64,000 bases of DNA, taken from positions 1-64,000 of the IMG/VR virus record IMGVR_UViG_3300046368_000687. One strand, 5' to 3'. The position numbers were made by a program, and so were the translations under genes. This stretch comes from a virus. Positions 1 through 64,000 of this stretch are shown here, one piece after another. The notes beneath the pieces were generated by a model, which did no database searches, was not told the DNA's origin, and saw only the letters and a list, made by a program, of their open reading frames with translations. Positions within the stretch are counted from its first letter, which is position 1, and every line of letters starts with the position of its first letter.

Positions 1-218
1 ATCAAGGCCAAGATGGTAATCATCCAGAAGCCGGTGCAGGTTCAACTGTACAAGGTTCAGCACTAAGTGATACAAGTGCAAAAGAAGATAACGCAGGGAA
101 TGTAAACGTTCCAGGCGGTAAGGCTTCAAAATCAATGAAGTCGCAACCTGGCCACGGCGCTGAGAAAAAGGGCAAGCCAGAGAACGCTGCTAATAAAAAG
201 TCAATGACTGGCAGCTAA
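1..218 (+). CDS. C-terminal end of an unknown head-region protein (partial)
   Basis: An open frame enters from the left edge and stops with TAA at 216-218, 13 bases before the protease gene. The visible 71 residues are low-complexity, rich in Gly, Ala, Ser, Lys and Asn, with a run resembling DNAGNVNVPGGKAS and a lysine-rich end. There is no fold I can recognise. In T4 the place just before gene 21 is held by small prohead core proteins (gp67, gp68) after the portal, so a head or core role is likely by position only. The start lies outside the window. Confidence 0.6.
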   Translation, partial: QGQDGNHPEAGAGSTVQGSALSDTSAKEDNAGNVNVPGGKASKSMKSQPGHGAEKKGKPENAANKKSMTGS

Positions 219-231
219 GATAGGACTGAAG

Positions 232-858
232 ATGTTAAACTTAACTGAAACATTATCCTTCGACCAAGCTAGAATGGTCGTTGAGTCTGCTGATAACGCT
301 TCGGGTGGAAAGGACCTTCATATGAAGGGAATTTTCATTCAAGGTGGTGTTAAAAACGCTAACCAGCGTGTTTATCCGGTAGAAGAAATTGGCAGGGCTG
401 TCACCACGCTCAATGAGCAGATAGCTGAAGGATATTCGGTTTGTGGTGAAGTAGATCATCCAGAAGGACTTAATATTAACTTAGACCGAGTGAGTCATCT
501 AATCACAGATATGTGGATGGACGGAGCAAACGGTTTTGGTAAATTAAAAATACTACCAACACCAATGGGAAACCTAGTTAAAACAATGCTTGAAAGCGGA
601 GTTAAACTAGGAGTTTCATCTAGAGGTAGCGGAGAAGTTGACGGCTCAGGCAATGTCAATGGATTTGAAATAATCACCGTGGACGTTGTGGCTCAGCCCA
701 GCGCCCCCGGTGCATATCCTACACCAATTTACGAGCATTTAATGAACGAAAGAGGCGGGTATAAGGCATTTTTAACTTCGAAAGAAGTAACAGGCGACCC
801 AAAGGCACAAAAATATATTGCAGAGAGCTTATTAAACATAATAAGCAGGCTCCAATAA
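232..858 (+). CDS. 21: Prohead core protease, gp21-like
   Basis: This 208-aa protein matches the T4 gp21 prohead protease family, the serine protease that digests the scaffold and trims the major capsid protein during head maturation. The family signature is visible: a catalytic-type His at residue 76 in GEVDHPEG, and a Ser pair at 129-130 in KLGVSSRGSG, followed by a hydrophobic strand with Asp and the VVAQPSAPGA stretch. Length is close to T4 gp21 (about 212 aa). It is followed 11 bases later by the scaffold gene and then the capsid gene, the same 21-22-23 order as T4. The ATG is preceded by a weak AGGA. Confidence 0.93.
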   Translation: MLNLTETLSFDQARMVVESADNASGGKDLHMKGIFIQGGVKNANQRVYPVEEIGRAVTTLNEQIAEGYSVCGEVDHPEGLNINLDRVSHLITDMWMDGANGFGKLKILPTPMGNLVKTMLESGVKLGVSSRGSGEVDGSGNVNGFEIITVDVVAQPSAPGAYPTPIYEHLMNERGGYKAFLTSKEVTGDPKAQKYIAESLLNIISRLQ

Positions 859-869
859 AGGAGAAATTA

Positions 870-1958
870 ATGGAAGCACTTAAATCCCTATTAGAGAGCG
901 ATGCAATTTCAGAAGCAATGAAAACAGAAATTGAAGAAGCATGGAACAAAAAGATCGATGAAAATCGTCTTTCCGTTACTTCTGAACTTCGTGAAGAGTT
1001 TGCAACAAAATATGAGCACGATAAAGGTGTTATGATTGAAGCAATCGATTCTTTGATGACTGAAAAGTTAGCAGAGGAAATGAAGGAGTTTGCCGAAGAC
1101 CGTAAACAACTAGCTGAACAAAAAGCTAAGTATGCGGTAGCAATGAAAGAAAATGCAAATCTTATGAGTAGATTTGTATCGGAAACATTGGTAAAAGAAG
1201 TAAACGAATTACACGAAGACCAGAAAGCAATGGCTAATAAGTTCACTGTGCTTGAAGAATTTGTTGTCGAACAACTAGCTAAAGAAATTGCAGAGTTTGA
1301 TGAGGACAAAAAAGATCTTGCTGAAACAAAAGTACGTCTAGTACGTGAAGGCAAAGCTCACTTCGAAAAGGTCCGTAAAGACTTTATCGAAAGAAGTGCA
1401 AATGCAATATCTGAAACTGTTGACCGCGGCTTACGCAGCGAAATCAAACAGTTAAAAGAAGATATTGACTCAGCACGTAAAAACGATTTTGGTCGTAAAA
1501 TATTTGAAGCATTTGCTAACGAATATATGGGTTCACACCTAAATGAAAGATCAGAAACTAAAAAACTACTTAAAGTTGTAGACACTAAAAATCAACAAGT
1601 TGTAGAAGCAAAAGAACTAGCACTAAAAGCTAAAGCAATTGCAGAAGCAAAAGACGCACAAGTAAAGCGTTTAGTTGAGTCTAATCAGCGTAAAGAAGTA
1701 TTAAACGAACTTACTGGACCACTTAACACGGCCCAGAAAGAAATCATGGCAGATTTACTGGAATCAGTTCAAACAGCTAAACTACGTTCAGCGTTTAACA
1801 AGTATCTACCGTCAGTTATTGACAGTAAAGCTCCAGCGAAGCAGAAGGCAACACTTAAAGAAGGCAAAGAAATTACAGGCAACAAAACAAACAGTTCTAT
1901 CGAGTCAAGCGAATCAACACACAATGTAGTTGATATCAAACGCTTGGCCGGATTATAA
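870..1958 (+). CDS. 22: Prohead core scaffolding protein, gp22-like
   Basis: This 362-aa protein is almost wholly charged and helical, with long Lys/Glu/Ala heptad-like stretches typical of a coiled-coil internal scaffold. It lies between the protease and the major capsid gene, the place of T4 gene 22. The scaffold forms the core on which gp23 assembles and is then cut by gp21. Many (I/L)xE tripeptides are present, the known gp21 cleavage pattern, although I cannot say which are used. A good AAGGAG lies just before the ATG. It is longer than T4 gp22 (269 aa). The call rests on composition and order more than on sequence motifs. Confidence 0.85.
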   Translation: MEALKSLLESDAISEAMKTEIEEAWNKKIDENRLSVTSELREEFATKYEHDKGVMIEAIDSLMTEKLAEEMKEFAEDRKQLAEQKAKYAVAMKENANLMSRFVSETLVKEVNELHEDQKAMANKFTVLEEFVVEQLAKEIAEFDEDKKDLAETKVRLVREGKAHFEKVRKDFIERSANAISETVDRGLRSEIKQLKEDIDSARKNDFGRKIFEAFANEYMGSHLNERSETKKLLKVVDTKNQQVVEAKELALKAKAIAEAKDAQVKRLVESNQRKEVLNELTGPLNTAQKEIMADLLESVQTAKLRSAFNKYLPSVIDSKAPAKQKATLKEGKEITGNKTNSSIESSESTHNVVDIKRLAGL

Positions 1959-1968
1959 GGAGATAAAT

Positions 1969-3141
1969 ATGTCAGAACTACTAACAGGTCGCTGGCAGGA
2001 GACAAAAGGTGCCTTAGTCGAAGGCCTTACAGGCAACAAAAAAGCAGTTATGGAAACAACTCTTGAAAATACTCGCAAGTATTTGTCAGAATCCGCAACT
2101 GCAGGTGCAACTTCTGCTGGTAACGTAGCAACCCTAAACCGTGTGATCCTTCCAGTGATCAGACGTGTTATGCCAACCGTTATCGCTAACGAACTAGTCG
2201 GCGTACAGCCAATGACTGGTCCAGTTGGTCAAATTCATACACTACGTGTACGTTATGCTGATGCTTTCAATAGTTCAAGCGGAACAGACACAGCAGCTGG
2301 TGATGAAGCTCTAAGCCCATTCAAAATTGCTGAAGGTTATTCCGGTGCAACTGACGATAAGGCAGCAGCAACAAGCGCATTAGAAGGCGCAGCTGGTAAC
2401 AGACTAAGCATTCAGATCTTGAAACAGACTGTTGAAGCGAAGTCACGTAAGCTATCAGCACGTTGGACATTTGAAGCGGCACAAGACGCTCAAAGCCAGC
2501 ACGGTATCGACGTAGAAGCAGAAATCATGGCAGCACTTGCTCAAGAGATTACTGCAGAAATCGACCAAGAAGTTATTGCAAGTCTAAACTCATTAGCGGG
2601 TTCAGCAGCAGAAACTTACAACCAAGCAGCAGTAAGTGGTACAGCTACTTTTGTTGGTGACGAACATGCAGCTCTTGCAGTTCAAATCAACAAAGTGTCA
2701 AACTTAATTGCACAGCGTACACGCAGAGGCGCAGGTAACTGGGCTGTTGTTTCACCAACTGTATTAACAATTCTACAGTCGGCAACAACATCAGCATTTG
2801 CACGTACAACTGAAGGTTCTTTTGAAGCACCTACAAACACTAAAATGGTTGGTACACTAAACAACGCAATGAAGATTTATGTAAACACATATGCTTCAAG
2901 TGACGATGTTCTAGTTGGTTACAAAGGTACTAGTGAATCAGATGCAGCGGCATTCTATTGCCCATACATCCCACTAATGTCTTCAGGTGTTGTCCTAGAT
3001 CCGGGCACATTTGAGCCAGTAGTATCATTTATGACACGCTACGGTTATGTAGAACTAAGCAACACTGCTTCGTCTCTAGGTAACGCAGCTGACTACCTAA
3101 GTAAAGTTGGCGTAACAACCGGCAACCTAAGCTTCAGTTAA
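1969..3141 (+). CDS. 23: Major capsid protein, gp23-like
   Basis: This 390-aa protein is the T4 gp23-type HK97-fold capsid subunit. The N-terminal MSELLTGRWQ region is a propeptide. A gp21-type cleavage pattern L39-S40-E41 precedes an Ala/Ser/Gly-rich stretch, so the mature protein probably starts near Ser42. Conserved gp23-like segments include PVIRRVMP, ELVGVQPMTGPVG, and the ending with YVELSNTASS. An in-frame upstream ATG at 1930 exists, but it lies inside the gp22 gene and lacks a ribosome site; the ATG at 1969 follows AAGGAG at 1957-1962. A strong terminator follows at 3163. Confidence 0.95.
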   Translation: MSELLTGRWQETKGALVEGLTGNKKAVMETTLENTRKYLSESATAGATSAGNVATLNRVILPVIRRVMPTVIANELVGVQPMTGPVGQIHTLRVRYADAFNSSSGTDTAAGDEALSPFKIAEGYSGATDDKAAATSALEGAAGNRLSIQILKQTVEAKSRKLSARWTFEAAQDAQSQHGIDVEAEIMAALAQEITAEIDQEVIASLNSLAGSAAETYNQAAVSGTATFVGDEHAALAVQINKVSNLIAQRTRRGAGNWAVVSPTVLTILQSATTSAFARTTEGSFEAPTNTKMVGTLNNAMKIYVNTYASSDDVLVGYKGTSESDAAAFYCPYIPLMSSGVVLDPGTFEPVVSFMTRYGYVELSNTASSLGNAADYLSKVGVTTGNLSFS

Positions 3142-3162
3142 GTTTAAGTCAAATACTAATGG

Positions 3163-3186
3163 AAAAGGCCCTACGGGGCCTTTTTT
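3163..3186 (+). terminator. Intrinsic terminator after the major capsid gene
   Basis: A perfect 9-bp stem, AAAAGGCCC pairing with GGGCCTTTT, closes the four-base loop TACG, which with its flanking C-G pair is a very stable UNCG-type tetraloop. Six T residues follow the GC part. It lies 22 bases after the gp23 stop and separates the capsid block from the next late unit. Confidence 0.92.
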
Positions 3187-3190
3187 ATTG

Positions 3191-3198
3191 AGTAAATA
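3191..3198 (+). promoter_or_regulatory. T4-type late promoter element (AGTAAATA)
   Basis: AGTAAATA matches the T4 late -10 box (TATAAATA) at six of eight bases. With T4 geometry, transcription would start near 3204, just after the gp23 terminator, giving a 12-base leader that contains AGGAG before the ATG at 3216. Confidence 0.6.
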
Positions 3199-3215
3199 TA
3201 CTATAGGAGAGTATA

Positions 3216-3407
3216 ATGAAAACTGGTCAAATATTTAAATATACAGGAAGTAATGCTATTGTTAGACCTGATGAATTTGGACAAACTCGGAGAGATGTAG
3301 TTGTTCAAAATGGTCGTAAAGAATACGCAATTGGAGACAGAATAAAATATTATGTTGTAGAAAAGAACGGAAGATCTTTTGCAGTAGATATTGAACCAAA
3401 TGAGTAA
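3216..3407 (+). CDS. Small cold-shock-domain-like protein
   Basis: This 63-aa protein aligns by eye with the cold-shock domain, a five-strand OB fold that binds single-stranded nucleic acid. The pattern is G-x-I-x-x-Y near residue 4, then an I-V-R-P-D-E segment, D-V-V-V near 27, Y-A-I-G-D-R-I-K-Y-Y-V near 37, and G-R-S-F-A-V-D-I at the end. The usual aromatic RNP1 and RNP2 residues (FGFI, VFVH) are mostly absent, so nucleic-acid binding is uncertain. It stands as a single-gene unit with its own late promoter after the gp23 terminator, followed by another late promoter. It might be an RNA chaperone or a small virion protein. Confidence 0.6.
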   Translation: MKTGQIFKYTGSNAIVRPDEFGQTRRDVVVQNGRKEYAIGDRIKYYVVEKNGRSFAVDIEPNE

Positions 3408-3427
3408 ACACCCATTTTATTAAAATG

Positions 3428-3435
3428 GATAAATA
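3428..3435 (+). promoter_or_regulatory. T4-type late promoter element (GATAAATA)
   Basis: GATAAATA lies 20 bases after the small OB-like gene. The predicted start near 3441 gives an 80-base leader to the ATG at 3521, containing a small hairpin at 3475-3487. It would drive the fibre locus. Confidence 0.7.
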
Positions 3436-3474
3436 CTTTTGTCAGAGGAATAGAGAACCTTGATAAGGACTTAT

Positions 3475-3487
3475 GCGGTCCCACCGC
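3475..3487 (+). other. Leader hairpin upstream of the fibre locus
   Basis: GCGGT pairs with ACCGC around a CCC loop, inside the predicted 5' leader and about 33 bases before the start codon. It has no T tract, so it is not a terminator. It may protect the mRNA 5' end, but that is inference. Confidence 0.4.
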
Positions 3488-3520
3488 GTAGACCTAGAAC
3501 GTCAACATAAGGAGAAAACA

Positions 3521-3916
3521 ATGGGACGTCCAATTAATAAAGATTTGATAGGGTTTGGAACAGGCCGTATCGCAGCAACACGCCACTTTTTTACAGGTAG
3601 TTCAGAAGGAACAACAGCAGCACATATTGTTTCACAAAGATCAACAAATAAATTTTTAGTAAGATTAGATTCAGACGCAGGAGATGCTGCAACAGGTGAA
3701 GTAATGACACTAGTCAACAAAGCCAATGGCGCACTAGTAGCAGGCGAATTTAGAATTGATGCAATTCTAGAAGATTCTACAACTGTACAAGTTACCAAAC
3801 TGCGTAATAGAACAATTCAGTACGAAGGCGGAACATCTAACGTAGCAAACGTTCGTTGGGCAGCAGGTGTACATCCAGCAGCAGGTGATGCTGGTGCAAA
3901 CGTAGACGCCCAATAA
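3521..3916 (+). CDS. Putative virion structural protein, first gene of fibre locus
   Basis: This 131-aa protein (MGRPINKDLIGF...) is rich in Gly, Ala, Thr and Val and looks like a small beta-structured virion protein. I do not recognise a named family. The start at 3521 follows AAGGAG; an in-frame ATG at 3473 would lie inside the leader hairpin region and lacks a ribosome site. It is the first gene of a unit that continues through three more fibre-like proteins with gaps of 0 to 17 bases, so a role in the tail-fibre or head-decoration complex is likely by context. Confidence 0.7.
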   Translation: MGRPINKDLIGFGTGRIAATRHFFTGSSEGTTAAHIVSQRSTNKFLVRLDSDAGDAATGEVMTLVNKANGALVAGEFRIDAILEDSTTVQVTKLRNRTIQYEGGTSNVANVRWAAGVHPAAGDAGANVDAQ

Positions 3917-3933
3917 TTTTAGGGAGTCTTTAA

Positions 3934-4986
3934 ATGTCTAGTGCCAAAATACTTGAACACAGTGTAGATCTATATAAAGTCACAGTTAATCCTGGTGGCA
4001 CAGTAGAATTCAATGCTGGAGATGGGTTGTCTCCAGCAACTACAGGCACGTTCAACTTTTACGGCGATCTCAATGTTGTAGGTAGTCAAACAACCATTAA
4101 TACATCAGAACTTGCTGTTACCGATAAAACAATTACCATAAACAACGGTGAAACTGGCAACGGAGTTTCAACAGGACCTGATGGAACCGAAACAGCTGGA
4201 ATAATTGTAGATAGAGGAAACTTTCCTGATGCTAAATTGTTGTACGATGAAGACCTTGATTGGTATGATTCACGCAGCGGTGGAATTATTGGCGATAAAG
4301 GTGCATGGGTATTTAAAGATCAGAACAACGAAACAATAGGTGTTTTTACAAATTTTGTTGGAACATTTGGAAGCGACGATTTAGTTTTACTAGGTGAAGG
4401 AACTAATGTTGTAACCGTAACTGGCACAGTTAGTTACGAAGAACAACTTTGGCCTTATGTTAATGGTGTAATTCAACCAAACGTAAACTTGCCTGATAGA
4501 CTTAGTGCGCCAACAGATGACGACCACATACCAAACGTAAAAGCTGTTAAAGATTATGTTAAAGCGTATAACACATACAACTTTACTGACACAATCGAAA
4601 GCGGTGATACAACTGTAAGTGTAGCCGATCAAGATGAAACAAGTAGTGCAAGTTTAGCTCTTATCACAGTTGATAGCAGCGAAGTAGCACGTTTTTATCA
4701 AGCAAGTATTGAATTACTTGAAGTCGGTATAACAACTAACACAATTTCAACTATAAACCAAAACTCAAATCTTAAAGTGCAAGGTTCTGGAACAGGAAGT
4801 GTAGAGTTTGGAACTCCAGCATTATTTCCTATTACAACAGATCCTGATGCACCAACTGATGGGGTTAAGATTTATGGTAAAGCAGAAGCTGACGGAGGAA
4901 CTGGTATATTTTTTATTAATCAAAACTCAACCACAGATGAAATCATCAGTAGAAACAAAGCACTATTGTATAGTATAATTTTTTAA
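3934..4986 (+). CDS. Fibre-like virion structural protein
   Basis: This 350-aa protein has a beta-rich, Thr/Gly/Asn-heavy sequence. A segment near residues 45-75 (NFYGDLNVVGSQTTINTSEL, then a VTDKTITIN stretch) is a recurrent motif of phage tail-fibre and adhesin proteins. The same motif occurs in the giant 13573-24300 protein (DVIVTGDLTINGTTTTLNST), so the two are built from related modules. No catalytic domain is visible. AGGGAG precedes the ATG. It probably forms part of the fibre or its attachment to the baseplate. Confidence 0.72.
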   Translation: MSSAKILEHSVDLYKVTVNPGGTVEFNAGDGLSPATTGTFNFYGDLNVVGSQTTINTSELAVTDKTITINNGETGNGVSTGPDGTETAGIIVDRGNFPDAKLLYDEDLDWYDSRSGGIIGDKGAWVFKDQNNETIGVFTNFVGTFGSDDLVLLGEGTNVVTVTGTVSYEEQLWPYVNGVIQPNVNLPDRLSAPTDDDHIPNVKAVKDYVKAYNTYNFTDTIESGDTTVSVADQDETSSASLALITVDSSEVARFYQASIELLEVGITTNTISTINQNSNLKVQGSGTGSVEFGTPALFPITTDPDAPTDGVKIYGKAEADGGTGIFFINQNSTTDEIISRNKALLYSIIF

Positions 4987-4997
4987 AGGAAAACAAA

Positions 4998-5327
4998 ATG
5001 GCCATTGCAAGTAATCTAATATTAGCAACAGACACAACGATACTGTTAGTGCCGGCACAAAAAAAATATGCAATTACTACAATTGTTGTTTGCAACTATG
5101 CAACAACAACCGATGCTTCGTTTGGAAGTAGTTTTGATATGCACGTTATACCAAGCGGTGAATCAAAAACTAATGCAAACAAAGTTTTAAATACGATTGC
5201 AATGCCAGCACAAGAAACATTTTCGTTTAATACTGAACGTCTAATCTTAGAAGAAGGGGACAGTGTTGTTTTAAATAGTCCCGACTCAAATCGTTTGAGT
5301 GCAACAATTAGTTATTTGGAAGTTTAA
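4998..5327 (+). CDS. Small beta-rich protein of the fibre locus
   Basis: This 109-aa protein (MAIASNLILATD...) is short, Thr/Ser/Asn-rich and predicted beta-strand throughout, with LEEGDSVVLNSPDSNRLSA near the end resembling a small jelly-roll or Ig-like capsid or fibre accessory domain. I do not recognise its family. Its stop codon abuts the ATG of the 2711-aa fibre gene with no gap, so the two are translated together, and a role as adaptor or fibre-associated protein is likely. Confidence 0.65.
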   Translation: MAIASNLILATDTTILLVPAQKKYAITTIVVCNYATTTDASFGSSFDMHVIPSGESKTNANKVLNTIAMPAQETFSFNTERLILEEGDSVVLNSPDSNRLSATISYLEV

Positions 5328-8300
5328 ATGGAATATATTAAGAAGCAGTCGATATACTCAAGAAAAATTGACAACAATGAACTTATTATTAACAATGACG
5401 GTACTATCGAACTTACTCCACAAGCAGGAGCAGTTAAAGTTGCCGGTAACTTAGAAGTTACTGGAAGTAGTAGTGGTCCGACAAACGATTTAGTTTATTA
5501 TGTTTCTTTAGAAGGCGATGACGCAAATGACGGACTTGGTGCCGGCGCATCAAGAGCAAAGCGTACTATTAAGTCGGCAGTAGATGATGCTCCAGCAGGC
5601 TCAACAATTAAAGTTGCACCAGGAGAGTTCTACGAAAACAATCCAATCACATTAAAAGAACGCATGACAGTGCGTGGTGATAGTTTGCGTAACGTACTTG
5701 TTTTTCCAAATAATCCAACACTAGACTTATTCTTAATGGATAATGCTTGTTATCTATTCCAGATGACATTTAGAGGACTACGTGATCCAGGTTGGTGTGC
5801 AAGAATTAGAGAAGGTGCTCTAGTTACTACATCACCATATGTACAAAACTGTACTAACATGAACGGTCCTTGGCTGAATGACGGAACAGAATTTATTCCA
5901 TTCCAAACAGTACAAATTGACGGTGTACCTGCAACAGCTAGACCGATTGAAAACGATCCATCTGTTCCACTAGCAAAACGAATAAATGTCAACGGTGGTG
6001 GTAACGGTATTTTAGTCGACGGTAATGACTACGACCAACGTTCGTTAGTTTTTAGTTTTGTTGCAGATGCATTTACACAAATTGCCCAAGGTGGTATTGG
6101 TTTCCATGTTACCAACTTTGGTTATACACAGATTGTTAGTTGCTTCTCGGTGTTTACACGTATTGGTTTCTTGACAACCAAAGGCGGCTATCTTAGTATT
6201 TCGAACAGTGTTAGTGACTTTGGTACATTTGCTATTATTGCTGACGGACTATTTGATAAAGTTTATACAACTGCAAGACCATCACAAACATATACATCTA
6301 ATGTAGGTAGTGTAACTGTAAATAGTACAGGTGCAGGATATACCGGTACACCTACTGTTACTTTTGATGCACCATCAACACCAGGAGGCGTAACTGCTCA
6401 AGGTTCGGCAAGTGTCGATGCGTTAAGAGGTGAAGTGACAAGTATTACAGTTGATAATCCAGGTAGCGGTTATCAATCGGCACCAACTATTACATTAACC
6501 GGCGGCGGATTTAGTAGTGCAGCAACCGCAACAGCTAACCTAATTAAAAACAAAACAATTGAAGTAAACAGTTTACGAGATGTTCCCCAAACAGGTAGTG
6601 TTATTAAGTTTGAAGGCGACTCAACTGTTTATTATGTAACTGGAAACAACATTACAACACAACCGTTTATATATGATGAAAATGTTTGTAGACGTGACGT
6701 TAGAAGAATTATTGATGCTATTATGGGCGATGTTGCTCTTGGTACTAATTACCAAAGTATTTCCGCTGGTAGAAGTTACTTACGTGCAAACAGTGCCAAA
6801 GTACTTAATCAACAATTAGCACCTACAATTTTTGGTATTGAAGCAACAAGAGATGAAATACTTGCTCTTATTCCAGATAGCGATCCTGCTAACGAACAAT
6901 ATAGATATGACATAATAGAAAAAACTGCAATTATTACAAACTTCATTTCAAATGAAGATAGTAGTGGTGCACCAGACGTTTTTTATGACGATACAAATGC
7001 TAGTAGTCCAGCAGCAGTAGCAGCGAAAGATTCAATACTTCTTAACAAAGACTTTATTGTTAATGAAACAATAAAATATATTGCAGAACAGTTTAGCAAC
7101 TTATCGTACGATCAAGACAAGTGCGAACGTGATGTTAGAATTATTACTGAAGCAGTAGCTTATGACACTGCACTCGGAACAAACTATAATAGTGTTACTG
7201 CTGGGCTTGCTTATGCAAGAGCCAATGCAAGTGAAGTAACAACAACACAATTAACAGTTACACTTGCTGCATATAAAAATGTTAAAACACTTACACTAGC
7301 ACTTAGCGATGTTGTTGCTGATGCAACTGCTACAACAAGAGTTGGAGCTGCCTGGGACGAAGTAATTGAGATTATCGAAGGCAGAGCATACAATAGCACT
7401 ACATGTAGACGTGACGTAGGACAAATTGTTGATAGTGTTGCTTTTGATATAGCACTAGGTACTAATTATAACGCTGTTACAACTGGATTATCATATCAAA
7501 GAGCAAACACTGCTTATGTACTAAGTGCGCAATTCCAACAAACAATTGCCTCTTACCAGTATATGAAAACACTTGCAACTGGCACATACCTAAGTGATGC
7601 TACTGCTGAAACTAGATCAAACGCTGCCTTTGATGAAATTTTAGACATTATTCAAAATGGTGTTGTTAGCACAGATACCGCAGCAGATGCACTTACATTT
7701 AGCGACCCTGGAGTAGACAATAGTAGAGCAGCAGCTCGTGTACTACTACAACTAAACAGAGACTTTATTGCAGGTGAACTAATTACTTGGATCAATACAA
7801 ATTATCCATCTCTAGTATATGATACTGCAAAATGTTCAAGAGATACAAAATATATTGTTGATGCATTATCGTTTGACATCCAATATACTGGTAACTTTGC
7901 TACACGTAGAGTAGCAACATCGTACTATGAAGGAACAGCAAGTCAGCTGCCAGAATCTCAAAGAGTAGCAACAGCAGCAGCATATGCACATTTAAAAAAT
8001 AATATTGTAAGTCAAATTGTTATTGAAAACTATCCTGGACAAAATACTAATGGGTTACCAGGTAGTTCTGATGAAGTTTCGGGAATCGAGTCACTTACTT
8101 CAATAATTGAAGATGTTACACGAAACGACCGAAGTGTAAATCTTCCTAACTTAGCAAGTAAAATATCAAGTCTTGTTGGCGGAGGCAATGGAATATACGA
8201 AACATTCTTAGACAGTAACGCTCCGGGAACAAGTAGAAAATATGGCGACATTGACAACAACGGTAGTATTGCTTCTGCTGATGCAGCAGCTATTACTATA

Positions 8301-11300
8301 TACAATGCTGGTAATTATGATCAGCTAACATATACACAATATGAATGGATAAGAGAAACTTTAATACCTGCAATTGAAAAACTTGATCGTGCAACATACA
8401 GTGACTTCTTTTATACAACATATGACTTTTTACCAGACTTAGTTGAGCCAGATATTGGCTGGGCAGATGCAGCTATTCAAACTGATGTGAATACTTGGAA
8501 AAATGCTAAAACAACTATTCAAGATACAGTTATAAAACAAATTACTATTGGTAATATTAGCAATGCTGATACTATTACATATCCCGAACCAACAAATGTT
8601 ATTACTGCAAGAGCAAATGCTAAAGATCAGTTACGTGCAAATAGACAATTTATAATTGACGAAATCTCTGCATATGTAACTTCGAATAATCCTTCACTTA
8701 CATACGACGATGATAAGTGTCGAAGAGATGTTGGATATATTGTTGATGCATTAACATACGACATATTGTACGAAGGCAATAGTGCAACTCGACAATCAGC
8801 CGATAGTTACTTTGTTGGAACAGTCGGACAGTTGGGTACTGTTACAGAAGAAACAACTGCAACTATTGCAGCATATACACACTTGCAAGGTGTTGTAACT
8901 GGTATCTTATTAGAAGCAGCTCTATCAAAAAGTACAGGCAATACAACAACACAAGACACAACAAACGAGCCTGCAACTGCAACTGAAGTTGCTAAAGCAT
9001 CAGAATTAATTCAAATTATTATTGATGTTCTTACAGCAGGAAGCACAACTGGATTACCAACAACCAGTAGAGCAGTTACCGACTGGGCAGCAGCACCGTT
9101 GCAAACAGCATTTAGTAGTATCTTTGGACAGCAAGATAACTTTGCTGACTTAACTACTACATACATTTTAACAAACTATCCAGACTTTACATATGATAGA
9201 GCAAAATGTAAACGTGACGTAGGAATAATTCTTGATGCAGTAGTTAGAGATGCGAAACTTGCTACTAACCATAATGCTATTGTAGCAGGGCAAGCCTATT
9301 TAAGAGGTAACGCAGCAACAGTAAAAGACTCGCAATTCCCAGCAACAATCCTTGCGCTACGCGAAGCAAAACGACTATCACTAACGTATGTTACTGCAAA
9401 TGCAGCAGCAGTTACAAGAATTACAGATGGATGGGATACAGTATTAACTTTCTTAGAGTTTGGTACACTACCAAGTGAAGGACAAACATATCCAGCACCT
9501 ACTCCTGCAAGTCAAGAACTAATTGACGCTGCAAGACAGTTACAAGACAACAAAAGTTTCTTAGAAGAAGAAGTTATTTCATACATTAACGATCAATATT
9601 TTGTATATGATAGTGCTAAGTGCGCTAGAGATACACAACTAATACTTGATGCTGTTGTAAACGATTTGCTTCTCGGAACAAATTATAATAGTATCACAGC
9701 TGGACTATCGTATTATAGAGCAGTGAGTGCGTATGTAATTAGCGATCAAATTACACAAACTATTGCAGCTATTACGCATTTAAAATCAGAAGTTGCTACT
9801 TTACTTACAGGCGATGCAACAAGTATTTCTGCAACTAATGCAAGTTTTGATGAAATTATTGATATTATACAAAATGGAACTGCTAATGCTGATGCACTAA
9901 CATTTCCAAATCCAACAGGAAACGTTCTACAAGGAAATGCAAAAGATCAACTAGTAGCAAACAGAGATTTTATTGCAACAGAACTTATTAGTTGGATTAA
10001 TGCTAATTTGCCAAACTTGACATACGACGAAGCAAAATGCCAAAGAGATACAAAATTTATTGTTGATGCACTATGTCACGATATTATGTATGAAACAAAT
10101 CTTGCAAGCATTATTAATGCAAAAGCATACTTTGAAGCAAGTGCAAGTGTTCTTCCATATGATCAAAGAGACGGAACTGCGGATGCACTACAACAACTTA
10201 GTGCAATTGTAAAACAGATTGTATTAGGTACATATTCTGGACAGAATACAAGTTCAGGAGATGCATCAAATATCGAAGCATACCGTGTAAAAGAATTAAC
10301 TGAAATTGTAGTAGATGTTGTTAGAGCAAATACACTAACAATATTACCTACTGAAACAACACCTAATTTAGCTGGAGCAAGTGCGCAGACACAAGCTAGT
10401 GCAGCATTAATAACAGCAACTGGCGATAGTACAAGTGCTGATCTTGTACAGAGCGTTATTACATATATTAACACTAATCAAAATGGATTTAGTTATAATC
10501 AAACAAAGTGCCGTAGAGATGTTGGATACTTAATTGAATCAACTACACATGACTTATTATACACAGGCAATGTTAGTTCTTTAACAAGTGCAAGAAGTTA
10601 TTTCTTAGACAGTGAAAGTCAAGTGTATGGTCAAGAAACACAAACAGCAGATGCACTAACTAGACTAAAAACTGTTGCATCTCAGTGTATCCAAGGTATT
10701 GCTGTTACACCAACAGCAGGCAATACTGAAACACAGAGTTTAGTAGGACCGTATGGTACAAGCACACAATCAACTACATCAAATACGTTGTTTAACATTA
10801 CAATTGATGCAATTCAAGCAGGTAACTTGTTAAGTACACCAAATGACTTAGAGCCTGATACTAGTTGGGCTTCAATTGCAATGACAACTGAATTAGATAA
10901 ATTAATACTTGCCAAAGCAACAGTGCAAACTGGTACAATTACATTTATTAATGACAACATACTAGGCTTTAAGTATAATGTAGCAGCATGTGAAAGAGAT
11001 ACAAAATATATTATCGATGCTGCACTTTACGATATGATGTATGGCGGTAACAAACAAACAAGACGTGCAGGGGAAGCATATTACACAGGAACAATCCTAA
11101 ACGGCATTACAACAACAGGCGATAATGCAGATCAAGAAGGTGTTACTGAATTTACCTATAAACGTCTAGCAGATGTTATGGATAAGATTGGCAGAAATGT
11201 TACAGTCTCAACTAGTGACGGCGTAACAGTTGCACAAGTTTATAATGCAACAGCAGGTACAAGCGATGCAACTGTAAGTATAACTGCTAACGTAACAAAA

Positions 11301-13463
11301 ATTGCAGAAGTAATTAGCCAAGGCATTTATCCTGTATTACCAAATGAAATTGATCACGATTATGCAGCAAATGCTGAAACAAGTGCAAATGCTAAAAGAG
11401 AGCTAGTACTTGATGCTACACAAGCAATTGAAGACGAAGCTATTAGATTACTTAACTTACAATACGGTGGAGTTGCCGAACTAGACTTGTTCCCCCAACT
11501 TGCATTTGTACAAGAAGGAACAATTGGTAGTATGCAAAATGTTTCAACTGTAAGTACGAGTGGACATGCATTTGAATACGTTGGCGCAGGTGTTACTTAT
11601 AACGCACTTCCGTTCTTTGGTGGTAGTGCTATTGCAGAAAACGAAATTACAGAAACCGATAACGGTAGAGTATTTGCAGGTGGTACTGTTGACCAAATTG
11701 GTAACTTTAGAGTTGGTAACTTCTTTGGAGTTAACGCTCTTACAGGTGCTATTACACTAAACGCTGAAGAGATTAGTTTAAGTGGTATTGCTAGTATTGG
11801 ACCGTTCAAACGCTTTGGTATTCCAGTTGGTGTTGAACTTAAAGAAGTTAGCAACAGTTCAGATCTAAGAGCAAGTACCGGACAGCCAGATCAAAATACT
11901 ACACCAACACAGGTTGCGGTTGTAAACTATGTTGAAAATAGATATCTTAACAAACTAACAGGCGGTCTTGTATTAGGCGATGTACAAATCAATGCAGATC
12001 TAGCAGTAAACGGCGGTGACCTAACTACTACATCAACAACATTCAACTTGTTTGATGATAATGCTAATATTGTAAATGCATTTGGCGGTACAACACAGTT
12101 GACGATTGGCGCGGTTGGAATTGGTACTACAACAATTAAACACAACGTTGATATTGACTTAGATCTAAACGTTGATGGCGGGGATATTACAACTAATGTA
12201 ACCGATACATTTAACTTGCTAAATGCAAATGCTAGAACAATAAACGCATTTGGCGCTGCAACAACTATTAATATGGGTGCAATATCAACTGATAGTGTGC
12301 TTACATTTAACAGTGAAATTATTATATTCAACAGTGTAGGAACGCTACAACTACCAGTTGGTACTACAGCACAACGTGGCGCAGATTCAACAGCAGCACA
12401 AGGGCAAGTTAGATATAACACAACTGATAGTGCATTTGAAGGATACGACGGTGCTAACTGGGGTACACTAGGCGGTGTTAGAGATGTTGACCAAGATACG
12501 TTTATTCGACCAGAACAAACACCTGGATCAGATGAAGACACATTAGAATTCTTTGCTGATGGTATTGAGCGCATGTCTCTAAACCCAACTACACTTAGAG
12601 TTGACGATACAATCTTAACTGTATTTGAAAATACAACTGAAAGTGTTGATTGGGAAACAGGTGCAATTAGAATACTTGGCGGCGTTGGCATTGCTAGAAA
12701 CTTGCATGTTCAAGGATACATTAGTGGTGATAGTAATGACATATTACAACTTACCGAAAAAGCAACTGACGAAATTTACATTCCAGCAAATACTATTAGA
12801 ACTAGAGATAGCTTTAAAATTATTGCAAATGAGTCTGATAGTGCTACTGATAATATTATTGATCCAATTACACTTGCACACCACAATGAGAGTGGTAATG
12901 CTGTAATTGGTGCAGGTATTGGTTTACCGTTTGAACAAGAAATTACAAACAATAACTATGTAACTGCTGGTAGAATTGATGTTGTAAGTACAGATGTTAC
13001 AACTGGTGCAGAAGACTTTGACATGGTATTCACAACTAGAATAGCAGGCGCAAGTACAGAGAAGTTACGTTTAAGTGAAACCACAAGTACATTTACAACT
13101 AACGTACAAATTGATCAAGACTTATTTGTAACTGGTATACTTGATGCAGCAGGCTTTAGAGGTAGTATCTTTGCAGACGATAGTACCGAAATGCTTGATG
13201 CTGTTAACAACAGAATTATTGTTACAAACCTTGACGCAGGTACACTTACACTAATTAACGACCTTGAAGTACAATACGGCGGTACTGGTGCAAGCACATT
13301 TACTACAGATGGTATACTTTATGGTAATGCAGCAAACCCTGTACAAGTAACAGCAGCAGCAGGCGATGCTGATATAGCTGAAAGTTTCCAAATACTTAGT
13401 GCAACAAGTGGAGCAGACTCAACACCAGTCTGGACTGACACAATCGACGGTGGTAGCTTTTAA
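5328..13463 (+). CDS. Giant tail fibre/adhesin protein, 2711 aa, with ten CxRD repeats
   Basis: The N-terminal part (about residues 55-330) has the YYVSLEGDDANDG opening and the KTIK..V..G.Y.ENNP..L...V.G pattern of a right-handed beta-helix (DUF1565/pectate-lyase-like). It is followed by about ten copies of a repeat with the core (Y)D..KC.RD...I.DA...D between about 6.67 and 11.1 kb. The C-terminal part has another beta region, a GQVRYNTTDSAFEGYDG module with W and a final fibre tail. I see no catalytic site. The protein carries paralogous modules with the next gene. It is probably a long fibre or baseplate-attached adhesin that meets the host surface. The ATG directly follows the upstream stop. 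Confidence 0.8.
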   Translation: MEYIKKQSIYSRKIDNNELIINNDGTIELTPQAGAVKVAGNLEVTGSSSGPTNDLVYYVSLEGDDANDGLGAGASRAKRTIKSAVDDAPAGSTIKVAPGEFYENNPITLKERMTVRGDSLRNVLVFPNNPTLDLFLMDNACYLFQMTFRGLRDPGWCARIREGALVTTSPYVQNCTNMNGPWLNDGTEFIPFQTVQIDGVPATARPIENDPSVPLAKRINVNGGGNGILVDGNDYDQRSLVFSFVADAFTQIAQGGIGFHVTNFGYTQIVSCFSVFTRIGFLTTKGGYLSISNSVSDFGTFAIIADGLFDKVYTTARPSQTYTSNVGSVTVNSTGAGYTGTPTVTFDAPSTPGGVTAQGSASVDALRGEVTSITVDNPGSGYQSAPTITLTGGGFSSAATATANLIKNKTIEVNSLRDVPQTGSVIKFEGDSTVYYVTGNNITTQPFIYDENVCRRDVRRIIDAIMGDVALGTNYQSISAGRSYLRANSAKVLNQQLAPTIFGIEATRDEILALIPDSDPANEQYRYDIIEKTAIITNFISNEDSSGAPDVFYDDTNASSPAAVAAKDSILLNKDFIVNETIKYIAEQFSNLSYDQDKCERDVRIITEAVAYDTALGTNYNSVTAGLAYARANASEVTTTQLTVTLAAYKNVKTLTLALSDVVADATATTRVGAAWDEVIEIIEGRAYNSTTCRRDVGQIVDSVAFDIALGTNYNAVTTGLSYQRANTAYVLSAQFQQTIASYQYMKTLATGTYLSDATAETRSNAAFDEILDIIQNGVVSTDTAADALTFSDPGVDNSRAAARVLLQLNRDFIAGELITWINTNYPSLVYDTAKCSRDTKYIVDALSFDIQYTGNFATRRVATSYYEGTASQLPESQRVATAAAYAHLKNNIVSQIVIENYPGQNTNGLPGSSDEVSGIESLTSIIEDVTRNDRSVNLPNLASKISSLVGGGNGIYETFLDSNAPGTSRKYGDIDNNGSIASADAAAITIYNAGNYDQLTYTQYEWIRETLIPAIEKLDRATYSDFFYTTYDFLPDLVEPDIGWADAAIQTDVNTWKNAKTTIQDTVIKQITIGNISNADTITYPEPTNVITARANAKDQLRANRQFIIDEISAYVTSNNPSLTYDDDKCRRDVGYIVDALTYDILYEGNSATRQSADSYFVGTVGQLGTVTEETTATIAAYTHLQGVVTGILLEAALSKSTGNTTTQDTTNEPATATEVAKASELIQIIIDVLTAGSTTGLPTTSRAVTDWAAAPLQTAFSSIFGQQDNFADLTTTYILTNYPDFTYDRAKCKRDVGIILDAVVRDAKLATNHNAIVAGQAYLRGNAATVKDSQFPATILALREAKRLSLTYVTANAAAVTRITDGWDTVLTFLEFGTLPSEGQTYPAPTPASQELIDAARQLQDNKSFLEEEVISYINDQYFVYDSAKCARDTQLILDAVVNDLLLGTNYNSITAGLSYYRAVSAYVISDQITQTIAAITHLKSEVATLLTGDATSISATNASFDEIIDIIQNGTANADALTFPNPTGNVLQGNAKDQLVANRDFIATELISWINANLPNLTYDEAKCQRDTKFIVDALCHDIMYETNLASIINAKAYFEASASVLPYDQRDGTADALQQLSAIVKQIVLGTYSGQNTSSGDASNIEAYRVKELTEIVVDVVRANTLTILPTETTPNLAGASAQTQASAALITATGDSTSADLVQSVITYINTNQNGFSYNQTKCRRDVGYLIESTTHDLLYTGNVSSLTSARSYFLDSESQVYGQETQTADALTRLKTVASQCIQGIAVTPTAGNTETQSLVGPYGTSTQSTTSNTLFNITIDAIQAGNLLSTPNDLEPDTSWASIAMTTELDKLILAKATVQTGTITFINDNILGFKYNVAACERDTKYIIDAALYDMMYGGNKQTRRAGEAYYTGTILNGITTTGDNADQEGVTEFTYKRLADVMDKIGRNVTVSTSDGVTVAQVYNATAGTSDATVSITANVTKIAEVISQGIYPVLPNEIDHDYAANAETSANAKRELVLDATQAIEDEAIRLLNLQYGGVAELDLFPQLAFVQEGTIGSMQNVSTVSTSGHAFEYVGAGVTYNALPFFGGSAIAENEITETDNGRVFAGGTVDQIGNFRVGNFFGVNALTGAITLNAEEISLSGIASIGPFKRFGIPVGVELKEVSNSSDLRASTGQPDQNTTPTQVAVVNYVENRYLNKLTGGLVLGDVQINADLAVNGGDLTTTSTTFNLFDDNANIVNAFGGTTQLTIGAVGIGTTTIKHNVDIDLDLNVDGGDITTNVTDTFNLLNANARTINAFGAATTINMGAISTDSVLTFNSEIIIFNSVGTLQLPVGTTAQRGADSTAAQGQVRYNTTDSAFEGYDGANWGTLGGVRDVDQDTFIRPEQTPGSDEDTLEFFADGIERMSLNPTTLRVDDTILTVFENTTESVDWETGAIRILGGVGIARNLHVQGYISGDSNDILQLTEKATDEIYIPANTIRTRDSFKIIANESDSATDNIIDPITLAHHNESGNAVIGAGIGLPFEQEITNNNYVTAGRIDVVSTDVTTGAEDFDMVFTTRIAGASTEKLRLSETTSTFTTNVQIDQDLFVTGILDAAGFRGSIFADDSTEMLDAVNNRIIVTNLDAGTLTLINDLEVQYGGTGASTFTTDGILYGNAANPVQVTAAAGDADIAESFQILSATSGADSTPVWTDTIDGGSF
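6667..11080 (+). repeat. Ten diverged CxRD protein repeats in the 2711-aa fibre
   Basis: Each copy has a Y-D/N-x-x-x-C-x-R-D core, then I-x-D/E-A/S, a second D, and a short motif, either LGTNYNS..AGL.Y.RA or GN..TRR.A..Y. Spacing varies from roughly 85 to 200 residues, so copies are separated by helical linkers. The two types of ending suggest two subfamilies. The DNA copies are diverged, so this is an old protein-level duplication rather than a recent DNA repeat. The invariant Cys is notable in a virion protein. Confidence 0.85.
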
Positions 13464-13487
13464 TTAAGCTGCCACTTTTACTTCCTA

Positions 13488-13495
13488 GATAAATA
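13488..13495 (+). promoter_or_regulatory. T4-type late promoter element (GATAAATA)
   Basis: The element lies 24 bases after the 2711-aa fibre gene. The predicted start near 13501 gives a 72-base leader to the next fibre gene, including a GTCT-TTTT-AGAC hairpin at about 13530-13541 and AGGAGG at 13558-13563. Confidence 0.7.
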
Positions 13496-13572
13496 ACTTA
13501 GTAGCGTATTTTACGTTTTACGATGGGCGTCTTTTTAGACTTGACCCGTACCTATATAGGAGGCAGTTGCAA

Positions 13573-16500
13573 ATGGCAACAAGAATTAGACACAAGCGAA
13601 GTGCGGTCGCTGGTAATCAACCTAGTGTGGCACAATTAGACTCAGGCGAATTAGCCATCAACACAGCAGACGGTAAGGTATACTTACTACGTGATGATAA
13701 CACAGTCCAAGATATAACCAAAAGAATTTTTGAAAATAATACCGAAGTTAGAGTTGATGACTTAGCTGACTCAGCAAGTGCTGAAATTAGTATGACAGTC
13801 AACGGTGACGAAAAGATGACAGTCACAAACGCCGGCTTCAATATGAAAGACGATATTGATTTAGAAGATTTTGGTAAAATAACATTTCGCGAAAGTATTG
13901 CTTCGGGTGAAGACGGCATTGGTATACAAGCTCCGTTTAACCTTCCAAACAGTTATGATTTAACCCTGCCTCTGGTTAATGGTACTGTTGGACAAATTTT
14001 AAAAACAGACGGCTTTGGTAATTTAGCATTTAGTGATCCAGATATCTTTGGCGGTAACGTAATTTATGTTAGTGCTGAACAAGGTAACGATGCCAACGAT
14101 GGACAAAGTGCTCCAGTTAAAACTATTAAACGTGCTTGTAAACTTGCTAGTGCTATTGTTTATAATCCAGATGGAACAGTAACAGGTATTAGAGTAAACA
14201 TCAAAGTTGCTGTTGGCGACTATACAGAAGATAACCCACTTATTATTCCAGACAACGTTGTTGTTAAAGGCGACGGTTTGCGTGGGTGTATTGTACGTCC
14301 AGCTAATGCTAACTTGGATATGTTCCGTGTACGTAATGCTTGTTACTTTGGTGAATTTACTTTCCGTGACGGCGTTGATGATAACCAAGTTCCTCTTATT
14401 ACTTGGGATTATGCTACAGTGTTTGACGATCCTAATGCTACTGATGTAACAGATAGAACCGAATACACAAATTTACCTGATACTAAACCTACTATTGTTA
14501 CTTCGCCATATACACAGAACTGTTCGATTATTTCGTTCTTGGGTGGTAGTGGTGCTAAGATTGACGGTGCATTAGTTGAATCTCCAAACGTTCCTCGTTA
14601 TAATATCGAAGCTGAGAATCCGGTTATTGGTGCTACACCTGAACAAGGTAAATCAATGGTTGCTAACGCATACACCATGCTTTCATTCGGTGGTACAGGC
14701 TGGCGACTACTCAACGATGCTTATGCACAGATCGTGTCTTGTTTCCAAATTTTCCTACTCAACGGTGTTTATACACAGTCAGGTGGTTATTGTTCCATTA
14801 CTAACTCCGCTACAAACTTTGGATTGTATGCGTTGAGATCTAGTGGTTATTCACCAAAAGCATTTGAATTTGATAGAGCACACGTTGTATCAACTGGTGC
14901 AAGTGATGGTAAACAAACACTTACTATTGTTGGCATTAATCGTGATTCTCCAGTTGAAGAATTTGTTTTACGTTATAGAGAACCAGGATATCGTTTTGCA
15001 CACGATTTACTACAAAATAAAATTACACAAATTGCTACAGATACCGATACTTGGATCCAAGGACAAATTGCAACAGCAAACTCAGGATCGTCAAGTATCT
15101 ATGCTGGATTCACTTACAACGAAGAAAAGTGTCGTCGAGACACACGTTTATTAGTTGATGCTATTAGACACGATGCTGCATTAAATAGTAATGCAAGAAC
15201 ATTAACAGCAGCATTAACATATTTTAATGGTCGCTTTCCAGCCGATATATTTGCTGCACAAAAAGATCAGCACATTGATTCATTTGCTCAAGCAAAAACA
15301 TTTACAGCTGGAATTGTACAAGACGCTACCTTTACAAACAGAACAAATGCACTTTGGGAAGAAGTTATTGAAATACTTGACAACGGTAGCTCAACAAGCG
15401 CACCAGGAGATGAGTTAGTAGATACACGAGTATTGCCAACAGCTATTAACACAGACAGCGGAAATGCTGTGGCGCAACTTATTGCAAACAAATTATTTTT
15501 ACAAAAAGAAATTACAGCTTGGATTTCAAGTCAAGTTAACTCTAACACTGCTCCTTTCTTTACAGGATTTAATTATAATCAAGCAGCATGTGAAAATGAT
15601 GTAAGTAAAATTGTTGACGCATTAACATATGATCTTTCAACTGGAGGCAATTTGGAATCTCTTGTTGCTGCACAACAATATTTTGTTGACGGTTCGAGTG
15701 TTTATGGAACTGGACAAAAATTAACTACACTTGCTGCATGGGAAAGACTAAAAACACTTGTAGAACAACTTATCAAAGAAGAAGCAGTAAGTATATCCAC
15801 AGGCAACACTGAAACTCAAGATACATCAGGTACTCCTGCAACAGATACTGAAGCAAATTTTGCTAAAACACGTATTGGCGAAATTATACAACATATTGAA
15901 ACTGATGCAGGCTTATTAGCTGATCCTATTGCACTTGACTTAACTGCATTAAGTGTAAGTCAAACTTTACAAGATGACTTTATTAGATTAGATGCAATTG
16001 GTGCTGCTAACATTGCACAACGTGTTACTAGATATATTAATCAAGAAATTGATACTTACAAATGGTACGGATTTACATACGATCGTGCAAAATGTATTAG
16101 AGATACAAAATTAATTGTAGAAGCTGTTGCTAAAGATACATGGGATACTGGTAACAGATATTCACGTAGTGCTGGTTTAAGTTATTTTAGAGCTAACATA
16201 GCTGACTCAACACGTAGTGTTTTTGCTGGCGAAGAATTACAAACAATTGCAGCTATTCAACAAGCAGCTATATATGCAAATGCTGAAATTGCAAGCAAAC
16301 CGCAAATTACTACTGCTATTGAAGATTTTGTACAAAGTAGATTTAACATTGTTAGCGAAGCAATTAGATCGCCTGAAGAAATTCCATCGCCAAATGAAGT
16401 AAGTAGTGAAGGTGATATTACAAATACATTTATTCCTACACCAACTACAACAAACTTTAATGCTGCTACTGCTGTAGCAGTAGGTACTAGTGTATTTACA

Positions 16501-19500
16501 ATTACAGGACACGGATATGCAAACGGACAAAAACTTGTTTATGACAACAACGGAAACATTTCTGTTGGCGGATTAGACGACGAGCAAACATACTATGCAG
16601 TTGTTCTCGACGAGGATACATTTACACTAACATTTGATGATAGTTTAGAATTTCCAGTATTACTCTTTGCCAATTCTGTAAACACCGGAACGCATATTTT
16701 TAGATCTGATATTATTGAATTCTTTGTTGAAGAAATTTTAAGTTCGCACCAGACATATCAAACATTAATACTTGAATCAGGCGCTGAAAGTTATGAATTT
16801 ATAGCAGGTAGAGCTATACAAGGTACAACTGGATCAAATAACAATAGTGCATTTGTTGCAAGTTGGGAACCTGCTGAACGTAGACTAGTAGTAAGTATTG
16901 AAGAAGTAGTTGTTGGTTCTAGTGTGCTTAGAATCCAATTTGATGCTTCAAGTACAATTACACAAGACCATGCTAGTTCTCCAAATAGTGCAATTACTAT
17001 CAACGAAGTGCAAACTAAACTAGGACTTGGTACATCAACCTTTAGTATTACTGCTACTGACGGTAGTAGTAGTATTACAAACACAGGTAGTTTGCCTGAG
17101 AAACAAATTTGGTTCCACAGACCGAGTATTGTTAACTCATCATCACACACTTGGGAATTCTCAGGTTCAGGTACAGACTATAATGCTTTACCACAAAACG
17201 GCGGTAACACACGAGGCGAATTTGAACAGTATGAAGAATTACCAGGACGTGTTTATTCGTCAGGTACAAACGAACTTGGTGACTTTAAAGTTGGTGACTT
17301 TATTACAGCGTTCAACAGAACAGGTAACATTACATTTAGAAACAAAGTGCAGGTGGATGAACTTGACGCTTTGAAACTAAGTTTGAGTGATGTTGCTATT
17401 GAAGAAATTTCAACCGATGTTAACTTAGGTGACGATGAAATTGGCGGACCGAGTGATGCACGTTTAACAACACAGTTAGCTATTAGATCGTTTATTAGTA
17501 ACAGACTAGGTGGCTTTGTTGACAAAACTGTGTCAACTGCTGCTGTTCCGGGTGCTATTGTACAGCTTAACGTTAATGGACAGTTAAACGGCGAACTTAT
17601 TCCAGCTACACGTCAGTTTACAAATACAAACACAGATGGTTATAATTCAAGATTACTACAAGCAGATGATATTCCAGCAAAGGATTTAAGTGCTGGTGAC
17701 ATTGCTACTGAAAATTACGAACAAATTGAACTTACACTAAGCGGTAACATTACTGCCCTCGACGGTGCTACAATTACACAGCCAGGAGTAGCAGGCGCTA
17801 TTGGTTATGCAAAAGGAAACTTCCAAACAAGTGGTAACATTCTTGTTGCTACAATCGACGGAGCATGGGACGCAACAGACGATAGTTTAGGTGCTCCGTG
17901 GGACTTTACAAACAACTTAAACTTGTTTGTTGATGGAGTTGATAGTGGAGTACACCCAACTGCGACAGGTGCATCAACTGAGCTTATTGATAACTTCTTC
18001 TTAAAAAGTTCAAACACAAGTCAGTTCTTAATACTTGATCCAGCTGGTACTTTTAACTTTACTATCAATACAATTACTAGTGTAGCAAGATCGAGTAACA
18101 TACAAACTCATATTACTGGCACAGCACACGGACTAAACGTAGGAAACCAAGTACGTGTAGTATGTAATGAAGACGAAACGTTTAATGTTAACGGCGAAGT
18201 ATTAAGTACTCCGACATCAACATCGTTTACTATTGCAAATACAGGTATTGATTTTAGTACAACATCACGAACAGGTGACGTGTTTAGCATTGTTACAAGT
18301 GCTGACGGTGGCGCTCAAGGTGCTGTTACTGAAGAAAGATTTGGTGTTTGCGTAAATGTTGATAACGCTAACCTTACAGGCGGTACTGGATATACACCAA
18401 CTAATGGTAACGTAATTTATAGAAATGTTTCATTTACAAATGTTACTGGATCTGGTTCTGGTGCAAAAGCAAACATTACAGTTACAGCAGGTCTTGTTAG
18501 CGATGTTGATATTTCAGCAGGTGGTACAGGATATGCATTTGGTGATAGACTAAGTGCTAATGCCGCAGATATCGGCGGTACAGGTAGTAACTTTGAAATC
18601 ACAATCGGTGCTATTGAAAATAGAGCATATGTTAACATAATCGGCGGTGAGCTATTTGTTGCTTCGCAATCATCACAAGACTTTGTTGAAGATGTAGATG
18701 CTGTAAATACAGCGTTTGATATTGGTTTAGACAATGTTAGAAGTATTAACTTTTTAGCAGGTACTCTAGCAGGCGGCGGCAGTGTTAACTATACAGATAG
18801 TCGAATTACAGTAGCTGACCACGGATTTATAGACGGTGATCCAGTAACATACGATACCAACGGTAACGTTCCAATTGGCGGATTGCTAAACGAAAGAGTC
18901 TACTATGCAAAACGTATCACTGATGATATTTTTGAAGTATACGAAGATTACTCATTATTAAATCAAATGGAGTTTTTAACTACTCCACTTAACAACAACC
19001 ACAACTTTAGTTTACATCAGATCAACATCACTGATGACAGTGTACTTGTACGCAACCACGGACTAACAACTGGTGATGCTGTTAGATTTAACACACTAAC
19101 AGATGGAAGTACTAGTAATGCACTTCCAAATATTGCTGGTGATTCAATGACAGACGGTTCACGCTTCTTTGTTGGTTCGATTACAACTAACTCGTTTACA
19201 TTGCACACACTGCGTAGTGATGCATTAAGTAGTATTAATGGACTTGTAACAAACAGAACAATTATTGGTACAAAAGGCGCAGGTGCTGCTAGAGTAACAC
19301 CAAGTAACGTACAAGTTACTGGTGTTGTAAACACATCTAGTAGAATTAAATCAAACTGGAACACTCTTGCTGCTACAAACATTGATGCTGAAAACATTAT
19401 TTCTGGTACAATTTCACCTTCTAGATTATCATTAGCAGGTGTTCCAAACAGTGATAGTTTCTTAAGAGGTGATAGTAGTTATCAAACTGTTGTTCAAAGT

Positions 19501-22500
19501 ATTAAAAAAGCAGCAACAACTGATAACCCAATTACACTTACAGGTAGTAGTTCAAATGCAGAATTTTATGGCGACCCAGTAAACATTGGTATTTCTAATG
19601 TTGACCTTGATCCGCTAGGTACATTCTCGAGTCTAGGTGTAAGTAAGTTTTTACAAACACAGTTTGATGTAAATTCAAATGCTAGTGGCGAAGTGTTTAT
19701 TAAGGACGGTGTAGTAGATGCTGGTACACTAGACGGACTAGATAGTGCGTACTTCTTAAACCCATCTAACTTAACAAGTGCTGTTCCAGTTAACAGAGGC
19801 GGCACAAACATTACAACTTATGCTGTAGGCGATTTAATTTATGCACAATCAGCAGCTAGTTTAAATCCACTTAATATTGGTAGAAGAAATACGTTCTTAA
19901 AATCAAACGGCGTTACACCTGAATGGGGTACAGCACTTGATCTTGCTGAGGGACTAGATGTTGGATCTGCTAAACTGAGTTCAAGTAGTACAGCAACAGG
20001 TCAAATCTACAACGACAACGTTACTACAGTTGAAATTGGTGGCGATGCAGAAAATGTTAAGATTGGTAAAAATAGTGATAGTAGAAATATTAGTAACTTT
20101 GTTAATACATACGAAGCAACGAATACACAAGACGTAGTTGTTAACCTGAGTGATATTGCTGTTGATACAGCAAGTGCAAGTTCAAACGGTGAAAAAGTGT
20201 TGCTGTTTAGTGATACAACACAGATACAATTTGGTATGACAGTTCAAGGCAGTGGTAGTATTCCTGCTAACACAACAGTCACTGGTATTACCGACGAAGA
20301 AGTATTTTTAAGTAACGAACTAACTGGTAGTGTTTTAACTGCTACATCAATTACATTTACTAATACTCCAATTACACTAGGTATTCGAATTGGTGATACT
20401 GTTATTATTGCTAGTAGTACAATTAGTAATTTAGACGGACAATGGCCGGTTATTGGTGCTACTGAAAATGCTACATCATTTACAATTAGAACAAATATAA
20501 ACGTCAATGCTGATCCAGCAGTAACACAAGTTGGTACAATATCAAAAGAAAATACTATTGTTCTTAAAAACCAAAATGTTGTTGTTGGCGGCGGAGAGTT
20601 TGGCACAACACCATTGCCAGGATTAATTAAAGGTGAAGGCGGTATTGGTACAGATGTATCCGGTGGATCTCTTACACTACGTCCTGGTATTAGTACTGGT
20701 AATGCAACAGGTGCAGACTTTATTGTTGAAACAGGCGAAATTGGTACAACAGGCGAAGGCTTACAAACAATTACTGAACGTATGCGTATTGATGGCGAAG
20801 GCATTGCAACATTCACAGGTTATACTAAATTTACAGATACAACTAGTGTTAAAATTCCAGTAGGAACTAGTGCGCAGCGTCCAGGAGCAGGCGGAGTTTA
20901 TGTTTCATCAGCACAAGGACAAATTCGATATAATACTGATGATAGTACCTTTGAAGGATTTGATGGAACAAACTGGGGTTCATTAGGCGGCGTAAAAGAT
21001 GTCGATCAAGATACACTTATCCGTCCAGAAACTAGTGCTGGTGCAGACAACGATGAACTAGACTTCTTAACAGCTGGTACGCAGCGTATGCAAATTGGTG
21101 CAACAGGAAACTTGCTATTTGGTGCTAGTTTAAATAAATTTACTGTAGCATATGCAACCGGTGATACAAACATTGCCGGTGATGTTATTGTAACAGGTGA
21201 CTTAACTATAAACGGTACTACAACTACACTTAATTCAACTACGCTTCAAATTGATGATAAAAACATTGAATTAGGAACAGTAGCTTCACCTACTGACGCA
21301 ACAGCTGATGGCGGTGGTATAACACTTAAAGGCGCAACTGATCATACCATTACTTGGAGTAATGCAAACGATAGTTGGGACTTTAGCGAACATGCTAATC
21401 TTGTAAGTACCAAAGAATACCGTATTAATAACACAAGTGTACTAAGTGCCAACACACTAGGTGCAAATGTTATTAACAGTAGTCTACAAAATACTGGCGC
21501 ACTCGACGGCGGTAGTATTACTAGTGGCTTTGGCAATATTGACATTGGTAGTTCAAACCTAACAGCAACAGGTAGTGTAAGTCTTGGAGCAACTAGCTTT
21601 AATGACAACAGTATTACTAATGTTGGAAGTTTGGCACTAGATACAATCAGTGGCGATAACGGTAGTAGCATGAACTTTGCAAGTACAACTACCGTTAATA
21701 TTGATAAAACAACACAAGCATCAAACACAACTAGTGGTGCATTGATTGTAGACGGCGGTGTAGGTATTGCTAAGAATTTACATGTAGGCGGAATACTTAC
21801 TGGTAATGGTAGCGGACTTACTACATTAAATGCTACCAACATATCAAGTGGTACTATTAATGATGCTAGACTGCCAACTAGCCAAGCAGGCAAAACATTT
21901 ACAAGTGATATTACTGTACATGGGTTTAATGCAGGACGTGGTGGAGCAAGTGGTACTACAAACCTAATGTTTGGACACGGTGAAAACTTAACTTCTGATG
22001 CTGGTCATAACACAGGTATTGGTGGAACATCAATGACAGGAGCGCTGTCAGGAGACAATAATACTGCACTAGGTTTTGCTACATTAAGTGCTGCTACAAG
22101 TGTAAACAATAACACAGCAATTGGTGCAGATAGCCAAGAACAAAGAACAAGTATCGGCGATAACAACACTAGTGTTGGTGCAAGCACAATGGCGAATAGT
22201 ACTGCTGGTAGTGCTAACACAGCATTAGGTTACCAAGCACTAGAAATTGTAACTGGCGATAATAACATTGTAGTAGGTGCTACAAGTGGTAGAACACTCA
22301 CAAGCGGTGACAATAACATACTACTTGGATATGGAATCGAAACAGCAGCTAACACCACAAGTAACTTTATGCAAATTGGTAATGCTACAAACAATGTACT
22401 AAGTGTTCCAGGTGTTAATACAACTATTAATACAACTAACTTAACATACAGTGGATCAGGTGGATTTAGTGGTGTTGGTACAAATCTAACAGCACTTAAT

Positions 22501-24300
22501 GCTTCGCAGTTGACAAGTGGTACTGTTCCAGATGCACGTATAAGCTCAAGTAGTGTTGTACAACACCAAGCAGATATCACAGGCACAGGAACACTAGATA
22601 GTGGTGCAATTAGTAGTGGATTTGGCGCAATTAACATTGGTGCAGATGCACTTACTGCTACTGGTAGTGTAAGTCTTGGAGCAACTAGCTTCAATGATAA
22701 TAACATTACAAACGTAGGAAGTATTGCACTTGACACTATTGTTGCTGACAACGGATCTAGTATGAACTTTAGTAGTGCTACACAAGTTAATATTGATAAT
22801 GTTACACAATCAACAAGTAGTACAACAGGTGCTCTTATTGTCGATGGCGGACTTGGAATTGCAAAAGATGCATATTTTAATGGTACTATTAACGGCAACG
22901 GTAGCGGACTTACAAGTCTAAACGCAAGTAACATAGGATCAGGAACTGTTCCTAACGCACGTATTGATGGTACTTACAGTAACTTAACTGGAACAGGTGC
23001 TCTTGGCGCAGGTAGTATTACTAGCGGCTTCGGTAATGTTAACATTGGCACAAGCACATTTACTGGTAACGGTAGTGGACTTACAAGTGTAGATGCTACT
23101 ACACTAGACGGTATTGATAGCACAGCATTCTTGCGTAGTAATGCTGATGATACGTACACTGGGCTAATTACTGCAAACAGAAACGCCGATGAACAATTAA
23201 GATTGTCAACGCAAAGTTCAACTGGCAATCCGTACATGAGCTTCTATCAAGCAGGTACACGCAGAGCGTATATTCAATATGTAAACGGTAGTGCGCTAAG
23301 ACTGTATAATGATAGAACAGACGAGTATGTTGATATCAACAGTGGTGTAAATGGTTTAACATACACTGTAGGTGGAACTGCTTATAAGATTTGGCATGCA
23401 GGCAACGACGGCTCAGGTAGCGGACTTGATGCAGATACATTAGATGGTGTAAGCTCAGGCGCCTTCCTACGCAGCAATGCTAACGATAGTTTCAGTGGCA
23501 CACTAACAGGTGACGGTAGTATCAATATCACAGGCAACATTACTGGTGCAACTATTAATGGCGACGGTAGTGGACTAACAGGTGTTACAGCCGATAATGC
23601 TAACACACTAGATAGCTTAGATAGTACAGATTTCTTACGTAATAGTGCAACAGCACAAACTTCCAATATGTACATTAGAAATTCTTCGCCAACACTATAT
23701 TTACGTGATACTGATCACAGAAGTAGTATGATTCATTGTAACAGTAACATTTGGTACGTACTACGTGGTAACGGAAATGATAGTACAACATGGGAACAAA
23801 CAGACAGTCGTTGGCCACTTCAAATTAACCTCGGCGATAACAATATGACCACAGGTGGTAGTATCAATGCACGTACTGAGATCACTGCTTACGGTTCAGA
23901 TGAAAGACTAAAAGAAAACATCAAACCAATTGAAAACGCACTAGATAAAGTTAAGTCATTAGACGGTGTAACATACGATTGGATGGACAAAGTAGAAGAA
24001 GTTGGTTTCTTCCCAGAGCGTAGAAAAGACGAAGCAGGTGTTATTGCACAGCAGGTACAAAAAGTACTACCACAAGCTGTTGCACCAGCACCGTTTGATA
24101 GAGACTATGTTGTAGGAGAAGATGGCGGCGCAACAAGCGAAACTTATAGTGTTAGTGGCGAAGAATACTTAACTGTTAAGTATGAAAAACTTGCTCCATT
24201 GTTTATTGAAGCAATCAAAGAACAAGATGCTAAATTAGAAGCACAAGCAGCAGAGATTGCAGAATTGAAAGAAATGGTGAAAAAACTTCTAGATAAATAG
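13573..24300 (+). CDS. Giant tail fibre/adhesin with C-terminal S74 chaperone, 3575 aa
   Basis: Domains in order: an N-terminal IRHKRSAVAG attachment-like region; a beta-helix (about residues 160-430, IYVSAEQGNDANDG); three CxRD repeats shared with the preceding fibre; long beta-rich spacers; a YadA-head-like stretch with NNTALGFATL and NTALGYQALE (about 22.0-22.3 kb); and a C-terminal S74 intramolecular chaperone. In the last domain S3442-DERL-K3447 is the Ser/Lys pair used for self-cleavage in endosialidase-type fibres. A Lys/Glu coiled coil ends the protein. It is thus probably a trimeric fibre. The ATG at 13573 lies nine bases after AGGAGG; an in-frame TTG at 13567 is too close to it. Confidence 0.88.
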   Translation: MATRIRHKRSAVAGNQPSVAQLDSGELAINTADGKVYLLRDDNTVQDITKRIFENNTEVRVDDLADSASAEISMTVNGDEKMTVTNAGFNMKDDIDLEDFGKITFRESIASGEDGIGIQAPFNLPNSYDLTLPLVNGTVGQILKTDGFGNLAFSDPDIFGGNVIYVSAEQGNDANDGQSAPVKTIKRACKLASAIVYNPDGTVTGIRVNIKVAVGDYTEDNPLIIPDNVVVKGDGLRGCIVRPANANLDMFRVRNACYFGEFTFRDGVDDNQVPLITWDYATVFDDPNATDVTDRTEYTNLPDTKPTIVTSPYTQNCSIISFLGGSGAKIDGALVESPNVPRYNIEAENPVIGATPEQGKSMVANAYTMLSFGGTGWRLLNDAYAQIVSCFQIFLLNGVYTQSGGYCSITNSATNFGLYALRSSGYSPKAFEFDRAHVVSTGASDGKQTLTIVGINRDSPVEEFVLRYREPGYRFAHDLLQNKITQIATDTDTWIQGQIATANSGSSSIYAGFTYNEEKCRRDTRLLVDAIRHDAALNSNARTLTAALTYFNGRFPADIFAAQKDQHIDSFAQAKTFTAGIVQDATFTNRTNALWEEVIEILDNGSSTSAPGDELVDTRVLPTAINTDSGNAVAQLIANKLFLQKEITAWISSQVNSNTAPFFTGFNYNQAACENDVSKIVDALTYDLSTGGNLESLVAAQQYFVDGSSVYGTGQKLTTLAAWERLKTLVEQLIKEEAVSISTGNTETQDTSGTPATDTEANFAKTRIGEIIQHIETDAGLLADPIALDLTALSVSQTLQDDFIRLDAIGAANIAQRVTRYINQEIDTYKWYGFTYDRAKCIRDTKLIVEAVAKDTWDTGNRYSRSAGLSYFRANIADSTRSVFAGEELQTIAAIQQAAIYANAEIASKPQITTAIEDFVQSRFNIVSEAIRSPEEIPSPNEVSSEGDITNTFIPTPTTTNFNAATAVAVGTSVFTITGHGYANGQKLVYDNNGNISVGGLDDEQTYYAVVLDEDTFTLTFDDSLEFPVLLFANSVNTGTHIFRSDIIEFFVEEILSSHQTYQTLILESGAESYEFIAGRAIQGTTGSNNNSAFVASWEPAERRLVVSIEEVVVGSSVLRIQFDASSTITQDHASSPNSAITINEVQTKLGLGTSTFSITATDGSSSITNTGSLPEKQIWFHRPSIVNSSSHTWEFSGSGTDYNALPQNGGNTRGEFEQYEELPGRVYSSGTNELGDFKVGDFITAFNRTGNITFRNKVQVDELDALKLSLSDVAIEEISTDVNLGDDEIGGPSDARLTTQLAIRSFISNRLGGFVDKTVSTAAVPGAIVQLNVNGQLNGELIPATRQFTNTNTDGYNSRLLQADDIPAKDLSAGDIATENYEQIELTLSGNITALDGATITQPGVAGAIGYAKGNFQTSGNILVATIDGAWDATDDSLGAPWDFTNNLNLFVDGVDSGVHPTATGASTELIDNFFLKSSNTSQFLILDPAGTFNFTINTITSVARSSNIQTHITGTAHGLNVGNQVRVVCNEDETFNVNGEVLSTPTSTSFTIANTGIDFSTTSRTGDVFSIVTSADGGAQGAVTEERFGVCVNVDNANLTGGTGYTPTNGNVIYRNVSFTNVTGSGSGAKANITVTAGLVSDVDISAGGTGYAFGDRLSANAADIGGTGSNFEITIGAIENRAYVNIIGGELFVASQSSQDFVEDVDAVNTAFDIGLDNVRSINFLAGTLAGGGSVNYTDSRITVADHGFIDGDPVTYDTNGNVPIGGLLNERVYYAKRITDDIFEVYEDYSLLNQMEFLTTPLNNNHNFSLHQINITDDSVLVRNHGLTTGDAVRFNTLTDGSTSNALPNIAGDSMTDGSRFFVGSITTNSFTLHTLRSDALSSINGLVTNRTIIGTKGAGAARVTPSNVQVTGVVNTSSRIKSNWNTLAATNIDAENIISGTISPSRLSLAGVPNSDSFLRGDSSYQTVVQSIKKAATTDNPITLTGSSSNAEFYGDPVNIGISNVDLDPLGTFSSLGVSKFLQTQFDVNSNASGEVFIKDGVVDAGTLDGLDSAYFLNPSNLTSAVPVNRGGTNITTYAVGDLIYAQSAASLNPLNIGRRNTFLKSNGVTPEWGTALDLAEGLDVGSAKLSSSSTATGQIYNDNVTTVEIGGDAENVKIGKNSDSRNISNFVNTYEATNTQDVVVNLSDIAVDTASASSNGEKVLLFSDTTQIQFGMTVQGSGSIPANTTVTGITDEEVFLSNELTGSVLTATSITFTNTPITLGIRIGDTVIIASSTISNLDGQWPVIGATENATSFTIRTNINVNADPAVTQVGTISKENTIVLKNQNVVVGGGEFGTTPLPGLIKGEGGIGTDVSGGSLTLRPGISTGNATGADFIVETGEIGTTGEGLQTITERMRIDGEGIATFTGYTKFTDTTSVKIPVGTSAQRPGAGGVYVSSAQGQIRYNTDDSTFEGFDGTNWGSLGGVKDVDQDTLIRPETSAGADNDELDFLTAGTQRMQIGATGNLLFGASLNKFTVAYATGDTNIAGDVIVTGDLTINGTTTTLNSTTLQIDDKNIELGTVASPTDATADGGGITLKGATDHTITWSNANDSWDFSEHANLVSTKEYRINNTSVLSANTLGANVINSSLQNTGALDGGSITSGFGNIDIGSSNLTATGSVSLGATSFNDNSITNVGSLALDTISGDNGSSMNFASTTTVNIDKTTQASNTTSGALIVDGGVGIAKNLHVGGILTGNGSGLTTLNATNISSGTINDARLPTSQAGKTFTSDITVHGFNAGRGGASGTTNLMFGHGENLTSDAGHNTGIGGTSMTGALSGDNNTALGFATLSAATSVNNNTAIGADSQEQRTSIGDNNTSVGASTMANSTAGSANTALGYQALEIVTGDNNIVVGATSGRTLTSGDNNILLGYGIETAANTTSNFMQIGNATNNVLSVPGVNTTINTTNLTYSGSGGFSGVGTNLTALNASQLTSGTVPDARISSSSVVQHQADITGTGTLDSGAISSGFGAINIGADALTATGSVSLGATSFNDNNITNVGSIALDTIVADNGSSMNFSSATQVNIDNVTQSTSSTTGALIVDGGLGIAKDAYFNGTINGNGSGLTSLNASNIGSGTVPNARIDGTYSNLTGTGALGAGSITSGFGNVNIGTSTFTGNGSGLTSVDATTLDGIDSTAFLRSNADDTYTGLITANRNADEQLRLSTQSSTGNPYMSFYQAGTRRAYIQYVNGSALRLYNDRTDEYVDINSGVNGLTYTVGGTAYKIWHAGNDGSGSGLDADTLDGVSSGAFLRSNANDSFSGTLTGDGSINITGNITGATINGDGSGLTGVTADNANTLDSLDSTDFLRNSATAQTSNMYIRNSSPTLYLRDTDHRSSMIHCNSNIWYVLRGNGNDSTTWEQTDSRWPLQINLGDNNMTTGGSINARTEITAYGSDERLKENIKPIENALDKVKSLDGVTYDWMDKVEEVGFFPERRKDEAGVIAQQVQKVLPQAVAPAPFDRDYVVGEDGGATSETYSVSGEEYLTVKYEKLAPLFIEAIKEQDAKLEAQAAEIAELKEMVKKLLDK
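15109..16200 (+). repeat. Three CxRD repeats in the S74 fibre
   Basis: Three copies (YNEEKCRRDT, YNQAACENDV, YDRAKCIRDT) match the repeat family of the preceding 2711-aa protein, including the downstream D and the Y-F ending. The second copy has lost the R of the CxRD core. Sharing between two adjacent giant genes points to duplication or domain shuffling inside the locus. Confidence 0.8.
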
Positions 24301-24328
24301 GTTATAGCCGGATTTATTCGGCTATAAC
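24301..24328 (+). terminator. Hairpin after the S74 fibre gene
   Basis: A perfect 10-bp inverted repeat, GTTATAGCCG with CGGCTATAAC, encloses GATTTATT and starts right after the stop codon. There is no T tract, so it may be a weak terminator or an mRNA 3'-end stabiliser. A sigma70-type promoter starts two bases later. Confidence 0.6.
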
Positions 24329-24330
24329 AC

Positions 24331-24358
24331 TTGACAACTTTAAATAGTGTGTTACAAT
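24331..24358 (+). promoter_or_regulatory. Sigma70-type promoter
   Basis: A consensus -35 TTGACA (24331-24336) and a TACAAT -10 (24353-24358) are separated by 16 bases. Transcription would start near 24365, giving a very short leader with TTAGGAT before the ATG at 24378. It is unusual inside a block of late genes. Confidence 0.7.
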
Positions 24359-24377
24359 AAAGTAATTAGGATATTAA

Positions 24378-24542
24378 ATGGCACTACCATTAACAGGCGA
24401 AACGATTACAATGACGCAAATTAGGAACTACTTCGGTGGTTCTTCAACGCCGATTACTATGTCTGGGCTTGGTGCGTTTCTCGGAATTTCAGCAGGAACT
24501 ACTATTGCAATGAGTGCTACATTTGGTGGACAAGGATTATAA
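24378..24542 (+). CDS. 54-aa fibre-associated protein
   Basis: A short frame starts ATGGCACTACC and ends at TAA 24540-24542. The product begins MALPLTGETITMTQIRNYFG and continues with GGSSTPITMSGLGAFLGIS, ending ATFGGQGL. This matches a recurrent short phage module, often seen at the N-terminus of tail-fibre proteins (LPsSG.IslsqI...fGgss...sls), here standing alone. It lies behind its own sigma70-type promoter and 13 bases before the next gene. Its role is unknown. It may be a fibre cap or adaptor, or a leftover of a fibre gene. Confidence 0.65.
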   Translation: MALPLTGETITMTQIRNYFGGSSTPITMSGLGAFLGISAGTTIAMSATFGGQGL

Positions 24543-24555
24543 ATAGGAGCACACT

Positions 24556-24933
24556 ATGAAAAGTTTATACGAAGTTATTAATATTGACTTAGCAAATGAC
24601 TATACTAAAGAACGCAAAAAGGAAGTTACAACATCACTTAATCTTGATGAAGATCTTCAAGCAGAAGTTTTTGCAGTAATTGACGAAATGGATATTCCAA
24701 ATGATGACGAACGTCATCATTGGATTAACGTAATTGCACATAAAGCAGCATCTGACTTATTAACACTTGGTAAAGTACAGCCTGAAAATATGGTAGTTAT
24801 GAGTTCGCTATCAGAAGAAGATTTTACCGAAGCAGTAACTATTGCAGTTAAAAAAGCAAGAACACTAAACGACCAAACTGTTGCAGCAGAAGCAAATCTT
24901 AACGTAGATACTATTTCAGAAACTATTACTTAA
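24556..24933 (+). CDS. Unknown acidic 125-aa protein
   Basis: The protein (MKSLYEVINIDLANDY...) is helical and acidic, with Asp/Glu-rich and Ala-rich segments and no clear domain. It follows ATAGGAG and its stop overlaps the next ATG (TAATG), so it is coupled to the glycosyltransferase that follows. I do not recognise it. The context suggests it belongs with the glycosyltransferase pair, perhaps as a partner or a small virion protein. Confidence 0.6.
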   Translation: MKSLYEVINIDLANDYTKERKKEVTTSLNLDEDLQAEVFAVIDEMDIPNDDERHHWINVIAHKAASDLLTLGKVQPENMVVMSSLSEEDFTEAVTIAVKKARTLNDQTVAAEANLNVDTISETIT

Positions 24934-25508
24934 TGAAAATTGCAATATGTGTAGCGGCAAGAGATCTTGTCCATGCAGGATTTGCCTTGTCTTTAGCAAA
25001 GATAGCAAAAACAATTGATTGCGAATTATTACTTAACTTAGGTACTGTAATTCCTCAACAACGTAATCAGTTGATAAAAGAAGCACTTGAAAAACAGTGT
25101 TCTCATATTTTGTGGCTAGACAGCGACATGCATCTTCCTGAAAACACAGCATTGCAATTATTAAAACACGATAAAGAAATTGTAGCTGCCAGCTACAGTA
25201 CAAGGATGCCACCCTATCAAAGTGTAGCATTTACAGATTCTAACGACCTCTCTCTAAGACTAAATGAGTCAACAGGGCTGCACAAAGTTTGGGCAGTTGG
25301 TATGGGGTGCATGTTAGTAAACACAAAAGTATACGAATATCTAGATTGGCCATGGCATCAATATATTGAACACAAAGAATCGCAGTCGATAATGGGTGAA
25401 GATATATACTTTTGTAAAAATGCAAACGATGCAGGGTTTGACATTTATATCGATGCAACACTAAGTAAAAATGTTGCACATTACGGAACTAAGAGTTTTA
25501 AATTATGA
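24933..25508 (+). CDS. GT-A type glycosyltransferase, 191 aa
   Basis: The protein has the start of a GT-A fold (MKIAICVAARDL, a Rossmann-like strand), a Q-Q-R-N helix, and a DXD-type motif D63-S64-D65 (LWLDSDMHL), followed by AVGMGCMLVN and GEDIYFCKNANDAGF. The E/D-D pair near the end is where the acceptor base would sit in GT2-like enzymes. It lacks membrane segments. Its ATG overlaps the upstream stop and its stop overlaps the next start (ATGA), so it is tightly coupled to the 1471-aa repeat protein. Donor and acceptor are unknown. Confidence 0.8.
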   Translation: MKIAICVAARDLVHAGFALSLAKIAKTIDCELLLNLGTVIPQQRNQLIKEALEKQCSHILWLDSDMHLPENTALQLLKHDKEIVAASYSTRMPPYQSVAFTDSNDLSLRLNESTGLHKVWAVGMGCMLVNTKVYEYLDWPWHQYIEHKESQSIMGEDIYFCKNANDAGFDIYIDATLSKNVAHYGTKSFKL

Positions 25509-28500
25509 GAGCAGTTGACAGATTTGAACAACGAAGTAAAACAGTGTATAATGGACAAGATGTTTTAAAAAATCATTTTTTACATGGATATCCAAAGCAC
25601 TATACTGATGATACAATGGATTATAGTATTGTTGAACAATATAAAGACCACGACTACGTTTGGATTATTGATAAACGTATCGAAACACTTAGAACGTTTC
25701 CGTGGCATTTTAAACCTACTACCCTTGGCGAATACAAATTTCCATATGTATACAAACGTAGTAAAAGAATACTTAGTTGGGAAAAAGTTAAACTAGTACC
25801 AACAAAGCCTTATACAGATGTGTTTGAGGAAAAGCATATTTGTGCAAAATATGATGTACTTGCAGGTAAGACATCGTTTGATGTTTTCTACGGTATAACA
25901 TATGCAGAAGCACAAGAAAAAACTACAACTGATATGTTTTGGTTAGTTCCTGATGACGTTGAAGTAAGTGATTTTTTTAAGTTTACATACATGCCTGACG
26001 ATTGGAGTCAAAAGTATGTGCATGTATTTCGTAACGGAGACAAAGAAAACAAAGACGGAATTATACTTGCTCCAAAAAATTATACACCAACCGATAATGA
26101 ATTACTACACAGGTTTTATGCAGAGAAAAAAGAAATTAGTATTCTAGCAAGTAGACCAAAACCGTTTCCTGCATATTCATTTAGTACATATGAAGAATAT
26201 ACTAATGCTATTGATAATTTAGAAGTTGATATGTGTTGGTGGATACCTGATGATGTAGATATAAATTCTGAATTTGAGTTTATGTATATACCTCACAGCA
26301 ATCAATATGATAGACATATAAATCATGTCTTTTTAAACGGTGATAGTTACGATGGTGTTATGTTACTAAGCAAATATTGTAGAATTAGTGAGCGTGAATT
26401 CAGACATCGATTCTTAGGAGTAAAAAAAGAACACGAGGTAGTAGCAAGTCTGCCAAAAAAGTTTGATACGTTTGTAGTAAATAACTATTCAGATTACAAA
26501 CGTGCAATGAAGAATAGCAGAACAGAAATGTTCTGGAGTGTTCCAGATGATGTAAAATTAACAAACGATCTAAATTTATATTTTTCGCATCACGATATGT
26601 ATAATAGAAATATTACACATGTGTTTAAAAATAACAACACATATGACGGTGTAGCACTATGCAGTAAAAATATAGAAATTACTAGGAAAGAAATTGAACA
26701 CCGTTTTTATTCAGAAAAAAAAGAACACAACATAATCTATAGTACTCCAAAAACATTTGATTATTTTGAAATAGAAACATACGAAGATTATCTAGAAGCT
26801 AAAGAAAACTCAACAACTGATATGTTTTGGATGAGCAGTCCGCAACTTAGAATATATCAAAAGTGCTTAGACGAGTTTTACATTAGTCACCATAATATAA
26901 TTGATCGAAATCAAACTCATGCATTTTTGCACAGTTGTGATGATAAAATATGCTTCAACGGTGTTTTTCTTATACCTAAAAAAATTACACTTACTGAAAA
27001 CGAAATTTTACACAGACATCCTGTAAATAGAAAAGAACACAATACAGTGTTTAGTATACCAGCGCCATATGAGTATTTTCAAATTGACTCGTATGACGAA
27101 TACTTGTATGCACTTGAAAATTCTAAAACAGAAATGTTTTGGATGAGCAGTCGAAATATTAATACTAGTCAATTTGATTTTGATTTTGTTTTTAATCATA
27201 CAGACACATATGACAGAAATATAAACCATGCTTACCTGCACAAAATTGATGATAATGAATACTTGTTTAATGGTCTATTTTTATGTAGCAAAACTTGCAC
27301 ACTTACACAAAAAGAAGTTGAACACCGACATTTAGCAAAAGTAAAACAACATAGTACATTAGGTAGTACCGTAATTGTGTATAATAAATTTGTTATCGAT
27401 ACTTACGACGATTACTTATATGCACTTGAAAACTCTAAAACAGAAATGTTTTGGGGCGTTGGTAGTAACCTAAAAGACTATGACGATTTTGATTTTGATT
27501 TGTACTTTTCTCATAATAACAGTTATGATAGAACATCGAATCATGCGTTTTTAAATCAAGGTTACGAAAACGTTGATTATAATGGTTATTTTCTGTTTAG
27601 CAAACATAAGACAGTTACACAAAAAGAAATTGAACACAGGCATATTGTAAATGCAAAAGAATGGGATATTGTAGCAAGCTCATATGGCGACTATGATATA
27701 TGTTTTGTTGATACCTACGACGAATATTTAAAAGCAATGGACGAAAGTATTACTGAACTCTTTTGGGCTGTAAGTCGTAATATTAATATCGATAACTATG
27801 ATTTTGACTTAGCATTTGATCATCATAATACATACGATAGATTTCAAAATCATACATTTATTCACAATGCAAAAGGTCAACAAACACGCAACGGAGTATT
27901 TTTATTAAGTAAACATAAACCAATTACACAAAAAGAAATTGAACATAGACACTTAGTTGATGCTAAACATTGGGATATTGAAGCCAGTCAAGAATGCATT
28001 TATAATATGTTCCTTGTTGAAACTTATAACGATTACCTTGACGCAATGGAAAATAGCGATACTGAAATGTTTTGGGGATATAGTAATAATATCGATTTTT
28101 CAGAATTTGACGAAAGCGAATATTATTTTTCTCATGATAACTTTTATGATCGAAATATTAATCATACATTTGTACATTTGGTTGGAGACTTTGAATATCG
28201 CAATGGCATGTTTTTGTTTAGTAAACACGCACCAGTTACACAAAAAGAAATTGAACATAGGCATTTAGTAAAAGCAAAGCATTGGGACGATATTGCAAGT
28301 TTTCCTGTAAACTATCAAAAGTTTGTTATAAACAATTACAACGATTACTTAGCAGCTATGCAAAATTCAAAAACTGAAATGTTTTGGGCAATACCTAGTG
28401 ATGTTGAAGTTGATATTAATTTTGAATTTGATTTATACTTTACACATGATAATACTTACGATAGAAATATTACACATATCTTTAAAAACGGAGAACATTG

Positions 28501-29920
28501 GGATGGTGTTGCACTATTTTCAACACATTCGCCTGTAACGGAACAAGAAATTAATCACCGTTGGTATGCTCATAGAAAAGAACATGATGTTATTATAAGT
28601 CAGCCAAAACCATTTCCAGTTTATAATATTGAAACTTATGATGATTATCTTAATGCATATGATACATCGCCCTCAGAGATGTTTTGGGCAACAACTCCAA
28701 ATATTAAAATTAATGAAGACTTTGATTTAAGTTTATATTTTAGTAGACACAACAGCTATGATAGAACAATAAATCATACGTTTATACATAGAGTAGACGA
28801 TAACGATTATCACAATGGATTATTCTTATGTACTAAACACGCTCCGTTAACTGAAAAGGAAATTGAACATAGATTAATTGCTCGTAGGAAAGAACACGAT
28901 GTTGTTGCTAGTGGTCCTGTGCAATACGAAAAGTTTGTTATTAATACATACAAAGATTATGAAAACGCAATAAAGAAATCTAAAACAGAAATGTTTTGGA
29001 TGATTCCACCAGAAGTAAATGTAAGTGATGATTTTAAATTTGATTTATATTTTACACATAATCAATGGTTTGAAAGAGAAACAAATCATGTGTTTTTAAA
29101 TGGCGATGCTAGAGACGGGATAAGTCTAATCAGTAAAACTAGTCCAGTTACACAGCGTGAAATAGATATGCGTTTCTTAACCAACAAAAAAGAATACAAT
29201 GTAGTTGCAAGTACACCTACACTTTATGATATTGTGTTTATTAGCAAAGATGAAGAACATGCAGATAATAATTATAAATTATTAACTGATAGATTTCCTC
29301 GTGCAAAACGTGTACATGGAGTAGAAGGTATTCATGCTGCACACATTGAAGCTGCAAAGTTGTGTAAAACTGATATGATTTGGATTGTTGATGCTGATGC
29401 CGAAATAGTAGAAAACTTTAACTTTGATTATTACGTGCCGGCATACGACCCTGATAGTAGAAAAACTGTACATGTATGGAAATCACAAAATCCAGTAAAC
29501 GGATTGATATACGGATACGGTGCTGTAAAATTACTTCCAAGAGAACTTACATTAAATATGGATACTAGCAAACCAGATATGACAACTAGTATTAGTCCAC
29601 TGTTTAAAACAATCAATCGTATTAGTAATATTACTAAATTTAATACAGATGAATTTAGTACATGGCGTAGTGCGTTTAGAGAATGTGTAAAACTTGCCTC
29701 AAGAGCAATCGATGGGCAGTTAGACGAAGAAACAGAATTTAGATTAAATGCATGGTGTACTAGAGGCAAAGATAAACAGTTTGGCAATGCGGCGATTAAC
29801 GGTGCTAATCACGGCAAAAAATACGGAGAATCTAATAGAGGCAAATTAGAAGCTCTAGTAAAAATTAATGACTTTAATTGGCTACGCAATGAATTTGATA
29901 AGTTCAAAAATAGTTTGTAA
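25505..29920 (+). CDS. 1471-aa protein of tandem degenerate glycosyltransferase-like repeats
   Basis: I do not recognise this protein as a named family. It has about 13 tandem copies of a 96-104-aa unit: a degenerate first copy (residues 50-120), eleven clear copies starting near residues 125, 221, 320, 418, 522, 626, 730, 833, 937, 1037 and 1141, and a last copy from about 1241. Each clear copy has (T)Y.(D)Y..A...S.TEMFW, then a YDRN..H.F segment, N/DG..L.SK, and T..EI.HR...KEH.. .AS. The last copy is the longest and has a full GT-A-like start with WIVDADAEI near 1293-1301, where a DXD motif sits; in copies 1-3 the same place reads (V/I)PDDV, and in most later copies no DXD-like pair is left. 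A helical tail follows from about 1350. No signal peptide or membrane segment is seen. The gene overlaps the upstream glycosyltransferase by 4 bases and, at its 3' end, the opposite-strand NUDIX gene by 39. Confidence 0.75.
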   Translation: MRAVDRFEQRSKTVYNGQDVLKNHFLHGYPKHYTDDTMDYSIVEQYKDHDYVWIIDKRIETLRTFPWHFKPTTLGEYKFPYVYKRSKRILSWEKVKLVPTKPYTDVFEEKHICAKYDVLAGKTSFDVFYGITYAEAQEKTTTDMFWLVPDDVEVSDFFKFTYMPDDWSQKYVHVFRNGDKENKDGIILAPKNYTPTDNELLHRFYAEKKEISILASRPKPFPAYSFSTYEEYTNAIDNLEVDMCWWIPDDVDINSEFEFMYIPHSNQYDRHINHVFLNGDSYDGVMLLSKYCRISEREFRHRFLGVKKEHEVVASLPKKFDTFVVNNYSDYKRAMKNSRTEMFWSVPDDVKLTNDLNLYFSHHDMYNRNITHVFKNNNTYDGVALCSKNIEITRKEIEHRFYSEKKEHNIIYSTPKTFDYFEIETYEDYLEAKENSTTDMFWMSSPQLRIYQKCLDEFYISHHNIIDRNQTHAFLHSCDDKICFNGVFLIPKKITLTENEILHRHPVNRKEHNTVFSIPAPYEYFQIDSYDEYLYALENSKTEMFWMSSRNINTSQFDFDFVFNHTDTYDRNINHAYLHKIDDNEYLFNGLFLCSKTCTLTQKEVEHRHLAKVKQHSTLGSTVIVYNKFVIDTYDDYLYALENSKTEMFWGVGSNLKDYDDFDFDLYFSHNNSYDRTSNHAFLNQGYENVDYNGYFLFSKHKTVTQKEIEHRHIVNAKEWDIVASSYGDYDICFVDTYDEYLKAMDESITELFWAVSRNINIDNYDFDLAFDHHNTYDRFQNHTFIHNAKGQQTRNGVFLLSKHKPITQKEIEHRHLVDAKHWDIEASQECIYNMFLVETYNDYLDAMENSDTEMFWGYSNNIDFSEFDESEYYFSHDNFYDRNINHTFVHLVGDFEYRNGMFLFSKHAPVTQKEIEHRHLVKAKHWDDIASFPVNYQKFVINNYNDYLAAMQNSKTEMFWAIPSDVEVDINFEFDLYFTHDNTYDRNITHIFKNGEHWDGVALFSTHSPVTEQEINHRWYAHRKEHDVIISQPKPFPVYNIETYDDYLNAYDTSPSEMFWATTPNIKINEDFDLSLYFSRHNSYDRTINHTFIHRVDDNDYHNGLFLCTKHAPLTEKEIEHRLIARRKEHDVVASGPVQYEKFVINTYKDYENAIKKSKTEMFWMIPPEVNVSDDFKFDLYFTHNQWFERETNHVFLNGDARDGISLISKTSPVTQREIDMRFLTNKKEYNVVASTPTLYDIVFISKDEEHADNNYKLLTDRFPRAKRVHGVEGIHAAHIEAAKLCKTDMIWIVDADAEIVENFNFDYYVPAYDPDSRKTVHVWKSQNPVNGLIYGYGAVKLLPRELTLNMDTSKPDMTTSISPLFKTINRISNITKFNTDEFSTWRSAFRECVKLASRAIDGQLDEETEFRLNAWCTRGKDKQFGNAAINGANHGKKYGESNRGKLEALVKINDFNWLRNEFDKFKNSL
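25877..29500 (+). repeat. Twelve-copy tandem protein repeat (TEMFW/EIEHR units)
   Basis: The unit is about 300 bp. Copies 5 to 9 are the most alike (for example YDDYLYALENSKTEMFW in copy 6, and nearly the same in copy 5), so the array probably grew from the middle. Copies at both ends are more diverged, and the last is the only one with a complete DXD site. A further strongly decayed copy can be traced before the array, around residues 50-120. Confidence 0.85.
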
Positions 29921-30316
29921 TTTTTGTTGGTTAGTTTTGCTACGAAGTGTATTTGCTAATCCGTTATGAAGCGGCTTGGGCCATTTGCTAAAAGTTGCCC
30001 AAGCATAGCCGTCGTGCTCATCATTTAATTTTGGAATAAATTCTTCTTTAATTACACACAAATATGTATGAAAATTAAAAGTATCGTCGTTACTAACAAA
30101 TGTTTCTAATGGAATAAGTTTTACAATATCAGGTACATCTCCAATTTCTTCAGAAATTTCTCTTTGTAAGCCTTCCCACGGTGTTTCTTCTTTTTCGTTT
30201 TTGCCACCAACTAACCCCCAAACGTTTTTATTCTTACTTTGTATTCTATGTAAGAATAAAAATCGATTAGTATCCAATGTATAGAATAGCGCACCGCTAC
30301 ATATAATCTTGCTCAT
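29882..30316 (-). CDS. NUDIX hydrolase
   Basis: This 144-aa protein has a complete Nudix box at residues 38-60: G38-x5-E44-x7-R52-E53-I-S-E56-E57-I-G59-D60, the Mg-binding loop-helix-loop that cleaves nucleoside diphosphates linked to another moiety. The preceding strand and WGLVGGK are typical of the family. The substrate is not predictable. Candidates are damaged dNTPs, capped RNA or sugar nucleotides, and the last would fit the glycan genes in this genome. It lies 8 bases after gp15 on the leftward strand and its 3' end overlaps the 1471-aa gene. Confidence 0.9.
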   Translation of the reverse strand: MSKIICSGALFYTLDTNRFLFLHRIQSKNKNVWGLVGGKNEKEETPWEGLQREISEEIGDVPDIVKLIPLETFVSNDDTFNFHTYLCVIKEEFIPKLNDEHDGYAWATFSKWPKPLHNGLANTLRSKTNQQKLQTIFELIKFIA

Positions 30317-30324
30317 ACATATAA

Positions 30325-31815
30325 TTATGCGTCAAGTAGTATTAGCCATGTACCATGTGAATATTCGCCTTCGTAGGCCTTAATCCAATCTGTGCCAGTC
30401 CATGTATAAATTACACCTGTTGCTAAATTCTTCTGATTAATACCGTTTGTACTGTCAGTTGAATCAATTACAGTTTGCCAAGCAGTGCCGTCCCACTCAA
30501 TAACATCGTTAGCGTTTGCTACAAAATCAGTTCCATCGTTGTTTTTCCAAGCATCAGGACCGTCATAGGTATAGTTATACGGTGTATCGCCAACACTACC
30601 GCCAACGTTTTCACTAGTGTTAATTGCTTCTAATAACAGTATTCTAAATCCGGCTACTTTATCGTCTGTTGGATTATAATTCTGTGGCTCAACAATTTTG
30701 TCAAAACTTGTATAACTATTACTATTACGTGCAGGACCTTCAACAACATCGCCAGTTGGTAGTGTGTCGCTATCCCACGTTATTGTTAATTGTGTTTCGT
30801 CCATAGGATTTAATGTAATTTGTCCTACAATAAAACTTCCTAATTCGGTTCTTAAACGTATTTGACTTAATCCAGCAGTATATGTTCCTGGATACGATTC
30901 GATAATAGTTTGCCAATTGGTTGTTCCAACTTCTCGTTTGTCAACAAGCCTTGCTATGTTGCCTGTAATGTATACTCCGTAGTTTTGATAAGTGGCAGAC
31001 AATGTTCCTCTTGAATTAATATTAGCTGTGATATCAGTTTTTGTTTCTGGATCACTATTTACAGTAGTCGTTTTAGTTAACGGAACTGGCGTATCAGCAT
31101 ATGCACTAAGTTCTGGTACTGTATCGCCTAAGTCAACAGTTCCTCGTGTTTCATCAAATATATTAGCAACAACTTGTGTAATAACACCAAGTTTTTTAAC
31201 TTTGGCTGGCGGTGATATAAAGATAGGTGTACTAAAACTTAATGTACCAACATCAATTTCGCTATCAACACCAATTGGCTGTGTTCTATTTGAAAAGCTA
31301 ATTTGTTCTAAATATACGCTAGTTAAACTAGTCCAATCAATGTAATTGTCGGTAGTTTGAATTTCAAGACTAGGATTAAACAATGATAATATCTGTTCCA
31401 TAATTTGGAGTTTTTGATCTGTATTGCTACTCCAAATATCAACATTAACACGTAGCATATATGGTGTAGGCATTATGCGTTCTACTGTATAATTTTTACC
31501 CTGTGTATTAAGGTATTCGTTGCCTGCTTCGTCATAAGCTCTTTCACGTATATTAACTTTTTCAACATATGTAGCATCTGCTAGACGCTCTCTATCTAGC
31601 TCCAATCCAGTAATATATACAGCCATACGTGGCACACTTGGCATTTTATTTTCACTGTTTTCTTTGATTATATTAGCAACTTGTCTTGTTAAATCGCCGT
31701 AACTTACTGGTATACTTCGTAATCCGCCGCTGCTATCTTGCCATTGAAAACCGCTACACAAACGTACTAGTTGTGTTATGTAACGTCTAATCTGTCCATC
31801 ATAAAAATGTTGCAT
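30325..31815 (-). CDS. 15: Tail sheath stabiliser/completion protein, gp15-like, with C-terminal extension
   Basis: The N-terminal 250 residues match T4-type gp15, which caps the sheath and tube and joins the tail to the neck. The pattern QHFYDGQIRRYITQ, then IPVSYGD, SVPRMAVYITGLELD(R), TPYMLRVNVDIWSSN and EQILSLFNPSLEI is characteristic. The protein is 496 aa against 272 in T4. The extra C-terminal part is beta-rich and includes two W-containing units (DVIEWDGTAWQTV and GVIYTWTGTDWIKA) like those in gp14, gp18 and the fibres. The start codon overlaps the gp14 stop by one base (TAATG). Confidence 0.85.
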   Translation of the reverse strand: MQHFYDGQIRRYITQLVRLCSGFQWQDSSGGLRSIPVSYGDLTRQVANIIKENSENKMPSVPRMAVYITGLELDRERLADATYVEKVNIRERAYDEAGNEYLNTQGKNYTVERIMPTPYMLRVNVDIWSSNTDQKLQIMEQILSLFNPSLEIQTTDNYIDWTSLTSVYLEQISFSNRTQPIGVDSEIDVGTLSFSTPIFISPPAKVKKLGVITQVVANIFDETRGTVDLGDTVPELSAYADTPVPLTKTTTVNSDPETKTDITANINSRGTLSATYQNYGVYITGNIARLVDKREVGTTNWQTIIESYPGTYTAGLSQIRLRTELGSFIVGQITLNPMDETQLTITWDSDTLPTGDVVEGPARNSNSYTSFDKIVEPQNYNPTDDKVAGFRILLLEAINTSENVGGSVGDTPYNYTYDGPDAWKNNDGTDFVANANDVIEWDGTAWQTVIDSTDSTNGINQKNLATGVIYTWTGTDWIKAYEGEYSHGTWLILLDA

Positions 31816-32972
31816 TAATTATCTGCCTTTGGTTTAAGTGCTTTAGATAAACTTTGTTTTTCTACAACAGTATCGCCACCAATTGTCGAGGTAGTCGAAT
31901 TGTTAACAAACCCTGTTTTAAGTGTTGAGCGTGTATCAGTATTACTTAGTGTCATTCTAACACCGTCTTCAACTTTAATCCATCGACTGTTATCATATCT
32001 AAATAGTCTGTTTGGCAGCATATCAGTTCGTAAAAAATAATCGCCTGTTTGCGCAGCATTAGGAAATTGAATTCCACTTCCAAACGATTCGCCATTTGGA
32101 GCAATATTATCACCTAGTAAATATCCTTGATATCCTTCTCTAGCAGGAGTTTGAGAAACTCTATCAGCTAGTAAGTCAGCTTGCGATGCATCAAGTTCAT
32201 TAGTATCAGTGGTAACCAATTCAGGTCGACCTTGATTGTCAACTTGTAATGTGTAAAGATTACTAGTATCGTACCCACTTTTTGCAGAATCTGCATCAGC
32301 TTGTGCAACCACTGCATTGTTAATTTGCATTTCGGTTTCAAATGTACTCAATACATCACGCAGTGTATTATTTGCATCATCACCTGCTGGTAAATCTAAT
32401 ATTTCGCTGAACTCTTGTCCGTCGTATATTTGCTTTAATTTAACTCTATAAAGATGCGGATACCATGTTTGACTAAATCCTTCGGCAGCCCGGTTTACAT
32501 CTTCAACTACATAATATCTTTTTAATGCTACACTATAATCATTTAATGCATATTCATCAATTAAATGTGGAAATTCAACAACATCTCCTGATAGTATTTT
32601 TCGACCTAGCGTTTTAACACTGCTATTAATATGTATTGTCATAAACAGTGTATCGTTTTGTAAAAATAGTCCAAATTGACTTAGATTAAAATCGGTATCT
32701 GATACATTATATATTGCTCTCATATTATAAACATCAGGATCATATTTACGATCTCTGTTTTCTAAGAATAACATGTCTTGTATGTTAGTTTCTTTTACTA
32801 CATCGTATTGTGGCTCAGATGCAGTTGCGTTTGCATCACTAGGATTTTCAGGACCAATGTATTTGTGAACATTTATATCTGTTCCGCCAATTGAAAATTG
32901 TTCATAGATAACTTTATCTAAGAATTCATAATCTTTTGTTTTATTTGGTCTATATAAAGATAAACGTGGCAT
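31815..32972 (-). CDS. 14: Neck protein, gp14-like
   Basis: This 385-aa protein begins MPRLSLYRPNK and has the order of segments found in gp14-type neck proteins: an N-terminal helix, LFLENRDRKYDPDVY, FNLSQFGLFLQ, then GDVVEFPHLIDEY and YYVVEDVNRAAEGFSQTWYP. Its identity is supported by the coupled downstream gp15 and the adjacent gp13. It is longer than T4 gp14 (256 aa); the extra C-terminal part contains a GDYFLRTDMLPNRLFRYDNSRW unit of the W-type repeat. A late element on this strand puts the predicted start site exactly on the ATG. The neighbour order fits, but sequence similarity by eye is modest. Confidence 0.68.
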   Translation of the reverse strand: MPRLSLYRPNKTKDYEFLDKVIYEQFSIGGTDINVHKYIGPENPSDANATASEPQYDVVKETNIQDMLFLENRDRKYDPDVYNMRAIYNVSDTDFNLSQFGLFLQNDTLFMTIHINSSVKTLGRKILSGDVVEFPHLIDEYALNDYSVALKRYYVVEDVNRAAEGFSQTWYPHLYRVKLKQIYDGQEFSEILDLPAGDDANNTLRDVLSTFETEMQINNAVVAQADADSAKSGYDTSNLYTLQVDNQGRPELVTTDTNELDASQADLLADRVSQTPAREGYQGYLLGDNIAPNGESFGSGIQFPNAAQTGDYFLRTDMLPNRLFRYDNSRWIKVEDGVRMTLSNTDTRSTLKTGFVNNSTTSTIGGDTVVEKQSLSKALKPKADN

Positions 32973-32977
32973 ATGTA

Positions 32978-32985
32978 TATTTATG
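32978..32985 (-). promoter_or_regulatory. Leftward late promoter element (CATAAATA)
   Basis: On the minus strand CATAAATA is followed by TACAT and then the gp14 ATG. With T4 geometry the +1 base is 32972, the A of the start codon, so this would give a leaderless mRNA for gp14-gp15. Confidence 0.68.
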
Positions 32986-32990
32986 GCATT

Positions 32991-32998
32991 GATAAATA
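32991..32998 (+). promoter_or_regulatory. Rightward late promoter element (GATAAATA)
   Basis: GATAAATA gives a predicted start near 33004 and an 11-base leader with GGAG before the gp13 ATG. It lies five bases from the leftward element, making a compact divergent late promoter pair. Confidence 0.72.
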
Positions 32999-33014
32999 CT
33001 AGTGGAGATTATCA

Positions 33015-33776
33015 ATGGCCGATTTAGTAACACAAAAACAAGAAGTATTTGATTATGTAAATGCATTCCTTGGTGGTGGCATGGTAGACGTAGAACTCGA
33101 CCCAATTCATTACGAAGCAGCACTTACAAAATCATTATCAAAATACAGACAACGAACTGAGCATAGTGTTGAAGAAAGCTATGTAACTCTTAAGTTAGTA
33201 CAAGATCAAAATGAGTATGTACTTCCGCAGGAAATTGAAGAAGTTCGTCAAATATACAGACGCAGTGTTGGATCACGCACAGGTGGCGGAGATGGCGGAA
33301 GTTTGTTTGAACCGTTCAATCTTGCATATACAAACACATACTTACTAGCAGCTAGTGGCGTTGGCGGTTTAGCATCTTATGAATTGTTTGCTCAACGTCA
33401 AGAATTAGTAGGTAGAATGTTTGGATCGTTTATTGAATTTACATGGAATTCTACTACAAAAGCATTAACTATCTTACAACGTCCAAGAACAAGTGTTGAA
33501 GAAGTTTTGATGTTTTGTTATAACTTTAGACCTGATAGTCAACTACTTGAAGATTATAGAGCAAAGCAATGGATTAAAGATTATACACTTGCAAGTTGCA
33601 AATATATGTTAGGTGAAGCAAGAGAAAAGTTTGCTACTATTGCTGGACCGCAAGGTGGAACTAGTTTAAATGGTGCAAGTCTTAAAGCAGAAGCTCAAGC
33701 TGAAATGGAAAAGTTAGAAGCAGAAGCTGCATTGGCTGTAGCAGGCGGCACAGGATACGGATTTGTTATTGGGTAA
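33015..33776 (+). CDS. 13: Neck protein, gp13-like
   Basis: This 253-aa protein resembles T4-type gp13, which with gp14 forms the neck after head packaging. Typical segments are VDVELDPIHYEAALTKSLSK with YRQRT, the EYVLPQEIEEVRQIYRR stretch, FEPFNLAYTNTYL, and a C-terminal RAKQWIKDYTLASCKYMLGE helix. Its place next to gp14 and gp15 fits. It overlaps the opposite-strand kinase by 11 bases at its 3' end. A late promoter lies just upstream. Confidence 0.86.
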   Translation: MADLVTQKQEVFDYVNAFLGGGMVDVELDPIHYEAALTKSLSKYRQRTEHSVEESYVTLKLVQDQNEYVLPQEIEEVRQIYRRSVGSRTGGGDGGSLFEPFNLAYTNTYLLAASGVGGLASYELFAQRQELVGRMFGSFIEFTWNSTTKALTILQRPRTSVEEVLMFCYNFRPDSQLLEDYRAKQWIKDYTLASCKYMLGEAREKFATIAGPQGGTSLNGASLKAEAQAEMEKLEAEAALAVAGGTGYGFVIG

Positions 33777-34266
33777 TGTATTTCATTAGCTGTCTAGTAT
33801 TAAACCAAAGATCGTCTAAATTACCATTATTGTCAATAGTATAATCTGCCATCCACTGTTCGAGGCTCATACTATCTTTTGATTCGGGCATTAAGAATTT
33901 GCTACGATCAACCCAAATAGCATAATCAAATACTCCTGTATTTTTCATTGCAAAAAATTCACGCTTATTTCGTAGCCCGCAGTAGATGTCATATTCGGCA
34001 AACATTTCTCTGCCTAGTGCAGCACCGTCTTTTACATTATAATCACAAATAGCATCGTACCATTCTTTGCGATGGTTGTGTCTATCTGCATAGCACTCTT
34101 CTTCGTTATTGTAATTGTACTTGTTTTTTAGGTCATCATAAATGAATAATTTTGAACAAAACTGACTACTACTTTCAAACGTATAACCAAACTCATCACG
34201 AAGTATTTCGCACACAGTATCTTTGCCGTGTCTTCCGTGACCTATTACTAATAACTTTTTCTTCAT
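33766..34266 (-). CDS. Deoxynucleoside monophosphate kinase-like P-loop protein
   Basis: This 166-aa protein begins with a P-loop variant at residues 9-17 (GHGRHGKDT) that is typical of phage dNMP-kinase-like enzymes related to T4 gene 1. Further family-like segments are SSSQFCSKL, ECYADRHNHRKEWYDAI, YDIYCGLRNKREF, IWVDRSKFL and the IDNNG stretch. It would phosphorylate dNMPs for phage DNA synthesis. It is the only nucleotide-metabolism gene in the late region, runs opposite to its neighbours, and has its own sigma70-type promoter, so early expression is likely. Confidence 0.8.
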   Translation of the reverse strand: MKKKLLVIGHGRHGKDTVCEILRDEFGYTFESSSQFCSKLFIYDDLKNKYNYNNEEECYADRHNHRKEWYDAICDYNVKDGAALGREMFAEYDIYCGLRNKREFFAMKNTGVFDYAIWVDRSKFLMPESKDSMSLEQWMADYTIDNNGNLDDLWFNTRQLMKYITQ

Positions 34267-34272
34267 AGTGTT

Positions 34273-34300
34273 ATATTAACACAATTAGCAATTTTGTCAA
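34273..34300 (-). promoter_or_regulatory. Leftward sigma70-type promoter for the kinase
   Basis: On the minus strand TTGACA is followed after 16 bases by TAATAT, and after 19 by TATAAC, a few bases before the kinase ATG. The -35 is consensus. Which -10 is used cannot be decided, but either gives a leader of under about 10 bases. Confidence 0.5.
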
Positions 34301-34350
34301 CCATTAAACTCCTAGATAACGGCTAAAAACCGGTGTTTTACAAGGGTATG

Positions 34351-34358
34351 GATAAATA
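34351..34358 (+). promoter_or_regulatory. T4-type late promoter element (GATAAATA)
   Basis: GATAAATA before gp18 gives a predicted start near 34364 and a 31-base leader with GAGGAG upstream of the ATG at 34395. Confidence 0.75.
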
Positions 34359-34394
34359 TTGTTAGCAACAAAAATACCCATGAGGAGACATAGA

Positions 34395-37300
34395 ATGGCA
34401 TTAACATCACCAGGTGTACAGGTTAGCGTTATTGACGAGAGTTTTTACACTCCGGCAGAACCAGGCACAACACCTTTAATTTTCATTGCTACAAAGCAAA
34501 ATAAAAAGAATCCAGGCGGCACTGGTATTGCACCAGGTACAACAAAAGCAAACGCAGGTAAAGTATATTTGATGAGTTCACAACGTGAATTGTCAGAAAC
34601 TTTTGGCGATGCATTGTTTTATTCAGATGCAAGTAATAATATGATTCACGCAGGTGAACAAAACGAATACGGATTACAAGCAGCATATAGTTATCTTGGC
34701 GTAGCTAATCGAGCATATGTTGTAAGAGCCGATGCAGACCTTAGCGAACTAACAGGCAGTGCAACCGAAGTTGCTGGAGATCCTGCTGATGGTTCTTGGT
34801 GGTTTGACACAGACGATACAAGCTACGGCATTTTTGAATGGAACGGCGAAGCTGCTAGTGTTACTAACGGACAAAGTTTTGTAAACAAAGTTCCAACAGT
34901 AATTACTGACACTTCAAAAGTTGTTAATTATGCTGGATCAGATTTTACTCCAAAAACTAGCGTAGGCGCAGTAGGCGATTATGCTATTGTTGCTGTAACA
35001 AATACAAATCGCCTATGGTATAAAAATTCAACAGGTGCATGGGTAGAAGTAGGTTCTAATGCTTGGATTGCAAGTTGGGCATTTGTTTCAGGTACAGCAG
35101 GTTCAACACCTAGTGGAACAGGTAACATTGTATTTACAATCGACGGAACACCAACAACAGTTACAACTACAGGTACAACATTAAACCAAGTAGTAAGCGA
35201 TATTAATGGCGATGCTGGTGCCCAAGGCGAAGGCATTAGTGCTACCGCAACAGGTAACAAACTAAACTTGTTTTATAACGGTTCAGCAGGCTCACAAAGT
35301 GTTGTACTAAGTGAAACAGCTAGTGTGCTAACCGATTTTGGAATTACACCAGGCACATTTAGAGCACCAGAACATACTATTGCTGCACACACAAGCGTAC
35401 CAGAATGGAAAAGTAGAGATACAACACCACGTCCAACAGGAAGTGTCTGGCTAAAATCAACTAATCCAAACCTAGGCGCAGCGTACAGTGTAAAACAGTA
35501 TAGTGCATCATCAGATAGTTGGACAACAGTTTCAGCACCATTACACGCAACTAATCACGCAGCAATTGCATCAATTGATACAACTGGCGGCGGAGCAAAT
35601 ATTGCTGCTGGTGCAGTATATGCAAGAACAAACGTAGCCGAAGATACTCGTCCGCGTGGTTCAGTACAACTTATGGTAAGACAAGCAACAGGCGCAACTA
35701 GTATTACAAGTGCTGCAATTACAGCAAGTACATATACAGCAGCATCGCATGATTTTACAATTAGTGAATCGATTACTGGTAGTGCAACTATGTCAACACC
35801 AGTAACTATTACATTTACTGCAACAGCAGCAACTACAGATGCTGATGTAATGGCAGGCGCAATTAACGGCGCTGGATTAACAAATGTAAGTGCTACAGTA
35901 AATAGTAAAAATCAATTAGTTATGTCACACGCAAATGGCGGTGAGATCCGTTTAGTTGAAGGTACAAATACTCCACTAGATAATATCTTTACACCGTTTG
36001 TATCAACTAATCCAGCTTCGACTGCAAATTTCTATTTTAGACCAGGTACTGATGTAAGTACAAGTCCAAAAGAGTTTATGGCATCGAATTGGAACGTACT
36101 AACATACACAGCAAAAGCAACTGCTCCAACTGCAACACCAGCAACTGGTGCGCTATGGTATAGTAGTGTAGTTGACGAAGTTGACATTATGATTCACAAT
36201 GGTACAACATGGGTTGGCTATAATAACTTTGATCACCAAGGTGACGGAAACGTTGGCGCAAGTAGTGTACTAGACGAAAACGGTCCAATTGTATCAGCAG
36301 CAGCTCCAACAAAACAGAGCGATAATGCAACATTAATTCAAAATGGAGACATTTGGATTAGTACAGCAGATTTAGAAAATTATCCACAAGTATACAAATA
36401 CAACGGTGATACTTCTAAATGGGTACTGCTAGACAACACTGATCAAACAACTGAAGCAGGTGTACTATTTGCTGATGCTCGTTATAACACAACTGGTGCA
36501 AATAGTGCTACAGCAGGAGCCATTTCAGAAATGGTTACTAGCGACTTCTTAGATCCAGACGCTCCAGATCCAGCATTATATCCAAAAGGTATGATTTTAT
36601 GGAACACACGTAGAAGCGGCTTTAATGTTAAACGTTACGAGCGTGACTGGATTGATACTACAGCACTTAACGGTAGACAAAGTGACGCTTCAATGAGCGG
36701 TTACTATGCCAATCGTTGGGTAACTGAGTCTGCAAACAACGTAGACGGCAGTGGCGCATTTGGACGTAAAGCACAACGTAAAGTTATTATTCAAGCTCTA
36801 CAAGCAGCAGTTAACAATAATGACGATATACGTGATGACGAATCAAGAGTGTTTAACTTAATTGCATCACCTGGTTATCCAGAACTAATTGGAGAAATGA
36901 ATACTCTAAACAATGACAGAGGTTTAACTGCATTTGTTGTTGGAGACTCACCATTTAGATTAGCGTCTAAAACAACTGATTTACAAAACTGGGCAAGCAA
37001 TGCTAACCTAGCAGTTGAAGACAACGATAACGGTCTAGTAAGTAGAGATGAATACTTAGGTGTTTATTATCCAAGTGGATTTACAAGTGACAATGCAGGT
37101 AACAATGTTGTTGTTCCAAGTTCGCACATGGCACTACGCACTATTGCATTAAATGACCAAGTTGCTTATCCATGGTTTGCACCAGCAGGTACAAGACGTG
37201 GTAGCGTAACTAACGCAACAGCAAGTGGATTTGTTAATGCAGAAGGTGAATTCCAGAGTATTGCACTTAACGAAGGACAGCGTGATACGTTGTATTCAAA

Positions 37301-37703
37301 CAATGTAAATCCAATTACATTCATTAACGGTGCAGGACTTGTTGTATTTGGTCAAAAAACTAGAGCAGCAAACGCAAGTGCATTGGATAGAGTAAACGTA
37401 GCACGTTTAACTGTATACTTACGTAGTCAGCTTAAGAAACTTGCAAAACCATATATCTTTGAACCAAATGATAAAATCACCCGTGATGAAATCAAACAGC
37501 AGGTTGAAAGTTTAATGGTAGAACTAATTGGACTTAGAGCAATCTTTGACTACTTGGTTGTGTGTGATGAAACTAACAACACACCAGCAAGAATTGATAG
37601 AAACGAACTGTATGTAGATATTGCTATTGAACCAGTAAAAGCAGTAGAATTTATTTACATCCCGCTACGTCTTAAAAATACAGGAGAAATTTCCGGGTTA
37701 TAA
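34395..37703 (+). CDS. 18: Tail sheath protein, gp18-like, enlarged
   Basis: The N-terminal LTSPGVQVSVIDESFYTPAE and C-terminal region (SDASMSGYYANRWV, ALRTIALNDQVAYPWFAPAG, LNVARLT-type helix with LRSQLKKLAKPY, and the final VEFIYIPLRL) match contractile sheath proteins of the T4 gp18 family. At 1102 aa it is far longer than T4 gp18 (659 aa). The extra bulk lies between about residues 125 and 745 and contains at least six units of a W-bearing beta repeat (for example near residues 133, 195, 349, 585, 651 and 731). These should lie on the outer sheath surface. The start at 34395 follows GAGGAG; an in-frame upstream ATG at 34359 lies at the predicted mRNA start. Confidence 0.9.
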   Translation: MALTSPGVQVSVIDESFYTPAEPGTTPLIFIATKQNKKNPGGTGIAPGTTKANAGKVYLMSSQRELSETFGDALFYSDASNNMIHAGEQNEYGLQAAYSYLGVANRAYVVRADADLSELTGSATEVAGDPADGSWWFDTDDTSYGIFEWNGEAASVTNGQSFVNKVPTVITDTSKVVNYAGSDFTPKTSVGAVGDYAIVAVTNTNRLWYKNSTGAWVEVGSNAWIASWAFVSGTAGSTPSGTGNIVFTIDGTPTTVTTTGTTLNQVVSDINGDAGAQGEGISATATGNKLNLFYNGSAGSQSVVLSETASVLTDFGITPGTFRAPEHTIAAHTSVPEWKSRDTTPRPTGSVWLKSTNPNLGAAYSVKQYSASSDSWTTVSAPLHATNHAAIASIDTTGGGANIAAGAVYARTNVAEDTRPRGSVQLMVRQATGATSITSAAITASTYTAASHDFTISESITGSATMSTPVTITFTATAATTDADVMAGAINGAGLTNVSATVNSKNQLVMSHANGGEIRLVEGTNTPLDNIFTPFVSTNPASTANFYFRPGTDVSTSPKEFMASNWNVLTYTAKATAPTATPATGALWYSSVVDEVDIMIHNGTTWVGYNNFDHQGDGNVGASSVLDENGPIVSAAAPTKQSDNATLIQNGDIWISTADLENYPQVYKYNGDTSKWVLLDNTDQTTEAGVLFADARYNTTGANSATAGAISEMVTSDFLDPDAPDPALYPKGMILWNTRRSGFNVKRYERDWIDTTALNGRQSDASMSGYYANRWVTESANNVDGSGAFGRKAQRKVIIQALQAAVNNNDDIRDDESRVFNLIASPGYPELIGEMNTLNNDRGLTAFVVGDSPFRLASKTTDLQNWASNANLAVEDNDNGLVSRDEYLGVYYPSGFTSDNAGNNVVVPSSHMALRTIALNDQVAYPWFAPAGTRRGSVTNATASGFVNAEGEFQSIALNEGQRDTLYSNNVNPITFINGAGLVVFGQKTRAANASALDRVNVARLTVYLRSQLKKLAKPYIFEPNDKITRDEIKQQVESLMVELIGLRAIFDYLVVCDETNNTPARIDRNELYVDIAIEPVKAVEFIYIPLRLKNTGEISGL

Positions 37704-37712
37704 TATCATAAA

Positions 37713-37738
37713 GTAGGGGGTTAATAATAATCCCCTAC
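37713..37738 (+). terminator. Hairpin between sheath and tube genes
   Basis: GTAGGGG pairs with CCCCTAC around a 12-base A/T-rich loop, ten bases after the gp18 stop. It lacks a T tract, so it may be a partial terminator or an RNA-end stabiliser. A late promoter follows directly, so the tube gene can be transcribed on its own. Confidence 0.5.
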
Positions 37739-37742
37739 AAAT

Positions 37743-37750
37743 GATAAATA
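37743..37750 (+). promoter_or_regulatory. T4-type late promoter element (GATAAATA)
   Basis: The predicted start near 37756 gives a 15-base leader with AGGAG before the gp19 ATG at 37771. A separate promoter fits the high tube demand. Confidence 0.75.
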
Positions 37751-37770
37751 CTTGTGAATAGGAGTAATAA

Positions 37771-38394
37771 ATGGCAATCTCATCATTATCAAAATTAACA
37801 GTTCCGTTAGCAACAAACGACAGCGCAAGCAGTCAAGGTTTGCTGATGCCGAAGCTGCAATACCGTTTCCGTGTAACATTAGAAAACTTCGGCGTCTCGA
37901 CTCCGACAACAGAACTTACAAAACAAGTTATGGACATCACTCGTCCAACAGTTTCTTTTGATCCAATGGAAATACCAATTTATAACAGTAAAGTTTACCT
38001 TGCAGGTAAGCATACATGGGCACCAATTACGTTAAACTTACGTGAAGATGTTAACAATAACGTACAAAAATTAGTAGGTGAACAACTACAGAAGCAATTC
38101 GACTTTATGGAGCAAGCAAGTGCTAACTCTGGACAAGACTATAAGTTTGTTACACGCATTGAAATCTTAGACGGCGGCAACGGCGCAACAGGTGTAAATG
38201 TTTTAGAAACTTGGGAATGTTACGGTTGCTTTATAACAGAAGCAAACTACAACTCACTTGCATACGCAAACAATGAGCCAGTAAATATTACACTAAGTAT
38301 GCAATACGACAATGCTATCCAAACTCCAGAAAATACTGGTGTAGGAACAGCAGTTGGCAGAACACTAGGAACAAACGTAACTGGTGGCGGTTAA
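37771..38394 (+). CDS. 19: Tail tube protein, gp19-like
   Basis: This 207-aa protein shows the gp19 tube signature: PKLQYRFRVTLENFG near residue 27, VMDITRPTVSFDPMEIPIYN, KVYLAGKHTWAPITLNLRED, and the C-terminal ETWECYGCFITEANYNSLAY with ITLSMQYDNA. It forms the inner tube through which DNA is passed. It follows the sheath gene, as in T4, and has its own late promoter and a strong terminator. Confidence 0.93.
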   Translation: MAISSLSKLTVPLATNDSASSQGLLMPKLQYRFRVTLENFGVSTPTTELTKQVMDITRPTVSFDPMEIPIYNSKVYLAGKHTWAPITLNLREDVNNNVQKLVGEQLQKQFDFMEQASANSGQDYKFVTRIEILDGGNGATGVNVLETWECYGCFITEANYNSLAYANNEPVNITLSMQYDNAIQTPENTGVGTAVGRTLGTNVTGGG

Positions 38395-38424
38395 TATTTA
38401 AAACACAGATTGCTATTAGAATAG

Positions 38425-38455
38425 AGGGAGTATATTTTATACTCCCTTTTATTTT
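38425..38455 (+). terminator. Intrinsic terminator after the tail tube gene
   Basis: GGGAGTATA pairs perfectly with TATACTCCC over a TTT loop, extended by an A-T pair, and is followed by TTTTATTTT. This is a good rho-independent terminator. Confidence 0.9.
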
Positions 38456-38474
38456 ATGCGTAGTTTACGAATAG

Positions 38475-38482
38475 GATAAATA
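38475..38482 (+). promoter_or_regulatory. Late promoter element (GATAAATA) abutting a start codon
   Basis: GATAAATA lies between the gp19 terminator and the ATG at 38487. With T4 geometry the +1 base is 38488, within the start codon, so the mRNA would have essentially no leader. An AGGA overlaps the element and would not be in the transcript. Confidence 0.68.
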
Positions 38483-38486
38483 CAAT

Positions 38487-39569
38487 ATGGCTAATCCTTT
38501 TAATGGTTTCTTTGATAATTTGTTTAGCGGCGCACTTAGCCCGAAAGGCAATCTTGGCGACTACCAACACGCTTCAAAAACCTTTGTAGATGGAAATTTT
38601 AGACTTGCTCCAAAATTTGACCATCTTTATCATGTTGTGCTTAATGTTAATCCAGAAATTGATTTAGTTAATTTTGGTGCATTTAATAATCTTATAAAAC
38701 GTGAAATAAATTTATTGTGTTCCGCAGTTGATTTACCGTCCTATAATGTTAATACTGCTACTATAAATCAATATAATAGAAAAAAAGTTACACAAACTAG
38801 TGTTGATTATCAACCTGCAAATATGACGTGGATTGACGATAACGCAGGCATTAGTAACTTTTTATGGCAAAGTTATTTTAACTATTATTATAGTGATGCA
38901 TCGCATGTGTCAAGCAATGGCACAGCACCTAATATCAAAGACCCAGCTTACGATCGTGAAGGCAACAAAAATACAGGATACGGCACAGGAGCAGTATTTA
39001 ATAATAGGTTTGGATTAGACAGACCAGGCAAAACTGCAAACTTTTTTACAAGTATACAAGTATTTCAATTGCATCCGCAAGATGGCAAACCTACAAACAC
39101 AAGTTTTACCTATATTAATCCTTTGATTGATAGCTGGGATCACAACAGTGTAGAAAGGTCTGCTACTAGCTTTAGCGAGAATAGAATGCGTTTTAGTTAC
39201 GAATCAGTTATTATGGATCGTAACTTTACAAAAGTTGGCGTTACACCTAACACATTTGGAGAAGGGCGCTACGATACTGCTCCGAGTCCTAACAGTATAG
39301 CAGGTGGCGGAGCTAGTAGCTTTTTTGGCACCGGTGGTGTATTAGCCGGAACAAGTGCTACTGTGCAAAACTTACAAAATGGTAATGTGCTAGGTGCATT
39401 AATTACTGGCGCAAATACTTTTAGAAATGCAAAGAATTTATCGTTTAATAATTTAGCTAGTGAATTGATAGGCGCTGGAGAAGATATCATAGTTGATGCA
39501 ATTGGTAATAATCAATTTCCGTCAAATGGAAATAAAAATGTAACTAATGCAAATCCAAAGGAATTTTAA
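38487..39569 (+). CDS. Tail-tube-fold baseplate or tail-completion protein
   Basis: This 360-aa protein has a tube-like core: APKFDHLYHVVLNVNPE near residue 41, then CSAVDLPSYNVNTATINQYN, RKKVTQTSVDYQPANMTWID and a YESVIMDRNFTKVG strand. Phages of this group carry such a gene next to gp19, and the fold suggests a relative of gp19 such as the T4 baseplate tube proteins gp48/gp54 or the completion protein gp3. I cannot choose between these. The C-terminal quarter is Gly/Asn/Ser-rich and probably disordered. The next gene follows its stop with no gap. Confidence 0.65.
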   Translation: MANPFNGFFDNLFSGALSPKGNLGDYQHASKTFVDGNFRLAPKFDHLYHVVLNVNPEIDLVNFGAFNNLIKREINLLCSAVDLPSYNVNTATINQYNRKKVTQTSVDYQPANMTWIDDNAGISNFLWQSYFNYYYSDASHVSSNGTAPNIKDPAYDREGNKNTGYGTGAVFNNRFGLDRPGKTANFFTSIQVFQLHPQDGKPTNTSFTYINPLIDSWDHNSVERSATSFSENRMRFSYESVIMDRNFTKVGVTPNTFGEGRYDTAPSPNSIAGGGASSFFGTGGVLAGTSATVQNLQNGNVLGALITGANTFRNAKNLSFNNLASELIGAGEDIIVDAIGNNQFPSNGNKNVTNANPKEF

Positions 39570-39947
39570 ATGAGTGACTTTTCAACCACAGACATAAATT
39601 TACAAGATTCAATATCATTATCAAAAGAAAAATTTCTCAATACAAAAAAAGAAAGTTTAAGTTTTCCAAGCAATCAAGTTGATGCAGTAGTTGGATTTTT
39701 TGAAAACAGAGGTTTTGATACACTAGCTTCAACTAGTGTAGCTAGTGTGCTACTAACGCAAGCAAAAGTTGACAATGCAAACGTAATGGAATTACTTGAA
39801 CAATTAAAGGGATATGACAAAGTTAAGTTAACAAGTTTAATAGTTGCTATCTTAAATGCTAATAGAAGTAATATAAGCAAATTAGGATATAAGGCAATTG
39901 AAGCAGAAAACACTGATAACTTAGTAAGTAGAAATATCATGGTATAA
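39570..39947 (+). CDS. Unknown conserved head/tail-region protein, 125 aa
   Basis: The protein has a disordered N-terminus rich in Ser/Thr/Asp, followed by a helical part with VDAVVGFFENRGFDTLASTS and LLEQLKGYDKVKLTSLIVAI. I know this only as a type of small gene found between tube-like and head-completion genes in T4-like marine phages, with no function. Its stop overlaps the next ATG (TAATG), so it is coupled to gp4. A role in tail or baseplate assembly is an inference from place. Confidence 0.7.
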   Translation: MSDFSTTDINLQDSISLSKEKFLNTKKESLSFPSNQVDAVVGFFENRGFDTLASTSVASVLLTQAKVDNANVMELLEQLKGYDKVKLTSLIVAILNANRSNISKLGYKAIEAENTDNLVSRNIMV

Positions 39948-40384
39948 TGGCCAAGTATGCACAAGGCAAATATACGCTAAAAAATCCAGAAAAATATATG
40001 GCAAATAGACAACCGACTTATCGTAGTAGTTGGGAGTTTGCTTTTATGCGCTTCTGTGATGAACATCCTAGTGTAGAAAAATGGGCAAGCGAAGCTGTAA
40101 AAATACCTTACAGAAATCCATTCACAGGAAAACAAACAATATATGTACCAGACTTTTTTATGGTGTACACTGATGCAAAAGGTAAAAAACATGTAGAATT
40201 AATCGAGGTTAAACCTTTTAGTCAAACAAGTATGAAAGAAGCAAAACGTAATAAACGTGATCAAGCACATGTTGTATTAAATCAAGCAAAATGGGCAGCA
40301 GCATATGCGTACTGTAAACAACAAGGTATTACATTTAGAATTGTAACAGAAAACGATATTTTTCATACAGGCCGCAGAGGTTAA
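39947..40384 (+). CDS. 4: Head completion protein, gp4-like
   Basis: This 145-aa protein matches T4 gp4 (also called gp50/65), which closes the head-tail joining step and has a TnsA-type nuclease-like fold. The pattern YRSSWEFAFMRFCDEHPSVEKW, then IPYRNPFTGKQTIYVPDFFM with a PDF metal-type motif, and ELIEVKP (E-x-K) is the endonuclease core: D, E and K are present near residues 69-88. Length agrees with T4 gp4 (150 aa). It lies upstream of the terminase genes. Confidence 0.9.
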   Translation: MAKYAQGKYTLKNPEKYMANRQPTYRSSWEFAFMRFCDEHPSVEKWASEAVKIPYRNPFTGKQTIYVPDFFMVYTDAKGKKHVELIEVKPFSQTSMKEAKRNKRDQAHVVLNQAKWAAAYAYCKQQGITFRIVTENDIFHTGRRG

Positions 40385-40392
40385 TATTATTG

Positions 40393-40400
40393 CATAAATA
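40393..40400 (+). promoter_or_regulatory. Late promoter element (CATAAATA)
   Basis: CATAAATA gives a predicted start near 40406 and a 20-base leader before the gp16 ATG at 40426. Only a weak GGA lies in the leader. Confidence 0.6.
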
Positions 40401-40425
40401 ATACTAGCATATTACGGATAATAAC

Positions 40426-40917
40426 ATGACTAAAAAATTAGAAGATTTACTAAACTTACCAGATGCAAAAGAATTCATTCAAGAAGCTGAGGATAAAAAG
40501 TCCCAAGCTGTTGCAGCACAAGAAGCATCGTTTAGAGACATTGAAGACTTAGATAAAATTGCAGCCGCATTACCTAGTGTAAAAGGATTGGGCGATGCAG
40601 CAGATGCAGAATTAAATGAAGTAGCTGACAAAGCAATGCAAGCATACGACGATTTAATGGACCTTGGCATGAATGTAGAATCACGCTATAGTGGTAGAGT
40701 TTTTGAAGTTGCAGGTACAATGTTAAAAACTAACCTTGATGCAAAAGTTGCAAAGATGGACAAAAAATTAAAGATGATCGAATTGCAGTTAAAGAAGCAA
40801 AAAGCAGATGCTGATACATTTTCTTCTCCAGCAGGAATGTCAGAAGGAGACGGATATGTTGTTACTGATCGTAATAGCCTTTTAGAGAAGTTAAAAGGTA
40901 TGAAAGACGATAAATAA
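40426..40917 (+). CDS. 16: Terminase small subunit, gp16-like
   Basis: This 163-aa protein is nearly the same length as T4 gp16 (164 aa) and is mainly helical with a central long coiled-coil (about residues 45-125), as in the ring-forming T4-type small terminase. Typical segments are KAMQAYDDLMDLGMNVESRYSG and VAGTMLKTNLDAKVAKMDKK, then LKMIELQLKKQK. It would stimulate gp17 and regulate packaging. It lies two genes before gp17 rather than directly adjoining it. Confidence 0.85.
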   Translation: MTKKLEDLLNLPDAKEFIQEAEDKKSQAVAAQEASFRDIEDLDKIAAALPSVKGLGDAADAELNEVADKAMQAYDDLMDLGMNVESRYSGRVFEVAGTMLKTNLDAKVAKMDKKLKMIELQLKKQKADADTFSSPAGMSEGDGYVVTDRNSLLEKLKGMKDDK

Positions 40918-40938
40918 CATATAGCCAGGAAAACAACG

Positions 40939-41487
40939 ATGAACACATTTAAAAATATTTTACTAGAAACACACAAAGTATATCCTTTCAAGATCGGTAT
41001 TGCAGGCGATCTTCCAGACGGTTGTGAAGAAAGTGTAAAATCTTGCTTACAAAAGTATGCTATAAAAAGCATGTCAGCAGGTAAGAAAACACCAATTCAA
41101 AAACGTCCGTTAGATTTTCCACAATTAGAAAATATTGATGTTCATTATTACGAAGTAGAACTACAGTATCCAACAACAGGCGATACACTACAAGAGTATA
41201 TCGGACAGTGCTGCGGAATTGATGCAAGTCATATTATTGTTAGAAATCCGTTAGAACAACAAGAGCTATATCAAGAAGAAAAGGACGATGGTCCTTACGA
41301 AGCAAAACTAACACAAGAAGACATGGGAGGTGAGTCTGCACAAGAAGATGCTGGCGGTAACCGTGTAATGAACTTGTTAAAAGAATTAGAAACAGCACGT
41401 AAAGAAAGAGACGATGCTGATAGTGGCTACAAAATGGAACAGCCTCTAGAAGAGCCTACTAATGATAAAAGCGCAATAGGGAGTTAA
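40939..41487 (+). CDS. Unknown head-associated protein, 182 aa
   Basis: The N-terminal 120 residues form an alpha/beta domain (YPFKIGIAGDLPDGCEESVK, then VHYYEVELQYPTTGDTLQEY and IDASHIIVRNP) and the C-terminal third is acidic and probably disordered. I have seen such a domain only in unnamed phage genes near head genes. It may be a head-interior or packaging-associated protein. It follows gp16 by 21 bases with AGGA-like spacing, and the next gene follows after three bases. Confidence 0.65.
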   Translation: MNTFKNILLETHKVYPFKIGIAGDLPDGCEESVKSCLQKYAIKSMSAGKKTPIQKRPLDFPQLENIDVHYYEVELQYPTTGDTLQEYIGQCCGIDASHIIVRNPLEQQELYQEEKDDGPYEAKLTQEDMGGESAQEDAGGNRVMNLLKELETARKERDDADSGYKMEQPLEEPTNDKSAIGS

Positions 41488-41490
41488 ACA

Positions 41491-41988
41491 ATGAGTAGCA
41501 TGGCAGATATATTAAGAGCAATGGATGCAGCTGATAAGCCAGTTGCAGAATGTCCACCTGAAATGGGTGAAATGGATCAAGGCGGATCAATCAATATTCA
41601 AATGAACGATGCAGGCCAAATGGCACAATTATTGCAAGCGTTGCAATCAGTACAGCAAGGCGAAGCACAAGAAGAAGAAGTTGAAGAATACGATAACGAA
41701 CCAGAAGAGGAATACATGGGTGTAGACGCAGTACTTCCAAGTGGTGACGATTTACACAAAAGTAAGAAATCATATCCAGCAACAGCAGGCGGCGATAACC
41801 CAATGAATGTTGAAAGTATTAAGGATCGTTTATGGGCAGCACTTAACGAAAAGAAAAAGCCAGATGCTGACGGCGACGGTGTTCCAGACTGGGCAGACAA
41901 GAAGCCTGGCAAAGACGATAACGAAGGTAAGAAAAAAGGTAGCAAGCCTAAAAAAGGCGAAGTGCCTCCACAGTTTAAAAAGAAATAA
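41491..41988 (+). CDS. Unknown acidic protein with a DxDxDG calcium-type motif
   Basis: This 165-aa protein is highly charged. Its middle is Gln/Glu-rich (MAQLLQALQSVQQGEAQEEE) and its end is Lys-rich. Near residue 128 the run DADGDGVPDWADKKPGKDDN resembles a thrombospondin type 3 or EF-hand-like calcium-binding loop (DxDxDGxxD). There is no known enzyme domain. It ends just before a terminator and is likely a partner of the preceding gene. A structural or head-internal role is possible but unproven. Confidence 0.62.
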   Translation: MSSMADILRAMDAADKPVAECPPEMGEMDQGGSINIQMNDAGQMAQLLQALQSVQQGEAQEEEVEEYDNEPEEEYMGVDAVLPSGDDLHKSKKSYPATAGGDNPMNVESIKDRLWAALNEKKKPDADGDGVPDWADKKPGKDDNEGKKKGSKPKKGEVPPQFKKK

Positions 41989-42002
41989 AAATACAATAAG
42001 TC

Positions 42003-42026
42003 AATAGCGCCAAACGGCGCTATTTT
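42003..42026 (+). terminator. Intrinsic terminator before the large terminase gene
   Basis: AATAGCGCC pairs perfectly with GGCGCTATT around AAAC, followed by TTC and a short T-rich run. It ends the gp16-linked unit, so gp17 must have its own promoter. Confidence 0.88.
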
Positions 42027-42030
42027 CTTG

Positions 42031-42038
42031 ACTAAATA
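42031..42038 (+). promoter_or_regulatory. Late promoter element (ACTAAATA) with +1 on the start codon
   Basis: TAAATA lies three bases after the terminator T-run and is followed by TTAAC and ATG. The predicted +1 base is 42044, the A of the gp17 ATG. No ribosome site is present, which fits a leaderless mRNA. Confidence 0.68.
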
Positions 42039-42043
42039 TTAAC

Positions 42044-43630
42044 ATGGCAACTTCACTAGATGGCGTTTTAATTAAAAAAGCCAATAAACAAGAAACATAT
42101 ACAAACGACCAAGTCGAAGACTTGATGGCATGCATGGATCCTGATACTGGATACTTGCATTTTGCACGTAAATTTGCACATATTCAACATCCTGTAAAAG
42201 GCAAACTCTTGTTTGATCCGTTTGAATATCAGTTAGGCTTACTGCACAGTTATCACAGCTACCGTTTTAATATTAACATGATGCCTAGACAAACAGGCAA
42301 AACTACGTGTGCTAGTATATACCTAGCGTGGTATGCAATGTTTAATCCAGATCAAACTATTCTTATTGCAGCACACAAATACACAGGTGCTCAAGAAATT
42401 ATGCAACGTATACGTTACGTATATGAACTTTGTCCTAATCATATTAGAGCAGGTGTTACAAGTTACAACAAAGGTAGTATTGAGTTTGAAAATGGTTCAC
42501 GTATTATTAGTCAAACAACAACTGGTAACACAGGACGTGGTTTGAGTATTTCATTATTATACTGTGACGAGTTTGCATTTGTGCCTCCAAACATTGCTGA
42601 AGAATTTTGGACTTCAATTTCGCCAACACTAGCAACTGGTGGTAGAGCTATTATTACTAGCACTCCGAATAGTGACGAAGATACGTTTGCTATGATATGG
42701 AAACAAGCAGAAGAAAAGTTTGATGTACATGGCAATGAACAAGAAGTTGGCACAAATGGCTTTCATAGTTTTATTGCACATTGGAGCGAACATCCTGATA
42801 GAGACGAAGCATGGAAAGATGAAGAAATTGGACGTATTGGTGAAGAACGTTTTAGACGTGAATACGGATGTGAATTCTTAGTCTTTGACGAAACACTAAT
42901 CAATTCATTACACCTAACTGAAATGGAAGGTGTTGCACCTTCCTTACAAATGGGACAAACTCGTTTTTATACAAAAATTTCACCTGATAAGAATTACGCA
43001 ATAGCACTTGATCCTAGTATGGGTACAGGTGGAGACTATAGTGCAATACAGGTAGTCGAACTTCCTACATACATACAAGTTGCTGAATGGCAACATAACA
43101 CAACTAGTATTCCAGGACAGATACGAGTACTAAAAGACATATGCGATTACATAGCAAAAGAACGTGGCGATGATAACGGTATATATTGGAGTGTTGAAAA
43201 TAATGGTATTGGCGAAGCATGCCTAATTGTAATCAACGATCACGGCGAAGAAAATATACCTGGTATGTTTATTAGTGAGCCAATGCGTAAAGGCCATGTA
43301 CGTAAATTTAGAAAAGGCTTTAATACTACACATAGTGCAAAAGTAACTGCATGTAGTAGATTAAAGACAATGGTTGAAAATAAAAAATTAATTATTCATA
43401 GTAAACCTTTTATAAGTGAACTAAAAGCATTTGTTGCAACAGGCAGTAGTTATCAGGCAAAGCCAGGCGGTACTGATGACTTAATTAGTTCAATGTTGCT
43501 CGTACTTAGAATGATTACAGTAATGAAAGATTGGGATATTAATATCTATAATTCATTTACACAGATGGAATCGGGCGCAGAAGAAGACTACGAAATGCCC
43601 ATGCCTATCTTTGTTAGTGGCAGTTATTGA
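42044..43630 (+). CDS. 17: Terminase large subunit, gp17-like
   Basis: This 528-aa protein is the packaging motor. It has the N-terminal ATPase with a Walker A variant at residues 82-88 (RQTGKTT), a Walker B at 171-177 (LLYCDEF, catalytic E176), and the C-terminal RNase H-like nuclease with the first Asp at 323 (ALDPSMGTGGDYSAIQV) and later SVENNGIGEACL. A putative gp20/gp16-binding linker lies before residue 60 (HFARKFAHIQHPVKGKLLFD). It is shorter than T4 gp17 (610 aa) but the core is complete. The start at 42044 follows a late element directly. Confidence 0.95.
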   Translation: MATSLDGVLIKKANKQETYTNDQVEDLMACMDPDTGYLHFARKFAHIQHPVKGKLLFDPFEYQLGLLHSYHSYRFNINMMPRQTGKTTCASIYLAWYAMFNPDQTILIAAHKYTGAQEIMQRIRYVYELCPNHIRAGVTSYNKGSIEFENGSRIISQTTTGNTGRGLSISLLYCDEFAFVPPNIAEEFWTSISPTLATGGRAIITSTPNSDEDTFAMIWKQAEEKFDVHGNEQEVGTNGFHSFIAHWSEHPDRDEAWKDEEIGRIGEERFRREYGCEFLVFDETLINSLHLTEMEGVAPSLQMGQTRFYTKISPDKNYAIALDPSMGTGGDYSAIQVVELPTYIQVAEWQHNTTSIPGQIRVLKDICDYIAKERGDDNGIYWSVENNGIGEACLIVINDHGEENIPGMFISEPMRKGHVRKFRKGFNTTHSAKVTACSRLKTMVENKKLIIHSKPFISELKAFVATGSSYQAKPGGTDDLISSMLLVLRMITVMKDWDINIYNSFTQMESGAEEDYEMPMPIFVSGSY

Positions 43631-43636
43631 TAAATA
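43629..43636 (+). promoter_or_regulatory. Late promoter element (GATAAATA) with +1 on the start codon
   Basis: The element overlaps the gp17 TGA stop and is followed by TAAGT and ATG. The predicted +1 base is 43642, the A of the ATG. There is no ribosome site, so this is another candidate leaderless start. Confidence 0.68.
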
Positions 43637-43641
43637 TAAGT

Positions 43642-45399
43642 ATGAATAAGTTTAATAATTTTGCATCAGATATGTTTAATAAGATACGTGGACGTTTTAC
43701 CGACGTAGAAATTGGTAACGAAAACGGTACTGTAACAAATGTACCCGAAGAAGCTCGCTTTTTTGAATTTGCCTACAAAACAAAAGGCATGGAACTAGGA
43801 AAAGTAAGTGTATCTCTTGATGAAGAAAATGGTGTTACTGTAATTGTTGCAAAAGACTTTGTAAATGGACAAGTAGAATCAATTCAAGACGATTGGTATA
43901 ACTTTTTAAAAGAGCTTAGGGTGTTTGCAAAAAAACGCATGTTAAAGTTTGATGTTAGAGATATCAATAAAACAAACTTAGATAAAAGAGATTACGAATT
44001 TTTAGCAGTAAATCGTACCGGAGATAATATGGCAGAATCAGCAATGTATGGTAGCAATAGAATTAGTTACCAAAAAATTGGAAGTGCAAGAATAGCAATT
44101 AAGCATTCGGCTCCAATTAATGTAGAAAGTGCATCAAGTAGAAGAACAAAGATTGGTAGTATTTTTATTGAATCGCCAAGTGGTGAAAAATTTAAATACC
44201 CATACAAGCATCTAAGTGGTGCAAGAGCTATGGCATTGCATGTTAGTGAAGGCGGTCATGCGTATGACGATTTTGGCAAGTATATTTCCGGCTTGTCAGA
44301 AGAGATGTCAAAACTACGCAAGTTCAATCAATATGTTGGACGTAGTACTGTAATGGCAGAAACACTCGAAGGTTATGGCGATGTTGTTAAAGGCCGTATT
44401 AAAGAAGTAAAACAAACAATTGCAAATTTACAAAAACCTGCATATTACAAAGAAGCTGCTGAAAACTTTGTAGTACCAGTAATTGAAGATGTACCAACTG
44501 ATATTGCTGATAGCTGGGTAGATCAATTAACTATTAAACAGTTCAATGAAGAATTAAAAGATGTATTTCCATACATTTATAACTTAGTAGGCGAAGCTGT
44601 AAAACCAACAGAATTAGGTCCAGAAGATTTAGTCGCAGAAGCAGTTGAAATGTGCCCAGATGCATGTTGCGGCAAACCTGTAACAGAATGTGCATGTGGA
44701 CCAGATTGCAAGCATTGCGACTGTCACGAAAAGAACAAGGCAACAAACGAAACAACAGTAAGCAGTATTGATTCTCTTATTGAAAAAGCAATTGATAAAC
44801 TAATGGGACAGTTTGCTGAAAGTACAGATACTTGTAAGCATTGTGGTTGCGAAGTAGGCAATCCTAAATCAGGATGCGATTGCGAAGAAGATTGTCATGC
44901 TGAAGCAGACGATACAATGGATGTCAAAATTAACCAAAAAGGGCAACTAGCAAAAGCAGGCACACCAGAACCAGAAGAAGAGCAAAAGACACCAATTGGA
45001 GAGTTTATTCTATCTTATTTTGATAGAGAAAACGGAACTTTTCCTAAAGGCGAAACAGCAGTACTTACTATGGTAGAAAAAGATTATGGTCCTCAATATG
45101 TAGAACCAGCTGCTCAATTTATTGAAAAAGTAGAAGCTATGGTTGCAGAGCGTAACGCACAAAAAGCAGAGTATAGCAGATATCCAGAAACAGAAGTGGC
45201 TAAACAGCAAGGCGAAGGCGAATATAGAGATGCTCGTTTAGCAACTATTCGAAAAGATAGAACCGATCGTTTGAATGCTATTCAAAAAGGTAGAGACGAT
45301 CGTCAAGCAGAACTTCAAAAGTCTAGAGATGAAAGATCAATTAAAAATCGAAAAGAAGCAGCAATAAACAGAATTAAGAATTTAGCAGGTTTAAAATAA
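43642..45399 (+). CDS. Unknown 585-aa protein with two Cys clusters
   Basis: The N-terminal 230 residues are alpha/beta with an unusual basic segment (SASSRRTKIGSIFIESPSGE). A central part near residues 338-361 has eight Cys with His (CPDACCGKP, then CACGPDCKHCDCH) and a second cluster at about 398-419 has six Cys (CKHCGCEVGNPKSGCDCEED). Both look like metal-binding knuckles. Downstream is an acidic linker, a helical domain (PIGEFILSYFDRENGTFPKG) and a basic R/K-rich tail. I do not recognise the function. An in-frame TTG at 43627 is possible but would lie upstream of the predicted transcription start. It follows gp17, so a packaging or head role is likely. Confidence 0.7.
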   Translation: MNKFNNFASDMFNKIRGRFTDVEIGNENGTVTNVPEEARFFEFAYKTKGMELGKVSVSLDEENGVTVIVAKDFVNGQVESIQDDWYNFLKELRVFAKKRMLKFDVRDINKTNLDKRDYEFLAVNRTGDNMAESAMYGSNRISYQKIGSARIAIKHSAPINVESASSRRTKIGSIFIESPSGEKFKYPYKHLSGARAMALHVSEGGHAYDDFGKYISGLSEEMSKLRKFNQYVGRSTVMAETLEGYGDVVKGRIKEVKQTIANLQKPAYYKEAAENFVVPVIEDVPTDIADSWVDQLTIKQFNEELKDVFPYIYNLVGEAVKPTELGPEDLVAEAVEMCPDACCGKPVTECACGPDCKHCDCHEKNKATNETTVSSIDSLIEKAIDKLMGQFAESTDTCKHCGCEVGNPKSGCDCEEDCHAEADDTMDVKINQKGQLAKAGTPEPEEEQKTPIGEFILSYFDRENGTFPKGETAVLTMVEKDYGPQYVEPAAQFIEKVEAMVAERNAQKAEYSRYPETEVAKQQGEGEYRDARLATIRKDRTDRLNAIQKGRDDRQAELQKSRDERSIKNRKEAAINRIKNLAGLK

Positions 45400-45405
45400 T
45401 CACTA

Positions 45406-46149
45406 ATGAAAAAAGAAAAGTTGTGGATATTTGGAGATAGTCATTGCGATCCTACATATAGAAATGACTTAACCTATGTAGCATGGCCTGTAGCTATTAA
45501 GAAAACAATAAAAGTAATAAATTACTCGGTAGCCGGTTCAGGCCCAGATTACCAACTGCAAAGATTTATAGACGCAGTTAAAAAATCAAAAAAAGAAAAA
45601 CTTAAAAATATTAGTGTATTTTTTGTTATACCTAGTATATACAGATTTAATTTAAAATTTATAAATAATCAAACCCCAAGACACCAGTCTTACTCAGAAG
45701 TTTATGCTGTTCATCTTAATAACAACTGGGATCTAGAAACAAGAGAAGAAATGCTAAATCTTGTAGGCGAATCATTCGGTGAACGTTGTTCATTTCTTGA
45801 TTTGTTTTTACATGAATATGTTTTACACAGTACATATACTCAAACCGAAATGTTAAAAATTATTACAATCCTTAAAGAAATGAGCAAATATTTTAAAAAA
45901 ATGTATGTAGTTTCTGCAGGATGCCCAGTTGATTTGGAATTTCGCAAGGGTTTCAGGCTCTCTATTGAAAATACTAAAAATTTTTATTGCTCTAAAGATA
46001 CAGTATATAACGTTTTTCCACCAACGTACGGTTTCGGCAATGATCCGCGTAACAATCATCTTCCTAAACACGCACATAAAAATTTACTTACAAAAATAGA
46101 AAATTGGTTGCATACTGGAAACACATTTGATTTTAAAGAAATAGACTAG
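45406..46149 (+). CDS. SGNH/GDSL-like hydrolase or esterase
   Basis: This 247-aa protein begins KLWIFGDSHCDP, block I of the SGNH family with Ser12 as nucleophile candidate, and has VAGSGPDYQLQ as block II. The C-terminal block with Asp-x2-His is possibly NHLPKHAHKNL. The family includes acyl esterases and O-acetyl transferases that act on sugars. It is far from the main glycan cassette and has no signal peptide. It follows the Cys-rich gene after six bases. A second SGNH-like gene lies at 59555. Confidence 0.65.
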   Translation: MKKEKLWIFGDSHCDPTYRNDLTYVAWPVAIKKTIKVINYSVAGSGPDYQLQRFIDAVKKSKKEKLKNISVFFVIPSIYRFNLKFINNQTPRHQSYSEVYAVHLNNNWDLETREEMLNLVGESFGERCSFLDLFLHEYVLHSTYTQTEMLKIITILKEMSKYFKKMYVVSAGCPVDLEFRKGFRLSIENTKNFYCSKDTVYNVFPPTYGFGNDPRNNHLPKHAHKNLLTKIENWLHTGNTFDFKEID

Positions 46150-46156
46150 AAAAGAC

Positions 46157-46185
46157 TTGACAAGGTAAATAAAACAGTGTAGTAT
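46157..46185 (+). promoter_or_regulatory. Sigma70-type promoter for gp32
   Basis: TTGACA (46157-46162) and TAGTAT (46180-46185) are separated by 17 bases. The leader to the gp32 ATG at 46253 is about 60 bases, with AGGAGG near 46241. A GTAAATA (46165-46171) inside the spacer resembles the late element, so the gene may also be transcribed late. Confidence 0.65.
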
Positions 46186-46252
46186 GTAATAGTACTGCAC
46201 ATTAAGGCATACAACAACACAAGACATAGGCAACATTATAGGAGGCATAACT

Positions 46253-47248
46253 ATGGCATCATTAGCAGAAATTAGAGCAAAACTTAAAGAACAAGAAGCC
46301 GGCGCAGGCGGTCAACGCACAGGCGGTGGCGACAACGCAATTTACCCATTTTGGAATATGAAAGAAGGCGAACAAACTACTCTTCGCTTCTTACCTGATG
46401 GGGACGATTCAAACACTTTCTTCTGGAAAGAACGTTTGATGATTAAACTTCCATTTAGCGGTATTAAGGGCGACACAAGTTCACGCCCAGTACAAGTACA
46501 AGTTCCATGCATGGAAATGTACGGCGAATCCTGTGGCATTCTACAGGAAGTACGTGGTTGGTTTAAAGATCCAGCATTAGAAGATATGGGTCGTAAATAT
46601 TGGAAGAAACGTTCATATATCTTCCAAGGATTTGTTACAGATAATCCACTAGCAGAGGACTCTACACCAGAAAATCCTGTTAGACGTTTTATTATTGGTC
46701 CACAAATCTTTCAGTTAATTAAGGCAGCTCTTATGGATCCAGATATGGAAGAATTACCAACAGATTATACTGCTGGTGTAGACTTCCGTCTTGCAAAAGG
46801 TTCCAAAGGTGGATATGCAGATTACGGCGCAAGTAATTGGGCACGTAGAGAGCGTCCACTAAGTGACAGTGAGATGAATGCAGTTAATACACACGGACTG
46901 TTTAATCTCAACGACTTCCTTCCTAAAAAGCCAGACGAAGTGGCTGTTAAAGTTCTTGCAGAAATGTTTGAAGCAAGTGTAGATGGCGAAGCCTACGATC
47001 CAGATCGTTGGAGTCAATATTTCCGCCCAGCAGGCATGCAAGCACGTACAGGCGATCCGTCAAAGCCAGCATCACCACAAGCAACGGCTGTTAGTCAAAG
47101 TGCTCCAGCTCCTGCTCCAGCAGTAGACACACGTAATGATGATATTCCGTTTAAGTCTAATGAAGAAGTTGCAGCAGAAGCAGCACCAGCGCCAGCTGAA
47201 GGTGGAGCACAAGATATCCTTGCAATGATTCGTTCACGTCAAGGTTGA
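46253..47248 (+). CDS. 32: Single-stranded DNA-binding protein, gp32-like
   Basis: This 331-aa protein has the gp32-type OB core: the N-terminal LAEIRAKLKEQEA helix needed for cooperative binding, FWNMKEGEQTTLRFLPDGD, the VPCMEMYGESCGILQEVRGWF stretch, and RSYIFQGFVTDNPL. The CxxC zinc site of T4 gp32 is reduced to a Cys pair (near 86 and 93), as in many marine relatives. A Pro/Ala-rich linker and a short C-terminal helix replace the acidic tail of T4. It would coat ssDNA during replication and recombination with UvsX downstream. Confidence 0.93.
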   Translation: MASLAEIRAKLKEQEAGAGGQRTGGGDNAIYPFWNMKEGEQTTLRFLPDGDDSNTFFWKERLMIKLPFSGIKGDTSSRPVQVQVPCMEMYGESCGILQEVRGWFKDPALEDMGRKYWKKRSYIFQGFVTDNPLAEDSTPENPVRRFIIGPQIFQLIKAALMDPDMEELPTDYTAGVDFRLAKGSKGGYADYGASNWARRERPLSDSEMNAVNTHGLFNLNDFLPKKPDEVAVKVLAEMFEASVDGEAYDPDRWSQYFRPAGMQARTGDPSKPASPQATAVSQSAPAPAPAVDTRNDDIPFKSNEEVAAEAAPAPAEGGAQDILAMIRSRQG

Positions 47249-47258
47249 TAAACTATAG

Positions 47259-47287
47259 TGGGGGAGCAATCCCCCATTACGCTTTTT
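47259..47287 (+). terminator. Hairpin between gp32 and UvsX
   Basis: TGGGGGA pairs with TCCCCCA around GCAA, a GNRA tetraloop, followed after six bases by TTTTT. The gap weakens the terminator. It may act as an attenuator that lets part of the transcripts reach uvsX. Confidence 0.6.
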
Positions 47288-47301
47288 AGATAGGAGAAAC
47301 A

Positions 47302-48441
47302 ATGGTCAGTAAAACATTCGATCCAACGAAATTCCGTAATTCGTTGACAAAATCTATTACGGGTATGAGTGCAGGTTTCAACGATCCAACTGATTGGATT
47401 AGTACAGGTAACTTTGCACTTAACTATTTGCTAAGTGGTGACTTTCAAAAAGGTATTCCGCTAGGCAAGGTGTCGGTATTTGCAGGCGAATCAGGTGCAG
47501 GCAAATCTTATATTGTGTCAGGTAATATTGTAAAATACGCACAAGACCAAGGTATCTTTGTTGTCCTTATTGACAGTGAAAATGCACTTGACGAAACTTG
47601 GCTACAAGCACTAAAGGTAGACACAGACGAAAGTAAATTACTTAAACTTAATATGGCAATGATTGATGATGTTGCTAAAACAGTTAGTACATTTATGGAA
47701 GACTACAAAGCAATGAACGAAGAAGATCGTCCAAAAGTATTGTTTGTAGTTGACTCACTTGGTATGCTTATGTCGCCTACTGAAATGGACCAGTTCCAAA
47801 AAGGTGATATGAAGGGCGACTTTGGTCGTAAGGCAAAAGCACTTAAAGCACTTGTAACTAACTGTGTTAACATGTTTGGTAGTTACAATGTAGGCATGTG
47901 TGTAACTAACCACACGTATGCATCGCAAGATATGTTTGATCCAGATGACAAGATCTCAGGTGGTTCGGGTTTTGTGTATGCAAGTAGTATGGTTGTTGCT
48001 ATGAAGAAACTTAAACTTAAAGTGGATGCAGACGGCAACAAAACATCACAAGTACATGGTATTAGAGCAGCGTGTAAAGTAATGAAAACACGTTACAACA
48101 AACCGTTTGAAAGTGTACAAGTTGAGATTCCATATGAAACAGGTATGGATCCATATTCAGGTATGTTTGACTTGATGGATGCAAAAGGACTACTAGAAAA
48201 GAAAGGTAATCGTTACGAGTATGTTATGAGTAACGGCGAACCTATTCTAGAATTCCGCAAGCGTTGGACAGGCGAATTACTCGATAAGGTTATGGCAGAT
48301 TTGCCAGCTAAAGAAGCACAAGTTGCAGCCGATGAAGCAGAAGCTGAACGGTTGGCAAGAGAAGCAGAACTAGCTGAATTAGAAGCCGAATTGGTAAATA
48401 CCGATGATAACTTAATCGAGGAAACTGCTGAAAATGGATGA
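47302..48441 (+). CDS. uvsX: RecA-like recombinase UvsX
   Basis: This 379-aa protein has the RecA/UvsX core with Walker A at residues 62-69 (GESGAGKS), a Walker B-type strand (KVLFVVDSLGML), the SGGSGFVYASSMVVAM region and an acidic C-terminal tail. It promotes strand exchange with gp32 and a mediator. It is preceded by AGGAG and followed by overlapping small genes (ATGGATGA overlap of 8 bases with the next). Confidence 0.95.
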   Translation: MVSKTFDPTKFRNSLTKSITGMSAGFNDPTDWISTGNFALNYLLSGDFQKGIPLGKVSVFAGESGAGKSYIVSGNIVKYAQDQGIFVVLIDSENALDETWLQALKVDTDESKLLKLNMAMIDDVAKTVSTFMEDYKAMNEEDRPKVLFVVDSLGMLMSPTEMDQFQKGDMKGDFGRKAKALKALVTNCVNMFGSYNVGMCVTNHTYASQDMFDPDDKISGGSGFVYASSMVVAMKKLKLKVDADGNKTSQVHGIRAACKVMKTRYNKPFESVQVEIPYETGMDPYSGMFDLMDAKGLLEKKGNRYEYVMSNGEPILEFRKRWTGELLDKVMADLPAKEAQVAADEAEAERLAREAELAELEAELVNTDDNLIEETAENG

Positions 48442-48658
48442 AGACCAAATTGCTGACATCTGGAACTTATTTAAAAACTATCTAGATAAGAAACAGCCAG
48501 AACTTGTAGCTGAAAAATTTGTTGATTTACTAGTTGATTATGGTGTTGACGACTTGACATTAAAATCTTCACTTGGCAATGATAAACTTTTAGATGCTGC
48601 AATTCAATACTACTTAGAAGATGAAGACGACGAAGACGAACAAGAGTGGGATGAGTAA
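48434..48658 (+). CDS. Unknown acidic 74-aa protein after UvsX
   Basis: The protein is helical with a strongly acidic end (DEDDEDEQEWDE). It overlaps the UvsX stop by 8 bases and its own stop overlaps the next start (TAATG), so all three genes are translated together. An acidic tail resembles those of ssDNA-binding-protein partners that mimic DNA. Its role in recombination is suggested only by place. Confidence 0.65.
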   Translation: MDEDQIADIWNLFKNYLDKKQPELVAEKFVDLLVDYGVDDLTLKSSLGNDKLLDAAIQYYLEDEDDEDEQEWDE

Positions 48659-49113
48659 TGGGATGGTATTCAGATGTATCACGTGATATCTCTAAAATTC
48701 CAAGTGCTATACAATATTTTGAAACTGAACTTGTAGAAGCAAAACGTGAAGTTAGACTCAAAGGTAATGTTGAAAAAGCAGCAGCTGAGATGCCAGGAAT
48801 TGTTGAACAGCGGTTTAACCAACTTCAAGAAATAGAAGCAATTCTAAACTATTTAAATATTGAACTACGTAGATTGCGTAGTTCATTTTTTAAGAAATAT
48901 CTTGAGAACTATCAACGAGCTCTGTCAAGCCGTGACGTTGAAAAATACGTAGACGGTGAGGCAGACGTTGTTGACTACGAAAAGATTATCAACGAGTTTG
49001 CACTAATGCGTAACAAATGGTTAGGCGTACTTAAAGCACTTGATCAAAAGCAATGGCAAATTACTAATGTTGTAAAACTTAGAGTTGCTGGCATGGAGGA
49101 TGCATCACTATAA
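48658..49113 (+). CDS. Possible UvsY-like recombination mediator
   Basis: This 151-aa protein is mostly helical. The segment EIEAILNYLNIELRRLRSSF, then YQRALSSRDVEKYVDGEADV and the final IINEFALMRNKWLGVLKALD have the length and layout of UvsY (137 aa in T4). It lies directly after uvsX and its acidic partner. Similarity to T4 UvsY by eye is weak and I cannot exclude that it is an unrelated conserved phage protein. If correct, it would load UvsX on gp32-coated ssDNA. Confidence 0.55.
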   Translation: MGWYSDVSRDISKIPSAIQYFETELVEAKREVRLKGNVEKAAAEMPGIVEQRFNQLQEIEAILNYLNIELRRLRSSFFKKYLENYQRALSSRDVEKYVDGEADVVDYEKIINEFALMRNKWLGVLKALDQKQWQITNVVKLRVAGMEDASL

Positions 49114-49652
49114 TGGCACATAGCGCAGAATATTTAAAACAATTAAAAACTTTACACAGTAAGTCAGCGTTTGGAAGCGGCGCTGACATTCCTAAAATAG
49201 TTAAAGAAATTCTTGATAGCGGCGAAGTAAATAGCTTTTTAGATTTTGGAAGTGGCAAAGGATATCTTTCACAAGCAATTTCCAAAGAGTATCCCGATAT
49301 TAAGTTGTACACATATGATCCAGTGACAAGCCCAATTGACTTGCCTGAGCAAGTTGACATGACTTATAGTAGTGATGTTCTTGAACATGTTGAAATAGAT
49401 ATGTTAGAAAAAACACTAGACGATTTATTTAATAGAACAACAAAGTATCAATATCATTTAATTGCCTGTCATCCAGCAAAGAAAAAACTAAGCGACGGAC
49501 GCAATGCACATTTAATTATTGAAGATCCAAAATGGTGGAAAAGACAACTCGATAGATACAACTGGACAATTACATACAAGAATATCACTGAACGTTATGT
49601 ACAAAAATTTAATATAAATGTTATTAAATATATTACGGTGCTCAAAAAATGA
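49113..49652 (+). CDS. Class I SAM-dependent methyltransferase-like protein
   Basis: This 179-aa protein has motif I as FLDFGSGKGYLSQAI (residues 44-58), an acidic residue after strand 2 (YTYDP), and VDMTYSSDVLEHVE as the motif IV-like strand. The final IKYITVLKK strand is typical of the class I fold. The substrate is unknown; a sugar, lipid or protein target is possible. It lies at the start of the glycan cassette and its start overlaps the previous stop by one base. Confidence 0.78.
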   Translation: MAHSAEYLKQLKTLHSKSAFGSGADIPKIVKEILDSGEVNSFLDFGSGKGYLSQAISKEYPDIKLYTYDPVTSPIDLPEQVDMTYSSDVLEHVEIDMLEKTLDDLFNRTTKYQYHLIACHPAKKKLSDGRNAHLIIEDPKWWKRQLDRYNWTITYKNITERYVQKFNINVIKYITVLKK

Positions 49653-50269
49653 AACTAGTACATAATTATTGGATGCCAACATCAGACGATCATTTTGAAC
49701 GTCTAATTAATAAAAGAATAAAAAAAGGCGGGCCGCCTGAATATCAAGATGATGTTAGAGACGAAGCATACAAATATGTAACTGATTTTAACATAGCAAT
49801 TGATGTAGGTGCAAATGTAGGCTTGTGGGCAAAACCTCTTTCTAAAAAGTTTAATCGTGTATTTGCATACGAACCACTTGAACAAGTATATATTTGTTTA
49901 GAAAGAAATGTTAATCCATCAAAAGTTTATATTAATAAATTTGCACTTGGTAGTACAAACAATAAAGTAAACATGGTATACGATCATATAAACACAGGCG
50001 GTAGCTATGTAAGCGAAGTTGGCACAGGATCAATTGATATAAAAAGAATGGACGATTTAAATCTTCCAAAGTTTGGCTTGTTAAAAATTGATTGCGAACG
50101 TCACGAACTTGAAGTTCTTAAAGGTGCAATTGAAACGATACTAAAATATAAACCAATTATTGTTTGTGAACAACAAGCCGATACAGACGAATGCGCAGGG
50201 TTATTTTTAAAGTCTTACGGTGCAAGAGAAATTACTAATGTCAGAAAAGACTATATCTTCGGCTGGTAG
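49649..50269 (+). CDS. FkbM-family methyltransferase
   Basis: This 206-aa protein has the FkbM pattern: AIDVGANVGLWAKPLSKKF for SAM binding, RVFAYEPLEQVYICLERNV, and KIDCERHELEVLKGAIETIL with the FGLLKID strand. FkbM enzymes methylate sugar hydroxyls or carboxyls in polysaccharides and natural products. Its start overlaps the previous stop (ATGA). It may finish a phage-made glycan, but the acceptor is not known. Confidence 0.85.
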   Translation: MKLVHNYWMPTSDDHFERLINKRIKKGGPPEYQDDVRDEAYKYVTDFNIAIDVGANVGLWAKPLSKKFNRVFAYEPLEQVYICLERNVNPSKVYINKFALGSTNNKVNMVYDHINTGGSYVSEVGTGSIDIKRMDDLNLPKFGLLKIDCERHELEVLKGAIETILKYKPIIVCEQQADTDECAGLFLKSYGAREITNVRKDYIFGW

Positions 50270-50271
50270 TA

Positions 50272-50279
50272 AGTAAATA
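50272..50279 (+). promoter_or_regulatory. Late-type element (AGTAAATA) with +1 on the start codon
   Basis: AGTAAATA follows the FkbM stop and is separated from ATG 50285 by CCTAC. With T4 geometry the +1 base is 50285, the A of the ATG. This would make the glycan genes partly late. Confidence 0.55.
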
Positions 50280-50284
50280 CCTAC

Positions 50285-51049
50285 ATGAATACAGTATTAG
50301 TAACTGGTGGATTTGATCCACTACACTCTGGACATATTGAATATTTTAAATCAGCAAAGCAATTAGGCAATAGACTAGTTGTTGGACTTAACAGCGATAC
50401 ATGGTTAGAGAATAAAAAAGGCAAAGCCTTTATGCCGTTTGAAGAACGTGCAAATATTGTTAGACATCTTGAAATGGTTGACGATGTTATATTAGTTGAA
50501 GACGATGACACCGGCGGCACAACAAAAGCAATTGGGTATCTTTTACAAACAACAACTGGTAAACTTATTGTTGCAAACGGCGGCGATAGAGTTGAAGGTG
50601 AAATTCCTGAACAAATAATGTATGGCAACAATAGAGATGTAGAATTTGTTTTTGGTATTGGCGGCGAAGACAAAAAGAATTCAAGTAGCTGGATACTTAG
50701 TAACTGGGAAAAGCCAGTTACTGAACGTGCATGGGGATCATATAAAATATTAGATCGCAACGGCGAATGGCAAGTAAAAGAATTGTCGTTTGAAGAAGGT
50801 CGTGCGCTTAGTGATCAACGACATTTTAGTCGTAGTGAACACTGGCATGTTGTTGACGGTGTAATTGTTATGATGCTAGAAGACCGCGAAGGACGAAAGA
50901 CAACTCGTACACTAATACCTGGCGATAGTATAGATATACCAACTGCGTATTGGCACAAAGCTATTAATATTGGAAACAATACAGCTAAAGTAATTGAAGT
51001 TTGGCTTGGAAAAGAATTAACGGAGAACGACATTGAAAGAAGAGATTGA
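50285..51049 (+). CDS. Cytidylyltransferase-cupin fusion protein
   Basis: Residues 1-140 are a nucleotidyltransferase of the cytidylyltransferase/HldE-C type with the HxGH motif at 14-17 (LHSGH), a NSDTWLENKKG segment and a TGGTTKAIGYLL stretch. Residues 155-250 match the cupin barrel of type II mannose-6-phosphate isomerase (AlgA/ManC C-terminus): RAWGSYKIL, FSRSEHWHVVDGV and GDSIDIPTAYWHKA, with the metal-type His residues in SEHWHV. The combination suggests one protein that isomerises and activates a sugar phosphate, although the activating half is not a ManC-type guanylyltransferase. The next gene starts at TTG 17 bases before its stop. Confidence 0.82.
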   Translation: MNTVLVTGGFDPLHSGHIEYFKSAKQLGNRLVVGLNSDTWLENKKGKAFMPFEERANIVRHLEMVDDVILVEDDDTGGTTKAIGYLLQTTTGKLIVANGGDRVEGEIPEQIMYGNNRDVEFVFGIGGEDKKNSSSWILSNWEKPVTERAWGSYKILDRNGEWQVKELSFEEGRALSDQRHFSRSEHWHVVDGVIVMMLEDREGRKTTRTLIPGDSIDIPTAYWHKAINIGNNTAKVIEVWLGKELTENDIERRD

Positions 51050-52736
51050 AGATAAGTTAAGAGTTTTTGTAGGATGGGACAGTCGTGAAGACATTGCGTT
51101 TCAAGTATGCAAACAAACTATTTTAGATAAAGCTACTGTGCCAGTACATGTCGAGCCGCTAAAACAACGAGACCTAAGAAAAGCACAGATCTATACAAGA
51201 GAAACAGATGCACTAGCATCAACTGAATTTACTTTTACAAGATTTTTAATTCCTCACTTGATGAATTACAAAGGATGGGCATTATTTGTAGATTGTGATT
51301 TTGTATTTCTAGAAGACATTGCTAAGTTGTTTGATCAGTGTGACGACAAGTATGCGGTAATGTGTGCTCACCACGACTATACACCTAAAGAAGGACTAAA
51401 AATGGATGGTAAGCAACAGCATAATTATCCAAGAAAAAACTGGTCTAGTTGTATGCTAATCAACTGTGGACACCCAAGCAATGAAAGATTAACTGCTGAG
51501 TTAGTAAACAAAGAATCAACTACAGGTGCATTTTTACATCGATTTAGTTGGTTAAGTGATGACGAAGTAGGCGAAATTAGTCACAAATGGAATTGGTTAG
51601 TTGGATGGTATAAGGAACCAGAAGACGGTAAACCAAAAGCATTACACTATACAGAAGGCGGTCCTTGGTTTAAACAATATCAAGATTGCGAATATGCACT
51701 TGACTGGTATAGAGGAAAAATTAGATATCTAGAAACTCAAGTAGAGAATTCAAAAAAAAAATTAGAACGCAGTAAAGACAAGATGAAACTTACAATGGAT
51801 TTAGATTTGCCCGCCAAAACTAAAACCTATTTTCATAATTTATTAAACAGCTGGATAGACCCTAACGAGCATGTTTATAAATCTAAAGAAAGTATAAAAA
51901 AGTTTGAGGAGAGAAACGTGGGTATTAAAGTTGCAGCAATTGCACCGGCCGAAGACGATGGATTTAATCTTCGTAAGAAAAACGCATTATACGATCCGTA
52001 CTTAGAAGATTTTATTATCGGATGTAACGGAACTATTAGTGAGTTTGACAGAGAGAAAAAATCAGACAACACACTAATAATTCGCGGCCTGGGCGGCGGC
52101 GGACAGAAAGCTCTAAAACATTGTATTGAAAACGATCGTAATTATTATGCTATCGACACTGGCTACTTACAACCAGGAACAAAAAAAGAATATCATCGAA
52201 TTACGTACAACAATCTACAACAACAAGGCCCGATTATTGAACGCCCGTTTGATAGGCTTGAAAGATTAAAATATAAATTACCAAAATATAGAGAAGGCGA
52301 GCATATATTACTATGTCCTCCAAGTTTAAAAGTTATGAAATTTTATGGCGAAGATCTCGACAAATGGATTGCTCGTACAACAACCGAAATTAGAAAATAC
52401 ACTGATAGAAGAATTATAGTTAGGCAAAAACCAATACGTAGAGACAGAGTTACTAATGATACAATTTGGAAAGCCCTTGATAATGCATATTGTCTAGTTA
52501 CATATAATAGTATTGCAGCAACTGAAGCTCTACTACATCGTCGTCCAGCAATAGCACTTGCACCTAATGCAGCAACAGCATTATGTAATACACAAATATC
52601 TGATATTGAAGGTAATTTAAATCGCTATGGCGAAGACGAAACATATGCATTTGCAGCACACCTTTCATATTGCCAATTTACTGCACAAGAAATGCGTAAT
52701 GGAAAAGCGTGGCAAATTTTAAATGAAAGTCGTTAG
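51033..52736 (+). CDS. Glycosyltransferase fusion: GT-A domain plus KpsS-like domain
   Basis: Residues 8-235 form a GT8-like GT-A domain: RVFVGWDSREDIAFQVCKQT, RFLIPHLMNYKGWALFVDCD with a DXD-type D87-C-D89, and a LHYTEGGPWFKQY ending. A Lys-rich coiled-coil linker (235-300) joins it to a second domain (300-560) with IIVRQKP near 463 and VTYNSIAATEALLHRRPAIA near 488-507, resembling capsule-synthesis transferases of the KpsS/KpsC type. The same pattern occurs in the next gene and at 54493. The start codon is TTG 51033, preceded by CGGAG. It would add one or two sugars, with donor and acceptor unknown. Confidence 0.78.
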   Translation: MKEEIEDKLRVFVGWDSREDIAFQVCKQTILDKATVPVHVEPLKQRDLRKAQIYTRETDALASTEFTFTRFLIPHLMNYKGWALFVDCDFVFLEDIAKLFDQCDDKYAVMCAHHDYTPKEGLKMDGKQQHNYPRKNWSSCMLINCGHPSNERLTAELVNKESTTGAFLHRFSWLSDDEVGEISHKWNWLVGWYKEPEDGKPKALHYTEGGPWFKQYQDCEYALDWYRGKIRYLETQVENSKKKLERSKDKMKLTMDLDLPAKTKTYFHNLLNSWIDPNEHVYKSKESIKKFEERNVGIKVAAIAPAEDDGFNLRKKNALYDPYLEDFIIGCNGTISEFDREKKSDNTLIIRGLGGGGQKALKHCIENDRNYYAIDTGYLQPGTKKEYHRITYNNLQQQGPIIERPFDRLERLKYKLPKYREGEHILLCPPSLKVMKFYGEDLDKWIARTTTEIRKYTDRRIIVRQKPIRRDRVTNDTIWKALDNAYCLVTYNSIAATEALLHRRPAIALAPNAATALCNTQISDIEGNLNRYGEDETYAFAAHLSYCQFTAQEMRNGKAWQILNESR

Positions 52737-53649
52737 TTACTATAATGTTGTTCCAACAGTAAACAATAACAAAGAAAAGTATCTACTATTACAAAATTTT
52801 GTTAATGGAGTAAACGCTGCGGGAGATACTGGTATATTACATAAAGGATATAATCTACTAGATTGCGATGTAGGACTTATACAAGGCTGGCAACACGAAG
52901 TTGGAAAAAATGCTCCTCACTTAAAACTAAGACAAAGTGTAATTGATAGAACACAGAACAAACATGTTGTTACTGCTGATAGTAATTTGTTTTTATACCA
53001 AACAAAAACAAACCAGCCACATTGTTATCTAAGATATAGTTTTAATGGAATCTTTCCAAACACTGGAAACTACTGTGATACTATTATCGATCCAAACAGA
53101 TGGACTCAAATACAACGAGATACAGGTGCTAGGATTGAAAATGCTCGCAGGGGCAATCATATTGTATTATGTTGTCAACGTAACAAAGGCTGGAGTATGG
53201 GAGGTTACGATGTTGTAAATTGGATACACAACACTGTAAAAGAAATACGTAAATTTAGCCCAAGACATATTGTAGTTAGAGCACACCCAGGCGATAAAAA
53301 AGCAAGAGTATATCTTGACCCAAGACGCAGTCCTGTACGTAACATACCAAACTTAACAATTAGTCCATTAGGCACTCCGTTAGAAACAGATTTACAAAAC
53401 GCATGGTGTGTTGTTAACCATAACAGTAGTAGTATTGTAGGTCCTATTATTAAAGGGTATCCTGCATTCATTACTGATCCTAGTAAAAGTCAGTGTGCCG
53501 AAGTTGCACACCACGGATTTAAAAGATTAGAAAAGCCAAAAGAGTTTGACAGAGAAGCATGGCTACAACGTATTAGTATGTTTCATTGGAAATTAAGTGA
53601 ATTAAATGACGGCACTTGTTGGAGACATATGCGTCAGTTTGTCCAATAA
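52723..53649 (+). CDS. KpsS/capsule-synthesis-like glycosyltransferase
   Basis: This 308-aa protein has the same fold pattern as the C-terminal half of the previous gene: HIVVRAHPGDKKAR near residue 183, and WCVVNHNSSSIVGPIIKGYP with AF near 228-249. In the capsule-synthesis family the R-x-HP and N-S-S regions line the donor pocket. The N-terminal 150 residues include a YLRYSFNGIFPNTGNY segment. It overlaps the previous gene by 14 bases and the opposite-strand glycosyltransferase by 16 at its 3' end. It is possibly a KDO or similar sugar transferase, but this is inference. Confidence 0.72.
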   Translation: MKVVSYYNVVPTVNNNKEKYLLLQNFVNGVNAAGDTGILHKGYNLLDCDVGLIQGWQHEVGKNAPHLKLRQSVIDRTQNKHVVTADSNLFLYQTKTNQPHCYLRYSFNGIFPNTGNYCDTIIDPNRWTQIQRDTGARIENARRGNHIVLCCQRNKGWSMGGYDVVNWIHNTVKEIRKFSPRHIVVRAHPGDKKARVYLDPRRSPVRNIPNLTISPLGTPLETDLQNAWCVVNHNSSSIVGPIIKGYPAFITDPSKSQCAEVAHHGFKRLEKPKEFDREAWLQRISMFHWKLSELNDGTCWRHMRQFVQ

Positions 53650-54458
53650 CTTTCGTTACGTGGCTTGATTAAATCTTTAGGTTTGTTACTTTTACCTACT
53701 GACTTTCGATCGCCTTTTAGATGATCAATATAAGCACCTAGCCCACTATTAATAATCGGGTGCCCTTCACCATTAACCAAGTTGCCACTAATGTTATTAA
53801 TAGGTTCGTTAGGATATTTACGTTTAATCTTTTTTAGTACTTCGTCAAATACATAACTATCGTGCCATTCTTCCATACGGAATATTCCATACTCTGCATG
53901 TTCGTACACATGCTCAAATTCTTTTAAGAATTCTAAGCCAACTGGATTTTTTAAATTAATTCCGTAAAATCCGCACTCTGGCCATTTGCGTCCTCTGCCC
54001 ATATAAGCAAGCCAAGAACGTTCAGGTAAAAAACTTTTAAATGCTGCATAGTCAAATTTACTATGTACAAATGTATCAGCATCCATCCATACAATCCAAT
54101 CAGTGTTACAATGCTGTGCTGCATCAAATACAGCATATACTTTATTAGCAAAGCGTACAGCGTCCCATTTAAATTCTTTATGCCAATCTTTTGGACGACG
54201 AGCTTTTATCTCTGGCGGACATTTGCCATTTGCTTTAGGTACATTTCCCCAAGTTGATTTAAATGCATTTAATTTTGGAAGTTTTTGTTTTGCATCTAAA
54301 ATTTGTATACGTGGATCTTTGGTTACTGGATTGCAGTCTTCGGCATATAATCTTAATTTAATATCAGAGTCAATGTTTTCACTAAAACTGTTTACAAAAC
54401 GTTGCCCATATAAACTCAAAACTGGTGCGTGAAATGTAGATACTACTGTAATTGTCAT
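53634..54458 (-). CDS. GT-A glycosyltransferase (leftward)
   Basis: This 274-aa protein begins ITVVSTFHAPVLSLYGQRFV, has a clear DXD motif D126-A-D128 in DWIVWMDADTFVHS, and a CGFYGINLKNP segment where the acceptor loop lies. It is a paralogue of the glycosyltransferase at 58848, with shared NSF, LYAE and (S)DAD features. It is the only leftward gene in the cassette. Its upstream region on the minus strand has AAGGA before the ATG and a GTTAAATA late-type element, forming a divergent pair with the next gene. Confidence 0.85.
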   Translation of the reverse strand: MTITVVSTFHAPVLSLYGQRFVNSFSENIDSDIKLRLYAEDCNPVTKDPRIQILDAKQKLPKLNAFKSTWGNVPKANGKCPPEIKARRPKDWHKEFKWDAVRFANKVYAVFDAAQHCNTDWIVWMDADTFVHSKFDYAAFKSFLPERSWLAYMGRGRKWPECGFYGINLKNPVGLEFLKEFEHVYEHAEYGIFRMEEWHDSYVFDEVLKKIKRKYPNEPINNISGNLVNGEGHPIINSGLGAYIDHLKGDRKSVGKSNKPKDLIKPRNESYWTN

Positions 54459-54469
54459 TGACTTTTCCT

Positions 54470-54477
54470 TATAAATA
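54470..54477 (+). promoter_or_regulatory. Late promoter element with perfect T4 consensus (TATAAATA)
   Basis: This is the only exact TATAAATA seen in a promoter position in the window. The predicted start is near 54483, giving a 10-base leader without a ribosome site before ATG 54493. Confidence 0.65.
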
Positions 54478-54483
54478 TGTTAC

Positions 54484-54491
54484 TATTTAAC
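54484..54491 (-). promoter_or_regulatory. Leftward late-type element (GTTAAATA)
   Basis: On the minus strand GTTAAATA gives a predicted start near 54478 and a 20-base leader with AAGGA before the glycosyltransferase ATG. It lies back-to-back with the rightward TATAAATA. Confidence 0.5.
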
Positions 54492-54492
54492 T

Positions 54493-55350
54493 ATGAAATT
54501 TAAATTATGGAAAGAATACGGTGCCCTTAATTCCAAAGATGTTTTTTCTGCTTTTGAGCGGAGTTGTATTACTAATGGGCATAACATTAGTAATAGTGAT
54601 AATATTAATGATGCCGATTGCCATGTTATTTGGAGTGTGCTTTTTCACGGTAGAATGGCTCGTAACAAAGATATTTGGACCCGTTGTCGTGAACTTCGTA
54701 AACCAGTTATCGTCCTCGAAGTTGGCGGCATCAAAAGAGGTACGACGTGGAAGGTGGGGCTAAATGGAATTAATCGAGATGCTTATTTTGGGGATAGTAA
54801 TAACGATGATAGCCGTAAGCGTTTACTGGGACTCGAAGTAAAACCATGGCGTACTAGCAGCAAATATATTTTGTTATGTGGGCAGCATGATAAAAGTTTA
54901 CAATGGCAAGACATGCCACGTATGAGTAATTGGTTCTTAAATACATACGAAGAAATACGTAAACACACAGACCGTCCTATAATATTTCGACCTCATCCAC
55001 GCTGTAGACTAGAACATATAGAACGCGGACTTACACACGTAACAAGACAGGAGCCTCGACATGTTAACGGCACTTATGATTCTTTTGATATGGGCTTTAA
55101 TGATATACATTGCACTATCAGTTACAGTAGCAATCCTGGGATACATTCTATCATCGAAGGCGTTCCTGCTTTTGTTAGTACTCATAGTCTTGCTTATGAT
55201 GTGGCCAACGATATAGACTTTTTACACGATATTGAACAACCATTAATGACAGATAGAACACAATGGCTTAACGACTATGCCCATACTGAATATACTGTAG
55301 ATGAAATATCACAAGGTATTCCACTAAAAAGATTGACAGATTATCTATAA
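54493..55350 (+). CDS. KpsS/capsule-synthesis-like glycosyltransferase
   Basis: This 285-aa protein is the third member of the family: PIIFRPHPRCRLEH near residue 163 and ISYSSNPGIHSIIEGVPAFV near 209-228, in the same order as in the genes at 51033 (C-terminal half) and 52723. It also has WSVLFHGRMARNK and VIVLEVGGIKRGTTWKVGLN, the N-terminal Rossmann-type part. Donor is unknown; a KDO-type sugar is possible because the genome also encodes KdsA and KdsB. It stands alone after a divergent promoter region. Confidence 0.7.
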   Translation: MKFKLWKEYGALNSKDVFSAFERSCITNGHNISNSDNINDADCHVIWSVLFHGRMARNKDIWTRCRELRKPVIVLEVGGIKRGTTWKVGLNGINRDAYFGDSNNDDSRKRLLGLEVKPWRTSSKYILLCGQHDKSLQWQDMPRMSNWFLNTYEEIRKHTDRPIIFRPHPRCRLEHIERGLTHVTRQEPRHVNGTYDSFDMGFNDIHCTISYSSNPGIHSIIEGVPAFVSTHSLAYDVANDIDFLHDIEQPLMTDRTQWLNDYAHTEYTVDEISQGIPLKRLTDYL

Positions 55351-55367
55351 TCTGTTATTATAATATT

Positions 55368-56546
55368 ATGAGCAATTATTTACATACTATTGAAGATTGT
55401 CTTGAAACTATAGCAGGGCTGTCTCGCGATTCCAGCATTGAAATTGATAAAAGCGATAAGACTATCATGTATAGTATTGCTAGACAAGTTTATAAAGGAA
55501 GTGCGTTAACTGATAAACAGTATGCACTTATGAAAATAAAACTTGCTACATACAAAAATCAATTTTTAGAAAATAAGTTTGATAATTTTGATATAGCATT
55601 AGAATCATTACGATTGCCATTAAGAAAAATTGATCGTAGAAAGTACATCAAGATAGTTAAAATTGAAAATGTTGAATGGATTAAAATTAGATTTCCGTTT
55701 AGTAAAAAAGATATTATGAAAATTAATGCTATTCCTAAATTTAGTTATCAGCATGATAAAGGTTCGCACGAACATTACTTTCAGTTAACTGAAAAGTCAA
55801 TTGACAATATTTGCTCTCAATTTATTAATACTCAATTTGAGATAGATAAAAAATTAGTAGATTGGTATGAAGAAATAAAAGTTATCAAATCTAACCCTTC
55901 AAAATATGTACCAGGGTTGTGGAACGATGCATTATCAAACTTACCTGAAAAAGCTAATATGTATACTAAAAATTTTAGTCGTTTGCAATTGTTAGATCGT
56001 AAGCGTCAACTAGGCATTGAATACATTACTTGCGATAAAGATAATACAATAGAAAATTTAATTGCACAACGTTCGCATCCAGAAATATGTCTTACTCCAA
56101 AAGAATTTTATTTAGACGAAATAATTTTAGGATTAAAAAAACTAGAACGGTTTCCGTTGCTAGTAATAATTTCACCTGACAATCCGTTAACTGAACTTGC
56201 TGCTTTTGTTGAATCATTTGAACAACACAATTTTAATACTCAAAAACAAACAGTATTATTTAGATCTAAATCATCCGACGAATATAATGTAAACAATTAT
56301 ATTAAAGATAAAAAATTAAATAATTGGCTTGACAATAGTACAGAAGTTGTATATATTAGTAAAGATAAACTACCTAAATTATTATTTAAAAATAACTGGC
56401 AGCCTCAAGCAACTATATCAATAAGCAGTATAAGAAACAATCATAAAGTTCAAAATTATATTGATTCATTATGCGATCTTATTATATATAACGACGATAG
56501 CCCAAGTATTTTTAAAAACAAATGGAGACTAAATGGCTACGTGTAG
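55368..56546 (+). CDS. Unknown 392-aa protein coupled to UvsW
   Basis: The N-terminal half has GSALTDKQYALMKIKL and IKIRFPFSKKDIMKINAIPK, then FSYQHDKGSHEHYFQLTEKS. This stretch somewhat resembles the small HARP-like domain found before some UvsW/SNF2-type helicases, but the match is weak. The C-terminal half has an alternating strand-helix pattern (PLLVIISPDNPLTELAAFVE) without a Walker motif. I do not recognise the protein. Its end overlaps the UvsW start by 14 bases, so it is probably a partner of UvsW in recombination repair. Confidence 0.6.
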   Translation: MSNYLHTIEDCLETIAGLSRDSSIEIDKSDKTIMYSIARQVYKGSALTDKQYALMKIKLATYKNQFLENKFDNFDIALESLRLPLRKIDRRKYIKIVKIENVEWIKIRFPFSKKDIMKINAIPKFSYQHDKGSHEHYFQLTEKSIDNICSQFINTQFEIDKKLVDWYEEIKVIKSNPSKYVPGLWNDALSNLPEKANMYTKNFSRLQLLDRKRQLGIEYITCDKDNTIENLIAQRSHPEICLTPKEFYLDEIILGLKKLERFPLLVIISPDNPLTELAAFVESFEQHNFNTQKQTVLFRSKSSDEYNVNNYIKDKKLNNWLDNSTEVVYISKDKLPKLLFKNNWQPQATISISSIRNNHKVQNYIDSLCDLIIYNDDSPSIFKNKWRLNGYV

Positions 56547-57996
56547 ATTGATAATTGAAGACGAAGTAAACATTAAACTAGAAGGACTAGACGTTGATGT
56601 ACGGAGAAAGTTATCGAATGCTCTCAAGTTTGAAGTGCCTTACGCACGATATATGCCACAGTATAAACTTGGTCGCTGGGATGGAAAAGTTGCTTTTTTT
56701 GGTATTGGCGGTACTGGCTATGTTAATCATCTTGACACTGTTAGTCAAGTGCTACAAAAAAATAATGTTGAAATAGTTGATATTCAAGACAATAGACATC
56801 CTATACAATTAGACTTTACACCAGTAACAGAAAACTACTGGAAGGATCAAGGCGTAGTATGGCCAGAAGGTCATCCAGCAGAAGGCGAAGATATTATTCT
56901 ACGTGACTATCAAGTAGAAGCAATTAATAACTTTTTGAATAACCCACAGAGCTTGCAACAGATTGCTACTGGCGCAGGTAAAACTATTACCACAGCAACG
57001 CTGTCACACATAACTGAGCCGTATGGTAGAAGTCTTGTGATTGTTCCTAACAAGTCGTTAGTAGAACAAACAGAAGAGGACTATATTAACTGCGGTCTCG
57101 ATGTAGGGGTGTACTTCGGAGACAGGAAGATGTTAGGTAAGACTCACACTATTTGCACTTGGCAGAGTTTAAATATTCTAGACAAGAAGCAAAAAGACGG
57201 CTCAGCAGTGTTATCACTTGCAGAGTTTCTAGAAGGTGTAAGCACTATTATTGTCGACGAAGTACACCAAGCCAAAGCAGAAGTTCTTAAAAACCTGCTC
57301 ACTCGCAACCTACGTAATGCACCTATACGTTGGGGACTAACTGGTACAGTACCTAAAGAAAAGTTTGAGTTTGAAAGTATTCATGCTAGTCTTGGTCCTG
57401 TAATTGGCAACATCTCGGCAAAAGAATTACAAGACAAAGGTGTACTGTCAGAATGTCATGTTAATGTAGTACAATTGATTGACACAGTAGCACACAGCGG
57501 TTACCAAGAAGAATTAAAATATCTTGTTAACAATCCAGCAAGAATAGAATATATAGGCAAATTATTAAACACAGTAAAAGAATCAGGCAATACATTAATA
57601 CTAGTAGATAGAATTAGCGCAGGCGAAATGCTTGCTGAACTTATACCAGGCAGCACATTTGTAAGCGGTGCTGTTAAAAACAAAGACAGGAAAGAAACAT
57701 ATGATACAATCCGTGAAGGAACTAATGAGGTTATTATCGCGACCTATGGAGTTGCTGCCGTGGGTCTTAACATTCCTCGTATTTTTAACTTGGTTCTTTT
57801 GGAGCCTGGCAAGTCCTTTGTAAGAGTAATTCAATCTATTGGTAGAGGTGTAAGAAAGGCAAAGGACAAAGACTTCGTGCAAATATGGGACTTGACATCT
57901 ACATGCAAGTTTGCGAAGCGGCACCTTACCCAACGTAAAAAGTTTTACAAAGAGGCGCAGTACCCATTCACTATCGAAAAAGTTGATTGGAATTAA
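56533..57996 (+). CDS. uvsW: Recombination DNA helicase UvsW
   Basis: This 487-aa superfamily 2 helicase has Walker A at residues 145-151 (ATGAGKT), a DEVH box at 242-245 (IIVDEVHQAKAEVL), LTGTVPKE as motif III, and QSIGRGVRKAKDKDF as motif VI. The N-terminal FEVPYARYMPQYKLGRWDGK segment is a conserved feature of UvsW. It unwinds R-loops and branched recombination intermediates and switches replication from origin- to recombination-type in T4. It overlaps its upstream gene and ends one base before the next start. Confidence 0.95.
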   Translation: MATCRLIIEDEVNIKLEGLDVDVRRKLSNALKFEVPYARYMPQYKLGRWDGKVAFFGIGGTGYVNHLDTVSQVLQKNNVEIVDIQDNRHPIQLDFTPVTENYWKDQGVVWPEGHPAEGEDIILRDYQVEAINNFLNNPQSLQQIATGAGKTITTATLSHITEPYGRSLVIVPNKSLVEQTEEDYINCGLDVGVYFGDRKMLGKTHTICTWQSLNILDKKQKDGSAVLSLAEFLEGVSTIIVDEVHQAKAEVLKNLLTRNLRNAPIRWGLTGTVPKEKFEFESIHASLGPVIGNISAKELQDKGVLSECHVNVVQLIDTVAHSGYQEELKYLVNNPARIEYIGKLLNTVKESGNTLILVDRISAGEMLAELIPGSTFVSGAVKNKDRKETYDTIREGTNEVIIATYGVAAVGLNIPRIFNLVLLEPGKSFVRVIQSIGRGVRKAKDKDFVQIWDLTSTCKFAKRHLTQRKKFYKEAQYPFTIEKVDWN

Positions 57997-57997
57997 C

Positions 57998-58504
57998 ATG
58001 CGAATAATGACACTTGAAAACGAAAGTTTTCTATTAAATTCCTTGCCTGAAGTAATCGAAGATGATTTACGATTTGCAGTGCTTGATAACAGTAACCCAC
58101 AAGATCCGGATTTTTTCTTTAATCCGTTGATCTTTTTAGAAAGTTTTAATTCGCCAGCCATAGTAATGGAAATTGGCGGTAATGAAATTACTATGCCATT
58201 AGATTGGTGCCTTGCTGTAGGATGCAGCCAAAGCGGCAGTGACTTAGAAGTACTACCATTAACAAGTTTAAACGAAAGAGGCTTTGAAGCATTTTTGTTT
58301 AATCCGTTAACTGGTACACATCCACGCTTTGCTAAGATCGAAATTACAAATTTTTACAATGATGTAAAATGGTTTTTTCCAAAGATGCGTAACGGACATT
58401 TACTAAGCGTTCCTATCTTTGATGGAGAAAATCCTGATTGTGCATATTTTGTAAAAGATATTAATCGACAAAGTGAAATTGTTGATTACGGAAAATTATT
58501 ATAG
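57998..58504 (+). CDS. Unknown conserved 168-aa protein after UvsW
   Basis: The protein (MRIMTLENESFLLNSLPEVI...) has a central LDWCLAVGCSQSGSDLEVLP segment, LTSLNERGFEAFLFNPLTGT and a C-terminal DCAYFVKDINRQSEIVDYGK. It is compact and alpha/beta. It resembles a small unnamed gene that T4-like phages of this type carry near replication genes. There is no known function. The start at 57998 is one base after the UvsW stop; an in-frame ATG further upstream lies inside uvsW and is unlikely. Confidence 0.65.
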   Translation: MRIMTLENESFLLNSLPEVIEDDLRFAVLDNSNPQDPDFFFNPLIFLESFNSPAIVMEIGGNEITMPLDWCLAVGCSQSGSDLEVLPLTSLNERGFEAFLFNPLTGTHPRFAKIEITNFYNDVKWFFPKMRNGHLLSVPIFDGENPDCAYFVKDINRQSEIVDYGKLL

Positions 58505-58513
58505 GAGAATAAA

Positions 58514-58864
58514 ATGGGAATTAAAGCAGGAAAAATTTGGGGTAACACAGAGTTAATTCATGCAAATGGAGCACTTGAGTTCCATCGTATTGAATTCAAT
58601 AAAGGTTACAAATGCAGTGAACACGAACATCAGTTTAAATGGAACGGCTTCTTTGTTGAGTCAGGACAAATGCTTGTACGTGTATGGCAAGATGATCAAG
58701 GACTAGTTGACGAAACTATTCTTAACGCAGGCGACTTTACACAAGTTAAGCCAGGCAAGATACACCAGTTCGAAGGCCTTGAAGACGGCGTTGCATTTGA
58801 ATTGTATTGGGCAGAGTTCAATCACGATGATATTGTAAGACGCACAAGTGGCACTGAAGTTTGA
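58514..58864 (+). CDS. Cupin-domain protein
   Basis: This 116-aa protein has a single cupin barrel: CSEHEHQFKWNGFFVESGQM with a His-x-His pair and a Glu, and GDFTQVKPGKIHQFEG as the second cupin motif. It resembles the sugar-phosphate isomerase or epimerase type of small cupins, and the cupin half of the fusion at 50285. In a sugar cassette it may be an isomerase, an epimerase or a binding protein. It is preceded by AGGAG, and the next gene starts inside its end. Confidence 0.78.
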   Translation: MGIKAGKIWGNTELIHANGALEFHRIEFNKGYKCSEHEHQFKWNGFFVESGQMLVRVWQDDQGLVDETILNAGDFTQVKPGKIHQFEGLEDGVAFELYWAEFNHDDIVRRTSGTEV

Positions 58865-59558
58865 ATATGTAACAACTATGGACCAGCATTATTATGATAA
58901 TGTTGGTCGATATATGCTGAACAGTTTTTTAAAATATTCGCCAAGTAATTGTAGGATAAATCTTTATGCTGAAAATGTAAACTCAAAGTTTACAGAAACA
59001 GATAAACTTAAAGTATACGACTGGAATCATGTAGTATATCCACAGTGGAAACAATTTAAATCATCTGTGCAAAAAGAAATAAAATTTGCAAAGAAAGGTT
59101 TAACATTTATACACGCATTAGAAAATATAGATACTGATTATTTAATTTGGTCTGATGCTGATATAATGTATCGTAAAGAATTTGCAACAAAATTAATTAC
59201 AGAACTATGTCCTAAAAAATATTGTGTTGCATTATTCAGTCATGATTATCTAGGTGAAAAATATAGTGCAGAATCAGGATTTGTAATTGTAAATAAAAAT
59301 CACAAACACTTTTTTCAATTTTTAGAAACATACAAGAAAGCATATGTTAATAAGCCTAAAGAAATTACAAAATGGTATGACGGGCAGGTTTGCATGTTTG
59401 CAGCAAGTAAATTAAAATACAAAGACTTATCTGAACTAAGCATAGACAAAAATACACATACACCGCTGAATAAATGTTTTTTAAGTGAATATATGTTACA
59501 CGAAAAAGGTCCAACTAAAAAACGTTTACCGCCTGCATACTTTGAAAGTTTTAAATGA
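58848..59558 (+). CDS. GT-A glycosyltransferase
   Basis: This 236-aa protein starts at GTG 58848 (MALKFEYVTTM), overlapping the cupin gene by 17 bases; starting at the first in-frame ATG (58878) would remove the first beta strand. It has a DXD motif D103-A-D105 in DYLIWSDADIMYRKEF and AESGFVIVNKNHKHFF as the GF-x-N acceptor region. It is a paralogue of the leftward glycosyltransferase at 53634. No membrane segment is seen. Donor and acceptor are unknown. Confidence 0.8.
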   Translation: MALKFEYVTTMDQHYYDNVGRYMLNSFLKYSPSNCRINLYAENVNSKFTETDKLKVYDWNHVVYPQWKQFKSSVQKEIKFAKKGLTFIHALENIDTDYLIWSDADIMYRKEFATKLITELCPKKYCVALFSHDYLGEKYSAESGFVIVNKNHKHFFQFLETYKKAYVNKPKEITKWYDGQVCMFAASKLKYKDLSELSIDKNTHTPLNKCFLSEYMLHEKGPTKKRLPPAYFESFK

Positions 59559-60220
59559 CAATAGCAATATTTGGAGATAGTTATGGACTTGGATACGGCA
59601 ATGGCTGGCCATCTCTGATAGGTGATGTAACTAATTATAGTATTGGTGGTAGTAGTTTTGATTATTCTTATTTTCAATTTTTAAACAATCATCATAAGCA
59701 TGATACTATTATATTTGTAGTTACTAGTACTACACGAGGTAGTATTTTTACTACTAAAAATAATACCCCAAAGCATTTGGCATTTTATCAAAATACTAAT
59801 TATCCAGATCTAAAAGATATGAATAAAGATGCAAACTGTTTATTCGATTCTCGTTTAACAAAAACAATAAAAAACGAAGTACAAAAAAATATGCATTACG
59901 ATAGCAATATCATTTATCATACAGCATACTTAGATAGTATTAAATATCAGCGCCCTGATACACATATTATTTTTGCATTTGATTTTCTTGATCGTACTAA
60001 TGGTAGTATGATTAATATAAGCAAACTTGACTGGCAAGCATTGGGATTAAAAGAAGACGATGATCATCGTTATTGCCACATGAGCCCTCAACAGAATAAA
60101 GAATTTGCTAATTACATGCAACACCATATAAATGGCGAAATTGATATTCACACTACAATGGCATTGCCACAAGAGTATTATACAACTAGCAATAGTAAGG
60201 AAGAAGCAGGTTGGAAGTAA
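59555..60220 (+). CDS. SGNH/GDSL-like hydrolase
   Basis: This 221-aa protein begins TIAIFGDSYGLGYGNGW, block I of the SGNH family with Ser9 as the nucleophile, and has GGSSFDYSYFQF as block II and DDDHRYCHMSPQQNKEF with a D-x2-H-type ending. Members deacylate or acylate sugars. It overlaps the previous glycosyltransferase (ATGA) and the next epimerase. The second SGNH protein in the window (45406) shares only the motifs. Confidence 0.72.
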   Translation: MTIAIFGDSYGLGYGNGWPSLIGDVTNYSIGGSSFDYSYFQFLNNHHKHDTIIFVVTSTTRGSIFTTKNNTPKHLAFYQNTNYPDLKDMNKDANCLFDSRLTKTIKNEVQKNMHYDSNIIYHTAYLDSIKYQRPDTHIIFAFDFLDRTNGSMINISKLDWQALGLKEDDDHRYCHMSPQQNKEFANYMQHHINGEIDIHTTMALPQEYYTTSNSKEEAGWK

Positions 60221-61074
60221 TAGTAACTGGACATAAAGGATTCATAGGTAATCACTTTTATAATTATATAAAAGATACGTACAACGTAACGGGCTATGAT
60301 CAAAAAGATAATAATAGTAAAAATCTAAGATACTCGGATGTAACTAGTTCAATGCCCGATACAGATGTTGTAGTACACTTAGCAGCAACTAATGGTACAA
60401 GACTTTTTTATCAAAATCCTACAGATGTTTGTATCAACAACACACTGCCTACTATTAACTTGATCGAACGTTATAGAAACACTGATACAAAGTTTGTATT
60501 TGCTAGTACATGCGAAATATTCAACAGCACAATAGACAACGGTTACTACCATGTACCTACTGACGAAGCAGTACCAGTTATGTACAACGACATTACTAAT
60601 CCACGTTGGAGTTATAGTATACCAAAAGCATTAGGCGAAAACCTAGTTGCTAATAGCGGACTTGAGTATCTTATCATACGCTACTTTAATGTATACGGTC
60701 CTGGACAAATTGACCACTTTATAAATGAGTTTGTAGAACGTTGTAAACAAGGCGAGTACTATATCAAAGGCAACGACACACGTAGTTTTTGTTATGTTGA
60801 CGATGCTGTGCGTATGACAGACATACTAATACAAACTGCTAGTAACCAAACAGTAAATGTAGGACAGGACGTTGAGACACGTATAAGTGTTGTAGCAAAA
60901 TTAATTATGGGATACATGGGTATCAATCCTGATAGATTAGAAATACGTCCTGGTCCAGTTGGAAGTGCTACACGTAGATGTCCTGATACTACGCTAGTAC
61001 AAACACTTACAGGATTTACAGATTATACACCTTTAGAAATAGGGTTAAGAAAAACAGTAGAGAGTTTATTATGA
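60211..61074 (+). CDS. NAD-dependent sugar epimerase/dehydratase (extended SDR)
   Basis: This 287-aa protein has the GxxGxxG cofactor loop at residues 7-13 (GHKGFIG), a Y-x3-K active pair at 135/139 (YSIPKALGE), VVHLAATNGTRLFY and YFNVYGPGQIDHF, typical of GalE/RmlB-like enzymes. It acts on nucleotide-linked sugars. The start is TTG at 60211 (MEVIVTGHKGFIG) with AAGGA upstream; it overlaps the previous gene by 10 bases. Whether it is an epimerase or a dehydratase cannot be said. Confidence 0.85.
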   Translation: MEVIVTGHKGFIGNHFYNYIKDTYNVTGYDQKDNNSKNLRYSDVTSSMPDTDVVVHLAATNGTRLFYQNPTDVCINNTLPTINLIERYRNTDTKFVFASTCEIFNSTIDNGYYHVPTDEAVPVMYNDITNPRWSYSIPKALGENLVANSGLEYLIIRYFNVYGPGQIDHFINEFVERCKQGEYYIKGNDTRSFCYVDDAVRMTDILIQTASNQTVNVGQDVETRISVVAKLIMGYMGINPDRLEIRPGPVGSATRRCPDTTLVQTLTGFTDYTPLEIGLRKTVESLL

Positions 61075-61862
61075 AACTAGGAATTATCGGAATGGGCGTT
61101 GTTGGAAACGCAAATGCAACAGGATTTAGATTACTAGAACACGAAGTTGCAGAACACGATATCAAGTTTGATACTGAAATAACAGATTTAACAGATACCG
61201 AAGTTGTATTCATGTGCTTACCAACACCTGAAACAAACGGTGCTTGCGATACATCGGTTATTGAAAATGTATTACAAGAACTTGTTGATATTAACTATCA
61301 AGGTGTAGCATGTATACGTAGCACAGTCGAACCAGGCTTTACCGAACGTATGATAGACAAACATGAAACATTAACGATTTGTTGTGCTCCAGAGTTTTTG
61401 CGTGAACGTGCAGCAGCAGATGACTTTATTAATAATCATGAGCTACTTGCAATTGGTACTGATGATCCTTACGTATACAAAAAAATTGTAGAAGCACACG
61501 GACATTTACCTAAGGCTGTAAAGCAATTAGCACCTACTGAAGCAGAAATACTCAAGTACTTTAATAATTCGTATGCAGCATTGCGTATTGTATTTGCAAA
61601 CGTATTCTATGAACTCTGTGAAAAGTTTGAGTGCGATTATTCGCAAGTTAAAGATGCATATGTACAAACTGGTAAAACAAAGAACTTCTATCTTGATGTA
61701 AATAATAGATTGCGTGGATACGGTGGCATGTGCTTGCCTAAAGATGTTGCAGCACTTGCCCATACACTACAGGAAAATGAATTAAACTTTGATCTTATCG
61801 AGAGTCTTAAAAATGATAATGAAAAGTTTAAAACAACAACTTTTAGTGGTATGCGTAAATGA
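61071..61862 (+). CDS. UDP-glucose/GDP-mannose dehydrogenase-like, shortened
   Basis: This 263-aa protein has the N-terminal NAD domain (GIIGMGVVGNANA), the VVFMCLPTP strand and RSTVEPGFTERM, then the central part with a catalytic-type Cys221 in GGMCLPKD. In the family this Cys forms the thioester for the two-step oxidation of the sugar to a uronic acid. The protein ends about 160 residues earlier than usual, without the C-terminal UDP-sugar-binding domain. It may be a shortened enzyme, a dimer-dependent one, or a binding remnant. It is coupled by overlap to its neighbours. Confidence 0.82.
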   Translation: MKLGIIGMGVVGNANATGFRLLEHEVAEHDIKFDTEITDLTDTEVVFMCLPTPETNGACDTSVIENVLQELVDINYQGVACIRSTVEPGFTERMIDKHETLTICCAPEFLRERAAADDFINNHELLAIGTDDPYVYKKIVEAHGHLPKAVKQLAPTEAEILKYFNNSYAALRIVFANVFYELCEKFECDYSQVKDAYVQTGKTKNFYLDVNNRLRGYGGMCLPKDVAALAHTLQENELNFDLIESLKNDNEKFKTTTFSGMRK

Positions 61863-62143
61863 TAATTGATACACCTGAAAAAACTGAACTAGCACATGAA
61901 GCATTGATATATGAAAATGCTAATGGTGTAATATATGCTAGATTTAGAGATGAGCCAAAGAAATCAAAATTTGAAGGACGTTGGATAATTGGCGGAGAAT
62001 TAGAAGCTGTTAACGAAGCTATGGGAATAGTAAGTTACGACCAATGGAAAAATTTATTTGCATTAGCCGACAAGTATCCTACACTAAGAAAACAACTTGA
62101 CAAAACTTTAGATGTGTATTATATTGTAAAGGATAAGGAATAA
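61859..62143 (+). CDS. Unknown 94-aa protein in the sugar cassette
   Basis: The protein (MIIDTPEKTELAHEALIYEN) is small, with FEGRWIIGGELEAVNEAMGI and YDQWKNLFALADKYPTLRKQ as notable stretches. It has no known motif. It overlaps the dehydrogenase stop (ATGA) and precedes kdsA by one base after its stop, so it is translated with the sugar genes. It may be a helper of the KDO enzymes or an unrelated small gene. Confidence 0.6.
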   Translation: MIIDTPEKTELAHEALIYENANGVIYARFRDEPKKSKFEGRWIIGGELEAVNEAMGIVSYDQWKNLFALADKYPTLRKQLDKTLDVYYIVKDKE

Positions 62144-62144
62144 A

Positions 62145-62918
62145 ATGAGAATTATAGCAGGCCCGTGTCAACACGAATCATTGCCGCAAAGTTTAGAGAT
62201 TGCTCGCGAGTGTAAACGTGTATGCGATAAGTATGGTATTGAGTATTACTTCAAAGCAAGTTACGACAAAGCCAATCGTTCGAGTATTAAAGGCAAACGT
62301 GGTATGGGTATGGAAGCAACACTAACTGACTTCCTAGCACTAAAAGTAGAACTAGGTGTAAAGACACTTACTGATGTACACGACTATGTACAGGTCGCAC
62401 GTATTGAAAGAGAATTTAAAGATGCAGTTGATGTCTATCAGATACCTGCATTCTTGTGTAGACAGACTGACTTGATCCAAGCAGCTTGTGCTACAGATAA
62501 AATTGTTAATATTAAAAAAGGACAGTTTATGGCACCCTGGGATATGAAAGGTGTACTAAGTAAAACAGAAGGCGCTAAAGACGTCTGGATAACTGAAAGG
62601 GGAACAAGTTTTGGTTACAATAATCTTGTCGTTGACTTTACTGGTTTGCAGTATATGCTTGACACTTATAACACTCCAATTGTGTACGATATTAGCCACT
62701 CGTGCCAAAAGCCCGGAGGCAATGGGGAATCTAGTGGCGGCAACAGGGATTATATTCCTGGTTTGGCTAGGGCAAGCAGTGCTCTTGGGATTACAGATTT
62801 TTTCATAGAAGTTCATCCTGATCCTGATAATGCACCAAGCGATGGGCCTAACATGCTACGCTTAGATAACTTCGAGGAGGTAGTACGTGACATCATCAGT
62901 TATTCTTATTCCCGCTAG
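62145..62918 (+). CDS. kdsA: 3-deoxy-D-manno-octulosonate 8-phosphate synthase, KdsA
   Basis: This 257-aa protein is a clear KdsA: YFKASYDKANRSSIKGKRGM, QIPAFLCRQTDLIQAA, NIKKGQFMAPWDMK, GTSFGYNNLVVDF, and FFIEVHPDPDNAPSDGPNML. It joins D-arabinose 5-phosphate and phosphoenolpyruvate to give KDO 8-phosphate. Cys8 in AGPCQHES marks the metal-dependent class; the other ligands (His in DISHS, Glu in FFIEVH, Asp in PSDGP) are present. It is followed by kdsB with an overlap of 32 bases. Confidence 0.95.
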   Translation: MRIIAGPCQHESLPQSLEIARECKRVCDKYGIEYYFKASYDKANRSSIKGKRGMGMEATLTDFLALKVELGVKTLTDVHDYVQVARIEREFKDAVDVYQIPAFLCRQTDLIQAACATDKIVNIKKGQFMAPWDMKGVLSKTEGAKDVWITERGTSFGYNNLVVDFTGLQYMLDTYNTPIVYDISHSCQKPGGNGESSGGNRDYIPGLARASSALGITDFFIEVHPDPDNAPSDGPNMLRLDNFEEVVRDIISYSYSR

Positions 62919-63561
62919 GTACGGTAGCACACGCTTCCCTGGAAAACCTTTGGCACTGTTAGATGGTGTTCCTATGATAAAGCGTGTGTATGACGCTTGT
63001 ACAGCGTCTAAGATACCAACATATGTGCTTACTGATGACCAAAACATATACAATGTAATAGGTGCAAATTGCCTATTAGATCACCGCGATTACGAAAACG
63101 GAACTGAAAGATGTGCAGGTGCTGTTGCTAAGTTTGATATATTAGATCAATACAAAAACTTTATAAACGTACAAGGTGATATGCCTGATGTAACACTAGA
63201 GATGATTGAAAAGGCACAATGGCACTTACAACACTATCCTGTTACCACAGTGTTTACTCAAATGCAAGAAGACAAACAGAACGACCCTAACTCAGTTAAG
63301 ATGGTACGTGCTGGCGACCAAGCCCTATGGTTTGGAAGAGGTATGACCGGCTACGGTGACTGGCACTTAGGAGTATACGGATATAAGCGTAATGCGTTAG
63401 AAATGTATACTACTTTGCCTGTAGAACGTGAAGAAGAAGTTGAAAAATTAGAACAACTACGCTGGCTAAAAAGTGGTTGGCAAATTGGTTGTTTGAGTGT
63501 ACAATACAATGGAGTAGAGATTAATTCGCCAAGTGATGTAGAGGAATGGCATGCCAAATAA
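62887..63561 (+). CDS. kdsB: CMP-KDO synthetase, KdsB
   Basis: This 224-aa protein has the KdsB start IPARYGSTRFPGKPLALLDG, then NGTERCAG, NVQGDMP with Asp98 in the place of the catalytic Mg ligand, and the VEKLEQLRWLKSGWQIGCLS end. It activates KDO with CTP for transfer into LPS or capsule. Near the end INSPSDVEEW replaces the usual V-D-T-P-E-D; the Asp that in E. coli (Asp225) holds a second metal seems to be Asn213. The start is GTG 62887 after GAGGAGG with six-base spacing; the gene overlaps kdsA by 32 bases. Confidence 0.9.
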   Translation: MTSSVILIPARYGSTRFPGKPLALLDGVPMIKRVYDACTASKIPTYVLTDDQNIYNVIGANCLLDHRDYENGTERCAGAVAKFDILDQYKNFINVQGDMPDVTLEMIEKAQWHLQHYPVTTVFTQMQEDKQNDPNSVKMVRAGDQALWFGRGMTGYGDWHLGVYGYKRNALEMYTTLPVEREEEVEKLEQLRWLKSGWQIGCLSVQYNGVEINSPSDVEEWHAK

Positions 63562-64000
63562 AGAACTAGACTTATTTAAAGAACTTATTCCAAGTATTGA
63601 TATGGGCATCAAAGAGCTGTATGATGCAGCAAGTGATGTTGGTAAGAAAGATATCAAAGGTGACTTATGGAATCTCAATCGTTACATCAGTAGTGTTAAA
63701 GGCAAGTTCGAAGACCAAGCATTAGCAGTATTCAAAGTAAATGAATACTACAATAAAAACTGGAATGATATTGGTGGAACAAATCACATCAAACTACAAT
63801 GGCAGTTATTGTGTGTTGCTGGCAAAACTGGAAAGAAAATGTTTCATCCGTGGATTGGTCTTAAAAAGAAAAAAGATGAAAGCAGTAAAGCAGCAAAATT
63901 GCTATCACAAATATATCCTGAAATGAAATTAGACGAGGTTGAATTACTTGCTAGAATATCTACAAAAAAAGAAATCAAGCAGTTTGCCAAAGAGCATGGT
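63551..64000 (+). CDS. 62: Clamp loader small subunit, gp62-like (partial)
   Basis: 150 codons are visible from ATG 63551, open at the right edge. The N-terminus MPNKELDLFKELIPSIDMGI and the run KLQWQLLCVAGKTGKKMFHP followed by WIGLKKKK match gp62 of T4-like phages, which with gp44 loads the gp45 sliding clamp. The end EVELLARISTKKEIKQFAKE is also gp62-like. It overlaps kdsB by 11 bases, so the sugar genes adjoin the replication block without a gap. Confidence 0.85.
   Translation, partial: MPNKELDLFKELIPSIDMGIKELYDAASDVGKKDIKGDLWNLNRYISSVKGKFEDQALAVFKVNEYYNKNWNDIGGTNHIKLQWQLLCVAGKTGKKMFHPWIGLKKKKDESSKAAKLLSQIYPEMKLDEVELLARISTKKEIKQFAKEHG

Follow-up and report, generated by a model that had tools for sequence, protein, structure and literature searches.

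An IMG/VR virus record (IMGVR_UViG_3300046368_000687) raises the question of what a phage might do with a glycosyltransferase-like domain that is preceded by a long series of what appear to be disabled copies of the same domain. The window analysed here comprises the first 64,000 nucleotides of this 98.5-kb record and includes a 1471-codon open reading frame that is stop-free throughout. Copies of the encoded protein at 94-100% identity are present in independent IMG/VR contigs, indicating that the frame is not an assembly artefact.

Anatomy of the array protein

The protein consists of a degenerate N-terminal stretch, 11 tandem units and a C-terminal GT-A-like domain (Table 1), in agreement with the tandem design put forward in a first-pass annotation of the sequence. 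MFW-type motifs recur at residues 143, 243, 341, 439, 543, 647, 751, 854, 958, 1058 and 1162, followed by MIWI at 1291, and the units extend from about residue 112 to about 1231-1240 at a spacing of 98-104 aa. An HMM built from the 11 units alone scored each of them at 95-149 bits, which is circular because the same units went into the model, the direct evidence being the spacing and the motif order; this HMM also matched the C-terminal domain (iE 3e-6). The decayed copy thought to open the protein is moderately supported over residues 30-110 (hhalign score 29.3, P=9e-5, against 25.2 for the best of 30 shuffles), and the N-terminal region is conserved among the tail-locus relatives compared. 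The last unit had been placed at residues 1241-1360; its GT-A identity was upheld (see below), but the domain runs to residue 1471 with a conserved helical tail.

Table 1. Coordinates of the array gene, its parts and the adjoining features in the window
Feature	Position	Strand	Evidence or remark
Sigma70-like promoter TTGACA-N16-TACAAT, TG before -10	24331..24358	+	directly after tail-fibre gene, ahead of operon
54-aa ORF, MALPLTGETITMTQIRNYFGG...	24378-24542	+	ORF call
125-aa gene, PHROG 1409, first full-size operon gene	24556..24933	+	in 24 related loci
191-aa Anp1-like GT-A glycosyltransferase, LDSDM motif, 4-bp overlap with array gene start	24933..25508	+	adjacent in 25 related loci
Array protein, whole ORF, 1471 aa	25505..29920	+	ORF call, copies in other contigs
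N-terminal region, residues 1-111, probably strongly degenerate unit	25505..25837	+	hhalign, moderate support
Unit 1, residues 112-211, D type, DxD site PDDV	25838..26137	+	HMM, type calls
Unit 2, residues 212-309, D type	26138..26431	+	HMM, type calls
Unit 3, residues 310-407, D type	26432..26725	+	HMM, type calls
Unit 4, residues 408-511, N type	26726..27037	+	HMM, type calls
Unit 5, residues 512-615, N type	27038..27349	+	HMM, type calls
Unit 6, residues 616-719, N type with one D-type position (n)	27350..27661	+	HMM, model, type calls
Unit 7, residues 720-822, N type	27662..27970	+	HMM, model, type calls
Unit 8, residues 823-926, N type	27971..28282	+	HMM, model, type calls
Unit 9, residues 927-1026, D type	28283..28582	+	HMM, type calls
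Unit 10, residues 1027-1130, N type	28583..28894	+	HMM, model, type calls
Unit 11, residues 1131-1240, D type, cap adjoining catalytic domain	28895..29224	+	HMM, model, type calls
C-terminal GT-A-like catalytic domain (predicted) and helical tail, residues 1241-1471	29225..29917	+	profile, alignment, model
DxD motif D1296-A-D1298	29390..29398	+	both Asp invariant, 81/81 aligned sequences
NUDIX hydrolase, convergent, overlaps array gene 3' end	29882..30316	-	Pfam/PHROGs, loci comparison; constant neighbour in tail-locus relatives

A scan of IMG/VR with a profile of the C-terminal domain recovered at least 599 stretches and at least 590 confirmed loci, 146 of which were kept for comparison; IMG/VR records are often fragments. 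The array genes occur either at a tail locus, as in the window, or, in a second class, among glycosyltransferase-like, UDP-sugar dehydrogenase and radical-SAM/SPASM genes (main group: 99/146 loci). Unit number across the related proteins ranges from 0 to 16, the 146 loci including stand-alone enzymes of ~230 aa and proteins with 1, 2, 3, 4 and up to 16 units; other proteins are fused to a second paralogue, of 305 aa, that has the same motifs. Major capsid proteins 79-88% identical to that of the window (99% in one truncated match) were found in records of both gene contexts, which places the tail-locus and cluster contexts in a single phage clade. A tail-locus array and a cluster array coexist in each of three records, of 236, 256 and 330 kb.

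Homology of the units to a GT-A domain

Profile-profile comparison (hhalign) of 222 distinct units with 81 C-terminal domains gave a probability of 96.8, P=3.8e-10 and a score of 54.7, compared to scores of at most 21.5 for column-shuffled controls (n=20). As judged by this comparison, the units and the C-terminal domain are homologous. AlphaFold2 models of residues 1028-1471 (units 10-11 and the C-terminal domain; 81 sequences) and of three units reached pLDDT 93.6 and 94.6 and pTM 0.83 and 0.84, respectively, with the relative placement of units predicted to be well defined. In these models each unit follows the order beta-alpha-beta(MFW)-beta-helix-beta-beta-helix-long beta. The C-terminal domain shares this order but inserts one more alpha-beta step behind its first strand and adds ~90 residues of helical tail. 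The modelled units thus correspond to the C-terminal domain minus alpha1-beta2 (one beta-alpha element) and the tail.

Foldseek searches with the model containing the C-terminal domain matched 95 PDB chains at E<=0.001 (best 1.7e-6), and the 50 best matches listed for the C-terminal-domain model are glycosyltransferases. The modelled C-terminal domain has a GT-A nucleotide-binding fold, as had been supposed for the last unit. The best PDB matches of the units alone were GT-A enzymes, below significance (E 0.06, prob 0.90); Foldseek TM scores were low because the alignments cover several units. The first-pass annotation had regarded the internal units as having the fold of the last one, and the shared element order and the sequence homology point this way; the nearest solved structures are all GT-A but are not significant by themselves.

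The C-terminal domain shares its GT-A core and DxD with GT2 and GT27 enzymes (ppGalNAc-T, RmlT, WrtF, SunS, K4 chondroitin polymerase), to which Foldseek aligned it with probabilities of mostly 1.00 (E 2e-6 to 1e-4). It differs from them in that a PDB sequence search with the array protein found no significant match to a solved structure, and in that the window domain, at 12.9-14.3 bits, falls below the Pfam GT2 cut-off of 23.3. Domain-database searches returned weak GT2 signals, a single relative (L146, 29.8 bits) passing this cut-off. We know of no GT2 or GT27 GT-A enzyme among those compared in which dead copies of the enzyme core form an array. The ppGalNAc-transferases possess one catalytic GT-A domain and non-catalytic domains that may hold the acceptor. 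The array protein resembles these and similar enzymes in pairing a catalytic GT-A domain with accessory non-catalytic domains (roles that are predicted here), but their accessory domain is an unrelated lectin fold, whereas the array protein employs its own degenerate core in up to 16 copies.

Loss of the catalytic motif

The DxD motif that is invariant in the C-terminal family is absent from the units. Its first Asp is gone in 283 of 284 distinct units, being replaced nearly always by S, P, W, T, Y or F, and the one unit that has Asp at this position lacks the second, so that none of the 284 keeps both; the description of the units as mostly inactivated therefore holds. The PDDV reported for the first three units was found in units 1-3, where the first Asp is replaced by Pro and the second is retained, whereas units 4-11 have other residues at this site, such as SPQL, SRNI, GSNL, PSDV or PPEV. 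The array protein contains a single DxD-bearing domain, compared to the two catalytic domains of a K4CP-type polymerase.

Unit types and array growth

Three unit positions co-vary: the site of the second Asp is D/E or N, the position that follows the HxF strand is N or H, and the one preceding the conserved Gly is D or N. The Fisher p values for this association, 4e-58 to 8e-38, are inflated by kinship among the units. These positions were used to call two unit types, D and N. The co-variation may reflect two ancient unit clades rather than a pocket, and the conserved unit residues could equally represent unit-unit contacts.

Most tail-locus proteins conform to DDD-N(3 to 10)-DND-GT (9, 10, 11 and 16 units) and most proteins of the other class to D-N(0 to 5)-d-GT, with deviating unit orders in a few proteins (for example, L022, L047, L055 and L116). 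A best-match analysis indicates that the first, third and last units are mostly positional orthologues across the four main tail-locus proteins (57-76% identity), and that interior units are lineage-specific duplications, units 5-7 of L015 being 79-88% identical and three-unit blocks of L022 up to 92%. The array therefore has caps and grows in the middle; in the sequences compared, only interior N units expand and the end units are fixed. The two unit types and the capped grammar are new here.

Selection and arrays without a catalytic core

Relative to L003 and L004 (dS about 0.5), dN/dS was 0.05 and 0.07 for the units and 0.05 and 0.03 for the catalytic domain, and no stop codons were seen in the close relatives compared. 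Every unit is strongly constrained by this measure, and not decaying. Duplication of interior units that lack a catalytic DxD might be expected of neutral tandem duplicates heading for decay, but dN/dS of 0.05-0.07 across the units contradicts neutral decay, and the reading frames of close relatives are free of stops with residues conserved in a unit-specific manner, leaving this explanation with a negligible probability.

Arrays are also maintained where the enzyme is missing. The tail-locus protein of the 236- and 256-kb records (845-codon frame; 845 aa) comprises the N-terminus and seven units followed by a stop, and no remnant of a catalytic domain was found between this frame and the NUDIX gene in either record. 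The 845-codon array has a dN/dS of 0.064 between the two lineages (dS 0.39). In the 330-kb record, a 532-aa protein passes from a DxD-less last unit directly into the helical tail, the catalytic core being absent. Elsewhere, each of the three records encodes a further array protein whose catalytic domain is intact. The persistence of arrays without a catalytic core in three records indicates that array function is independent of an enzyme in cis, and the strong preservation of the array, even where the active copy is lost, that it must have a job of its own.

These relatives also argue against the processive glycosylation machine that the first-pass annotation had considered, framed here as an array that would measure or thread a polymer or tail fibre during repeated sugar addition. 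A variable number of units between fixed ends would suit such a ruler, but tail-fibre length shows no trend with unit number over the few points at hand (3577 aa with 11 units, 3924 with 9, 3943 with 16 and 3377 with 7), and together with the existence of relatives lacking the catalytic core this makes a processive or ruler enzyme very improbable.

Genomic context

The closest matches to the tail sheath of the window phage come from large myophages, PA5oct and Atu_ph07 among them (<60% identity), and close relatives of the phage reach 330 kb; the 98.5-kb record is probably a fragment of a T4-like giant phage. The array gene is the last of a tightly packed plus-strand set (54-aa ORF, 125-aa gene, 191-aa enzyme, array gene) that is preceded by a tail-fibre ORF of 3577 aa containing an S74 chaperone domain and that faces the NUDIX gene and a tail sheath stabiliser. 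The 191-aa product, previously described as an intact GT-A enzyme, is plausibly so, given its match to the Anp1 family (31.3 bits; cut-off, 28.8) and an LDSDMH motif. The 54-aa ORF is apparently a shortened homologue of a 672-aa protein in L016 (L016:4909-6924) and a 347-aa protein in L015, which occupy the same position between tail fibre and array operon.

The single sigma70-like match in the window is not above chance, its support being conservation seen by eye: similar TTGAC(A/C)...TAnnAT sequences stand at the same place in the divergent relatives L018, L041 and L116; in L016 and L015 such a sequence lies between the operon and the additional gene. Since a similar sequence recurs at the operon start in divergent relatives, expression of the operon may be separate from that of the tail genes. 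A match to the T4-type late promoter core (TATAAATA) located 11 bp before the operon was rejected as a candidate as it overlaps the stop of the 54-aa ORF, is not conserved in L004, L015, L018 and L116, and belongs to a motif that is rarer than chance in the window (3 occurrences compared to 9.2 expected); the phage may use another late promoter.

In tail-locus relatives the array lies between the giant tail-fibre gene and the genes for the tail sheath stabiliser and sheath, a position that would suit a virion component, either a stiff stalk or a surface decoration on the tail or fibre whose tip binds or modifies glycans, and the well-defined placement of successive units in the models would be consistent with this role. 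We consider it unlikely, however, as sugar clusters of the same clade encode homologues at a distance from virion genes, and as the array belongs to an operon of its own, with a candidate sigma70-like promoter and coupling to an enzyme gene.

Five large records have 13-21 Pfam radical-SAM matches each. In the records of L031, L042, L056, L049 and L079 (G005, G003, G004, G006 and G010, respectively), radical-SAM genes are largely clustered around a cluster-type array or C-terminal-domain gene. Twelve radical-SAM genes have been reported in one T4-like marine environmental virus (PMC5332604), fewer than the 13-21 per record seen here, and the pelagimyophage host recognition cluster holds glycosyltransferases and radical-SAM cassettes (PMC7029224). 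Both represent the same kind of neighbourhood as that of the array family; neither the array protein nor the C-terminal family is described in the available portions of the two papers.

Radical-SAM genes are not constant partners of the array, as none lies beside the tail locus of the window and the rest of the 98.5-kb contig has one weak candidate only. This counts against an enzyme-assembly scaffold, whose units would dock partner proteins (another glycosyltransferase or a radical-SAM enzyme) and so gather a multi-enzyme pathway, as does the presence of old active-site positions among those conserved. The association of the array gene with glycosyltransferase-like and radical-SAM genes elsewhere in the family, and the persistence of the array without a catalytic domain, speak in favour of such a scaffold, and we regard it as possible but improbable.

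Proposed role of the array

We would give an even chance to the array being a rigid scaffold in which pseudo-glycosyltransferase units provide multivalent binding, in most cases accompanied in cis by a predicted catalytic glycosyltransferase. Among the roles proposed at the outset a multivalent glycan-binding scaffold fits best, the co-variation of former active-site positions being suggestive in this respect. The ancestor was probably a stand-alone GT-A enzyme of ~230 aa, a form still common in related phages. A copy of the enzyme core would have lost its DxD, one beta-alpha element and the helical tail, and tandem duplication of this disarmed core ahead of the intact enzyme would have resulted in a rod made up of pseudo-enzymes, fixed at its end caps and able to expand in the middle. 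The three co-varying positions fall, in the alignment, on the former active-site region; we infer that each unit retains a re-purposed pocket there and binds one repeat of a repetitive ligand, probably via the altered donor/acceptor site. Based on the gene neighbourhood, the likeliest ligand would be a glycan or glycosylated protein resulting from the phage's own sugar-modifying genes, such as a tail fibre or surface glycan of the host; the array may also bind protein rather than glycan. The array would hold the acceptor, and the C-terminal glycosyltransferase, or one acting in trans, would modify it. More tentatively, and at somewhat less than an even chance, we propose that a family widespread among uncultured T4-like giant phages has converted a glycosyltransferase into a capped, expandable array with two pocket types, a rigid rod that is functional without cis catalysis and would offer a phage-encoded glycan/radical-SAM pathway a multivalent platform for binding or assembly.

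Dead enzyme copies are known. To our knowledge, no description exists of an array under selection that varies in length, contains as many as 16 dead copies of the core of its own enzyme and has caps as well as two types of unit, and a literature search found no such array. The family represents a natural repeat-protein scaffold on the GT-A fold, in which related proteins form a graded series from an enzyme with 0 units to an array without enzyme, and gives a handle on what marine giant phages do with their large clusters of sugar and radical-SAM genes.

Distribution and related families

With at least 590 environmental loci, the array family is currently invisible to annotation. The window protein, whole or in parts, had no significant match in Pfam, PHROGs or NCBIfam, none of which has an entry for the family. 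A tblastn search of 50,697 phage records found no match to the whole protein, the C-terminal domain, a short relative or the 305-aa paralogue; the tail sheath, used as a positive control, found matches. Structural matches to three units were obtained in BFVD for A0A6J5LK21 and A0A6J5L5L5 (E 8e-10 and 1e-8), unannotated proteins of uncultured Caudovirales phages with 14% identity in the alignment that are, on this structural evidence, probably members of the array family.

The second paralogous family of ~305 aa (VDGDN, NGLxYGNGG and FREGVKM motifs) is located beside, or fused to, the C-terminal-domain family at L064:3679-4605, L146:1368-2276 (minus strand) and many other loci, and the L064 copy has no match in Pfam, PHROGs or the phage records. 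In two proteins (L093:4990-8340 and L081:5038-7719), both glycosyltransferase paralogues are fused and are joined at the C-terminal side to an array built from short 'DLRKAVxExNLHSLFRLLGD' repeats, with another domain of ~200 aa also C-terminal. Three family contigs (L144, L145 and L146) are placed inside bacterial MAGs (Neomarinimicrobiota, Rickettsiales and Bdellovibrionales). The L144 and L145 genomes contain a capsid protein 79-85% identical to that of the window, suggesting that these contigs are probably phage sequences binned with the MAGs.
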